DNA of 45,263 bases from a virus. Under the pieces are notes generated by a model that was given only the letters and a program-made list of their open reading frames with translations, was not told the DNA's origin and did not search any database. How positions within the stretch are numbered: the first letter of the stretch is position 1; each line of letters begins with the position of its first letter. The DNA is taken from positions 1 to 45,263 of IMG/VR virus record IMGVR_UViG_3300030061_001237. One strand, given 5' to 3'. This document shows positions 1-45,263 of the stretch, piece by piece. Both the position numbers and the translations under genes were made by a program.

Positions 1-368
1 TTTACACATCTTCAGCAACTTTAAATGCAAACACAGCAACTTACTCAACCAACCCAGGCGGCGGATCTAATACTGAAGTAGCAAACTCAGGTACTTACTC
101 AGCAGGCGGTAAAGCATTAGTTAACACTGGAACTTCAGTAGCTTCAGCAGTAGCAATAACTAGTTTTTCTAATTTATCTTTCACAGGAGTAACTATCACA
201 GCAAGGGGTGCATTAATCTACAACACAACTATGGGGTCAGGTTCAGGTACAACAGACTCTGTAGTAGTTTTAGATTTTGGTAGTGATAAAACTGCAACTT
301 CAGGAACTTTTACAATTCAGTTCCCAGCATTCACAACAGCAGCAGCGATATTAAGAATATCCGGATAA
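1..368 (+). CDS. Virion structural protein, 3' end only (partial)
   Basis: An open frame is continuous from the left edge (reading from base 3) to a TAA at 366-368, giving about 121 residues with no start inside the window. The visible part is rich in Thr, Ser, Ala and Gly and ends with beta-strand-like segments such as VVVLDFGSDKTATSGTF and FTIQFPAFT. This composition is typical of phage tail or fibre proteins. The next gene starts 15 bases later in the same direction with the Shine-Dalgarno-like GGAGAAACC, so both belong to one structural operon. The exact role cannot be told from the C-terminus. Confidence 0.75.
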   Translation, partial: YTSSATLNANTATYSTNPGGGSNTEVANSGTYSAGGKALVNTGTSVASAVAITSFSNLSFTGVTITARGALIYNTTMGSGSGTTDSVVVLDFGSDKTATSGTFTIQFPAFTTAAAILRISG

Positions 369-383
369 TAGGAGAAACCTCCT

Positions 384-1844
384 ATGGCGGATAAAACTTA
401 CACAGTCACAGTCGCAACGGGGCAACTGTATAATGGCGGTGGCGCAACAGGTAATGTTTATTATCTCGACGGTGTTCGTGATATGGATATTGTGTGGACG
501 CAAGGTGCTACTTTAAGATTTAATCAAGACGCATCATCAAACGACGGTCATCCATTATTATTTACAAATGACTCATCAAATCCTAACTCTGGAAGAATAG
601 AAACAGGAGTTGTTTATAATTTAGATGGATCAACGGTTCCTTATTCTTCTTACGCTAGCGGATCTTTTAATTCAGCAACAACTCGATACGTAGAAATTAC
701 TCCTGCAAGTGCAGAGGATCTCTTTTACTATTGTTTTTATCACGGAATAGGAATGGGAGGAGAACTAGATATTGTTAATGATGCATGGGGATCTCTAAGT
801 TGGAGCACAGGTCCTTGGGGCAATCAAGATGATATCGATATACAGGTTACAGGATTTTCATTAAGTTCAAGTTTACAAAGTGTTACAACCACAGCAGAAG
901 TAAATTCTGGTTGGGGAAGATCAACTTGGGGAGATTTAAGTTGGAGTGTAAGTTTTGCTAACGAAACAGTGCAACCAACTGGTATAGGTATAACCTCTAC
1001 TGTGGGTGATGAAACAGTAGCTGGAGAAATAAATAAAGGTTGGGGTAGAGAAGCTTGGAGTCAACAAGTTTGGGGAGATAACGAAAATTTTGTAGACGTT
1101 GATGTAACAGGAATTAGTTTAACAGCTAACCTTGGATCAGTAACCGTTTCTGGTGATATTAATATTGGTTGGGGTAGATCAGCGTGGGGAGATCAAGTAT
1201 GGGGATCTCCAAATGAAGCAGCTTTACCAACAGGAATTGGAATGTCAGCTACGGTTGGTTCTGTTTCAGTATCAGGAGTAATTAATGAAGGTTGGGGTAG
1301 AACTTTTTGGGGCAGACTAGGATGGGGTATTCCATCTACATTAATAGCTCAAGGTTTTTCTTTATCTGCTTCTTTAGGATCTGTTCAAATAAGTAGTGAA
1401 ATAAACACTGGTTGGGGAAGATCAACGTGGGGTTCAGGTTTATGGAATAATGATGGTAATGACATTGGCGTAGCAACAGGATTTGGATTAACATCAACTG
1501 TTGCTGATGTAGGAGTATCTACTGAAATTAACGTAGGTTGGGGAAGATCTACATGGGGTGCCTTGGACTGGGGTGGAGTATCTGATTCTATACAAGTAGC
1601 ACCTTCTGGAATAGGTATGACAGTAGCTCTTGGAACTGCTGTAGGAACACCAAATACTATTGCGTCTCCTACAGGAATAGCCTTGACAAGTACAGTTGGT
1701 AGTGTAAGTTTAACAGGAACGGGGACAGTAAGTTTAACTGGAAATAACTTGACAACGTCCACTGGATCGCTTAATGCTTTAATCTGGGAAACCGTTGATA
1801 CCGGCACAACCGCTACATGGAATGAGGTTGACACCGCAGCTTAA
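384..1844 (+). CDS. Tail/fibre protein with cupredoxin-like N-domain and GWGR repeats
   Basis: 486 aa. The first ~130 residues resemble a cupredoxin fold: H56 in DGHPL and C117, H120 and M124 in YYCFYHGIGMGG have the spacing of type 1 copper ligands (His...Cys-x2-His-x3-Met). Similar YCxxHxGMGG domains are familiar in virion proteins of marine phages. Residues ~133-400 carry six GWGR-x2-W units starting near 176, 219, 262, 303, 343 and 385 (spacing 40-43), preceded by one degenerate unit. Each unit ends in a Gly/Ser/Val-rich stretch such as GIGMSATVGSVSVSG. The C-terminal ~80 residues are Thr/Gly-rich. It sits among tail genes, so a tail or fibre role is likely. Copper binding is inference from the four residues only. 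Confidence 0.8.
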   Translation: MADKTYTVTVATGQLYNGGGATGNVYYLDGVRDMDIVWTQGATLRFNQDASSNDGHPLLFTNDSSNPNSGRIETGVVYNLDGSTVPYSSYASGSFNSATTRYVEITPASAEDLFYYCFYHGIGMGGELDIVNDAWGSLSWSTGPWGNQDDIDIQVTGFSLSSSLQSVTTTAEVNSGWGRSTWGDLSWSVSFANETVQPTGIGITSTVGDETVAGEINKGWGREAWSQQVWGDNENFVDVDVTGISLTANLGSVTVSGDINIGWGRSAWGDQVWGSPNEAALPTGIGMSATVGSVSVSGVINEGWGRTFWGRLGWGIPSTLIAQGFSLSASLGSVQISSEINTGWGRSTWGSGLWNNDGNDIGVATGFGLTSTVADVGVSTEINVGWGRSTWGALDWGGVSDSIQVAPSGIGMTVALGTAVGTPNTIASPTGIALTSTVGSVSLTGTGTVSLTGNNLTTSTGSLNALIWETVDTGTTATWNEVDTAA

Positions 1845-1878
1845 ATTTAATAAAAATAACAAATCGGAGTAAATAATT

Positions 1879-2952
1879 ATGGCGAATTCAACATCAAGTT
1901 TTTTAAAACTTACAGTTCAAGCAACCGGTGAAAACTCGGGAACGTGGGGACAAATTACAAATACAAATTTATTAATCGTAGAACAAGCGATTGCTGGTTA
2001 TGAAGCAGTAGCTCTTAATGCTACAACAGGTGCAACATTGACAGTTTCAAATGGTGCAGTTTCAAATGGAAAAAATGCAGTATTACAATTAACTGGAACT
2101 ATTACAACAAACGTTAATGTAGTTGTTCCTGTAGTAGAAAAAGTTTACATTGTAGACAATGCCACTTCAGGCGCTTACTCAGTAACAGTCAAAACATCTT
2201 CAGGATCTGGAGTAGTATGGGCTGCAGCTGACAAAGGCACAAAGATGGTTTATGGTGATGGTACGAATATTGTGGACACAGCTTTCACAGAATTATCTTC
2301 TGACTTCTCACCACAACTTTCAGCTGACTTAGACACTAATGGTCAAAATATTATTATTGATAATACAAAATCAATTAATGATGAAAACGGAAATGAGCAA
2401 GTTAAATTTGCTACAACGGGTTCAGCTGTTAACGAATTTTCAGTTACTAACGCAGCGACAAGTAATTCTCCTGCACTGTCAGTAACAGGTGGAGATTCAA
2501 ACATCGATATGACATTGACTCCAAAAGGAACAGGTAGAGTCACGATTAATGGTGGTGGAAAAATTCAACAAATAGCAGAAAAAGTAACTATTGCAGCAAC
2601 AGGTACAACAGGTGTGACTAACTTTGATGTGGTTACACAATCAGTTCTTTATCATACAACTGCAGCAGCAGGTAACTTTACAGTTAATCTTAGAGGTGAC
2701 GGTTCAACAACTTTAAACGCGATTATGGATACAAATGAGGCAATCACTGTTGCTTTTTTAGTAACTAACACTGGAACACCTTACTATCAAAGTGCATTTA
2801 CAATCGATGGAAGTGCAGTAACACCTGAATACTCAGGTGGTTCAGCACCTTCTGCCGGTAACGCTAATTCTGTAGATATTTACACTTACACTGTGATTAA
2901 AACGGGCGACGCTGCGTTTACAGCATTTGCTGCGCAAACACAGTTCGCGTAA
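1879..2952 (+). CDS. Tail fibre-like virion protein
   Basis: 357 aa, rich in Thr, Asn, Val and Ala, starting MANSTSSFLKLTVQATGENS with the SD-like GGAGT 9 bases before the ATG. It contains SGTWGQITNTNL, a motif common near the N-terminus of marine phage fibre or baseplate-side proteins that compare a virtual surface with the particle. Middle repeats such as PALSVTGGDSNIDMTLTPKG resemble the phage fibre shaft segment often written LxxxGxxxNxxLxLxPKGTG. The C-terminal half is beta-rich. It is collinear with the tail gene upstream (34-base gap) and the glycine-rich gene downstream. A trimeric fibre or tail spike role is inferred from composition and position. Confidence 0.75.
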   Translation: MANSTSSFLKLTVQATGENSGTWGQITNTNLLIVEQAIAGYEAVALNATTGATLTVSNGAVSNGKNAVLQLTGTITTNVNVVVPVVEKVYIVDNATSGAYSVTVKTSSGSGVVWAAADKGTKMVYGDGTNIVDTAFTELSSDFSPQLSADLDTNGQNIIIDNTKSINDENGNEQVKFATTGSAVNEFSVTNAATSNSPALSVTGGDSNIDMTLTPKGTGRVTINGGGKIQQIAEKVTIAATGTTGVTNFDVVTQSVLYHTTAAAGNFTVNLRGDGSTTLNAIMDTNEAITVAFLVTNTGTPYYQSAFTIDGSAVTPEYSGGSAPSAGNANSVDIYTYTVIKTGDAAFTAFAAQTQFA

Positions 2953-2973
2953 TAGAATAGGAGAAGAAAGATT

Positions 2974-3954
2974 ATGCCAATACTAGGATCAAGAGGGGCA
3001 GCATCTGCATCAGGCTTCGGTGGAATCGGAGGCGGATCAGCATCAGCTTTAATACAAGCAACAGGCGGAAACGATGTTTCTGTTTGTGGAGATTACAGAA
3101 TTCACACTTTTAGTAGTCCAGGAACTTTTTCAGTTACTGGTGTTGAAGCTTGCACACCTGGAATAGTTGATTATCTGGTAGTTGCAGGTGGTGGCGGATC
3201 GGCGGGCGATTGTCGACCAGGAGGAGCAGGAGCTGGAGGATTTCGAGAATCACAACATGCTGCTGCAGCACCGGCTTGGACTTCGAGTCCTTTAAAAACA
3301 ACAACAGGAATAACAGTATCAGCATCACCAGGAAGCTACCCTATAACTGTAGGAGCAGGAGGAACTCAACAACCTTCTAATCCTAGTCCAACAAATCCAG
3401 GAGGAACTTCAACTTTTGGACCAATTAATTCTACTGGCGGTGGCGGAGGAGCCCACGGTAGTTCAGCTGCAACAACTCCACCATTTCACGGTCAACCCGG
3501 AGGAAGTGGATCAGCTGCAGGTCAAGGAAATTTAGCATCGAGACCCGGTGGGTCTGGAAACGCAGGCGGATACTCTCCACCTGAAGGTAACCCAGCACCA
3601 GGATCATCAACAGCACCAGCTAATATTCAAGTTACTGGAGGAGGCGGCGGAGCAACTGCGGCCGGGGCATCTTTTGGACCCCACTCAGGTGGTAACGGAG
3701 GAGCAGGAGCTGGAACACAAATTGCACCACCATCTTTTGGAGAAACTTGTGGATCACTTAGATACTTCTCAGGTGGCGGCGGGGGTTCAGGACCCTCTGC
3801 AAAAGGATGTGGCGGTCTTGGAGGTGGCGGAGACGGTAACCCTGGAGTGCCCGGCCCTGGCGGAGCAAACGGAACTGCTAACACTGGCGGAGGAGCTGGA
3901 TCACAAAGTAATGGTGGCTCTGGAATTGTAGTAATAAGGTATAAATATAAATAA
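2974..3954 (+). CDS. Polyglycine-rich adhesin-like tail protein
   Basis: 326 aa with many Gly tracts (for example AGGGGSAGD, TGGGGGAHG, SGGGGGSG, GGLGGGGDG). An N-terminal leader of ~40 residues precedes a short ordered region with DYRIHTFSSPGTFSV and DYLVVAGGGGSAG. That signature, with the C-terminal GGSGIVVIRYKYK, is characteristic of glycine-rich domain proteins at phage fibre tips. Polyglycine helices form receptor-binding tips in several phage adhesins, so receptor recognition is a reasonable inference. Cysteines occur near residues 38, 59 and 80 and again near the C-terminus. Start has upstream GGAGAAGAAAG. The neighbours are tail genes on both sides. Confidence 0.8.
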   Translation: MPILGSRGAASASGFGGIGGGSASALIQATGGNDVSVCGDYRIHTFSSPGTFSVTGVEACTPGIVDYLVVAGGGGSAGDCRPGGAGAGGFRESQHAAAAPAWTSSPLKTTTGITVSASPGSYPITVGAGGTQQPSNPSPTNPGGTSTFGPINSTGGGGGAHGSSAATTPPFHGQPGGSGSAAGQGNLASRPGGSGNAGGYSPPEGNPAPGSSTAPANIQVTGGGGGATAAGASFGPHSGGNGGAGAGTQIAPPSFGETCGSLRYFSGGGGGSGPSAKGCGGLGGGGDGNPGVPGPGGANGTANTGGGAGSQSNGGSGIVVIRYKYK

Positions 3955-3955
3955 T

Positions 3956-4348
3956 ATGGCACACTTTGCAAAATTATCAGAAGAGAATGTTGTTCTAAAT
4001 ATAGTTTCTATGGATGACAAAGATATGCTTGATGAAAACAACAATCCATCAGAGGCTGTTGGACAAGCTCATTTAGCTAAACACAATAACTGGCCTGCAA
4101 ATCTTTGGAAGCAATATTCTTATGATACTGTGCGTAATCAACACCAGCAAGGTGGAACACCTTTTAGAGGTAACTCAGCAGGCATAGGTGGTATTTGGGA
4201 TCCTTCAAATGAAATTTTTATAGAACAAAAACCTTTCGCTTCTTGGACATTAGATTTATCAGAAGCAAAATGGCAATCACCAGCTGGGGATGCACCAGAT
4301 AGAGATCATTTATGGAATGAAGATACTCAATCTTGGTATCTTCCTTAG
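3956..4348 (+). CDS. Conserved small tail-associated protein
   Basis: 130 aa, starting one base after the adhesin stop (TAATATGG). It follows a pattern familiar in marine phages: an MAHFAKLSEENVV start, then a conserved Asp/Glu segment with SEAVG, a central GGTPFRGNSAGIGGIWDPS block and a C-terminal ASWTLD...WNEDTQSWYLP. Members usually sit beside tail fibre genes and have been described only as virion-associated or fibre-associated. The function is not established. It could be a fibre assembly protein or a small particle component. It is the last clear tail gene before the oxygenase block. Confidence 0.75.
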   Translation: MAHFAKLSEENVVLNIVSMDDKDMLDENNNPSEAVGQAHLAKHNNWPANLWKQYSYDTVRNQHQQGGTPFRGNSAGIGGIWDPSNEIFIEQKPFASWTLDLSEAKWQSPAGDAPDRDHLWNEDTQSWYLP

Positions 4349-4368
4349 TTTATAAGAATTGATACAGA

Positions 4369-4998
4369 ATGAATTTAAAATATATGTATTGGGCTTTCAA
4401 AGAAGCTATCCCTCCTAAAATATGTGATGATATAATTAAATACTATCATCTTAAAAAAGAAAGACAAAAATTAGCTACTGTGGGTGGAACTGCTAATAAT
4501 GGTAATAATTTAAATAAACAAGAAATTAAAAAATTAAAAAAAACAAGAGACTCAAATATTGTTTGGACCGATGACTCTTGGATTTCTAGATATGTATTGC
4601 CTTATATAAAATTAGCTAATGAAGGCGCTGGGTGGAATTTTCAATTAAATGGGGCAGAGAATTTTCAATTAACTAAATACTCACCCGGAGGTCACTATGA
4701 CTGGCATTGCGATAGTTGGGAGTCAGCTTACAAAGAAGGAGATTACGCTGGCAATATACGAAAACTTTCTATGACGCTTAGTTTAACTGATAAGACAGAG
4801 TACGAAGGTGGAGAACTTTTATTTTCTTATGGTAATGATGATCTTAAACAAAAAAGAAAAATAAAAAGTTGTAATGAGGTTTTTTCTAAAGGGTCTTTGG
4901 TCGTCTTCCCTTCTTTTATATGGCATAAAGTACAACCAGTAATGAAAGGGACTAGATATTCCTTAGTAATTTGGAATTTAGGAAATCCGTTTTTATAA
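4369..4998 (+). CDS. 2OG-Fe(II) oxygenase 1 (PKHD/prolyl-4-hydroxylase type)
   Basis: 209 aa. It has a full iron-binding triad of the prolyl-4-hydroxylase superfamily: H113 and D115 in YDWHCDSW, and distal H186 in FPSFIWHKVQPV, followed by R196 in KGTRYSLV for 2-oxoglutarate binding. The segment YEGGELLF between the two parts is the usual Gly-Gly-Glu-Leu strand of this fold. These enzymes couple decarboxylation of 2-oxoglutarate to hydroxylation of a protein or small-molecule substrate using Fe(II) and O2. The substrate is unknown. It starts 20 bases after the tail-associated gene and is first of seven consecutive oxygenase-like genes. No signal peptide, so it acts in the host cytoplasm or on proteins made there. 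Confidence 0.9.
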   Translation: MNLKYMYWAFKEAIPPKICDDIIKYYHLKKERQKLATVGGTANNGNNLNKQEIKKLKKTRDSNIVWTDDSWISRYVLPYIKLANEGAGWNFQLNGAENFQLTKYSPGGHYDWHCDSWESAYKEGDYAGNIRKLSMTLSLTDKTEYEGGELLFSYGNDDLKQKRKIKSCNEVFSKGSLVVFPSFIWHKVQPVMKGTRYSLVIWNLGNPFL

Positions 4999-5000
4999 TT

Positions 5001-5639
5001 ATGCTTTGGCCTACACTTTGTATTGATGATTTTTTTAAGAATCCAGAAGCAGTAATTACTTTTGCTAATAATCAAAAATTTTCAAAAGGAGATGGAAGAT
5101 GGCCTGGAGAAAGAAGCCAACCAACTCATACTTTTTCTAAAGAGTTTTTTGATAACACGACTAAAAAGATACTTTGTGCTTTATATCCAAATGAAGCTTT
5201 AAAACCGACTATGAGATGGAGAGCACTACAACACTTTCAAAAAATATCTGGAAGTAAGAATCCTGGTTTTGTCCATACAGATACAGGAGTTGAATTTACT
5301 TCAATAGTATATCTAAGTAATCATAAAGATGCAGGGACAGCTATTTATAGACAGGTAAAAGAACCAATTCTAGAGCATGGTGCACAATATTCAAAAAAAG
5401 AAAACTCAAAAAAATTTCAAAAAGCATTAAAAGACAATCGTAAATGCTTTCAGAAGACTCTTGAATTTACATCGCTTAAAAATAGGATGGTATTGTTTGA
5501 TGCTCAACACCACCACGGTGTTGAAAATTTTGGAATGTCAAAAGAGCCAAGATTAACTTTAATTACTTTTTTCTTTTCAATTGAAACAAATAGTGGAGAC
5601 GCATTGAAATACCACGTAAATGAGTGTACAAGACCATAA
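5001..5639 (+). CDS. 2OG-Fe(II) oxygenase-like 2
   Basis: 212 aa from the ATG two bases after the previous stop (TAATTATG). A longer in-frame start at 4971 exists but overlaps the previous gene and is less likely. The Fe(II) ligands are H92 and D94 in FVHTDTGVEF, and one of H170-H172 in DAQHHHGVENFG, with R184 in EPRLTLITFF. This arrangement, with VYLSNHKDAGTAIYR between, resembles the DUF6445-type 2OG-oxygenase relatives rather than the PKHD type of gene 1. Its substrate is unknown. The junction pattern without a clear Shine-Dalgarno suggests coupled translation with its neighbours. Confidence 0.8.
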   Translation: MLWPTLCIDDFFKNPEAVITFANNQKFSKGDGRWPGERSQPTHTFSKEFFDNTTKKILCALYPNEALKPTMRWRALQHFQKISGSKNPGFVHTDTGVEFTSIVYLSNHKDAGTAIYRQVKEPILEHGAQYSKKENSKKFQKALKDNRKCFQKTLEFTSLKNRMVLFDAQHHHGVENFGMSKEPRLTLITFFFSIETNSGDALKYHVNECTRP

Positions 5640-5641
5640 TT

Positions 5642-6142
5642 ATGAAACAAGATAAAATTTTCTATCTTGATAATTTAAAAAAAGATATAAAAAATATTAA
5701 AGAACAATTAATTGAAGACTGTATAATAAGCACGCAGAAAAAAATTTATAATCACTATAATTACCAAGTCTTTAGTAAACACCACGATAAATTATATTCT
5801 TTGTTTATTAATTCTTGTAAAAAATATTTTAAAAATATTAAGGTACATAATACCCCTACAAAACTTTGGACGTATTGCACGGATAAAGATTATTCAGAAG
5901 GTGAAGTTTGGCATAATCACGCAAACTCTTGTACATTGTGTGGAGTCCTGTATTTGAAAACTATTAAAAATTGTGGTATTGATTTAAGATACAACAACGA
6001 AACAGTTTATGTTGAACCTAAAGATTATGATCTTTTAATATTTCCTGGATTTTTAGATCATAAACCAAGAATAAGTAAAACTAAAAGAAGAATTAGTTTA
6101 CAGTTTGAAATATTCTGTGATAAAGATAAAGTGTTATTATGA
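5642..6142 (+). CDS. 2OG-Fe(II) oxygenase-like 3 (HxH type)
   Basis: 166 aa from the ATG two bases after the previous stop (again TAATTATG). A start at 5624 would overlap. The metal site is HxH rather than HxD: H91 and H93 in EVWHNHANSC, with distal H140 in FPGFLDHKPRI and Arg149/150 in KRRISLQFEIF. The order HxH, GVLYL, then IFPxxLxH..R..I matches the 2OG-FeII_Oxy_5-type family found widely in marine phages. Catalysis in that family is assumed from fold similarity. It is short and Lys/Asn-rich. It overlaps the next gene by ATGA. Confidence 0.75.
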   Translation: MKQDKIFYLDNLKKDIKNIKEQLIEDCIISTQKKIYNHYNYQVFSKHHDKLYSLFINSCKKYFKNIKVHNTPTKLWTYCTDKDYSEGEVWHNHANSCTLCGVLYLKTIKNCGIDLRYNNETVYVEPKDYDLLIFPGFLDHKPRISKTKRRISLQFEIFCDKDKVLL

Positions 6143-6795
6143 AAGAAAATTTACACGTAAAGTATTGGTTTGATACACCAATTTATATTTCTCAAATCTC
6201 AGAGTGGGTAAAGCCACTTAATAAAGTATGTAATGAATTAATTAAGGAAACTAAAACACTTAATAAAAATACTATTAAAAATAAAGAAAAAATTTTAAAA
6301 AAGAAATTAGGGGATTTCGGAATGTCTCACCATTCAAAAGGTTTATTGTTTAATAATCATTTTAATGAATTTCAACAGTATGTTCGAGAAAGATCAATCG
6401 AAGTATTAAATGATATGGGTTATGATTTAACACATTATAATATTGCTTTAAATGAACTTTGGGTTCAAGAGTTTGCTAAAAATGGTGGAGGTCATCATGA
6501 GGGCCATGTTCATTATAACAGTCACTTAAGCGGTTTTTATTTTTTAAAGTGTAGTGATAAAACATCTTATCCAATATTTCATGATCCAAGAGTAAGAAAA
6601 GTTATGTGTGACTTACCTTTAAAAGATAAGAACGTAAACTCAGTTGGAAACAGTTCTGCATATTATCTACCAAAGCCAGGAAATTTTATTATCTTTCCAG
6701 CTTATTTAGAACATCAGTTTGTTTTAGATTCTGGTATTGATCCATTTAGATTTATTCATTTTAATGTTCAAGCTTTACCAAAATTTATTAAATAA
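6139..6795 (+). CDS. 2OG-Fe(II) oxygenase-like 4 (HxH type)
   Basis: 218 aa. It overlaps the preceding stop by four bases (ATGA). The family signature is LNELWVQEFAKNGGGHHEGH with H123 and H125, then LSGFYFLK, and PKPGNFIIFPAYLEHQF with distal H192 and R204. This is a clear match to the 2OG-FeII_Oxy_5/TIGR02466-like pattern, in which a strand with W/N residues precedes HxH and SGxYYL. The N-terminal ~60 residues (YWFDTPIYISQI) match the usual opening of that family. Two HxH-type genes are therefore adjacent (genes 3 and 4), yet they share little sequence, which argues against a recent duplication. Confidence 0.85.
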   Translation: MKENLHVKYWFDTPIYISQISEWVKPLNKVCNELIKETKTLNKNTIKNKEKILKKKLGDFGMSHHSKGLLFNNHFNEFQQYVRERSIEVLNDMGYDLTHYNIALNELWVQEFAKNGGGHHEGHVHYNSHLSGFYFLKCSDKTSYPIFHDPRVRKVMCDLPLKDKNVNSVGNSSAYYLPKPGNFIIFPAYLEHQFVLDSGIDPFRFIHFNVQALPKFIK

Positions 6796-6797
6796 CT

Positions 6798-7451
6798 ATG
6801 TTTAAAAAAAATAAATATACAGTTATTAAAAAAGCAATCTCAAAAGACTTAGCGTTGTTTGTTTACAATTATTTTTTAATGAAAAGACAAGTAGCTAAAA
6901 CATTATTTGATAGTAGATTCATCTCTCCATTTGAAACTTTAATGGGAAGATTTGGTGACAATCAAGTTCCAGAAACGTATTGTCAATATGCTGATATTGT
7001 TATGGAAACTTTAATGTTAAAATGTCAGCCTAAAATGGAAAAAGCAACAGGACTTAAACTAAATCCTACTTATACTTACGCAAGAATTTATAAAGCTGGC
7101 GATGTTTTAAAAAGACATAAAGATAGGTTTAGTTGTGAAATATCCACAACTTTAAATCTTGGAGGTGATCCTTGGCCAATATATTTAGAACCTAAAAAGA
7201 ACGTTGGTATGCCCGATGATGAAAAAGGAATAACCACATCTAGTAATAACAAAGGTGTTAGAATTAATTTAAAACCCGGAGATATGTTAGTTTATAGAGG
7301 TATGGAACTAGAACACTGGAGAGAAACATTTCAAGGTGAAGATTGTTGTCAAGTTTTTCTTCATTACAATAATATCAAATCAAAAGAAGCTGAAATAAAT
7401 ATCTTTGATAGAAGACCTCATTTAGGTTTACCAGGAGATTTTAAGAAATAA
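6798..7451 (+). CDS. 2OG-Fe(II) oxygenase-like 5 (HxD type)
   Basis: 217 aa, two bases after the previous stop (TAACTATG). Ligands: H107 and D109 in LKRHKDRFSCEIS and H173 in YRGMELEHWRE. The block YARIYKAGDVLKRHKDR is a well-known marine phage version of this fold, and VFLHYNN near residue 190 is the usual C-terminal strand. It differs from gene 1 in lacking the GGEL strand and in having an insertion of ~45 residues (about 125-165) between the motifs that contains EPKKNVGMPDDEKG. The substrate is unknown. Confidence 0.85.
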   Translation: MFKKNKYTVIKKAISKDLALFVYNYFLMKRQVAKTLFDSRFISPFETLMGRFGDNQVPETYCQYADIVMETLMLKCQPKMEKATGLKLNPTYTYARIYKAGDVLKRHKDRFSCEISTTLNLGGDPWPIYLEPKKNVGMPDDEKGITTSSNNKGVRINLKPGDMLVYRGMELEHWRETFQGEDCCQVFLHYNNIKSKEAEINIFDRRPHLGLPGDFKK

Positions 7452-7456
7452 ATTTA

Positions 7457-8062
7457 ATGACTTTAGGTTTAGATATATGGAACGCTAATATAATAGGGTT
7501 CGTTGATAACACAGAACATAAAAATTTTAAGAACAAGCTAATTAAGAAATGTGTTAAAATTAAAAAACAAATAAAGTCGGGTGGAGATAATTGGATATCT
7601 AATAAAACTTATAATACTTTACAAACCTATGATTTATTAAAAGATACGGAGTTTAAAAAACTACACGATTGGGTTTTTAAACAAGTTGGTGATTACGCAG
7701 TAAAATTAAAATATCAAAATAATTTTAATTGTTCACAAGCTTGGTTTAATATTTATAATAAAAACGATTATCAAGAGTACCATAATCACTCGTTAAATGC
7801 TTTGTCTGCTGTATACTTTTTAAAAAGTAACCCTGAATCTTCTTCTAAAATACATTTTAGATTTAAAGATGACCCTGGAATTAATGAACCAGTGATTCAC
7901 AATAATTTTAATTTGACCGCTTACACCTCTTGGTATAAACCTATACCTGGAAGACTACTTATTTTTAAAGCAGATTTATTCCATTGTGTTGAAAGAAGTG
8001 AGGAAAAAGATTTTAGAGTATCTATAGCATATAATTTTGATAGGATACAAAATGATAAATAA
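7457..8062 (+). CDS. 2OG-Fe(II) oxygenase-like 6 (HxH type)
   Basis: 201 aa. The metal site is H109 and H111 in YQEYHNHSLNALS followed by AVYFLK, with H176 in IFKADLFHCVER and R187 in KDFRVSIAYNF. The preceding strand CSQAWFNIYNKNDYQEYH and the PIPGRLLIF segment are the hallmarks of the 2OG-FeII_Oxy_5-type family. It is the third HxH-type gene of the block. The end overlaps the likely start of the next gene by 11 bases. A role in modification of a phage or host protein is plausible, but nothing in the sequence names the substrate. Confidence 0.85.
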   Translation: MTLGLDIWNANIIGFVDNTEHKNFKNKLIKKCVKIKKQIKSGGDNWISNKTYNTLQTYDLLKDTEFKKLHDWVFKQVGDYAVKLKYQNNFNCSQAWFNIYNKNDYQEYHNHSLNALSAVYFLKSNPESSSKIHFRFKDDPGINEPVIHNNFNLTAYTSWYKPIPGRLLIFKADLFHCVERSEEKDFRVSIAYNFDRIQNDK

Positions 8063-8567
8063 AAAAGTTTTATCTGAAACGGCGTTGTATTTTGGTAATT
8101 TAAAAATGCCAAAAGGATACGAAATAGAAACAGATCTATTAGTAAAAAATATAACATTATCTCATTACTATGAAGACGTAGAATATTCTTTCTCTAAGAC
8201 TTGGGATAAAATAAATACTTTCATCACTGATTTTATGAGAGTTGAATATAAAACAGACTTACAAAGTAAAAATTACTATGGTTCTTTTTATGAAAGAAAC
8301 CAAATATCAGAGCCTCAATTTCATTTAGATTTTTCTAGTTTAAAAGATGCGCCAGACTTTGTTTGTTTATATGGAGTAGAAATAGATTCGGATAGTTGTA
8401 ATATAATTATTAACTATGATGATAATAGAAGAAAAAATTTAAGACACGAAATAAAATTAAAAACAAATGAATTTATTATTTTTCCATCTTCAATGTCTTA
8501 CTATATTAAAAACAAAAACAACTCATATTTAAATTTTATTCAATCTATTTTGTATACTAGAGTTTAG
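8052..8567 (+). CDS. Degenerate 2OG-oxygenase-like protein 7 (distal His missing)
   Basis: 171 aa from the ATG overlapping the previous gene (a start at 8037 is possible but overlaps more). It keeps H91 and D93 in PQFHLDFSS and the strand FIIFPSSMSYYI, where the distal iron ligand would lie. The residues there are Tyr150/Tyr151, and no His follows in FPSSMSYYIKNKNN. Thus only a two-residue facial site can be seen. Either an alternative ligand is used or the protein no longer binds iron and has another role. No Arg of the usual R-x-S pattern is visible at the end. Classification as this family rests on position, HxD and the FIIFPSS strand, so is moderate. Confidence 0.55.
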   Translation: MINKKVLSETALYFGNLKMPKGYEIETDLLVKNITLSHYYEDVEYSFSKTWDKINTFITDFMRVEYKTDLQSKNYYGSFYERNQISEPQFHLDFSSLKDAPDFVCLYGVEIDSDSCNIIINYDDNRRKNLRHEIKLKTNEFIIFPSSMSYYIKNKNNSYLNFIQSILYTRV

Positions 8568-8568
8568 A

Positions 8569-8895
8569 GTGATTGAAAAGTTTTCTAAATATTTAACTAA
8601 TATAGAATATCCAAAAGAAAAAACATCTTGGAACATTGCAGGAGTTATTAAAGGGCAAAATGCGTTCTATCGATTTGATGTTAGAGGAATGAAAAAAGAA
8701 TCAAATAACAGAATGTATAAAACAGGTTATTTAAACACTCAGGCAAACAAAATGGTTTTTGAGCTTGAAAATGAATGGCTTATTTTAGATGTTGAAGAAC
8801 TAAATAAATATGTAAAAAATAATAAGCTCAAGGATTTGGAGCTAAATGATTTGATATCCAAGCTAGAATGGACTATATTTTTGACGAAAAAATAG
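8569..8895 (+). CDS. Hypothetical protein closing the oxygenase block
   Basis: 108 aa, starting with GTG one base after the previous stop. It is Lys/Asn-rich. No domain is recognised. N-terminal MIEKFSKYLTNIEYPKEKTS could be a small alpha/beta domain, and FYRFDVRGMKKE and EWLILDVEELNKYVKN suggest alternating strands and a helix. It has no transmembrane segment. It is co-directional with the oxygenases and ends 14 bases before the stabilisation protein gene. An internal ATG at 8688 gives a shorter alternative. Confidence 0.55.
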   Translation: MIEKFSKYLTNIEYPKEKTSWNIAGVIKGQNAFYRFDVRGMKKESNNRMYKTGYLNTQANKMVFELENEWLILDVEELNKYVKNNKLKDLELNDLISKLEWTIFLTKK

Positions 8896-8909
8896 TATAG
8901 TGGGGAGAT

Positions 8910-10859
8910 ATGGCATTAAAAAAAGTAAAATTCCAACCAGGTTTTGATAAACAAGGAACTCCCGCTGCCGCTCCAGGTAAGTGGGTAGATGGGGACTTTG
9001 TTAGATTTAGATATGGCATCCCTGAAAAAACTGGGGGCTGGCAACAATTAACTAATGATCAAAATACTTTGCCCGGTGTTGCAAGAGCTCAACACACATG
9101 GACATCTTTAGCTGGAGAAAAGTATGCAGCCATAGGAACATCACAAGGTTTATTCTTATATTACGGTGGTGCCTTTTATGATATTACACCTTTGGACACC
9201 GCAATTACTGGAGGTACTTTTACAACTTCAGCAGCAGCGGCGGCTACAGTAACCATTAATAAAGCTGGACATGGCTTAGAAGCAGGAAGATACATTACCC
9301 TTTCTTCTGTCTCTATGGGAGCTAACACAACTTTGACAGCTGATGATTTTACTACTTACGCTTTTGAAGTTTTAACCACAGCAACCAATTCTTTTACTAT
9401 CAGTTTAACCAACCCTGCAGCAGGAGTGACAACAACAGAGAACAATGGAACAGGAATGGCTGCTAGCGGATCTTGCACCATTAATCCTTACGTTGTTGTT
9501 GGACCCACAACTCAAACTCTTGGTTATGGTTGGAGCACTTATTTATGGGGTGACTCTACATGGGGCACAGAACGATCAACTTCTAATGTTGTTTTAGAAC
9601 CAGGTAATTGGTCGTTAGATAATTTTGGAGAAACTTTGATAGCTACAATAGCTAATGGTAAATCTTTTACTTGGGATGCTGGAGCTACAAACGCTAGAAC
9701 AATAAGATCAGCTCTTATGACAGGAGCTCCTACAGCTTCACGACTAACCATTGTATCTGAAAAAGACAGACATTTATTTCATTTAGGAACAGAAACAACA
9801 ATTGGAAATGCTTCTACGCAAGACCCTATGTTTATTAGATTCTCTGATCAAGAGTCAACATCTGTATATCAACCAACAGCTATTAACACAGCAGGAACAT
9901 TTCAATTAGATAAAGGAAACAAAATTGTAGCTGCTGTTCAAGGTAAGGACTATATTTTAATTTTAACTGATCAAGCGGCTTATGTTGTTCAATTTGTTGG
10001 ACCACCATTTACATTTAGTATTAGACAAGTAGGAACCAATTGTGGTTGTCTTGGACAACACGCTGTATCTTTTGCACAGGGCTCAGTGTTTTGGATGGGT
10101 CTATCAGGAGGTTTTTTTCAATTTGACGGCACTGTAAAACAACTACCTTGCTTAGTTGAAGACTTTGTATTTACTACAGGTGATGGAAATTTAGGTTTAA
10201 ACTTTAATGCTAGTGAAATTGTTTATTCAGGTCATAACAGTTTGTACACAGAAGTAAAATGGTTTTATCCAAAATCAGGATCTACACAAATTGATAGAGT
10301 AGTTACTTATAATTACGGTGAAGCAAGTTGGTACACTGGATCTTTAGATAGAACAACTTATCAAGATGCAGATGTTTTTACAGAACCATATGCAACTAAC
10401 TACGTAGCCAAAGGTCAAAGCGGAACAAATGATCCGTCTGATGTTCCGTTGTTTCCTATATCTGGAATTACTGATACTTACGGAGCAACTGTTTACTATT
10501 GTCACGAAAAAGGTACAGACCAAATTAATAGTACTGGTACAAGTGCTATCGCTGCCTTCATTAGATCATCTGATTTTGATATAGACGACGGTGAGTTTAT
10601 AATGTCAATGAGAAGATTTATTCCTGACTATAAACAAATTGTAGGTAACTCGAAGATCTCTTTATTTATTAGTGACTTCCCATCTGAGACACAAACCGTG
10701 TCACCCCTAGGGCCGTTTACAGTTACCAGCACTACAACAAAAATAGATACCCGAGCAAGAGGTAGATTGTTAAGTGTAAAAATAGAAAACGAATCAGTTG
10801 GTGAGACATGGCGATATGGATCTCTTAGACTTGATGCACAACCTGATGGTAGAAGATAA
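8910..10859 (+). CDS. Packaged-DNA stabilisation/head-tail connector protein (P22 gp10-like)
   Basis: 649 aa with SD-like GGGGAG upstream. The N-terminus (KFQPGFDKQGTPAAAPGKWV, then GDFVRFRYGIPEKTGGW) is the conserved start of the phage stabilisation protein family seen in many short-tailed marine phages. Members plug the portal after packaging. Residues ~100-195 form an inserted Thr/Ala-rich domain. At ~204-218 it carries GYGWSTYLWGDSTWG, similar to the GWGR repeats of the tail protein at 384-1844. The C-terminal half is beta-propeller-like with repeated FDG, YNYGEASWYTG and SDFPSE elements. A tail or tail-hub protein is the alternative. Its place after the oxygenases suggests the oxygenases were inserted into a structural operon. 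Confidence 0.7.
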   Translation: MALKKVKFQPGFDKQGTPAAAPGKWVDGDFVRFRYGIPEKTGGWQQLTNDQNTLPGVARAQHTWTSLAGEKYAAIGTSQGLFLYYGGAFYDITPLDTAITGGTFTTSAAAAATVTINKAGHGLEAGRYITLSSVSMGANTTLTADDFTTYAFEVLTTATNSFTISLTNPAAGVTTTENNGTGMAASGSCTINPYVVVGPTTQTLGYGWSTYLWGDSTWGTERSTSNVVLEPGNWSLDNFGETLIATIANGKSFTWDAGATNARTIRSALMTGAPTASRLTIVSEKDRHLFHLGTETTIGNASTQDPMFIRFSDQESTSVYQPTAINTAGTFQLDKGNKIVAAVQGKDYILILTDQAAYVVQFVGPPFTFSIRQVGTNCGCLGQHAVSFAQGSVFWMGLSGGFFQFDGTVKQLPCLVEDFVFTTGDGNLGLNFNASEIVYSGHNSLYTEVKWFYPKSGSTQIDRVVTYNYGEASWYTGSLDRTTYQDADVFTEPYATNYVAKGQSGTNDPSDVPLFPISGITDTYGATVYYCHEKGTDQINSTGTSAIAAFIRSSDFDIDDGEFIMSMRRFIPDYKQIVGNSKISLFISDFPSETQTVSPLGPFTVTSTTTKIDTRARGRLLSVKIENESVGETWRYGSLRLDAQPDGRR

Positions 10860-10993
10860 TGCCGCTAACACCTAAAGGTAAAAAGATTATGAAGTCGATG
10901 AAAACACAATACGGTAAGAAAAAAGGAGAACAAGTTTTTTACGCTTCTAAGAATAAAGGTAAAATTAAAAGAGTAGATAAGAAGAAAGCATAA
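10859..10993 (+). CDS. Small basic conserved phage protein
   Basis: 44 aa, very Lys-rich, overlapping the previous stop (TAATG). It begins MPLTPKGKKIMKSMK and contains GEQVFYASKNKGKI. This short protein form (MPLTPKGKKI..) recurs in phages next to virion genes and its role is unknown. Its basicity suggests contact with nucleic acid. It overlaps the next ATG by one base (TAATG). Confidence 0.65.
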   Translation: MPLTPKGKKIMKSMKTQYGKKKGEQVFYASKNKGKIKRVDKKKA

Positions 10994-11157
10994 TGACTAA
11001 AATTACATCATACATACCGGAACCTACACCAGAATATAATCCACAAAATCAAAGACAAATTCTAGAATCCTTGACAACAATGAAGCAACAGCTTAATACT
11101 ACATTCTTGAATGAACAAAAGGAAGAACTAGAAAGGTTTAATTTTTTTAATGTCTAA
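10993..11157 (+). CDS. Small hypothetical protein
   Basis: 54 aa, overlapping both neighbours by a few bases (TAATG upstream; its last 8 bases overlap the next start). It is Gln/Glu/Asn-rich and probably helical from about residue 18 onward (NQRQILESLTTMKQQLNTTF). Nothing recognised. The tight overlaps on both sides support that it is translated. Confidence 0.5.
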   Translation: MTKITSYIPEPTPEYNPQNQRQILESLTTMKQQLNTTFLNEQKEELERFNFFNV

Positions 11158-11485
11158 TATTTATTTAAACGCTAAAAAAGATTTAACAACTACAGATCTA
11201 ACCACTCTGTATACTTGTCCTGCTAATTCAAGAGCTATTGTAAAATCTTTATTGGTAACTGAAGATGCTAATTCAGGAACAGATATTAATATTACATTGG
11301 TCGATGCTTCCGCAAACATCTTTAATATTGTTAAAGATAAAACTATATCAGCCAAAGCTACAGAACAAATTCTTACAGAACCATTAATTATGATGGAAAA
11401 TGAAATTTTAAAAGTTCAAGCAACTCAAGCAAATGAGCTGTTTGCAATAGCATCAATTTTAGAAATGAATAGAGATGACAACTAG
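11150..11485 (+). CDS. Small virion protein
   Basis: 111 aa, all beta-like, starting MSNIYLNAKKDLTTTDLTTL. The pattern ..LTTTDLTTLYTCPANSRAIV then SLLVTEDANSG is typical of a small conserved phage virion protein found between connector and glycosyltransferase genes. The sequence suggests a jelly-roll or Ig-like fold. It could be a head decoration or tail protein. It overlaps the next start. Confidence 0.6.
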   Translation: MSNIYLNAKKDLTTTDLTTLYTCPANSRAIVKSLLVTEDANSGTDINITLVDASANIFNIVKDKTISAKATEQILTEPLIMMENEILKVQATQANELFAIASILEMNRDDN

Positions 11486-11657
11486 AATAAAATGCGAAAC
11501 TGTTTATACGTGGCGTAATACGAAAACAGGAGAAATTTTTAAAGAAGAGAAAGAAGGACCTGACATTGTAAAAGATTGTACAGTAAAGGTAGATCCAAAA
11601 GGATTAGAAATTATACAGAGAGTAATGAATCAAAAAAATGATGAACCAAAGTCCTAA
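11475..11657 (+). CDS. Small hypothetical protein
   Basis: 60 aa. It overlaps the previous gene by 11 bases and the following gene by 20. The sequence contains VYTWRNTKTGEIFKEEKEG, a beta-hairpin-like motif similar to small zinc-less regulatory proteins, then a charged C-terminus. Nothing assigned. Confidence 0.5.
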   Translation: MTTRIKCETVYTWRNTKTGEIFKEEKEGPDIVKDCTVKVDPKGLEIIQRVMNQKNDEPKS

Positions 11658-12570
11658 AGGCGGAACTGAACTACAATTAGAATACCTATCTAAATACGTT
11701 GATAAAAACTTATTAGACAAAGTACAGATTACAACATCTGTACCTGAAAAGATTCCATTACATCCAACTAAACCGAATGTATTATGGCAAAAGAATTCTT
11801 GGGATCAGCCCAATATCTACCCCTGGTTTAATGATCCCAAGAATACCAACAAATACGATATGTACGTATTTAATTCCCATTGGAACTTAGAACAATTTCG
11901 TAAAGTATTTAAGATGCCTTTAGATAAATGCACTGTAATTAAAAATGGTATTGATGAAATACCTATGAGAAAACTCTATCAAAAAGGTGAACCTATAAAG
12001 CTTATTCATCATTGCACACCTTGGAGAGGATTATCTGTATTGCTTGGTGCCATGCAACTTGTAAAGAGTGATGTAACTCTAGATGTTTATTCTAGCTGTG
12101 AAGTATATGGAAAAGAGTTTGCTGAAAAGAATGATCCTCAATATCAAGCATTATATGATCAAGCTAAACAATTAAAGAATGTAAATTACATCGGATACAA
12201 ACCTAATAGTTATATTAAAGAACATTTAAAAGATTATCATATATTTGTTTATCCAAGTATATGGGAAGAGACTTCTTGTATCTCGGCTATTGAATCTATG
12301 GCTGCGGGTCTTTACTGTCTGCTCACGGACCTTGGAGCTCTCTATGAAACTTGTGCAGAGTATGCTTTATACATTCCTTTTGATAATAACTACAAAGCTT
12401 TATCTCAAAAATTTGCTTACGCTATTGATGCGGTCGTACCAACATTGTCTGACCCTTCCCTACATGAACATTTAATGTTACAATCAGAATACGCAAGAAA
12501 GTATTATGGTTGGTCTAAGCAAGCTATCAACTGGAAACGAACATTGGAAGGATTACTAAATGCAAAATAA
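11638..12570 (+). CDS. Glycosyltransferase, GT4-like (GT-B fold)
   Basis: 310 aa. The C-terminal domain carries HHCTPWRGLSVLLGAMQLV, the usual 'group-1' motif, then VYPSIWEETSCISAIESMAA with E211 and E219 in the E-x7-E pattern of family GT4 retaining enzymes, where these residues bind the nucleotide sugar. The N-terminal ~110 residues (starting SPKGGTELQLEYL) form the acceptor domain, with DMYVFNSHWNLEQF. It is shorter than cellular GT4 enzymes (~370 aa). It overlaps the next gene, another glycosyltransferase. Likely roles are glycosylation of a virion protein, of phage DNA bases or of the host envelope. The adjacent virion genes favour virion modification, but this is inference. Confidence 0.85.
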   Translation: MMNQSPKGGTELQLEYLSKYVDKNLLDKVQITTSVPEKIPLHPTKPNVLWQKNSWDQPNIYPWFNDPKNTNKYDMYVFNSHWNLEQFRKVFKMPLDKCTVIKNGIDEIPMRKLYQKGEPIKLIHHCTPWRGLSVLLGAMQLVKSDVTLDVYSSCEVYGKEFAEKNDPQYQALYDQAKQLKNVNYIGYKPNSYIKEHLKDYHIFVYPSIWEETSCISAIESMAAGLYCLLTDLGALYETCAEYALYIPFDNNYKALSQKFAYAIDAVVPTLSDPSLHEHLMLQSEYARKYYGWSKQAINWKRTLEGLLNAK

Positions 12571-13423
12571 TGAACCTATATGGTTTGGTGAAGGTGTAGA
12601 AACTATAGATCTAACGAAAAAACCCACGATGGTAAATCCTAAATATAAAATTATGGTATGTACTCCTATGCATAGTGGAGCAAGTATTCATTACGTACAA
12701 GCTATGCTTAAATTTCAACAAGCCTGCATTATGAATAATATTGTAGTTAGTTTTACTTTACTTAAATCATCACTTGTTCAACAAGGAAGAAATTTATGTG
12801 TGGCTGATTTTATTAGCCATAAGGATAACTATACTCATCTTTTATTTATAGACTCAGATATTGATTTTCAACACAAGACTATCTTTACGATGTTAGAAAA
12901 AGACAAGGATATTATAGCTTGTCCTTATCCTATGAAATTTTTAGATTGGGATAAAATGTTTAGGAAGCTTCAACGACATGGGGCTAAGGATGCTGATTAT
13001 ATGTCTAAATTAGGTTTTACTTTTCCTATTAAAATGAAAGACCCTAAGAAGTTTAATGTGGAAGAAGGACTAGTAGAAGTTACACACGCTCCTACAGGAT
13101 GTATGTTAATCAAAAGAAGTGTTATTGAAAAAATGATAGAGGCTCATCCAGAACTAGAAATATATCAACCAACGTTTATCAATGGTAAAGAAACTAAAAA
13201 GCCTAATATGTATAATTTATTTGAGTGTTTACATGACCCTAAAACTAAAAGATACTTTGGAGAAGACTTTGGTTTCTGTCAAAGATGGTTAGAAATGGGC
13301 GGTAAAACTTATCTTTATGTGTTAGACTACATTACACACATAGGAGATCATCAGTATTGTGGTCGTTTTTGGGATGAACTAACAGGCCTCAAAACAGTTG
13401 ACCCTGTTAAAAAAATCAAATAA
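12560..13423 (+). CDS. Glycosyltransferase, GT-A fold (GT2-like)
   Basis: 287 aa. It has the DxD metal/sugar-nucleotide motif at D98-S99-D100 (LLFIDSDIDFQ) and an acidic Glu-Asp pair at 235-236 in YFGEDFGFCQRW, followed by H260. These are typical of GT2-like inverting transferases. The N-terminal ~30 residues are extra and contain IWFGEGVETIDL. It follows the GT4-like gene with an 11-base overlap, so both may act on the same acceptor. A phage-encoded pair of GT-B and GT-A enzymes is not rare in marine phages. The acceptor is unknown. No membrane segment is visible. Confidence 0.8.
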   Translation: MQNNEPIWFGEGVETIDLTKKPTMVNPKYKIMVCTPMHSGASIHYVQAMLKFQQACIMNNIVVSFTLLKSSLVQQGRNLCVADFISHKDNYTHLLFIDSDIDFQHKTIFTMLEKDKDIIACPYPMKFLDWDKMFRKLQRHGAKDADYMSKLGFTFPIKMKDPKKFNVEEGLVEVTHAPTGCMLIKRSVIEKMIEAHPELEIYQPTFINGKETKKPNMYNLFECLHDPKTKRYFGEDFGFCQRWLEMGGKTYLYVLDYITHIGDHQYCGRFWDELTGLKTVDPVKKIK

Positions 13424-13476
13424 AGTCTTATATTACAGGATTCTGCGCCTGCCTAACAATTAATTTAACGGAAATT

Positions 13477-15477
13477 ATGGCTATATCAAGATCACAAATG
13501 CAAAGACAATTACAAAATCGGGGAGGTATTACTAACCTTTCACCGAGACAAAACTTTGGCTTAGGTAGTAAACTTAAAAGATTTGTACGTAAAATTATAC
13601 CTAACGAAGTTGGTAAAGTAGCTTCAGCAGCAGCCCCCTTTGTTGCACCGTTTAACCCTGCTCTTGCAGCAGGTATGGCAGGTATAGGATCCTTTGATCA
13701 ATCAGGAAGTTTAAGTGATGCATTAAAAAGAGGTGCATTAACTTATGGTGGTGGTCAAGCAGCAAGATATATTGGAGGAGCAGGCTTTCAAGGTAATCCT
13801 TTTCAAGGAAATGCTTTAAGTAATTTTACATCATTCTCAAGTCCATTAGGAACACAAACAGGTTTAGGTAAAATGTTTGAACAAAGAAGAGTAGCTAATA
13901 TAGGAAAAGATCTTAAAGAGATTGGTGAAGTTCAAGGATTAACAGGATCTGATGTAGGTGGAAACATAACTATGGCTGAATCCGCAGGAGGTAATATTGT
14001 TGATGAAGTCGCATTAAATGTTACGGGAAACACTACCGAGAAAATAAAAGAAAATGTATTTAAAAGAATAATGAACGACCCAAGTGTATCTAATATAGGT
14101 AACGAAGCTTTAAACGCTGCTAAAAAAGCAGGTAAAGCTATCTTCTTTGACAAAGACGGTAACTTAGATAAAAATGTTTTATTAGGAACAATTGCTTTTA
14201 CTGCTTCTTACGCAGAAGCAAAAGCATTAGCGAATGATGTAGGTGTAGATTTAACTGAGTCTGAATATGACGAAACAAGAAAAGCAGAAAAACAAGAACA
14301 GTATGCAACTGATTTACAAAACTTTTTTGGCGGAAGAAAAGATGGCGGTCGAATAGGATTTCAAGACGGTAGTTTAGATGTAGAAGCTTTAATGGAAAAT
14401 ATTAAAAAATATCCTGAAAAGGTAAATGAAATTACAGACTTTGAGGTTGGTATCTTTGAACCTAGTGAGCCAACAAATCAAGGCCCTTTCCCTATGGATA
14501 ATGAAAAAAGAGATTTAATAATTTCAATGTTAGAAATGGGAACAGATGTAGATATAGTTAAACAAAAAACTAATGCATCAGATGAAGAAATGGGTGAAGC
14601 CATAGACGTTTTTAAATATGGAGAAGCTAAATTTCCAATTCCAAGTTTTGACAGTTCTGGGAAAATGACTGATGATGGATTATATAAAGGACAACTTAAA
14701 TCTTTCAAAGCTGATGGTGGCAGAATAGATTATTCTGAAGGAACAAAACCTTCAGCAGAAGAAAACACACCCTCTCAAGAAATTATTGATAAACAAATAG
14801 AACAAATAAAACAGATGTCTAGTATGGGAGCGGATATTGATACTATTAAAACAATTACAGGAGCTTCTGATGGATTAATAAAGATGTTTTTTGGAAAAGC
14901 TGATGGTGGCAGAATAGGTTTAAAAGAAGGAACAGGCAGTAAAAAACCATATGGTAGAGGTATCGAATCAGCTATTAGGCAAATAGATCCTTTGCAATCA
15001 GGTCTTAATGAATTGAAATCAGGTGGAGGAGGTATACCTATGCTAGGCTTTACTAGACTAGAAAAATCTTTTTTATTTAAAAACTTAGCTAAATTAGGTG
15101 GAGCAGATAGATCTTTTACAATGCCTCAACTATATAGAATATTAAGTAACCCAAATAAGTTTCCTAAAGATGCTGAAGCATTAAAAGCTTTTTTAAAAAT
15201 TAAAGGTTTTAAAAAAGGTGGAGATGTAGGAACACCAACTGAAGTGCCTGTAAGAACAAATGCAGCAGGGGTTAAAGAATTAGATTATAGACAATCAGGA
15301 GGCTTTGTACCTGTAGGAGTTAAAGAAAAAGCAGATGATGTCCCAGCGATGTTATCTAAAAACGAGTTTGTTTTAACAGCTGATGCCGTTAGAGGTATAG
15401 GTGGAGGCAGTGTTGAAAAAGGCTCTGAAAAGTTATACAACGTAATGAAACAAGCAGAACAGGTAGGTAAAGCATAA
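13477..15477 (+). CDS. Internal virion protein with DGGRI repeats
   Basis: 666 aa. The N-terminal 100 residues are Gly/Ala-rich and may be membrane-active (APFVAPFNPALAAGMAGIG). Three DGGRI-type motifs occur near residues 289, 412 and 475 (RKDGGRIGFQDGS, KADGGRIDYSEGT, KADGGRIGLKEGT). The two segments MLEMGTDVDIVKQKTNASDE and MSSMGADIDTIKTITGASDG lie before motifs 2 and 3 and look like an internal duplication. The C-terminus has ADDVPAMLSKNEFVLTADAV and GGGSVEKGSEKLY, a conserved end seen in many marine phage virion proteins. It starts the internal protein block. A DNA-ejection role is inferred. Confidence 0.7.
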   Translation: MAISRSQMQRQLQNRGGITNLSPRQNFGLGSKLKRFVRKIIPNEVGKVASAAAPFVAPFNPALAAGMAGIGSFDQSGSLSDALKRGALTYGGGQAARYIGGAGFQGNPFQGNALSNFTSFSSPLGTQTGLGKMFEQRRVANIGKDLKEIGEVQGLTGSDVGGNITMAESAGGNIVDEVALNVTGNTTEKIKENVFKRIMNDPSVSNIGNEALNAAKKAGKAIFFDKDGNLDKNVLLGTIAFTASYAEAKALANDVGVDLTESEYDETRKAEKQEQYATDLQNFFGGRKDGGRIGFQDGSLDVEALMENIKKYPEKVNEITDFEVGIFEPSEPTNQGPFPMDNEKRDLIISMLEMGTDVDIVKQKTNASDEEMGEAIDVFKYGEAKFPIPSFDSSGKMTDDGLYKGQLKSFKADGGRIDYSEGTKPSAEENTPSQEIIDKQIEQIKQMSSMGADIDTIKTITGASDGLIKMFFGKADGGRIGLKEGTGSKKPYGRGIESAIRQIDPLQSGLNELKSGGGGIPMLGFTRLEKSFLFKNLAKLGGADRSFTMPQLYRILSNPNKFPKDAEALKAFLKIKGFKKGGDVGTPTEVPVRTNAAGVKELDYRQSGGFVPVGVKEKADDVPAMLSKNEFVLTADAVRGIGGGSVEKGSEKLYNVMKQAEQVGKA

Positions 15478-16370
15478 TGGCAACGACATACGAAACACTA
15501 AGCAGACGAGCGCCCTTTTTAGAAGCAGCTCAAGAAAATTACGTAGACTTATTAACACAACAAGTAGGTAGAGCACCTGGTACAACGGGTGTGCCTACAT
15601 TGTCTGAATTAGGTCCACAAATAGCAGGTCAGAATGTTTTAACTCAGCAAGCTCAACAAGCAGCAGCGACTCAAGCAGGTTTAGGTCAATTATCATTTGG
15701 GCCTGAAGGACAATTAATGGGCGCAGGCACAGGCACAGGTGTTGCAGGCTTTCAACCATTTTTAGATCAGGCAGCAACTTATTCAGGGCCACAAGCATTT
15801 CAAGCTTTTATGTCTCCGTATCAACAACAAGTTCTTGATACAACATTAGCTGAGTTTGATGTTCAAGCAGCAAAAGGTATACCAGCAATTCAAGCTCAAG
15901 CGATTGGTGCAGGAGCATTTGGCGGTGGACGAGAAGGAGTTGCATTAGCTGAATATCAAGCGGGCTCAGATAGAAACAGAGCAGCGTTGCAAGCACAATT
16001 ATTAAGTCAAGGATTTTCACAAGCTAACCAATTAGCAGGCCAAGCTTTTGCACAGCAAAGAGGATTAGCATCTTTACAACCTTCTTTAGTTGCAGCTAAC
16101 GTTCAACAGTTAGGTGCTGCTGGTACAAGTGGATTAGCTTACAACCAAGCATTATTAGATGCTCAACAGCAACAATCTCAATTAGCTTATCAAGAACCTA
16201 TCAATAGATTAAATATTTTAGGAACAGGATTAGCTTCTCAAGCTGGCGGTATACCAATCTCAACTCAAACTACACAACCGGGCGGTGGAGGTGGAGGTGG
16301 ACCATTATCGCAAGCTCTTTCAACAGGCTTACAAGCTTATGGCTTGGGAACAATATTTGGAGGTAAATAA
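15477..16370 (+). CDS. Gln/Ala-rich internal virion protein
   Basis: 297 aa, extremely rich in Ala, Gln and Gly, overlapping both neighbours by one base (TAATG). It contains repeated helix-forming Q/A segments (QQAQQAAATQAGLGQ, NVQQLGAAGTSGLAYNQ) and a Gly tract near the end (PGGGGGGGP). The opening ATTYETLSRRAPFLEAAQEN and the composition resemble the small internal core/ejection proteins of T7- and P22-like phages, which form the channel with larger partners. The Gly-rich linkers could allow passage through the tail. Confidence 0.65.
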   Translation: MATTYETLSRRAPFLEAAQENYVDLLTQQVGRAPGTTGVPTLSELGPQIAGQNVLTQQAQQAAATQAGLGQLSFGPEGQLMGAGTGTGVAGFQPFLDQAATYSGPQAFQAFMSPYQQQVLDTTLAEFDVQAAKGIPAIQAQAIGAGAFGGGREGVALAEYQAGSDRNRAALQAQLLSQGFSQANQLAGQAFAQQRGLASLQPSLVAANVQQLGAAGTSGLAYNQALLDAQQQQSQLAYQEPINRLNILGTGLASQAGGIPISTQTTQPGGGGGGGPLSQALSTGLQAYGLGTIFGGK

Positions 16371-17941
16371 TGATTTTAAAAAGACCTTCTTTTAGACGTG
16401 GTGGTGGCGCAGGTATTGGTGCTTTAATGCCAAGAAAAAAATTGCAGTTTGGTACACCAGGATCAGGATATCAATTTTTAGAACCTGGTTTACAAAAAGA
16501 ACTTAGACTTGCTGAAGAAATAAAAAACAAAAATTTAAGAACTTCAAACTTAAGAGGACCTTTCGGAAATTTTATGAGGGGAGCCGTTTCTTATGGTGCA
16601 CCTATAGTAGCTCAAACAGGATTAGCTTATCTTAATAGACCTAGAACATTAGAAGAAAAAAAAGTAATGCAACAAATTTCAGATGAAAATGCTCTTAGCG
16701 GAGAAGCAACAATGCCTAATATACTTAAAGAACAAGATGCAAGAAGATTAAAAGCTTCTAAAGTAGGCGATGAGATTAGCTTTGCAGACGCATTTTTCTT
16801 AGATCCTGAAACAAAAACATATCCTAAAATATTAGGTAGAAGCGAGGATAGAATAAAACGTGCACAAATAGAAAAACAAAAGAAAATAGATGAAGAACTA
16901 GATAAACCCTCAATGTCAGGGGATCCTACTCAGTTTACAGGTGAGGATGAACTTACTAATTTTGAAGCATTAAAAGCGGCTCAAGGACCTAGAGAACCTG
17001 AAATAGATATTACTGAAGAAAGTTCTATTACCTTAGATCCTAAAGAAGAGATTAAAAAAGAAGCAGAGTTTATAAAAGATCTATTAAAAAATGAAAGTCT
17101 TACAAGAGGAGAGAATGCTTTAATAATAGCAGAGGCTATTAAAGCAGGTGGTTCATTAAGTGATAAAATATCCAAAGCTGCAGATCTAGCTTTACCAGTT
17201 GTTAAGAGAAGAGATAAACAAGATAAAGCAATTACTTTAAAAGCTTATGAATTATATAAAAGAAAAGAAGCAGAGCAAGCTAAAAGAGGTGCTCCTACAG
17301 CTACTCAAAAAGATATAGAAGCCACTGCGGACGCGTTAATAAAACAGGGTGATAAAAGATCTAAAGCAGAAATTGTTGCTGACATTAGAATTAAAGCTGC
17401 TGGATTTGATAAAGAAGGTAAATCATTATTGGCTAAAGGTGGTGGTGAAGTTTTTGAAATTGCAGAGGACATTAGAAAACAAAGAGACAAATTAACAGTT
17501 GAGCAAGGTAAGAAAAAACCAAATCAAAAAGACATTACAAAAATAAACAAAAAGCTTGCAGAACTTCAAGCTAGGTTAAGAACAATAGCTACTGTACCAG
17601 GGTTTGATGATATATTTGTAGGTATTAGAGAAGAATATTTAGCGGATGGTGGTAGAGTAAATAGAGCAAACGGTTCACCAATGGAAGGAGAAACAATGGA
17701 GGTAGCAGAAACAATTGCTGATACACCAGGTGCTCCTACTCCTGAAAAACAAGTTCTTAAATTATCTTACGCTGAATTAAGAAATAAATTACCAAAAGAA
17801 ATAACAGATGATGTTGTTGAGCTATTAGCCAACAGCACGGAGGCATTACAAGACTTTGCTTACATTACAACGCAAGATGATGTAGGTAACTTCAATGTTA
17901 AATATGGAGTCAACTTAGTCATTCCTCCAGCAACCGCATAG
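16370..17941 (+). CDS. Internal virion protein, Lys/Glu-rich
   Basis: 523 aa. It has an Arg/Gly-rich start (KRPSFRRGGGAGIGALMPRKK), a hydrophobic stretch (AVSYGAPIVAQTGLAYL) and long charged helices from ~120 to 400 suggesting coiled coil. A LADGGRVNRANGSP motif near residue 424 matches those in the previous 666 aa protein. The last ~90 residues are acidic with TPEKQVLKLSYAELRNKLPK. It overlaps the previous gene and precedes the giant 1387 aa gene. Role inferred as an ejection component. No enzyme motif was found. Confidence 0.6.
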   Translation: MILKRPSFRRGGGAGIGALMPRKKLQFGTPGSGYQFLEPGLQKELRLAEEIKNKNLRTSNLRGPFGNFMRGAVSYGAPIVAQTGLAYLNRPRTLEEKKVMQQISDENALSGEATMPNILKEQDARRLKASKVGDEISFADAFFLDPETKTYPKILGRSEDRIKRAQIEKQKKIDEELDKPSMSGDPTQFTGEDELTNFEALKAAQGPREPEIDITEESSITLDPKEEIKKEAEFIKDLLKNESLTRGENALIIAEAIKAGGSLSDKISKAADLALPVVKRRDKQDKAITLKAYELYKRKEAEQAKRGAPTATQKDIEATADALIKQGDKRSKAEIVADIRIKAAGFDKEGKSLLAKGGGEVFEIAEDIRKQRDKLTVEQGKKKPNQKDITKINKKLAELQARLRTIATVPGFDDIFVGIREEYLADGGRVNRANGSPMEGETMEVAETIADTPGAPTPEKQVLKLSYAELRNKLPKEITDDVVELLANSTEALQDFAYITTQDDVGNFNVKYGVNLVIPPATA

Positions 17942-17948
17942 GAGAAAC

Positions 17949-22112
<4,164 letters not shown>

Positions 22113-22115
22113 ATT

Positions 22116-22649
22116 ATGATTAAACCGATACAAGGCATAGAAGAAATATATAAAAGCAATTTTTTTAGTCCTCTGAGAACAGGCATTAATGTTATTGGTA
22201 AAAATTTAACTGGTTTACCTTTGGTCGGAACAATAGCATCGGGTATAGGATCTATGTTTCAACCCATGTCACCCGAAGACAGATTCAATCAACAAAATTT
22301 TTCTCTTGGTGGTAATCCACAATTAGCACAAACATATGGTGATAACAGGATTGGTAACTTAGCAGGACAAGATCCTTACGGTATTAATACAGTTTCAGCT
22401 TTTGGAAACTATGATCAATATGCTTTAAATAAAGCTTTTGAATTAGCAAACAAACAAAACCTAACACCTTTTCAACAACAAAAAATGGAATTTTATGAAG
22501 ATGTAATTAAACAAAATAGAGATAATATTATAACAGCAGATAGCGGAGGTGATTTTATTAGCGGAAGCGGTAGTAGCTATGATTCAGAAACAGGAGGCAC
22601 TTTCGGATCATCAGTGGATGATGCATCGACGTTTAGTGATTATTCATAA
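22116..22649 (+). CDS. Small internal virion-linked protein
   Basis: 177 aa, three bases after the giant gene's TAG. N-terminal MIKPIQGIEEIYKS, then Gly/Asn-rich, with an acidic and Ser/Gly-rich tail (SGSGSSYDSETGGTFGSS). The central stretch FELANKQNLTPFQQQKMEF is helical. Nothing recognised. It shares direction and tight spacing with the ejection genes, so is probably a minor virion component or a chaperone of them. It overlaps the following small gene by one base (TAATG). Confidence 0.55.
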   Translation: MIKPIQGIEEIYKSNFFSPLRTGINVIGKNLTGLPLVGTIASGIGSMFQPMSPEDRFNQQNFSLGGNPQLAQTYGDNRIGNLAGQDPYGINTVSAFGNYDQYALNKAFELANKQNLTPFQQQKMEFYEDVIKQNRDNIITADSGGDFISGSGSSYDSETGGTFGSSVDDASTFSDYS

Positions 22650-22840
22650 TGAAAACAAATGCATTACAAAAAATAGAAGATCATGAAAAACTCTGCAGGA
22701 TCATGCAGAAACAAACGCATGATAAAATTAAATCATTGGAATCACAGATTACAAGGATAGAAAGAATTTTATTAGTTTCGGTTGGTGCTTTAATTTCTGC
22801 TATGGGCGGTATCATTATTGTTTTAATACAAAAACTTTAG
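22649..22840 (+). CDS. Small membrane protein, XhlA/holin-like
   Basis: 63 aa: a charged coiled-coil N-terminal half (KIKSLESQITRIERI) followed by one strongly hydrophobic C-terminal helix (LLVSVGALISAMGGIIIVLI) ending in QKL. This topology, with N-terminal charged helix and C-terminal membrane helix, resembles the XhlA family of phage lysis-associated proteins. It could be a holin-related protein or a membrane-anchored virion protein. It overlaps the next gene's 3' end by four bases (that gene is on the - strand). Confidence 0.6.
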   Translation: MKTNALQKIEDHEKLCRIMQKQTHDKIKSLESQITRIERILLVSVGALISAMGGIIIVLIQKL

Positions 22841-24270
22841 ATCCAATCTTTTAGTTCTTCACCCATAATTTGATTAGCAATATTTATTTTTTTACGTAGA
22901 GCTTTTACAATTCTTTCATCAACAGTCTTTTCACAAATAATATCTACATAAGTCATTTTTCTTTTTTGACCTATACGATTAATCCTAGCTTCTGATTGTG
23001 TTCTTTTCTCAAGATCATAACCATTAGAATAATAAACCATAGTGTCAGCTTCAGTTAATGTAATACCATAACCACCCGTTTGAGGCGTACCAATAATAAA
23101 TCTAACTTCGCTCTCAGGATCTTGAATTTGTTTTATAGCTTTCTGTCTATCGTCTGTAGACGTGTCACCATAGTAAGTAACATAAGACTTATCCCCAAAT
23201 GTTTTTTTAACATGTTTAACTATTGTTGCTATATCGTTCCTCCAATGTGCCCATATTACAACTTTACCCTGTGCTTCGTTTAACACATCAATTAAAGCGT
23301 TGACTCGATCATTTTTAATCTCAGTAACTTTTCCTGTATCAGATTTAAAATGTCCACAGGTAATTTGTTGTAGACGCATTAGCTGCACCAAAGCTGTAGC
23401 TGTACTCATGGTCTCTCCATCTTGAATAGCTAAAGCCATTCTCTTCATCTGATCATATAATTTTTGTTGTTCAGGTGTAAGCTGTATAATTCTTTTTTGA
23501 TAAGTATAAGCAGGTAGATCTAAACAATCTTCTTTTAATACACGATAAGAAAAAGGTTTAATTTTTTCTGATAGTTCTTCTAGGTTCTTATACCCCACTA
23601 CAATCTGTACGGATCGTCCACCAAAATTAGCTGTAGCCATTTTAGCGTATCGAGTTCTAAACGTGTAATAAGATGAATGACCTAATAACCAAGGATCAAG
23701 GAACTCACATTGTTTGTATAAATCTAATGGTGATTTAGTTACAGGAGATCCTGTAAGTATTCTTCTATACTTAGACATCTCACCAAGCTTAACAATATTT
23801 TTAGTTCTTTTAGCATCGGGGTTTTTAATAGTAGTTGATTCATCTATAGCCATCAGGGTACTGTGAGAATTTAAAAATTTTTCTGCAAACTCTACACCTT
23901 TCGATGTGCTAAAAGCTTCTACGTTCATAATTAAGATATGAAGGTCCTCACCTGTTTTAAATAAACTATTTAATAATAATTTTTGTCTCTGACTTTGAGT
24001 TGCTTTCCATAGCACGGTATTGTTTTCTATGTGATCAGGTAAATGAGTTGGTATTTCACTATCAAACCAATTTTTATACACACCTTTTGGTGCTATTAAT
24101 AAAGCTCCATTGATTTTACCTTTGTCATAAAGCATAGCAATATTATCAAGAAGTACCTTAGATTTACCCGTACCCATTTCCATAAAGTACGCGAATACTT
24201 CTTTATTCCAAGACATTTCTAATGCCTCAAGCTGATGCCCGTAAGGCTTTGTTTTAAATCTATAGTTCAT
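22837..24270 (-). CDS. SNF2-type DNA helicase/translocase
   Basis: 477 aa from the ATG at 24270 with an AAGAAAG-like SD. A TTG 45 bases further upstream is in frame but lies in a divergent promoter region and lacks support. Walker A at K36 (YFMEMGTGKSK), Walker B-like D143-E144 in LMAIDESTTIKN (DEST instead of DEAH), motif III-like RRILTGSPVTKS, motif V IIGTPQTGGYGITL and motif VI near residue 430, QSEARINRIGQKRK. This set is typical of SNF2/ATPase translocases. Such proteins occur in phages and could aid replication or remodel DNA. It is the only long gene in the replication neighbourhood on the - strand, and diverges from the gene at 24329. Confidence 0.9.
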   Translation of the reverse strand: MNYRFKTKPYGHQLEALEMSWNKEVFAYFMEMGTGKSKVLLDNIAMLYDKGKINGALLIAPKGVYKNWFDSEIPTHLPDHIENNTVLWKATQSQRQKLLLNSLFKTGEDLHILIMNVEAFSTSKGVEFAEKFLNSHSTLMAIDESTTIKNPDAKRTKNIVKLGEMSKYRRILTGSPVTKSPLDLYKQCEFLDPWLLGHSSYYTFRTRYAKMATANFGGRSVQIVVGYKNLEELSEKIKPFSYRVLKEDCLDLPAYTYQKRIIQLTPEQQKLYDQMKRMALAIQDGETMSTATALVQLMRLQQITCGHFKSDTGKVTEIKNDRVNALIDVLNEAQGKVVIWAHWRNDIATIVKHVKKTFGDKSYVTYYGDTSTDDRQKAIKQIQDPESEVRFIIGTPQTGGYGITLTEADTMVYYSNGYDLEKRTQSEARINRIGQKRKMTYVDIICEKTVDERIVKALRKKINIANQIMGEELKDWI

Positions 24271-24328
24271 TTTTCTTTCTTGCAATCTTCTACAATAATT
24301 ACTATAACTAGTCAAGAAAGGTTATGAA

Positions 24329-24724
24329 ATGTTAGGATCTATAAACACACCTATGAATAAAGGTGTATCTTCAGTAGTCTATGTAATACAAGAATTACCT
24401 GGAACTAGGATGGGGGCCCCAAAATTTAATATTATGGGGGCAAGTAGGTATGGTAAAATAGTAACACTACTACCTGAAAATTCACAAATTATATTATCCC
24501 CAGGCCCACTAATTTATAAATTAAGAAAATTATTAAAAAATTATAAATCTACAGACTATTTGTTATTGACAGGAGACCCTGCAATTATAGGTGCATCGTG
24601 TTCTATAGTTTCTGATCTCACCAATGGTAAATTTAATTTACTAAAATGGGATAGGCAAGAAAAAATGTACTATCCAATAGAAATCAATCTATACGAGAAA
24701 GGTGAGATTGAAGAAAAATCTTGA
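24329..24724 (+). CDS. Conserved small protein, unknown function
   Basis: 131 aa. The sequence MLGSINTPMNKGVSSVVYVI, then LPENSQIILSPGPLIYKLRK, then KSTDYLLLTGDPAIIGASCS, suggests an alpha/beta fold with a glycine-rich loop. It is placed between the SNF2 gene and the replication promoter. Genes with this pattern (TDYLLLTGDPAIIG) recur in marine phages beside replication genes. No catalytic motif identified. Confidence 0.55.
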   Translation: MLGSINTPMNKGVSSVVYVIQELPGTRMGAPKFNIMGASRYGKIVTLLPENSQIILSPGPLIYKLRKLLKNYKSTDYLLLTGDPAIIGASCSIVSDLTNGKFNLLKWDRQEKMYYPIEINLYEKGEIEEKS

Positions 24725-24750
24725 CATAGGATATTAATCTATTATATATA
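24721..24750 (+). promoter_or_regulatory. Sigma70-like promoter for replication operon
   Basis: TTGACA at 24721-24726 (a perfect -35) and TATATA at 24743-24748 (or 24745-24750), a spacer of 16 (or 18). The spacer contains TAGGATATT, the motif shared with other promoters of this phage. The first gene downstream starts at 24775 with AAAGGAGAAAA as SD. The operator-like motif suggests regulation by a protein that binds it. Confidence 0.7.
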
Positions 24751-24774
24751 ACCCTATGAAAGGAGAAAACAAAA

Positions 24775-25320
24775 ATGATAAATCTCGAGGAAGACAAGTT
24801 AGAGTCGTTAGCAAATGTTAATGACGCTAAATCTTTATCTGCGCAATGTGTAAAACTTCAGGCAACTGAAACAGATCTCAAAGCTGCAGAAGAACAAGTC
24901 AAAAAACTAAAAAAAGAGGTAGACCATTTATCCGGCGAAGTCATCCCAACGATGATGCAAGAGATGAATTTATCTACTTTAAAATTAGCAGACGGTTCCG
25001 CTGTTGAAGTGAAACCCGTCTACGGTGCTTCTATTCCTGTTGCAAAAAAGGAAGAAGCATTTAACTGGCTTCGTAGTAATGGCCTAGGGGACCTTATTAA
25101 AAATGAGGTAACCGTTTCCTTCGGTCGTAACGAAGATAACAAGGCAGCAGAATATGCTGGTCTTGCACAAGGTCAAGGGTATCAACCTGTCCAGAAGTTA
25201 AAGGTTGAACCGATGACACTTAAAGCATTAGTCAGGGAGCGTATCGAAGCTGGACAAGATATGCCCTCTGACCTATTTAACGTGTTCGCAGGAAACCGAA
25301 CAAAAATAACAAGGAAATAA
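24775..25320 (+). CDS. Coiled-coil replication-module protein
   Basis: 181 aa, first gene after the 24721 promoter, SD AAAGGAG. Residues ~28-60 form a clear coiled coil (TETDLKAAEEQVKKLKKEVDH). A central strand-like block STLKLADGSAVEVKPVYG and C-terminal LKVEPMTLKALVRERIEAGQ follow. Genes of this type occur just upstream of ssDNA-binding-like and primase genes in marine phages; the function is unknown. Possibly a nuclease inhibitor or DNA-binding regulator, but no motif supports one. Confidence 0.6.
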   Translation: MINLEEDKLESLANVNDAKSLSAQCVKLQATETDLKAAEEQVKKLKKEVDHLSGEVIPTMMQEMNLSTLKLADGSAVEVKPVYGASIPVAKKEEAFNWLRSNGLGDLIKNEVTVSFGRNEDNKAAEYAGLAQGQGYQPVQKLKVEPMTLKALVRERIEAGQDMPSDLFNVFAGNRTKITRK

Positions 25321-25325
25321 GAAAA

Positions 25326-26108
25326 ATGAGCAAAGAACAGCTAATGAAAAAGACTAGTGCAGGTGCACTAGCCGTATCTAACCTAGAGGCAGATGCGAAT
25401 ATGGGGATGGGTAACATAACTCAAGAAGATCTTGCGTTACCATTTCTTAAGATCCTGGGACAACTTTCACCGGAAGTTAACAAACGAGACGGTAAGTATG
25501 TCGAAGGGGCAACACCTGGCATGATCTACAATACAGTTACAGGTGATCTGTTTGATGGTGAGAAAGGTATTCAAGTAATACCTTGTTACTACAAACTAGA
25601 ATATGTTGAATGGAAAGATAGAGGTAAGGATGGATCGGGTGCTCCGGTAAACATTTATCCTTCTTCTAGTGATATACTTTCAAAAACAACTAGAGGTGCA
25701 GACTTTAAAGATAGGTTATCAAACGGTAATTATATTGAGAAGACTGCGCAACATTTTGTTATTGTTAGTGGAGACTCTCCAGCAACAGCGTTGATCGCTA
25801 TGAAATCTACTCAGTTAAAAACTAGTAGAACTTGGAATAGTATGATTCAACAAATTAAGCTGAAAGGTAAGGATGGAAAACTCTTTACTCCAGCTGCGTT
25901 TAGTCATCAATATCATCTAAAAACTGTGCAACAATCTAACGACAAAGGCACATGGTTTGGATGGTCCGTAAGTAAAATTGGAACTGTGCAAGATGGTGCT
26001 CTTTACCAACAAGCCAAAGCGTTTGCGACTAGCATTTCTAAAGGAGATGTTAAGGTAAAACATGGTGAAGAAACTACAGCGCAATCCGATAAGGGAACGC
26101 ATTATTAG
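25326..26108 (+). CDS. Probable ssDNA-binding-type replication protein
   Basis: 260 aa, 5 bases after the coiled-coil gene. The sequence contains ITQEDLALPFLKILGQLSPE, then FDGEKGIQVIPCYYKLEYVE and IYPSSSDILSKTTRG, and GTWFGWSVSKIGTVQDGALY. Aromatic and basic residues and the strand-rich centre recall phage single-stranded DNA-binding proteins, and the place upstream of primase supports this. A C-terminal acidic tail, typical of T7 gp2.5, is not obvious (ends SDKGTHY). Assignment is tentative. Confidence 0.5.
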   Translation: MSKEQLMKKTSAGALAVSNLEADANMGMGNITQEDLALPFLKILGQLSPEVNKRDGKYVEGATPGMIYNTVTGDLFDGEKGIQVIPCYYKLEYVEWKDRGKDGSGAPVNIYPSSSDILSKTTRGADFKDRLSNGNYIEKTAQHFVIVSGDSPATALIAMKSTQLKTSRTWNSMIQQIKLKGKDGKLFTPAAFSHQYHLKTVQQSNDKGTWFGWSVSKIGTVQDGALYQQAKAFATSISKGDVKVKHGEETTAQSDKGTHY

Positions 26109-26160
26109 TTTCTCCCTCGAGAGAAACAGGGTCGGTGATGGGAGACTGGATCCGACCCTG
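26108..26160. promoter_or_regulatory. Two consecutive intergenic hairpins
   Basis: Between the previous stop and the primase gene are two perfect inverted repeats: GTTTCTC at 26108-26114 with GAGAAAC at 26121-26127 (7 bp, loop 6), and CAGGGTCGG at 26127-26135 with CCGACCCTG at 26152-26160 (9 bp, loop 16). No T-run follows, so this is not a standard terminator. It could be an RNA-processing or translation control site. Confidence 0.6.
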
Positions 26161-26171
26161 AATGATGACTT

Positions 26172-27800
26172 ATGGAAAAAAGATTTGTAGAGATATTTAC
26201 AGGATTAAAAAGAGATTATGGGTATGCTGACCCTCAGTCTGCATACAAAGATCCTTCTACGGGTAAATTAAAAATAGAACATTTTTGGGCAAAGCAACCT
26301 GTTACAGAACAAGATTACGAAAATCATTTAAAAGGAGTTAAGCCGATAGGTATTCAGCCTTGTGATGATGAAGGCATGGCTAGGTTTGGTGCCATAGATA
26401 TTGATTCAAAAGCTTATGATCAATTTGATACAAGAAAATATTTAGATATTATAGATAAAAATAAGATTCCTGTTATACCAGTAAAATCAAAAAGTGGTGG
26501 ATTACATTTGTATGTGTTTACAGATAAACCTGTCAAAGCTACATTCATTAAATCATTCCTAGAAAAATTATTATATACATTTAATCTTAAGCCAAGCACA
26601 GAAGTTTATCCTAAACAAACAGAACTAGATCAAGGTGCTAACAGTACATCAGGTAACTTTATTAATTTACCATACTTCAAGAAACAAGAACGAGTTGGTC
26701 TTAACCTAGACGGCACCACATTTACGTTTGAACAATTTATTAAAGTCATAGACGCAAATACAAAAACACAAGAAGAACTAAATGATTTTATAAATAGGCA
26801 TATCAAAAATATTTTAACGGGTGGTAATGAAGAGTTTGTAGATGGTCCACCTTGTTTACAAATTATAACTAAAGATTTATCGGCTGACAATAAATTGGGA
26901 GATTACAGAGACAGATTCCTATACAACTACATGGTTTTTGCTAAGAAAAAATATGGTGACATTTGGGATAAAAAAGTATTGCAAGCAGCTAGAGATTATA
27001 TTGTTTATGATAATGAATGGGGCGATGAGAAAGTTAAGAAAAAAATAAAAGCGTGGGAAAAAGAAACAGCAGGACATACTTGTGATGAGGAACCTATACA
27101 CGATCATTGTATGAAATCAGAATGTGCTAAACGACAGTTTGGTTTCTTATCTGATAAGATAAAAAGATTTCCACCACTTACAGCTTTAATTAAAATTAAT
27201 TATTCTCCAGACCCAGAATTTAGATTTACAATTACATATGTAGATAAGAAAGAAGGAGAAGTCAGTAAACAAGTTATAGCAAGGGATGCTACTTATTTTA
27301 CAAATCAGGATAGACTTAGAACACTGATAGCTGCACATACACCTATCTTTCCACCAAGAGTCACAAACAAAGATTATCAAATCATTATGGAAAACTTGTA
27401 CGAAACACAGAATGTAGAGAGTCCTCCACCTGGAACATCAGACAAAGAATTATTACAGAAACATTTAGAAGAATATGTAACAGGAGTAAAAGCTGTGAGT
27501 GACACATCTTTTAGAAATGGTAGCACATTGATTGATGATGGCTTTGCATATTTTGTTTTAGAACCTTTCTTTAATCATCTTAAGAATAAAGAATGGAAGA
27601 TTAAATTAACAAAGACAGGTAGAATGATGGAAGACTTTTTTAAAGCTGAGCTTAGTGTATCAAAAAGATATCCTAAAAAAGATTCAGATACTAAATCAAA
27701 TAACCCTGTCAGATGTATAAAAATATCTATGCAATACTTTGATGAAGAGGATAACGATTTGGAAATCTTAGACATGAAAGATAAGGAGGATATTCTTTGA
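26172..27800 (+). CDS. AEP-type (archaeo-eukaryotic) primase
   Basis: 542 aa. N-terminal primase core: D76 and D78 in RFGAIDIDSKAYD (metal motif), SGGLHLYVF with H112 (second motif), and TEVYPKQTEL then GNFINLPYF at ~140-170, which matches the AEP superfamily used by TOTE-like and PrimPol-like phage primases. A cysteine/histidine cluster at ~309-326 (HTCDEEPIHDHCMKSEC) could bind metal, as in PriCT-like C-terminal domains. The C-terminus is acidic and ends before the TTG-started helicase. It provides primers for the family A polymerase. Overlaps the next gene. Confidence 0.85.
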   Translation: MEKRFVEIFTGLKRDYGYADPQSAYKDPSTGKLKIEHFWAKQPVTEQDYENHLKGVKPIGIQPCDDEGMARFGAIDIDSKAYDQFDTRKYLDIIDKNKIPVIPVKSKSGGLHLYVFTDKPVKATFIKSFLEKLLYTFNLKPSTEVYPKQTELDQGANSTSGNFINLPYFKKQERVGLNLDGTTFTFEQFIKVIDANTKTQEELNDFINRHIKNILTGGNEEFVDGPPCLQIITKDLSADNKLGDYRDRFLYNYMVFAKKKYGDIWDKKVLQAARDYIVYDNEWGDEKVKKKIKAWEKETAGHTCDEEPIHDHCMKSECAKRQFGFLSDKIKRFPPLTALIKINYSPDPEFRFTITYVDKKEGEVSKQVIARDATYFTNQDRLRTLIAAHTPIFPPRVTNKDYQIIMENLYETQNVESPPPGTSDKELLQKHLEEYVTGVKAVSDTSFRNGSTLIDDGFAYFVLEPFFNHLKNKEWKIKLTKTGRMMEDFFKAELSVSKRYPKKDSDTKSNNPVRCIKISMQYFDEEDNDLEILDMKDKEDIL

Positions 27801-29233
27801 TAACTAAGATCTATGGACCCCCAGGTACAGGTAAAACAGAAAAATTAATTAGAAGAGCAATGGCCTACATTAGAATAGGCACTCCACTAGATCAAATAGG
27901 TTACTTTGCCTTTACAAGAAAAGCAGCTAACACAGCAAAAGACAGAATGTTAGAAAAGAATCCACAATACAAAAAGAAAGATCTACCGTATTTTAGAACG
28001 TTTCATTCTTTAGCTTTTCAAAAGTTGAGTCTAGACGAAAGTAAAGTTATGCAAGACTATCATTATGCAGATCTAGGTAGGATCTTAAGTATTAGAGTTA
28101 ATGTAAGAAAAGATGTAGATGCATCACCTTATTTAACTTGTGATAACGAATACTTTCAAATTATTTTAAAAGCAAAAGAAAAATGTATTTCAATTTGGGA
28201 TGAGTATTGTTCTGGTGAATATTCTTCATCGGTTAGATGGGGATTGTTAGAACATATTGAGGCTAATTATAATCAATACAAAAGAAAAAATACCCTACTA
28301 AATTACTCGGATATGATAAATCAATTTGTAAACAAGCCTCATCTTTGCCCTAACTTTAAAGTTGTGTTTGTTGATGAAGCTCAGGATCTATCACCATTAC
28401 AATGGAAAATGTATGACTTACTAAAATCAAACTCTGATGATATTTACTTAGCTGGGGATGATGATCAAGCTATCTATACTTGGGCAGGTGCAGATGTAAA
28501 TAGATTTATTAAAGAGCCTGCAAAAGAAAAAGTTTTATCTAGATCAAGACGTATACCTAAAAAGATTCAAGAACTTTCTTCTGTAGTCATAAGTCGTATT
28601 CGTGGATTAAGAGCGACGAAACATTATAAAGCAAGAGACGAAGAAGGTAAAGTAGAAAAGATAAGCACATTAGATCATTTAGATTTATCATCTAACAATT
28701 GGTTAATCTTAACTAGAACTTTAAATAGAGCTGACGAGATTTGTAAAATTTTAAAAGACAAAGGAATTTATTTTGAAACTAAAAAAGGTAAAAGTTATAA
28801 TGTAAAATTATACAAAGCTATCTTAACTCACATGCAATATATTAATGGTGAAGAGATAACAGAGATCTCGATGAAAGATTTATTAGACTTTGCTACTGAA
28901 GAGGATTTACAGGATAAGAGTTTAAAATGGTATGAAGTATTTAGTAAAGGTAATATTTTGGAACGGAATTATATACGATTAATGCTTTCTAATAAAGAAA
29001 AACTTAATCAAGATCCAAGGATCAAAGTTTCTACAATACATGCAGCTAAAGGTGGAGAAGCAGCTAATGTTATTTTAGTCTTAGATAATGCTAATAAAAT
29101 AAGACAAGCTGTAATGAGAAGTATAACAAAGAGTGACGAAGAACATAGAGTATGGTATGTAGGAACGACGAGAGCAAAAAGAAATATTTATTTATTACAA
29201 GCAAAAATAGAAAGGAAGGGATATCAATTATGA
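27797..29233 (+). CDS. UvrD/PcrA-type (superfamily 1) helicase
   Basis: 478 aa starting with TTG, placed 8 bases after a perfect AAGGAGG (27782-27788), which decides the start. The start overlaps the primase stop (TTGATAA). Motif I at GPPGTGKT (residues 7-14), motif II VFVDEAQDLSPLQW, motif III LAGDDDQAIYTWAGA, motif V VSTIHAAKGGEAANV and motif VI VWYVGTTRAKRNIYL, which together define UvrD-like SF1 3'-5' helicases. It likely unwinds DNA ahead of the polymerase. It overlaps the DUF3310 gene by ATGA. Confidence 0.95.
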   Translation: MITKIYGPPGTGKTEKLIRRAMAYIRIGTPLDQIGYFAFTRKAANTAKDRMLEKNPQYKKKDLPYFRTFHSLAFQKLSLDESKVMQDYHYADLGRILSIRVNVRKDVDASPYLTCDNEYFQIILKAKEKCISIWDEYCSGEYSSSVRWGLLEHIEANYNQYKRKNTLLNYSDMINQFVNKPHLCPNFKVVFVDEAQDLSPLQWKMYDLLKSNSDDIYLAGDDDQAIYTWAGADVNRFIKEPAKEKVLSRSRRIPKKIQELSSVVISRIRGLRATKHYKARDEEGKVEKISTLDHLDLSSNNWLILTRTLNRADEICKILKDKGIYFETKKGKSYNVKLYKAILTHMQYINGEEITEISMKDLLDFATEEDLQDKSLKWYEVFSKGNILERNYIRLMLSNKEKLNQDPRIKVSTIHAAKGGEAANVILVLDNANKIRQAVMRSITKSDEEHRVWYVGTTRAKRNIYLLQAKIERKGYQL

Positions 29234-29478
29234 CAGATCCAGACGGATTAGAAAAAGCATTTCCACAATCAAGGCAAATAGGAGGAAGTCACTATAAACA
29301 TTTTCACATTCAGCCGTACGAATTTATTTCAAAAAATAATCTTTCGTTCTTTCAAGGCTGTGTTGTGAAGTACGTTTGTAGATATTTATATAAGGACAAA
29401 ATTAAAGATTTAGAAAAGATAATTCACTATTGCGAACTAGAGATATTAAAGTTAAAAGATACTAGAAATAAAAAATGA
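29230..29478 (+). CDS. DUF3310 protein (SaV-like)
   Basis: 82 aa from ATG at 29230, overlapping the helicase stop; a start at 29152 is possible but lies inside it. It shows the DUF3310 pattern: IGGSHYKHFHIQPYEFIS, then FFQGCVVKYVCRYLYKDK, then DLEKIIHYCELEIL. Members are small nucleotide-metabolism-associated phage proteins of uncertain function, often near polymerase. It overlaps the polymerase gene by four bases. Confidence 0.9.
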   Translation: MTDPDGLEKAFPQSRQIGGSHYKHFHIQPYEFISKNNLSFFQGCVVKYVCRYLYKDKIKDLEKIIHYCELEILKLKDTRNKK

Positions 29479-31331
29479 AAGTACCTTTATTTGAAGCACA
29501 AACAGAGTGGAACGAACCAGAAGAGTATCCTGATCTAAGACAATACGATGAGATAGCAATTGACTTAGAAACTAGAGATCCTGATTTAAAATCTAAAGGA
29601 TCGGGAGCTGTAATTGGTAATGGTGAAGTTGTAGGTATAGCTGTAGCTGTGCCGGGTAGGAAATTTTATTTTCCCATAGCTCATGGCTCAGGGCCCAATA
29701 TGAACCGAAAGCGTACTTTAGAATGGTTCCAAGATACACTTAAAACAAAAGCTATCAAAATATTTCACAATGCAATGTACGACGTGTGTTGGATTAGACA
29801 AATGGGTTTGAAAATTGAAGGACTTATTGTTGATACAATGATAGCAGCATCATTGGTTGATGAAAATAGATTTAGATATGATTTAAATAGTTTATCATGG
29901 GATTACTTAGGTCATGGTAAATCAGAGGTTGCGTTGAATGAAGCAGCTAAGTCAAGAGGATTAGATCCTAAAGCAGATCTATGGCAATTACCAGCGATGG
30001 AGGTCGGATCCTATGCAGAGAAAGATGCTGAGTTAACTTTAGAACTTTGGCAAATATTTAAAAAAGAAATTGTACACCAAGACATTGAATCTGTTTTTAA
30101 TCTTGAGACAGATCTCTTTCCTTGTCTTGTTGATATGAAGTTCCTGGGTGTGAGGGTAGACTCAGATAAAGCTTCTCGCCTAAAGCAAGAATTAGAAACA
30201 GAAGAGAAGAAAATATTATCATCAATAAGTAAACAGACCACATTAGAACCTCAGATATGGGCTGCACGAAGTATTGCAAAAATATTTGATAAGCTTTCTT
30301 TACCATATGAACGTACTGCTAAAACAGGTGCTCCTTCTTTTACTAAAAATTTTTTACAAGAACACAAACATCCTGTTGTGCAAATGATAGCTAAGGCTAG
30401 AGAAATTAACAAAGCCCACACTACGTTTATAGATACCATATTAAGATATGAACATAAAGGTCGAATACATGCAGATATAAACCAAATAAGATCTGACCAA
30501 GGAGGTACAGTTACAGGAAGATTTAGTTATTCCAATCCAAACTTACAGCAAATTCCAGCTCGTAATAAAGATCTAGGTCCTTTAATTAGATCTTTGTTTT
30601 TACCTGATGAAGGAAAAACTTGGGGATGTTTTGATTACAGCCAACAAGAACCGAGACTGGTAGTTCACTACGCATCTCTACATAAATTTCCATCTGTATA
30701 TGATGTTGTAGATCAATATGAAAACGATACTTCAACAGACTTTCACCAAACTGTTGCAGACATGGCAGAAATACCTAGATCTCAAGCTAAAACAATTAAC
30801 CTTGGATTATTTTATGGAATGGGTAAAGCTAAATTACAAGCAGAACTGGGTGTATCAAAAGAAAAAGCTGCAGAATTATTTGATCAATACCATGCTAAAG
30901 TTCCTTTTGTAAAACAACTTATGAACTCTGCTATGAATAGAGCTCAAGAACGTGGACAAATAAGAACTTTACTAGGTCGATTATGCAGGTTTCATCTATG
31001 GGAACCTAACAGCTTCGGTATGCATAAGGCAATGCCTCATGAAGATGCCCTACAGGAACACGGACCAGGGATAAAAAGAGCATACACATACAAATCACTC
31101 AATAAACTCATACAAGGGTCCGCTGCAGATATGACAAAAAAGTCTATGTTGGATTTATACAAAGAAGGTATAATTGCACATATACAAATACATGATGAAC
31201 TTTGTGTTTCAGTTGAATCCGATAAGCAAGCTAAGAAAATTGTTGAAGTGATGGAGAATGCTGTTAAATTAGAAGTCCCCAACAAAGTTGATTATGAATC
31301 AGGAAAAAATTGGGGAACAATAAATGATTAA
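29475..31331 (+). CDS. DNA polymerase, family A, with 3'-5' exonuclease domain
   Basis: 618 aa. Exonuclease: D30/E32 in IAIDLETRDPDL, then IFHNAMYDVCWI near 97-107 and YAEKDAELTLEL near 180. Polymerase: motif A D387 in FDYSQQEPRL, the O-helix from R435 with K439 in RSQAKTINLGLFYG, and motif C H573-D574-E575 in QIHDELCVSV. The residue at the E. coli Phe762 position is Leu443. The start is ATG overlapping DUF3310. This is the replicative polymerase of the phage, working with the AEP primase and UvrD-like helicase. No 5'-3' exonuclease domain is present, as usual for phage versions. Confidence 0.97.
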   Translation: MKVPLFEAQTEWNEPEEYPDLRQYDEIAIDLETRDPDLKSKGSGAVIGNGEVVGIAVAVPGRKFYFPIAHGSGPNMNRKRTLEWFQDTLKTKAIKIFHNAMYDVCWIRQMGLKIEGLIVDTMIAASLVDENRFRYDLNSLSWDYLGHGKSEVALNEAAKSRGLDPKADLWQLPAMEVGSYAEKDAELTLELWQIFKKEIVHQDIESVFNLETDLFPCLVDMKFLGVRVDSDKASRLKQELETEEKKILSSISKQTTLEPQIWAARSIAKIFDKLSLPYERTAKTGAPSFTKNFLQEHKHPVVQMIAKAREINKAHTTFIDTILRYEHKGRIHADINQIRSDQGGTVTGRFSYSNPNLQQIPARNKDLGPLIRSLFLPDEGKTWGCFDYSQQEPRLVVHYASLHKFPSVYDVVDQYENDTSTDFHQTVADMAEIPRSQAKTINLGLFYGMGKAKLQAELGVSKEKAAELFDQYHAKVPFVKQLMNSAMNRAQERGQIRTLLGRLCRFHLWEPNSFGMHKAMPHEDALQEHGPGIKRAYTYKSLNKLIQGSAADMTKKSMLDLYKEGIIAHIQIHDELCVSVESDKQAKKIVEVMENAVKLEVPNKVDYESGKNWGTIND

Positions 31332-31333
31332 TT

Positions 31334-31984
31334 ATGGCTTATTTAAATGCAAACATACCTGTGCAATATGCACAAATAAAAAGGGAGTATCTTTATGATC
31401 TTAAAAAACATCATGGTGAAGTTGAAGACTGTATTATCTTTGGAATATCTGCGATCACAGGTAAGTCAATTCTCTTTCACGCAATCATGGAAAACGGTGC
31501 AATCTTTTATCGCTTACCAATTACGGCTTTTATTCAACGTGGCTTTAAACCGGAGGCTGTTCCACTTCGCAGACTTGACGAGCTTCAGTTATGGAATTGT
31601 TTTAGTTATTATCCTTCTGTTCATTCTTGGGATATCTTAGACGGACAAGCCGGTAAATATATTGGCAAAGATAAAAAATGGCATCCAGGACAGTATTTAT
31701 TTACTGTTGACTTTGCCCACCCCGAAAGTAATATCTTAGATACGGACCATTCAGAGATTCCGCACGAGCATAAATGCGCTCATATCATAGCCCTAGACGA
31801 TGGGAACTATGCAGCACAACCTAACAATAGATGTATTTGGGACATACCTTCTTTCACAGTGAAAGATAATATTCCAGATTGGAAAGTGCAAACTAATGAA
31901 TGGAATGTGGAAAACACAAGTAAATGGAAGACCGAAGATACGGATAACTTCTTTTACGAAATAGAGGAGAAAAAACATGATTAA
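31334..31984 (+). CDS. Conserved hypothetical protein after polymerase
   Basis: 216 aa, starting after TAATT. It contains LKKHHGEVEDCIIFGISAIT, GAIFYRLPITAFIQRGF, LRRLDELQLWNCFSYYPSVH and CAHIIALDDGNYAAQPNNRC, then an acidic C-terminus. The sequence style recurs in marine phages next to DNA polymerase, with no known function. One might suspect an alpha/beta enzyme or a DNA-metabolism accessory. No catalytic motif recognised. It overlaps the next small gene (ATGATTAA). Confidence 0.65.
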   Translation: MAYLNANIPVQYAQIKREYLYDLKKHHGEVEDCIIFGISAITGKSILFHAIMENGAIFYRLPITAFIQRGFKPEAVPLRRLDELQLWNCFSYYPSVHSWDILDGQAGKYIGKDKKWHPGQYLFTVDFAHPESNILDTDHSEIPHEHKCAHIIALDDGNYAAQPNNRCIWDIPSFTVKDNIPDWKVQTNEWNVENTSKWKTEDTDNFFYEIEEKKHD

Positions 31985-32066
31985 AAAATGTAAAAACATT
32001 TGTTGTAAAGCTTGGGACAAAGTAAAATCAGCTTGGAATTGGATTGTGTCAAGATTTGATAGGTAA
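31977..32066 (+). CDS. Very small basic protein
   Basis: 29 aa: MIKKCKNICCKAWDKVKSAW then NWIVSRFDR. Overlaps the previous stop. It has three Cys and a possible amphipathic helix. It is preceded by an AGAGGAGAA SD in good position, supporting translation. Function unknown; possibly membrane-associated. Confidence 0.45.
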   Translation: MIKKCKNICCKAWDKVKSAWNWIVSRFDR

Positions 32067-32069
32067 TTT

Positions 32070-32387
32070 ATGGCAATTAAAAAAACAAAAAGTAAACTAG
32101 AGTGGTTTAAAAAGAATATTGTAATTGTTCCTGTTGTGGCAGCAATCATAGCCGGAACATTTACATCGGTAAGATATGTATTATCTTTAACAGATACTAT
32201 TACAGCTAACCAAGAAACTATTTTTAAGATGGAGTCTAAACTAACTAGCTCCACAGCAGATATTAATGACCTTAAACAAAGACTGTCCGCAGCAGAAGCA
32301 ACATGGTCTATGGCAGAAAATTTATATAGACAATTAGCAGACACAGTGAGGGACCATACCTATGACCTTAAAGACCTTACGAGATAA
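32070..32387 (+). CDS. Membrane protein with one TM helix and coiled coil
   Basis: 105 aa. Basic N-terminus (KKTKSKLEWFKKN), one TM helix (IVIVPVVAAIIAGTFTSV, residues ~17-35), then a periplasm- or cytoplasm-facing helical segment (FKMESKLTSSTADINDLKQR). It lies before an exported protein and an M15 peptidase, so a role in lysis (spanin- or holin-like) is plausible. It ends inside the next gene's start by 26 bases. Confidence 0.6.
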   Translation: MAIKKTKSKLEWFKKNIVIVPVVAAIIAGTFTSVRYVLSLTDTITANQETIFKMESKLTSSTADINDLKQRLSAAEATWSMAENLYRQLADTVRDHTYDLKDLTR

Positions 32388-32850
32388 TTTATTATGGATC
32401 GCATTCTTTCTTTGCGTTGCAACTTATGTGCAAGCAAGAAATGATTATTTAAATGACTATGGAACTTGTGAAAGAGGTAGTTGGGAAACTTATACAGAAC
32501 TTCGACAACACGAATATAAATCAGGTACAAGTAATGAGTATCAAGATCAAACACTAGGTTTTAGATTTCGTATGCCTTTAGGTGCTGTGTGTAGTGATGA
32601 ATACATTGCAGAAATGCAGAAGAAAAGTAAAATAAAAACCCAACTTGAACTTATAAAAGAGTGCAAAAGAATACCAAATATTAATCCCCCACCTGTAGAA
32701 TTTGCAGAGTTATTTAATATGTGTAATAAATTAGGAGTTGTTAAGTTTATTGATAAGAAACCAGAAGGTAGTCATTGGGAAAATTTAAAAATACAATATC
32801 TAAAAGATAATCCTGATGTTGTAATAATGGAACAGGCAATGCCACAATGA
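32362..32850 (+). CDS. Exported protein with signal peptide
   Basis: 162 aa. The first ~26 residues are a typical signal peptide: basic start (KTLRDN), hydrophobic core (LLWIAFFLCVATYV) and AxA-like QA before RNDYL. The mature part has Cys residues (for example C37, C77, C101, C119 approximately) that could form disulphides, and segments TLGFRFRMPLGAVCSDEYI. It is flanked by two membrane proteins of similar shape, and lies in the presumed lysis region. Function unknown; a periplasmic or envelope-active factor is inferred. Confidence 0.65.
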   Translation: MTLKTLRDNLLWIAFFLCVATYVQARNDYLNDYGTCERGSWETYTELRQHEYKSGTSNEYQDQTLGFRFRMPLGAVCSDEYIAEMQKKSKIKTQLELIKECKRIPNINPPPVEFAELFNMCNKLGVVKFIDKKPEGSHWENLKIQYLKDNPDVVIMEQAMPQ

Positions 32851-33209
32851 AATTAAATGAAGGAACAAGAGTAAGCACAGATCTTAGAACAATAGCAGGA
32901 ATCATTGCTGCTGTAGCCATTGCTGTGTTCGCGTACACAGAATTGACGGCTAGGTTAGTTTCACTAGAAACTTCAAGAGAACTATTCCAGGCAGATTTAC
33001 TTAAGAAGTCCGAGCAATTACCCGTGGATCAGGAACAGCTGATGTTGTTGGAGGATCTTTATAAGTCCGTGGAGAAGATAGAAATACGGATCGAGGACAT
33101 GATGCACAACAAAGTAAACATTCAATTTTTGCAGAAAAATCAAGAAAAGATTTTGTCTGACTTAGAATCAATAAAAGACAAGGTAAGAGCTAATGGATCG
33201 AAACACTAA
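32847..33209 (+). CDS. Membrane protein with one TM helix and coiled coil
   Basis: 120 aa, overlapping the previous stop (ATGA). Polar N-terminus, one TM helix (IAGIIAAVAIAVFAYTEL at ~15-33), then a coiled-coil-rich region (LTARLVSLETSRELFQADLL; LLEDLYKSVEKIEIRIEDMM). Same architecture as the protein at 32070 though not obviously homologous. Candidates: spanin-type or holin-type component. It sits directly upstream of the M15 peptidase cluster. Confidence 0.65.
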   Translation: MKLNEGTRVSTDLRTIAGIIAAVAIAVFAYTELTARLVSLETSRELFQADLLKKSEQLPVDQEQLMLLEDLYKSVEKIEIRIEDMMHNKVNIQFLQKNQEKILSDLESIKDKVRANGSKH

Positions 33210-33360
33210 AAAAGTATTAAAGTACATGGAGGACATGGAAAAACAAGTAAAACAAATGCGTTTTATAAGAGATTTAAAAAAAGAAGTTGAGATCAATGGC
33301 ACAGGTACGCATAAGTATAGAATTAAATACGGACCAAACAAAGGAACGGTGGTAAGATGA
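33193..33360 (+). CDS. Small basic hypothetical protein
   Basis: 55 aa, starting MDRNTKKVLKYMEDMEKQVK, then IRDLKKEVEINGTGTHKYRI and KYGPNKGTVVR. It overlaps the previous gene by 17 bases and the next by four (ATGA). Helical first half then beta-like second half. No family recognised. Confidence 0.55.
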   Translation: MDRNTKKVLKYMEDMEKQVKQMRFIRDLKKEVEINGTGTHKYRIKYGPNKGTVVR

Positions 33361-33593
33361 TCGAGCATATCGTAGCCCTTCTAATGTTTGTAGGCCCTGA
33401 TATCAAGGAGCACAGAATACAAATTGATCCAAACACAGGGAAAGCCTCTATGTCAATATGTATGAAGCATAAGCGTGAAGCAAGCAGACCACCAATTAGT
33501 GCAAATGTATCTTATAAATGCATTAAATCTAAAGCAGAATTAGAGGAAAATATAGATGGAAGTAAGTCTATAAAATCGTTAATATTAAACTAA
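33357..33593 (+). CDS. Conserved small phage protein
   Basis: 78 aa, overlapping both neighbours (ATGA upstream, TAATG downstream). It begins with a hydrophobic MIEHIVALLMFVG segment, then KEHRIQIDP..., SMSICMKHKREASRP, and VSYKCIKSKAELEE. The two Cys and the IKEHRIQ block are features of a small marine phage family found beside lysis genes. Role unknown. Confidence 0.6.
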   Translation: MIEHIVALLMFVGPDIKEHRIQIDPNTGKASMSICMKHKREASRPPISANVSYKCIKSKAELEENIDGSKSIKSLILN

Positions 33594-34063
33594 TGAAACT
33601 TACAGCTAACATAACTCTTGACGAGTTAACAAAGTCTCAAACTAGTGAGAGAAAGGGCATTAATAATAACCCTAATCCAAAGCAAATTGACAATATAAAA
33701 GCTTTGGCAGTTAATATATTACAGCCAGTGCGATCTCATTTTGACAAACCGTTAATTATATCTAGCGGATTTCGTTGTGCAGAGCTGTGTATAGAGATAG
33801 GTAGTAGTGTGAACAGTCAGCACGTAGCAGATGATAATGCGGCTGCAGCAGACTTTGAGATACCTGGTGTAGATAATAGAGAGCTAGCTCTTTGGATCAA
33901 ATCAGAGTTAGAATATGACCAGCTCATATTAGAATTTTACCGTGATAATGAACCGACATCTGGATGGATACACTGTAGTTATTCCACAGATCGTAACAGA
34001 CATGAATCATTGCGGGCTTATCGAGAAGATGGTAAAGTTCAATATAAGCCTTGGTTAGAATAA
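33593..34063 (+). CDS. M15-type peptidase, probable endolysin
   Basis: 156 aa. It has the peptidase M15A pattern: ISSGFRCAELC, then NSQHVADDNAAAADFEI with H77 and D87, and GWIHCSYST with H127, the three zinc ligands. These enzymes cut peptidoglycan cross-links (D-Ala-type carboxypeptidase/endopeptidase), typical of phage endolysins. No signal peptide, so it needs a holin to reach the wall; the neighbouring TM proteins may serve this. Overlaps the previous and next genes by one base. Confidence 0.88.
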   Translation: MKLTANITLDELTKSQTSERKGINNNPNPKQIDNIKALAVNILQPVRSHFDKPLIISSGFRCAELCIEIGSSVNSQHVADDNAAAADFEIPGVDNRELALWIKSELEYDQLILEFYRDNEPTSGWIHCSYSTDRNRHESLRAYREDGKVQYKPWLE

Positions 34064-34266
34064 TGAAATTTATTACAGAAATAGTTACCGGACATTGCCC
34101 TGAGTGTGATAGCAAGTCATTGTTAGTAAATCTAACTCCAAGTATTTATCGTTGTGTAAACTGTGGAGAAGATGTAGAACAAAAAATTAATGGTGTTATT
34201 AAATATATGAAGATGAAAGACTCTGAAGAAAGAATGTACTTGAAACAAGAAGATTTAGATGGCTAA
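34063..34266 (+). CDS. Zinc-ribbon-like small protein
   Basis: 67 aa from ATG at 34063 (TAATG overlap); a start at 34051 is less likely. It has two CxxC pairs in CPECDSKSLLV and YRCVNCGEDVEQ, typical of a zinc ribbon. A helical acidic C-terminus follows. It could bind DNA or RNA polymerase, but the sequence does not prove it. Confidence 0.6.
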   Translation: MKFITEIVTGHCPECDSKSLLVNLTPSIYRCVNCGEDVEQKINGVIKYMKMKDSEERMYLKQEDLDG

Positions 34267-34393
34267 AAGAAAAGCGCTCTTTGGCGTTAACAATTATCAT
34301 AAACGAACACCCAGAAAAAGACCAGGAAGAATAAGAAAGAAATATGGACCAGGACAGAAACGTCCTAAGAAGTATCGTGGCCAGGGCCGGTAG
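34259..34393 (+). CDS. Short Arg/Lys-rich conserved protein
   Basis: 44 aa, starting MAKRKALFGVNNYHKRTPRK then RPGRIRKKYGPGQKRP, very basic. This form (KALFGVNNYHKKTPRKRPG) recurs in marine phages. It overlaps the previous gene by eight bases. A nucleic-acid-binding role is plausible. Too short for standard gene finders but the composition and conservation support it. Confidence 0.65.
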   Translation: MAKRKALFGVNNYHKRTPRKRPGRIRKKYGPGQKRPKKYRGQGR

Positions 34394-34410
34394 TTTAGAA
34401 TCATTCTAAT

Positions 34411-34626
34411 ATGAAACCTATAATGATTACATTGATGTATTTAACTTTTGGTGGAGACATCAAACTAGATACGTTTGAAATAAATACAGAATGTAGTAGC
34501 TGGTTTCATCACAACGTAAAAGTAGAAGAAAATAAAAAAAGAACTTTATTTAGCAATCATGTTTATCATGAGTATAAAGATAAGAAAGTTATAGGCTATA
34601 TATGTGGAGACGAACCCCCTCAATGA
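34411..34626 (+). CDS. Small exported-type protein
   Basis: 71 aa. Hydrophobic start (MKPIMITLMYLTFGGDI) then a Cys/aromatic-rich mature part (TECSSWFHHNVKVEENKKR...YICGDEPP). Two Cys may form a disulphide. It faces a - strand gene of similar architecture at 34629-34838, which it nearly touches (2 bases). Function unknown. Confidence 0.55.
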   Translation: MKPIMITLMYLTFGGDIKLDTFEINTECSSWFHHNVKVEENKKRTLFSNHVYHEYKDKKVIGYICGDEPPQ

Positions 34627-34628
34627 AA

Positions 34629-34838
34629 CTAGGTTTCGTTGGTAGTCTTACAACTAAAAGCAACAAATAATTTGTTATTATTAACTAGATCTGCTCCTAT
34701 ACTATCTAATAACATTAAAGTCTCAACAGTGCCTTGCCTAGCACAACTATACCACGAGTCGTATACACCCACATTATTCTCAGGTAGGCAATTACCATGT
34801 AGCGCTGAACACACTTTTAAAACTAATAAAAATTTCAT
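34629..34838 (-). CDS. Small Cys-containing exported-type protein
   Basis: 69 aa. It starts MKFLLVLKVCSALHGNCLPE, with a hydrophobic leader and a Cys in a lipobox-like position, then YDSWYSCARQGTVETLMLLD and VAFSCKTTNET. Small proteins with this layout (four Cys, YxCARxGxxEslkLL) are known in marine phages. The gene lies on the - strand with its start at the edge of the 34839 promoter region, so it may be driven by a divergent promoter. Confidence 0.65.
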   Translation of the reverse strand: MKFLLVLKVCSALHGNCLPENNVGVYDSWYSCARQGTVETLMLLDSIGADLVNNNKLFVAFSCKTTNET

Positions 34839-34877
34839 TTGACACTCTGTCGTTAATTTAATAGGATATCCTATATA
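34839..34877 (+). promoter_or_regulatory. Promoter with palindromic operator TAGGATATCCTA
   Basis: TTGACA at 34839-34844, a 17-base spacer, and TAGGAT at 34862-34867 as a weak -10. The perfect palindrome ATAGGATATCCTAT spans 34861-34874, centred on GATATC, and TATATA follows at 34872. This is the most symmetrical copy of the motif seen in other promoters here. The + gene starts at 34905, and the - strand gene starts at 34838, so the site may control both. Confidence 0.65.
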
Positions 34878-34904
34878 TGTTAAACATAGAAAGGATATAA
34901 CAAT

Positions 34905-35081
34905 ATGACTGACTTTACAAAGTATAATAACCTGTCGGTAAAAAAAGACACATACTCTAAAATTGATTCAATTAGAAAAGTCATTGTGGATGATGATCCC
35001 AATGTCTCACGTTCGCAAGTTGTGACAATTTTAGTCAACAGAGAATATAAGAGGCTGAATGGGAAGATCCAAAAGCGGTAA
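34905..35081 (+). CDS. Small early protein
   Basis: 58 aa behind the SD AAAGGAT, starting MTDFTKYNNLSVKKDTYSKI, followed by DSIRKVIVDDDPNVSRSQVV and TILVNREYKRLNGKIQKR. The helix with SRSQVVTILVNREY may be a DNA-binding helix-turn-helix, but this is a guess. First + gene after the operator promoter. Confidence 0.55.
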   Translation: MTDFTKYNNLSVKKDTYSKIDSIRKVIVDDDPNVSRSQVVTILVNREYKRLNGKIQKR

Positions 35082-35361
35082 AATATATTCTGGCACTGAG
35101 TACGTTGATCATAAACCAACTCCCGAAATGATGTTATGGAAATCCGTACTAGTTTTGGCTGCGAGCGATGCTACAAAGTCTATTAAAAATAGACCTACGT
35201 ATACAAGTTGGACTGACAACGATATTGATAGAGCAAGAAACTGGTTTGTAGCCCCAAGTAATGACTTTGCTTTTGTCTGCCAACTAGCAGGATACAATCA
35301 TTTATACATTAAACGTAAGATGGAAAGAGTAATACGAAAGATAAAAGACGATGAAGAATAA
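35059..35361 (+). CDS. Conserved phage protein of unknown function
   Basis: 100 aa, overlapping the previous gene by 23 bases. It contains WKSVLVLAASDATKSIKNRP, then DIDRARNWFVAPSNDFAFVC and QLAGYNHLYIKRKMERVIRK. The pattern 'W..APS.DF.FVC..AG....YIR.K' is familiar from short phage early proteins. Mostly helical. A DNA-binding role is possible. No catalytic site seen. Confidence 0.65.
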   Translation: MGRSKSGKIYSGTEYVDHKPTPEMMLWKSVLVLAASDATKSIKNRPTYTSWTDNDIDRARNWFVAPSNDFAFVCQLAGYNHLYIKRKMERVIRKIKDDEE

Positions 35362-35545
35362 AAAGATATGCAGCGTATGTAACGGCAATGGCTTTGTCCG
35401 AGTACCCTACAAACAAGCGGGTGAAGAAGTTTGGGCCGACTGCGATTTCTGTAAAAATCAAGGTGAAGTTCCTTGGGTAGAAGAAGAGGAAGACCAAGAG
35501 TATAAGGATCACTTAAATAAATTTTTTAAAGGAAAGTTACAATGA
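35351..35545 (+). CDS. DnaJ-zinc-finger-like small protein
   Basis: 64 aa. Two CxxCxxxG-type motifs: CSVCNGNGFVRV and CDFCKNQGEVPW, typical of half a DnaJ cysteine-rich zinc-binding unit. The tail is acidic (EEEEDQEYKD). It overlaps both neighbours. Probably binds one zinc; its partner is unknown. Confidence 0.65.
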   Translation: MKNKKICSVCNGNGFVRVPYKQAGEEVWADCDFCKNQGEVPWVEEEEDQEYKDHLNKFFKGKLQ

Positions 35546-35832
35546 TAATGACACACAAAGATTGTGAAGAGTGGGCAGCGATGATTGCACAAATGCAAGA
35601 TGATCCAAGCTATCATCCCACATACAACAAGAAAGGAGTAAGAATGAACAAGGATCAAGGACCAAACGATTTAGAAGCTACCATTGAAAGATTAGAGTTT
35701 AAAAATGAGAAGCTACATAATCATAATAAAAAAATGGAAGAAGAACTCATAGAGCTTCGTTTAGATAACAAACGCTTAGCTAAACAGTGTGAGGAACAGA
35801 TGCAAGAGTTTAGAAACAAAGGTGACATGTGA
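35542..35832 (+). CDS. Coiled-coil protein
   Basis: 96 aa. From residue ~43 on it is a long coiled coil (EATIERLEFKNEKLHNHNKK, then MEEELIELRLDNKRLAKQCE). The N-terminal CEEWAAMIAQMQDDPSY is helical. Starts ATGATAATG; either of two Met codons could be used, SD AAAGGAAAG. No function assigned. Confidence 0.55.
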   Translation: MIMTHKDCEEWAAMIAQMQDDPSYHPTYNKKGVRMNKDQGPNDLEATIERLEFKNEKLHNHNKKMEEELIELRLDNKRLAKQCEEQMQEFRNKGDM

Positions 35833-35963
35833 TTAGAAAATTAATTGTAAGACTTAGAATGTGGTATGCAGACATCCGTGGTCATCACGGTAAACGTTGG
35901 AACTATGAACCAGGCAATTGGTACATGGGTCGACATAAAAAAAGAAAGGGAAAGAATGATTAA
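35829..35963 (+). CDS. Short conserved protein, GTG start
   Basis: 44 aa with GTG start overlapping the previous stop (GTGA). MIRKLIVRLRMWYADIRGHH then GKRWNYEPGNWYMGRHKKRK. The segment HHGKRWNYEPGNWYxGRHKKRK is recognisable from related marine phages. Basic and aromatic. It overlaps the likely start of the next gene (35956). Confidence 0.5.
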   Translation: MIRKLIVRLRMWYADIRGHHGKRWNYEPGNWYMGRHKKRKGKND

Positions 35964-36507
35964 AGGAGACTCAAGCGAATATGATCTATTAGAGAAATGG
36001 AGTAGTTTAAACTGTGATGGTTATAAGACCTTAGAGATAGGAGTACGAGAAGGACTAGGCTCTAAGATCATTATGGATAACGCTGAAAATTACATGATGC
36101 ATATCGGTATAGATCCTTATGCTAATCTAAACTATCAACATTATGATGATAGTAAACCTGCTCAATATGATTACACAGATGATATGCGTGATAGGATGAT
36201 TAAAGACTTTGAGCGTTACAGAGGTAAGTTTAAGTTTTGTAATATGACAGATAAAAAATTTATGAAAGAGAATGCAGACTTTTCTATACAGTATGCGTTG
36301 GTTCACTTTGATGGACCACATATGACTAAGGATGTATTGACTGAAGCTGTCTTCTTTGCTGAACGATGTGCACCTTTTGCTAGGTTCATCTTCGATGACT
36401 ACCCTAAATATAATATGCAGCTAATCAGTGATTGTTTAAAGCCTTATGGCTTAAGCGTCATGGAACAAGGAAAGAATAAAATATGCCTAGAAAAACAGAA
36501 CACATAA
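35956..36507 (+). CDS. Class I SAM-dependent methyltransferase-like protein
   Basis: 183 aa from ATG at 35956 with SD AAAGGGAAAG; an earlier in-frame start at 35866 would read through another gene. Motif I-like LEIGVREGLGSKII, then HIGIDPYANLN, QYALVHFDGPHMTKD and FARFIFDDYPKYN, the pattern of Methyltransf_24-type proteins with D in the metal/SAM region. The substrate is not known: possibly a sugar, a small molecule or protein. Related phage genes sit near nucleases. It overlaps the next gene. Confidence 0.6.
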   Translation: MIKGDSSEYDLLEKWSSLNCDGYKTLEIGVREGLGSKIIMDNAENYMMHIGIDPYANLNYQHYDDSKPAQYDYTDDMRDRMIKDFERYRGKFKFCNMTDKKFMKENADFSIQYALVHFDGPHMTKDVLTEAVFFAERCAPFARFIFDDYPKYNMQLISDCLKPYGLSVMEQGKNKICLEKQNT

Positions 36508-36677
36508 TCGATATACCAACGTTTCAAAAGCATTGGATCTATGACAAACCTTACGGTCATGACATAGTCATCTATGCTGATACCGGTAAGACAACAATAC
36601 AATGTAGATGGACTAATAGAAAACGAGGAGATAGCGGGAGGGTGAGTGCCATACAAGGATCCAAGACATCCAAATAG
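36483..36677 (+). CDS. Small hypothetical protein
   Basis: 64 aa, overlapping the previous gene by 25 bases and the next by 32. MPRKTEHIIDIPTFQKHWIY..., with TTIQCRWTNRKRGDSG near the C-terminus. SD AAGGAAAG upstream. Nothing recognised. Overlaps make it a moderate call. Confidence 0.45.
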   Translation: MPRKTEHIIDIPTFQKHWIYDKPYGHDIVIYADTGKTTIQCRWTNRKRGDSGRVSAIQGSKTSK

Positions 36678-37101
36678 GGCTATCTCTGATTGGAAATATA
36701 GAAACACAGAAAGAGGATTTGTAATGAAAGTAATTACGTCAAAGTTTAGACCGAGCTCTACAAAGTGGAGACCGACCATTGATAAGAAAGAAATGTGGAG
36801 ATCTTATATGAATCACATTTCTGATATGAAAAAGAAGTTTCCTAAGACTGATGGTAGATTGTGTCGATATTGTGAAAAAAGTATTACATTTAAGTCTAAG
36901 ATGGGTACCCGTGGTGGAGGCTATCAAGGACGTGGATCTCAGATTAAAACTAATCTGTCTCTCGATCGCTGGGATCCTAGAGTTACTTACGAGACGGCTA
37001 ATTTAATTTGGTGCTGCGTAGGTTGTAATGATAGAAAGAGAGATAGTACTCCCGATGATTGGGATAACTTTAAAAGAATAGGAGAAGAAGATGTCAGCTA
37101 A
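36646..37101 (+). CDS. HNH-type endonuclease-like protein
   Basis: 151 aa, starting with GTG (VPYKDPRHPNRAISDWKYRN, a typical HNH-associated phage opening) behind GGGAGGG. Two Cys pairs (LCRYCEKS and CCVGCNDRK) flank NLSLDRWDPRVTYETANLIW, an HNH/His-Me-like pattern in which a zinc structural knuckle is likely. The usual His of HNH is not obvious (DRWD in its place), so activity is uncertain. It may be a homing-type or recombination nuclease. It overlaps the exonuclease gene. Confidence 0.65.
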   Translation: MPYKDPRHPNRAISDWKYRNTERGFVMKVITSKFRPSSTKWRPTIDKKEMWRSYMNHISDMKKKFPKTDGRLCRYCEKSITFKSKMGTRGGGYQGRGSQIKTNLSLDRWDPRVTYETANLIWCCVGCNDRKRDSTPDDWDNFKRIGEEDVS

Positions 37102-37831
37102 ATGGACCTGGAATAAATGTTTTACCTACCCTAAGAGTAAACGACAAGTGCTCGAGGGCCTACGTCATTACGACGTGGTGGATGGAGTGTTACCAAGTGT
37201 TACGACGATATTGTCAGATACTAGATCTGAAGAGAAGATAAAGAAATTAGCCGAGTGGCGTGAACGAGTAGGACAGGATGAAGCCACGAGGATCACGGAC
37301 CAAAGTGGACAGCGTGGAACGATCATGCATAATTACCTAGAGGGGTATCTAAAAGGTCAAAATAGACTAGATCTAAGCCCCGTAGGCGTGACTGCAGGGG
37401 GTATGGCAACAAAAGTCATGGAAGATGGCATCTTTGACAAACTCACTGAAATCTGGGGCTCTGAGGTGGTTTTATTCTACCCTGGACTTTACGCAGGTCA
37501 GACAGATGTTGTGGGTATTTATGAAGGTGCACAATCAATAGTCGACTTCAAACAATCTAACAAACCAAAGAAGAGAGAATGGATCGATGATTACTTCATG
37601 CAATCAGCTGCATATGCTTCTGCTCATAATCAAATTTATGGCACTAACATTACAAAGGGAGTGATATTGGTATGTACTCCTGACCTATATTTTCAAAGGT
37701 TTATTGTTGAAGGGGCAGAGTTTCAAAACTATGCAAGACAATGGTTTGCAAAAGTGGCACAATTTTATGCAAAGAGGCAAGAAAAAGGCATACAAAATAG
37801 TAGGACTATAGGTATTTTTAAAGGTAAATAA
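37091..37831 (+). CDS. PD-(D/E)XK exonuclease
   Basis: 246 aa. It has the RecB/Cas4-like pattern of phage exonucleases: RGTIMHNYLEGYLKG with H80, then YAGQTDVVGIY with D139 and SIVDFKQSNKPKK with D152 and K154, followed by QSAAYASAHN. Such enzymes act in DNA recombination and degradation of host DNA. It ends before the regulatory region. Catalytic residues are all visible. Confidence 0.85.
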   Translation: MSAKWTWNKCFTYPKSKRQVLEGLRHYDVVDGVLPSVTTILSDTRSEEKIKKLAEWRERVGQDEATRITDQSGQRGTIMHNYLEGYLKGQNRLDLSPVGVTAGGMATKVMEDGIFDKLTEIWGSEVVLFYPGLYAGQTDVVGIYEGAQSIVDFKQSNKPKKREWIDDYFMQSAAYASAHNQIYGTNITKGVILVCTPDLYFQRFIVEGAEFQNYARQWFAKVAQFYAKRQEKGIQNSRTIGIFKGK

Positions 37832-38025
37832 AAAAAATTTTTTTATGTTCACCCAAAATATCTGCTACAATGCTACAATTGATAAAAAGTGTTATATACC
37901 AACATAAATAGTACTGTTTTTTGTAACAAAGTGGTGTTACAATGGTGCTACAGCTGCTACAAACCCCGTCGCGCGTAGGGGAAAAAGGTTTTGGAAAAAA
38001 GTCACCTAGTGAAAAAAGACTATGG
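37832..38025. promoter_or_regulatory. Noncoding region with TGYTACAA iteron-like repeats
   Basis: Six copies of TG(C/T)TACA(A/G) occur: direct at 37863, 37871, 37935, 37946 and 37955, and one inverted (TTGTAACA at 37921). A/T-rich spacers separate them, and a short GC hairpin-like CCCCGTCGCGCGTAGGGG follows at ~37965. This arrangement is reminiscent of iterons bound by a replication or regulatory protein. A reading frame from ATG at 37942 would read through this region, but the likely start of the next gene is 38026. Confidence 0.55.
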
Positions 38026-38328
38026 ATGGTATATGGAATGATGAGAAGAAATAAGAAATCAAAATATAAATATGCAACTATTAATAAAAAGCGTTATTAT
38101 TTTTACATTGTGCGTTGGGTCGACATTTGCGGAGACTCCGGACACGCCACCAAAGAAGAGTTCGATAAATTTGAACCTGCTTATATGGTTAGTCATGCCT
38201 ATGTGTATAAACGAACAAGTAAATATTTGTACACCTTTTCGAGTTATGATGAAAAAGAGGAAGTCTTCTCAGACAGAAACATCTTCCCAGTCGGATGCAT
38301 TGTTAAACTAGAAAAAATATTACTCTAA
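38026..38328 (+). CDS. Small conserved phage protein
   Basis: 100 aa from the ATG at 38026; longer frames starting at 37942 are possible but extend into repeats. It has RYYFYIVRWVDICGDSGHAT, then AYMVSHAYVYKRTSKYLYTF and DRNIFPVGCIVKLEKI, matching a small beta-rich protein seen in marine phages (WxDI.GD... DRNxFP). It overlaps the 3' end of the small terminase gene on the opposite strand by nine bases (38320-38328). Role unknown. Confidence 0.65.
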   Translation: MVYGMMRRNKKSKYKYATINKKRYYFYIVRWVDICGDSGHATKEEFDKFEPAYMVSHAYVYKRTSKYLYTFSSYDEKEEVFSDRNIFPVGCIVKLEKILL

Positions 38329-38796
38329 TATCTCTGCGTCTTCGACTCCGGCAAAGATTTTGCCATATCTTCTTAATGATTTTTTAACCTTACTATCTAG
38401 TTCCTCATCACTTAAATCAGAAACATTTTTATGTAAGTGCATACTTCGATCTATGTATAAACCACCTGCTTTTCCACGTGCAACTTCAGCATTGGTAGCT
38501 GCTGTCCAAGCTTTATTTTGTCTAGACTCATCTCTGAGTTGACCTAATTCTTTTAGATGAGATTCGTAAGTTATCTCATATTTCTTTTGAAGTTCAGCTC
38601 TTAGCTCTCCTATGTATTGAGATACTAAAGGATATTTATCTTCGTTCTGTAATCTACTAGCATGCATATAAGCTGAGTCTTCTGCATAACCCGCTTTCTT
38701 AGCACAATCAGTAGCAGTCATTCTGCCTTCATTATACACCAATAGCTGTGCAAATTTCGTCTGTTGTTCTGTTAGTCTTTTTGGTACTCCTGCCAT
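38320..38796 (-). CDS. terS: Probable terminase small subunit
   Basis: 158 aa from the ATG at 38796 (an upstream ATG at 38805 adds three residues). It opens with KRLTEQQTKFAQLLVYNEGR, then MTATDCAKKAGYAEDSAYMH, the pattern of Terminase_2-type small subunits with an N-terminal DNA-binding helix-turn-helix. Long helices follow (LRAELQKKYEITYESHLKEL), then the acidic SDEELDSKVKKSLR. The small subunit usually precedes terL on the same strand; here it is on the - strand about 4 kb away, which is unusual. Confidence 0.75.
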   Translation of the reverse strand: MAGVPKRLTEQQTKFAQLLVYNEGRMTATDCAKKAGYAEDSAYMHASRLQNEDKYPLVSQYIGELRAELQKKYEITYESHLKELGQLRDESRQNKAWTAATNAEVARGKAGGLYIDRSMHLHKNVSDLSDEELDSKVKKSLRRYGKIFAGVEDAEILE

Positions 38797-38834
38797 ATAT
38801 TGCATTATAATTTTTATTAGGTATATTGCAACCT

Positions 38835-39065
38835 ATGTTAAGTGGAAAGTTACTAAGACAGATATTAGATAAAATGCTTACAAATTCACCCGTTGCTCAA
38901 AATGCTAGGGTTCAAATCGTCGATAAGACAGGTAAATTCTATGACATTTCTGAGATAAGATTAGCTGAAAATAAGTTGGTTGGAGTCAGAGAAACTCACA
39001 GAATTATACTAACTTTAATGGATGAGAAGGGCTGGAAAATGGGTAAGGTTTTGAAGTTAAAATGA
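38835..39065 (+). CDS. Small conserved protein
   Basis: 76 aa from ATG at 38835 (a TTG at 38826 is in frame). LSGKLLRQILDKMLTNSPVA then VQIVDKTGKFYDISEIRLAE; a small alpha/beta fold. It diverges from terS. Related short proteins occur in phages near DNA-packaging or regulatory genes. Function unknown. Confidence 0.6.
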   Translation: MLSGKLLRQILDKMLTNSPVAQNARVQIVDKTGKFYDISEIRLAENKLVGVRETHRIILTLMDEKGWKMGKVLKLK

Positions 39066-39097
39066 TAAGTCTATTATGCATAACTTATCCTGAATAG

Positions 39098-39478
39098 ATG
39101 CATAAAAATGAAACAAAATTTTGGCATCAAATTAAAAATGCTGGATGGAAAATTTCGTTTACTCGTATTGAAAATAGCGCCTCTCATGGTACTCCAGACT
39201 TGTTATGTCAGAACGAAAACCATGTATTTTTTACCATTGAATTAAAGCTAAGTTTGGATAAGAAGATAAGGTTCAGTCCACATCAAATTTCGTACCATGT
39301 ACGACATCCTGAGAATACATTTATCTTGCTAAAGACCCTCGGTCCTTTAGCCATAAAACTTTATGAGGGGAAGGATATCCTTGAACTTGTGGCCAAGGGC
39401 CATGAACCGCTTGAGCCTGTCGCTTGCGGACTTGAGGCCTGTGGCTTGTGGCTCGAGCGCCTCGGTTCTTGCGCCTAG
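39098..39478 (+). CDS. Small PD-(D/E)XK nuclease, VRR-NUC/resolvase-like
   Basis: 126 aa. RIENSASHGTPDLLCQ then VFFTIELKLSL give the G-x-PD...E-x-K metal motif of the VRR-NUC/Holliday-junction-resolvase-like nucleases. The last ~30 residues (from VACGLEACGLWLE) are encoded by GC-rich DNA unlike the rest and may be a recent extension into an intergenic repeat. Its stop is followed within 40 bases by a terminator. Likely role in recombination or branch resolution. Confidence 0.75.
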   Translation: MHKNETKFWHQIKNAGWKISFTRIENSASHGTPDLLCQNENHVFFTIELKLSLDKKIRFSPHQISYHVRHPENTFILLKTLGPLAIKLYEGKDILELVAKGHEPLEPVACGLEACGLWLERLGSCA

Positions 39479-39500
39479 CGCTTGTGGGCGGGTCCCTCCC
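39478..39500. repeat. GC-rich repeat copy 1 (divergent)
   Basis: GCGCTTGTGGGCGGGTCCCTCCC, a diverged copy of the element found four more times at 40282, 40667, 42070 and 42657. Part of it also forms the terminator hairpin. Confidence 0.65.
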
Positions 39501-39522
39501 AAAACTGGGGGAAGGTTTTTTT
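39494..39522 (+). terminator. Intrinsic terminator
   Basis: An imperfect hairpin, CCCTCCC at 39494-39500 with GGGGGAAGG at 39507-39515, is followed by TTTTTTT (39516-39522). It ends transcription of the 39098 gene just before the convergent gene end at 39521. Confidence 0.65.
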
Positions 39523-40219
39523 ATATATCCTGAACAAAGCCTGAATCATCGTGGACCGCTTTGCCTTTGGCATAGAGGCCCGCAATGGTATTCCTAGGGT
39601 CAACAAATCGGAGGTCGGATCTGTCGGCATTGGTTACTTTGTAACCGTGGAATTTTTTTGGTAGCTTCCTAGATCTAAAGACGGCTGAAATATTTCCGCC
39701 TTTTTTTAAAATATCTAAAGCTAGTTTTTTGTTATCTTCATTTAGTGAATAGGTAATATGGTAGTTTTTAGGAAGCCATTTTTTAGCCCACATTAATGCG
39801 CGCTTGTAAATTTTTGTATAGTCATAAAATTGTACTTCAGGAAATTTTTCCATGATTCCGAATCGCTCCCAATTGATATCGCTAGTTCCATTCAATCGAA
39901 CCGCTGGCCGGTAGCCTTGCCGCTTGCATCTGGCAGCAAATAAAAAAATTTCTTTTTCAAGCTGCGCCAGGAATGCTGCGCGGTCCTTCATAAAATATAA
40001 GGTTTTATTGATCCGCCCACGTTGTACAGTTTTCATTTGCCCGCGGCCCGCTGTGTTCAGGCATGCGGCCTTGCATCCTGCGCTTGCCATGGGGCAAACA
40101 TTAAAACCTGAGCTTGAAGCTGGGGCCAGGTAGAGTATAGCTGTTTTCCATCCGTAGCTCTGACCCTTTACGGTCTTCGCGTTGTTATCAAAATTCAATA
40201 GTCTTTTTGCTCGGTACAT
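39521..40219 (-). CDS. Cys-rich conserved phage protein, start defined by promoter
   Basis: 232 aa from the ATG at 40219. An upstream in-frame start at 40306 lies inside the GC-rich repeat and before the promoter, so is rejected. The N-terminal region has CPMASAGCKAACLNTAGRGQ with three Cys, a signature of an uncharacterised phage family (DUF7227-like). Further on: RPAVRLNGTSDINWERFG and FRSRKLPKKFHGYKVTNADR, perhaps a nuclease- or radical-type fold. Enzyme class unknown. The promoter -10 TATATA at 40226-40231 is placed so that the transcript would start at the ATG itself (leaderless). Confidence 0.75.
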   Translation of the reverse strand: MYRAKRLLNFDNNAKTVKGQSYGWKTAILYLAPASSSGFNVCPMASAGCKAACLNTAGRGQMKTVQRGRINKTLYFMKDRAAFLAQLEKEIFLFAARCKRQGYRPAVRLNGTSDINWERFGIMEKFPEVQFYDYTKIYKRALMWAKKWLPKNYHITYSLNEDNKKLALDILKKGGNISAVFRSRKLPKKFHGYKVTNADRSDLRFVDPRNTIAGLYAKGKAVHDDSGFVQDI

Positions 40220-40225
40220 GTAACT

Positions 40226-40254
40226 TATATAGGATATTAAAGGATCAATGTCAA
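40226..40254 (-). promoter_or_regulatory. Sigma70-like promoter with TAGGATATT spacer motif
   Basis: On the - strand: TTGACA (40254-40249), 17-base spacer containing TTTAATATCC, then TATATA (40231-40226). The predicted transcription start is about 40219, the first base of the ATG of the downstream - strand gene. The sequence almost repeats the promoter at 40611-40639. Confidence 0.75.
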
Positions 40255-40281
40255 TAGCTAAAATTTTTTTTTCGGAGTAGT

Positions 40282-40304
40282 GAGCTTGTGGGCGGGTCCC
40301 ACCC
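40282..40304. repeat. GC-rich hairpin repeat copy 2
   Basis: GAGCTTGTGGGCGGGTCCCACCC. GTGGG and CCCAC can pair. It is followed by ATTTTTTTTTTTT on the + strand, so could terminate + strand transcripts, although no + gene is upstream of it here. It lies about 28 bases upstream of the - strand promoter at 40226-40254. Confidence 0.75.
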
Positions 40305-40322
40305 ATTTTTTTTTTTTAAGAT

Positions 40323-40603
40323 TGGCGCTCTTCCCGTCCCGCTCGCATGTGGCTTTGGACAGTAATAGCGCCAGATCACTTGTTGCTGGGCCTAGTACAG
40401 GGCAAGTTCGGGTAGCGTTAGCATCCTCGTGTTATCCTGCTTTTGGTATATAATTTTTCAACCAACTTAACTTGACCTCAAATCCCCTTACGATACCAAC
40501 GCTATTAACGTTGTATGGCATTACCCCTATTTATTCGGGGGATCAGGGATCACTCAACTCTCTAGGATTTCTCCAGCCCATAGCTATTGGGGCGTAAGTG
40601 ATC
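40323..40603 (-). ncRNA. Candidate structured noncoding RNA
   Basis: A stretch without a plausible gene lies directly after a good - strand promoter (40611-40639) whose predicted start is about 40603. From there the RNA begins GATCACTT, which pairs over 8 bp with AAGTGATC at 40381-40374, closing a 230 nt domain. A second copy of AGTGATC at 40554-40548 gives an alternative 7 bp helix. Further helices: GGA-GAAA-TCC with a GNRA loop (40565-40574), GCCC/GGGC (40576-40579 with 40590-40593), CAACG/CGTTG (40497-40501 with 40509-40513, extended by ATA/TAT), ATCCCC/GGGGAT (40482-40487 with 40538-40543), TTGGT/ACCAA (40443-40447 with 40461-40465), and 3' stem TGGCGCT/AGCGCCA (40323-40329 with 40367-40373). 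It is more GC-rich than its surroundings. Function unknown. Confidence 0.65.
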
Positions 40604-40610
40604 AGAGTTA

Positions 40611-40639
40611 TATATAGGATATTACAGGACCAATGTCAA
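40611..40639 (-). promoter_or_regulatory. Sigma70-like promoter for the ncRNA candidate
   Basis: TTGACA (40639-40634), 17-base spacer with GTAATATCC, TATATA (40616-40611). It closely matches the promoter at 40226-40254 and contains the shared TAGGATATT motif. The predicted start falls at the first base of the closing stem of the RNA candidate. Confidence 0.75.
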
Positions 40640-40666
40640 TAGTTAAAAAATTTTTTTCCGAGGGAA

Positions 40667-40689
40667 GAGCTTGTGGGCGGGACCCACCC
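40667..40689. repeat. GC-rich hairpin repeat copy 3
   Basis: GAGCTTGTGGGCGGGACCCACCC, preceded by CCGAGGGAA as in copy 4. It sits between the - strand promoter at 40611-40639 and the + strand promoter at 40715-40743, so it is about 25-30 bases from both. Confidence 0.75.
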
Positions 40690-40714
40690 AAGAAAAAAAA
40701 GAAAAAATTAATGC

Positions 40715-40743
40715 TTGACAGCTATACTAGAATATCCTATAAA
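40715..40743 (+). promoter_or_regulatory. Strong sigma70-like promoter
   Basis: TTGACA (40715-40720), 17-base spacer GCTATACTAGAATATCC, TATAAA (40738-40743). The spacer carries TAGAATATCCTA, one base from the palindrome TAGGATATCCTA. The gene starts at 40772 behind AAGGAGG. Confidence 0.8.
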
Positions 40744-40771
40744 TTATATTAATAACAACAAAGGAGGAAAA

Positions 40772-41323
40772 ATGGCGAAGACAATGACGGTGTACCAACT
40801 AAATCACTTCAAAGAAAAGGTGAGAAGAAACTTCAACCCTTTAATTGAAGAACAAGAATTGTTGGTTAAACAATATAGAGCTGAAGCAACTCAAAAGATA
40901 GTCGGTAAGTTAGCAAAGAAAATGGGCGCTGATAAAATCTTAAATGAGTTTAGGAAAGCGGAAGCTCAACTGAGGGCGATACAAGATAAGGCAAGAACCT
41001 TCTTCAAAAAGAAGGCGGAACAAAACGAAGATCAGAAAAGTAAATTTAACTCTTATCGTTTTAACGAAGATGAGAAGCTTAAACTTGACGATTGCGAAGA
41101 GCAATTAAAAGATTGGGCTCGTGATCTTGTTGACCGTGAAATAAGAAGAAGACCTGAAGGGCAACAACTCAAACAACTTGAAGACTTAAAACGACACTCA
41201 ATAGATCAAGTAATGGAAAGCGGTACACCTGAAGACTTAATCAGGGCGCTTGACAATACAACTAAGAAGATTGGTATTTCGTGGGTCGTAGACACTTCTA
41301 AAATAAAACAAATATCTAAGTAA
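40772..41323 (+). CDS. Coiled-coil early protein
   Basis: 183 aa from ATG at 40772 with AAGGAGG SD; an upstream TTG at 40715 is part of the promoter. It is highly charged and helical, with coiled-coil potential at ~15-75 (LIEEQELLVKQYRAEATQKI, RKAEAQLRAIQDKARTFF). No domain recognised. Being behind a strong promoter it is probably expressed early and abundantly. Confidence 0.7.
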   Translation: MAKTMTVYQLNHFKEKVRRNFNPLIEEQELLVKQYRAEATQKIVGKLAKKMGADKILNEFRKAEAQLRAIQDKARTFFKKKAEQNEDQKSKFNSYRFNEDEKLKLDDCEEQLKDWARDLVDREIRRRPEGQQLKQLEDLKRHSIDQVMESGTPEDLIRALDNTTKKIGISWVVDTSKIKQISK

Positions 41324-41331
41324 ATAAAAAA

Positions 41332-41351
41332 GGGGGCGAAAGCCCCCTTTT
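41332..41351. terminator. Bidirectional intrinsic terminator
   Basis: GGGGGC-GAAA-GCCCCC (41332-41347) flanked by AAAAAA upstream and TTTT downstream. It ends the 40772 gene and, on the - strand, the convergent microprotein gene. Confidence 0.9.
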
Positions 41352-41354
41352 AAT

Positions 41355-41429
41355 TCAAGTATATAAATACAAGATTATTATTCCGACTAATACGGCTATT
41401 CCAAATTCATATAATTCATAGACTTCCAT
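41355..41429 (-). CDS. Very small membrane protein (24 aa)
   Basis: The 24-residue frame MEVYELYEFGIAVLVGIIIL then YLYT overlaps the stop of the gene at 41429-41671 as TAATG, so it may be translationally coupled. Acidic N-terminus and a hydrophobic helix from IAVLVGIIIL to the end suggest a single-pass membrane peptide. It is below usual gene-size limits, so only moderately sure. Confidence 0.45.
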   Translation of the reverse strand: MEVYELYEFGIAVLVGIIILYLYT

Positions 41430-41671
41430 TATTCGCTTTGAAATATGTTAGCGGATACTGATACGATTTCGGCATTAGCCGTTGTGTATCTGTCTTTATC
41501 TCTATCCCAAAAAGTCATGTATAATTTACCAGTCTTTTTGTGTTTTTCAATTTTTGATTTATCGTCCCATTGTCCTTTTCTCGATATACTTTGGCCTTGC
41601 ATATTGTCTTCACCATTTATTGTCTCAGGTGTCCACGTTGCGATAAATTTATCACCAATATTTAATTTCAT
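41429..41671 (-). CDS. Small beta-rich protein
   Basis: 80 aa behind the perfect SD AGGAGG on the - strand. MKLNIGDKFIATWTPETING then GKLYMTFWDRDKDRYTTANA, looks like a small beta-barrel (SH3- or OB-like). Divergent from the gene at 41742. Function unknown. Confidence 0.65.
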   Translation of the reverse strand: MKLNIGDKFIATWTPETINGEDNMQGQSISRKGQWDDKSKIEKHKKTGKLYMTFWDRDKDRYTTANAEIVSVSANIFQSE

Positions 41672-41689
41672 ATTTCCTCCTTTCTACCC

Positions 41690-41720
41690 TTGACAATATA
41701 TTATTTTCCTATAGTGTCAA
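41690..41720. promoter_or_regulatory. Overlapping divergent promoter/dyad
   Basis: TTGACA (41690-41695) with TATAGT at 41710-41715 on the + strand, and TTGACA (41720-41715) with TATATT (41700-41695) on the - strand. Both have an unusual spacing of 14. The sequence is an imperfect inverted repeat TTGACA-MTATA...TATAK-TGTCAA, so it may also be an operator for a dimeric regulator. Confidence 0.6.
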
Positions 41721-41741
41721 GTCATGAAAGGAGAAATAAAT

Positions 41742-41996
41742 ATGGATAACGTAAATGTAAAATTTGTGGTTCTAAAAGTAGAAGAGCAAAAACTAAGCGA
41801 TCACCCCTATAAAGTTAGTGTTGATGTTGTTGGTTCTTTTAATACTTTAGAAGATGCAAGGAAGTGTAAAGAGGCAAAGGACACTTTAGATAGCATAACA
41901 CCAAATGAATTTGATTGGTGTTTTACTCAATTTAAAGTTCAACAGATTTTTTATAAGTCCTTTGTCCGAGGTAAAGCCGATCAAAAGTCAGCTTAA
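41742..41996 (+). CDS. Small early protein
   Basis: 84 aa from ATG at 41742 (SD AAAGGAG); an in-frame ATG at 41724 is probably not used as it lies before the SD. MDNVNVKFVVLKVEEQKLSD then DARKCKEAKDTLDSITPNEF and FKVQQIFYKSFVRG. A small ferredoxin-like alpha/beta fold is possible. Unknown function. Confidence 0.6.
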   Translation: MDNVNVKFVVLKVEEQKLSDHPYKVSVDVVGSFNTLEDARKCKEAKDTLDSITPNEFDWCFTQFKVQQIFYKSFVRGKADQKSA

Positions 41997-42006
41997 CTTA
42001 TAAAAG

Positions 42007-42124
42007 CCCAAAGTGAACAAGCCGTGGAAGTAGCGTGAGCTGTTCATTTTGGGTCAAGAACCGAGGGAAGAGCATGTGGGCGGGACCCACCCGGGGGGGA
42101 AAAAAGAAAAACCCAAAATGAACA
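42007..42124 (+). promoter_or_regulatory. Mutually exclusive hairpins (possible RNA switch)
   Basis: CCCAAAGTGAACA (42007-42019) can pair with TGTTCATTTTGGG (42041-42053) in a 13 bp helix. The same TGTTCATTTTGGG can pair perfectly with CCCAAAATGAACA (42112-42124), enclosing the GC-rich repeat. The two helices exclude each other, as in attenuators or riboswitches. It lies downstream of the 41742 gene and upstream of 42276. Confidence 0.6.
42070..42092. repeat. GC-rich hairpin repeat copy 4
   Basis: GAGCATGTGGGCGGGACCCACCC, preceded by CCGAGGGAA as in copy 3 and followed by GGGGGGG. Confidence 0.75.
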
Positions 42125-42218
42125 CATTATTTATTTGCAATGGATCTAGGATATTGTAGGATCTATTTATGTTTATATATAGAAATTATGCTCTCTAACA
42201 ATAAACAGATTGGGACGC

Positions 42219-42245
42219 TGCCGGGCAATCATATTCAACCCGGCA
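42219..42245 (+). promoter_or_regulatory. 5' leader hairpin before the 42276 gene
   Basis: TGCCGGG and CCCGGCA form a 7 bp stem around a 13 base loop (CAATCATATTCAA). It lies in the leader of the 42276 gene, about 30 bases from its start. A weak promoter-like TATATA precedes it near 42173. A translation- or stability-controlling role is inferred. Confidence 0.45.
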
Positions 42246-42275
42246 GACCCGCAAACAAAAAAGGAGGATGGACAA

Positions 42276-42602
42276 ATGACAAAAGCAAAATACAACGTTC
42301 ACGTTTGGGACAATGACGCTGACAATACTGAAACAGTATTCGAGGCGCCAGCTAAACCAACGTTGGAACAGTTATATAAACTAATCGGATGTAGTACTGT
42401 GGAACGTGTATCGGGCTACGATAAGTCTGTATCAAATAGAACGTTTGATATATGGATCGATGAAGAGGGTAAGTTTAAAAGCCCTGTTAAAAATCTACGT
42501 GCAACTAATGCATGGTTTAGATGGATGCATAGAACAGGACATGTAAATATTCCTGGCGACTTCATCACTGGCAAAGCAGTTTGCTATAAAAAAATAGCCT
42601 AG
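42276..42602 (+). CDS. Small early protein
   Basis: 108 aa from ATG at 42276 behind AAAGGAGGATG; an in-frame ATG at 42210 has no SD. MTKAKYNVHVWDNDADNTET then LYKLIGCSTVERVSGYDKSV, FDIWIDEEGKF and AWFRWMHRTGHVNIPGDFIT. The pattern FDIWIDEEGK...WFR resembles DUF3846, a small phage/bacterial family of unknown function (GDxxI..). Assigned only tentatively. Confidence 0.6.
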   Translation: MTKAKYNVHVWDNDADNTETVFEAPAKPTLEQLYKLIGCSTVERVSGYDKSVSNRTFDIWIDEEGKFKSPVKNLRATNAWFRWMHRTGHVNIPGDFITGKAVCYKKIA

Positions 42603-42626
42603 GATATTCTAGGATAAGTCAATAGA

Positions 42627-42652
42627 CTAGGCGACCAAAATGGGTCGCCTAG
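42627..42652 (+). repeat. Strong hairpin after the 42276 gene
   Basis: CTAGGCGACC and GGTCGCCTAG form a perfect 10 bp stem with loop AAAATG. No T-run follows. It may stop exonucleases or be processed, or form a site in DNA. A promoter-like motif with TAGGATATT at 42601-42610 lies just before it. Confidence 0.7.
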
Positions 42653-42656
42653 AGAA

Positions 42657-42679
42657 GAGCATGTGGGCGGGACCCACCC
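42657..42679. repeat. GC-rich hairpin repeat copy 5
   Basis: GAGCATGTGGGCGGGACCCACCC. Its GGGACCC can also pair with GGGGTCCC at about 42754-42761, which could fold the leader before terL. Confidence 0.75.
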
Positions 42680-42779
42680 TAAGAGAGGTCCCAATAGGAA
42701 TTATTACTGGGGTTATAGCTTTGTTAAAAAATCGTAAGGGGTGTCGTGTAGTAGGGGTCCCAGACATACCCTATATAGT

Positions 42780-42807
42780 TTGATTTGGATAGTTTTACAT
42801 GTATATT
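42780..42807 (+). promoter_or_regulatory. Candidate promoter for terL/portal operon
   Basis: TTGATT (42780-42785), 16-base spacer, TATATT (42802-42807), with terL starting at 42831. It lacks the TAGGATATT motif of the early promoters, as might be expected for a late promoter. Confidence 0.45.
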
Positions 42808-42830
42808 AGTTTATACCCATATTGAAACAT

Positions 42831-44312
42831 ATGCTGACATTAGAAAAAATTAATAAAATTAAAGATCCTATTAAACGTAGAAAGCTGAAAGAAGATTTAG
42901 TTAATGCTGACGAAGCTGCTGATAGAAAAGAGGCTCATGATGACTTCTTATCTTTTGTAAAACAAATGTGGCCTGAATTTATAGAGGGGTCCCACCACGC
43001 ACGTATCTCAGAAAAATTTAATAAATTAGCATCTGGAGAAATTACTCGTTTAATTATTAATATGCCACCTAGGCATACTAAATCAGAATTTGCGTCTTAC
43101 TTTTTACCTGCATGGATGATCGGTAAAAATTCTAAGTTAAAGATTATTCAAGCAACCCACACAGCAGAACTTGCAATTAGTTTCGGGCGTAAGACAAAAA
43201 ATTTAATCGACTCAGAAAATTATCAAAAAATTTTTTCTACAAGATTACAAGAAGACTCTAAAGCTGCAGGACGTTGGAATACTTCTAAACAAGGTGAATA
43301 CTTTGCTGTCGGTGTCAAAGGTGCTGTAACCGGAAGAGGTGCAGATTTATTAATTATTGATGATCCACATTCAGAGCAAGATGGAGCAAGCAACAAGACC
43401 ACAGCTTTTGAAGCAGCTTACGAATGGTATACATCAGGACCACGACAACGTTTGCAACCTGGTGGTCGTATTGTTGTAGTTATGACTCGTTGGTCAACTA
43501 AAGATCTAACTGCAAAATTAGTTAATTCTCAAGCAGATGAAAATGCAGACAAGTGGGACATCATAGAGTTCCCTGCAATTTTACCAAATGGAAAACCTGT
43601 GTGGCCAGAATATTGGAAGCTAGAAGATTTTGAAGCAGTTAAAGCTTCGGCTGGTGTAAATAAATTTAATGCACAGTATCAACAAAATCCAACATCAGAA
43701 GAAGGTGCGATTATAAAAAGAGAATGGTGGAATGATTGGGATAAAGAAGATCTACCTTTAGTTACACATTGTATTCAATCTTACGATACTGCATTTTTAA
43801 AAAAAGAAACAGCCGACTACTCTGCCATTACAACATGGGGCGTATTCAGAGAAACTGAAGATTCACAAGAATGTTTAATTCTCCTCGATGCGTGGAAAGG
43901 TCGAGTTGAGTTTCCAGAACTAAGGCGCGTGGCCAAAGAACAATATGATTATTGGAAACCTGAAACAGTAATCGTGGAAGCTAAAGCTTCAGGTCTGCCA
44001 CTGACACATGAACTAAGGAACATGGACATACCTGTGGTTAATTTCACTCCAAGTAAAGGTCAAGATAAACACGCAAGAATAAATGCAGTAGCTCCTTTAT
44101 TTGAGTCAGGTAAAATCTATGCTCCTCTAGATCGTGAGTATGCAGAAGAAGTTGTAGAAGAATGTGCTGCTTTTCCTTATGGAGAAAATGATGACTTAGT
44201 GGATTCTGTAACTCAAGCTTTATTGAGATATAGACAAGGAGGACTGATAACTCACCCTGAAGATTATAAAGAAGAGTCTTTACCTAGGGGCAAAAAGAGT
44301 TATTATTGGTAA
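42831..44312 (+). CDS. terL: Terminase large subunit
   Basis: 493 aa from ATG at 42831 (TTG at 42822 is in frame). ATPase: INMPPRHTKSEF with K84 (Walker A-like), LLIIDDPHSE with D177/D178 (Walker B), and VVMTRWSTKDLTAKL (coupling region). Nuclease: IQSYDTAFLKKE, VIVEAKASGLPL and GENDDLVDSVTQALLRY, matching the RNase H-like triad. This is a Terminase_6-type protein that cuts and pumps DNA into the capsid through the portal encoded downstream. Confidence 0.97.
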   Translation: MLTLEKINKIKDPIKRRKLKEDLVNADEAADRKEAHDDFLSFVKQMWPEFIEGSHHARISEKFNKLASGEITRLIINMPPRHTKSEFASYFLPAWMIGKNSKLKIIQATHTAELAISFGRKTKNLIDSENYQKIFSTRLQEDSKAAGRWNTSKQGEYFAVGVKGAVTGRGADLLIIDDPHSEQDGASNKTTAFEAAYEWYTSGPRQRLQPGGRIVVVMTRWSTKDLTAKLVNSQADENADKWDIIEFPAILPNGKPVWPEYWKLEDFEAVKASAGVNKFNAQYQQNPTSEEGAIIKREWWNDWDKEDLPLVTHCIQSYDTAFLKKETADYSAITTWGVFRETEDSQECLILLDAWKGRVEFPELRRVAKEQYDYWKPETVIVEAKASGLPLTHELRNMDIPVVNFTPSKGQDKHARINAVAPLFESGKIYAPLDREYAEEVVEECAAFPYGENDDLVDSVTQALLRYRQGGLITHPEDYKEESLPRGKKSYYW

Positions 44313-44483
44313 ATGAAAAATCCTACCCTTGTAAAAAATATGAAACACGTTAAATGGAAAGAGATACCTCCTCTATCTGGCCCTGATCCACGAGGCTTGA
44401 TTAAGGAGACAAAACAAGATAAACAAGAAAGATTGGAGAATACAAATGGCAGATATCGACAAATCACTTCCAAACGAAGTTAG
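44313..44483 (+). CDS. Small protein between terL and portal
   Basis: 56 aa starting directly after the terL stop. MKNPTLVKNMKHVKWKEIPP then LSGPDPRGLIKETKQ. The motif VKWKEIPPLxGPxPxGL is common in short proteins preceding portal genes in marine phages. Overlaps the portal start by 38 bases. Possibly a packaging or connector accessory. Confidence 0.65.
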   Translation: MKNPTLVKNMKHVKWKEIPPLSGPDPRGLIKETKQDKQERLENTNGRYRQITSKRS

Positions 44484-45263
44484 AAAAACTATTGAGATCG
44501 AAGGCCCTGAAAAAGAGGTCGAGATCACAGAAGAAATTGAAGAATCCATTCCAAGTCAAGGCGACACGGAAATTACACCTACTGATGACGGAGGTGTAGA
44601 AGTTAACTTTGAACCAGGAGCTTTTAGTCAACCACAGGGAGAAGGTCACTTTGACAATCTTGCTGAGTTACTACCGGAGGAAATATTAGGTCCTCTTGGT
44701 TCAACGTTAAATCAAAACTACATGGATTACAAAACGTCTAGAAAAGAATGGGAGCATTCTTACATTCAGGGTCTAGATCTATTAGGATTTAAATACGAAC
44801 AACGGACAGAACCGTTTCAAGGCGCAGCAGGTGCAACGCATCCTGTTCTAGCTGAAGCAGTCACGCAATTCCAAGCGTTGGCTTACAAAGAATTGTTACC
44901 GGCCGACGGACCTGTAAGAACACAAATTATTGGCGCACCGAATCCAGCAAAAGAACAACAGTCTCAACGGGTAAAAGAATTTATGAATTACCAGTTGATG
45001 GATAAAATGAAAGAGTATGAACCTGAGTTTGATCAGATGTTATTTTATTTACCTTTATCAGGATCCGCGTTCAAAAAAGTTTATTACGATGATCTATTAC
45101 AAAGAGCAGTTTCTAAATTTGTACCTGCAGAAGATCTCGTGGTCCCTTATTCAGCAACCTCACTCGAAGATGCAGAGTCTATTATTCATGTTATTAAAAA
45201 ATCAGAAAATGATTTACGTAAACAACAGGTCTCTGGTTTTTATAGAGATGTCGAATTAGGAAG
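44446..45263 (+). CDS. Portal protein, 5' end (P22-type, partial)
   Basis: 272 residues are visible; the rest is cut by the right edge. SD GGAG upstream. The first ~60 residues are acidic. Then EEILGPLGSTLNQNYMDYKT, SRKEWEHSYIQGLDLLGFKY and FQGAAGATHPVLAEAVTQFQ followed by KELLPADGPVRT, the typical motif set of P22-type portals of marine phages. It forms the ring through which DNA is packaged. Its place after terL is normal. Confidence 0.92.
   Translation, partial: MADIDKSLPNEVRKTIEIEGPEKEVEITEEIEESIPSQGDTEITPTDDGGVEVNFEPGAFSQPQGEGHFDNLAELLPEEILGPLGSTLNQNYMDYKTSRKEWEHSYIQGLDLLGFKYEQRTEPFQGAAGATHPVLAEAVTQFQALAYKELLPADGPVRTQIIGAPNPAKEQQSQRVKEFMNYQLMDKMKEYEPEFDQMLFYLPLSGSAFKKVYYDDLLQRAVSKFVPAEDLVVPYSATSLEDAESIIHVIKKSENDLRKQQVSGFYRDVELG

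Follow-up and report, generated by a model that had tools for sequence, protein, structure and literature searches.

What is encoded by the intergenic region directly upstream of a GP88-family gene in the genome of a marine phage? The window, i.e., the whole stretch of 45,263 nt that was analyzed, is part of a phage record with a length of 58,565 bases, and the terminase encoded in this record shares 68% identity with the terminase of Pelagibacter phage HTVC027P. In an initial annotation, a structured noncoding RNA driven by a minus-strand promoter of its own had been proposed and no gene had been seen there, and a check of the open reading frames of the window did not yield any convincing ORF over the region either. 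The analysis points to a noncoding RNA of about 280 nt with four domains in the order B-C-A-D, which would be transcribed from the minus strand from about 40603 to 40324. Very probably it is a genuine structured member of a class of mosaic RNAs of marine phages with a relationship to the pelagiphages of the HTVC023P type, and this class has representatives in no fewer than 100 phage sequences from the ocean. That it is a structured noncoding RNA at all, as had been annotated, is well supported, because its domains covary, recur in other phages, and belong to a class that tolerates G.U pairs in a strand-specific manner.

The minus-strand promoter of the initial annotation was recovered by sequence inspection as a promoter-like site at 40611–40639, comprising TTGACA (40634–40639), a spacer of 17 nt, and TATATA (40611–40616), from which transcription is predicted to start near 40604–40607. 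A consensus promoter scan did not list this site, because TATATA breaks the rule of the scan for the last base. Together with an upstream A/T tract and the hairpin GGGTGGGWCCCGCCC the site is present a second time before GP88, with 86% identity, and comparison of the repeats and their coordinates placed the -35 box of this duplicated promoter immediately upstream of GP88 (40249–40254, minus strand). At the 3′-end of the RNA no intrinsic terminator was found in the window. An exact pattern search for the hairpin revealed that the window contains five copies, each on the minus strand and most of them in front of a promoter (39480–39500, 40284–40304, 40669–40689, 42072–42092, and 42659–42679), while none was expected. 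The copy at 40669–40689, GGGTGGGTCCCGCCCACAAGC, is an intergenic repeat upstream of the promoter of the RNA, and the copy at 40284–40304 lies between the RNA and the promoter of GP88. The conserved T.G pairing of the repeated hairpin suggests that it works as minus-strand RNA. The hairpin pattern was also present in 61 of 80 loci that were fetched via their terminase. Another recurrent element concerns the promoters of this phage group, in which a TTGAC box is accompanied by one or two TATCCTA repeats (in the window at or near 40611–40750, 41690–41720, and 42600–42640), and this combination is possibly a phage-specific promoter or operator motif.

Comparison with close relatives revealed that the region between the repeats differs. 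Three of them (L002–L004) have a single hairpin-promoter unit before GP88 and are devoid of the RNA, two others (L005 and L006) have another, shorter structured leader in the slot before GP88, and in L010 the same slot holds another noncoding cassette, which is about 400 nt long. The absence or replacement of the RNA between the repeats indicates that it is an exchangeable cassette. Short structured leaders with other modules are situated directly before GP88 at L005:4870–5005 and at L010:5075–5176; L010 carries its leader in addition to a standalone cassette. On further contigs of marine phages, the noncoding cassettes between hairpins turned out to be patchworks of recurring RNA domains. Many of them have their own promoter and terminator in one orientation, and chains of up to five domains without any ORF were found.

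The folding energy of the minus strand of the window RNA was lower than that of shuffled sequences (z -2.2; two of 100 shuffles folded as well), while the plus strand did not fold better than shuffles (z -0.5). Such a moderately low energy of a single sequence would also be compatible with chance folding of unconstrained intergenic DNA. Domain B (40548–40603, minus strand) is composed of a 9-bp outer helix, a hairpin with the 8-nt palindromic loop AUAGCUAU, and a GNRA hairpin (GGA-GAAA-UCC). Six distinct members were found on different contigs, in which the outer helix of 9–10 bp and the GNRA hairpin covary and the 8-nt loop is palindromic. The GNRA loop that had been noticed in the initial annotation is conserved in all six, on a covarying 3-bp stem. 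The outer helix, GAUCACUU/GAGUGAUC, is local, with a distance of about 40 nt between its strands; it is perfect in five of the six members, and the sixth has a mismatch only at the outermost pair. An 8-bp helix had been proposed to close a domain of 230 nt. This helix, GATCACTT/AAGTGATC, does exist in the minimum free energy structure of the single sequence, but it did not hold as a closing helix, as the relatives keep the local helix instead. The two helices compete for GAUCACUU, and since the long-range one is favored by 5.7 kcal/mol in the energy calculation, they may be real alternatives.

Domain C (40474–40551, minus strand) was delineated by sequence inspection and has a bridge-type helix, GAUCCCUGAUCCCC/GGGGAUUUGAGGUC, with the U.U mismatch typical for the class and a C.A mismatch. 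It shares only this outer helix with the class, no relatives of its inner part were found, and it is the weakest supported of the four domains; its GAUC at 40548–40551 is common to domain B. Domain A (40389–40477, minus strand) is predicted to consist of P1, a P2/P4 pseudoknot (AAGU/ACUU and CAGG/CCUG), P3 with the conserved loop UGAAAAAUUAUAU, and a P5 hairpin with a UAAC loop. It was detected on 17 contigs, i.e., the window and 16 further ones, with 12 distinct sequences. When the structure was projected onto these 12 sequences, 95.8% of the cells were paired, 41 cells had double changes compared with 14.4 in shuffles, and the covariation score was 0.386 compared with 0.126. This covariation stems from P1 and P3; P2 is invariant and P4 is mostly invariant, so that covariation neither supports nor refutes the pseudoknot. 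The loop of P5 alternates between UAAC, UCAC, and GAAA, three loops that adopt one GNRA-like fold. Pairing of TAGCGTT with AACGCTA had been put forward as a pseudoknot or switch, but AACGCUA belongs to the P5 hairpin, in relatives the loop of this hairpin reads UCAC or GAAA, and the pairing is not conserved. The putative P2/P4 pseudoknot and an alternative pairing throughout the class fit better, the latter involving GAUC strands that neighboring domains share.

Domain D (40324–40372, minus strand) has a GGCGCU/AGCGCC helix, an internal loop (AUUA/GAAG), and an inner helix (CUGUCC/GGGACGG). It has 27 members, a number that does not include two further pattern matches resembling coding sequence, and the pair beside the internal loop covaries in all 27; the inner loop CCAAAGCCACATGCGAGCGGG is identical in the window and in L294. 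Taken together, the covariation in relatives that had been named as a check of the annotation was present in domains A, B, and D and in the bridge helix, and the putative transcript contains three recurring, covarying domains (B, A, and D), two being the minimum for a member of the mosaic class. These three domains are found again on further contigs of marine phages, in varied orders and in unrelated contexts, with compensatory base changes, and the domain patterns were absent or almost absent from shuffled windows. The covariation refutes chance folding, which is thus extremely improbable.

The portable domains are joined by a bridge helix, GAUCCCU...CUGGGAUC, of which 203 distinct forms were found in the loci. 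The helix extends over 9.0 consecutive pairs on average, compared with 4.5 after reshuffling of the arms. The internal non-Watson-Crick pairs of the 203 distinct helices comprise 71 G.U pairs versus only two A.C pairs, showing that selection has acted on the RNA of this strand and not on a DNA hairpin. This strand asymmetry led to the rejection of an alternative reading, namely that the repeats are mobile or recombination elements at the DNA level (hairpins like REP/BIME or attC) that are non-functional as RNA. Inverted repeats, the repeated flanking hairpin, and the gain and loss of cassettes between repeats of 80 bp are in line with it, but in addition to the asymmetry the GNRA and UMAC loops are conserved, and promoters and terminators have one orientation. 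We regard it as very unlikely.

The bridge pattern was detected in at least 120 viral stretches. Among 84,980 bacterial and archaeal genomes it had a single match, which lies in what looks like a coding sequence of a Bacteroidetes MAG and was taken to be a chance match, and a bacterial origin was rejected. Because the domains were recognized with simple patterns, the counts given are minimum values, and near-duplicates are present among the loci. The loci that were fetched with module patterns are biased, and only the fetches via the terminase, the small protein described below, and GP88 are independent; of the 80 loci fetched via the terminase, 22 had a recognized module. A relationship with the IMES RNAs had been suggested in the initial annotation together with an Rfam search as a check, but neither the window nor 32 related loci matched any family of Rfam 15 at the gathering score, and relaxed scans yielded only sub-threshold, chance-like matches. 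A blastn search with the region against 50,697 phage records gave no match. No description of the mosaic class was found in the literature that was searched, which did not extend to preprints, and unpublished or subscription accounts may exist. Shuffling of domains is normal for proteins and hardly known for noncoding RNAs, and here the RNAs on at least a hundred contigs of marine phages are built from one common set of domains.

Which function might such an RNA have? The GP88 gene (PF17338, E-value 1.7e-50) directly downstream of it extends from 40219, the probable ATG start according to the alignment of starts, to 39521 on the minus strand, and it is the neighbor with which the RNA class is syntenic. 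When loci were fetched with the GP88-family protein alone, a module was present within 1 kb upstream in 64 of the 71 loci that had enough upstream sequence, and downstream in none; several of the seven remaining loci visibly carry a module that escapes the patterns. The GP88 protein of the window is only about 20% identical to the fetched proteins, and the gene order is the same. A second neighbor, which has no match in the record of the window, is a family of small helical proteins of 31–60 amino acids with the motif EE[IV]LRLVK and no known Pfam domain. With a profile that had been built from proteins found beside modules, 80 loci were fetched, and 57 of them have a module within 800 nt, almost always upstream of the protein.

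The strong synteny upstream of GP88 and the small protein also fits the main rival explanation, according to which the domains would act in cis, as leader or 3′-UTR elements, and control these genes, e.g., as a riboswitch, an autoregulatory protein binding site, or a translational switch. In five contigs (L207, L212, L216, L219, and L220) domain A is apparently situated exactly at the 5′-end of the mRNA of the small protein, between the promoter and the ribosome-binding site; the RNA of the window, devoid of a clear terminator, could be the leader of the GP88 mRNA; and the GAUC strands common to neighboring domains permit alternative pairing. However, in the window a separate promoter for GP88 is situated downstream of the RNA, many cassettes terminate before the next promoter, and domain A occurs not only in 5′-leaders but also in a 3′-UTR context after a GP88-family gene (L150) and in standalone mosaics (e.g., L209, L210, L215, and L221). 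In addition, the RNA varies much more strongly than its neighbor, as the coding gene aligned over 97% in a comparison of GP88 loci while the upstream 900 nt aligned over only 21%, in pieces. We regard control in cis as rather unlikely. The location of domain A at extreme 5′-ends of mRNAs or in 3′-UTRs, as well as the pseudoknot-like module at the start of several cassettes, would also be expected if the domains were structured caps shielding phage transcripts against the ribonucleases of the host. For such a protection neither chains of five domains without an ORF nor hypervariable palindromic loops would be necessary, and a role in stability is considerably less probable than control in cis. 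The opening module of many cassettes (L096, L107, L153, L201, and L215) resembles an H-type pseudoknot with a stem, a loop CTCATTTG..., and a downstream A-rich strand, and by eye, not by a formal count, the strands of the loop pairing change together between contigs.

A self-association of the RNA is suggested by its loops. One more domain, K (AAGCCCU-[8 nt]-GGUAAACAAUUGCC), has variable segments that are perfect palindromes in all eight distinct cases, compared with a mean of 0.42 and a maximum of three in the null distribution. In L005 and L006, relatives of the phage of the window, the leaders are otherwise nearly identical, and the K segment exhibits a symmetric change, GGACGTCC versus GGAATTCC. 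The apical segments of domain D contain a 6-nt palindrome in 16 of 20 distinct cases, compared with 2.6 expected, although the D loop of the window itself has none, and the distinct loops of domain B are palindromic in three of three cases, including that of the window. The enrichment is confined to certain domains: it was not significant for the hairpin loops of the whole class, and in a scan of sites with conserved flanks and a variable core palindromes were about as frequent as expected by chance, except for K, which clearly stood out. The simplest reading of loops that are variable and yet self-complementary is homodimerization via kissing loops in these domains.

Based on these results the following mechanism is proposed. 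The RNA would be transcribed during infection from its own promoter, fold domain by domain, and associate with itself via self-complementary apical loops, in the window probably via the 8-nt loop of domain B. It could then serve in trans as a scaffold or as a ribonucleoprotein, with GP88 as its partner and, in other phages of the class, the small helical protein as a further one. The fast turnover of loops and domains would be as expected for an RNA that recognizes its own kind or escapes a host factor. The domain structure, its portability and reshuffling, the selection on one strand, the self-complementarity of loops, and the position upstream of GP88 are shown by sequence comparison, while the cooperation with GP88 is putative. 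The initial annotation had named a regulator, a packaging RNA, and an anti-host RNA as options for the function, and the comparison adds the GP88 locus as a new lead. The mechanism alone, i.e., an RNA that acts in trans, associates with itself, and cooperates with GP88 and, in many cases, the small protein, is proposed tentatively, at somewhat less than an even chance. Together with the assignment to the mosaic class it is part of the best overall explanation, which we judge to be about evenly balanced between right and wrong. More speculative is a combinatorial RNA system, in which an interchangeable pool of domains would form homo-oligomers via hypervariable, always self-complementary loops as "self" barcodes, and each lineage would have, together with GP88, a private RNA assembly that is aimed at the host or at competing phages, or that escapes their notice.

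Several known systems share features with the mosaic RNA. GOLLD and ROOL are large structured ornate RNAs of phages and prophages with unknown function, which form homo-oligomers that are held together partly by kissing loops (PMC12286853). The mosaic RNAs are also large structured phage RNAs, and the sequence hints at oligomerization are solely the palindromic loops of B, D, and K. In contrast to GOLLD and ROOL, they are shorter and consist of chains of exchangeable domains without a match in Rfam, and their self-complementary loops are hypervariable. GOLLD and ROOL reside in tRNA islands, while the mosaic RNA is syntenic with GP88 and not a single tRNA gene was found within the 45-kb window. 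In HEARO/IsrB-type pairs a structured RNA is likewise encoded beside its protein partner (PMC12286853); the partnership of the mosaic RNA with the adjoining GP88 is putative, and GP88 is not a relative of IsrB according to Pfam. IMES, Ocean-V (PMC2864571), and other RNAs from marine metagenomes are also marine and structured and have no known function. They differ in that they do not match the mosaic RNA at gathering or relaxed thresholds. To our knowledge, a mosaic organization has not been described for any of them. The stem-loops for dimer initiation of retroviruses have short apical loops with self-complementary sequences, which differ from lineage to lineage and yet stay palindromic. The loops of the mosaic RNAs behave alike, but they are found in several types of domains, with many palindromes, and in DNA phages, and a role in packaging is not implied here.

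The proposal can be tested at once in a cultured system, because RNA-seq data (PRJNA1253180) exist for HTVC027P on Pelagibacter HTCC1062. In this phage the RNA, gp34 (the EE[IV]LRLVK small protein; L205:4949–5089, minus strand, MN698241), and gp33 (GP88, Pfam E-value 2.5e-28) follow each other on one strand. The RNA is predicted for the minus strand of MN698241 at 17,681–18,221, between gp35 and gp34. In the published transcriptome gp33 and gp34 form their own temporal cluster with high expression 6–9 h after infection, and a noncoding RNA is not mentioned (PMC12753301). The proposed role would give the uncharacterized GP88 family a partner, and it would add a new class of phage RNAs with a possible code for self-recognition in viruses whose hosts include some of the most abundant bacteria of the ocean. 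Structure prediction with AlphaFold2 did not yield a usable model for the GP88 protein of the window (14 sequences, pLDDT 37), while a GP88-like relative was modeled with a pLDDT of 80 (47 sequences). A Foldseek search with the latter model gave no match at an E-value of 0.001 or below, only weak partial matches to TIM-barrel and radical-SAM-like folds. Downstream of GP88, at 39380–39480 (minus strand), repeats of the type CAAGCNNCAAGC were observed, which are also present near mosaic RNA loci in L207, L218, and L440.
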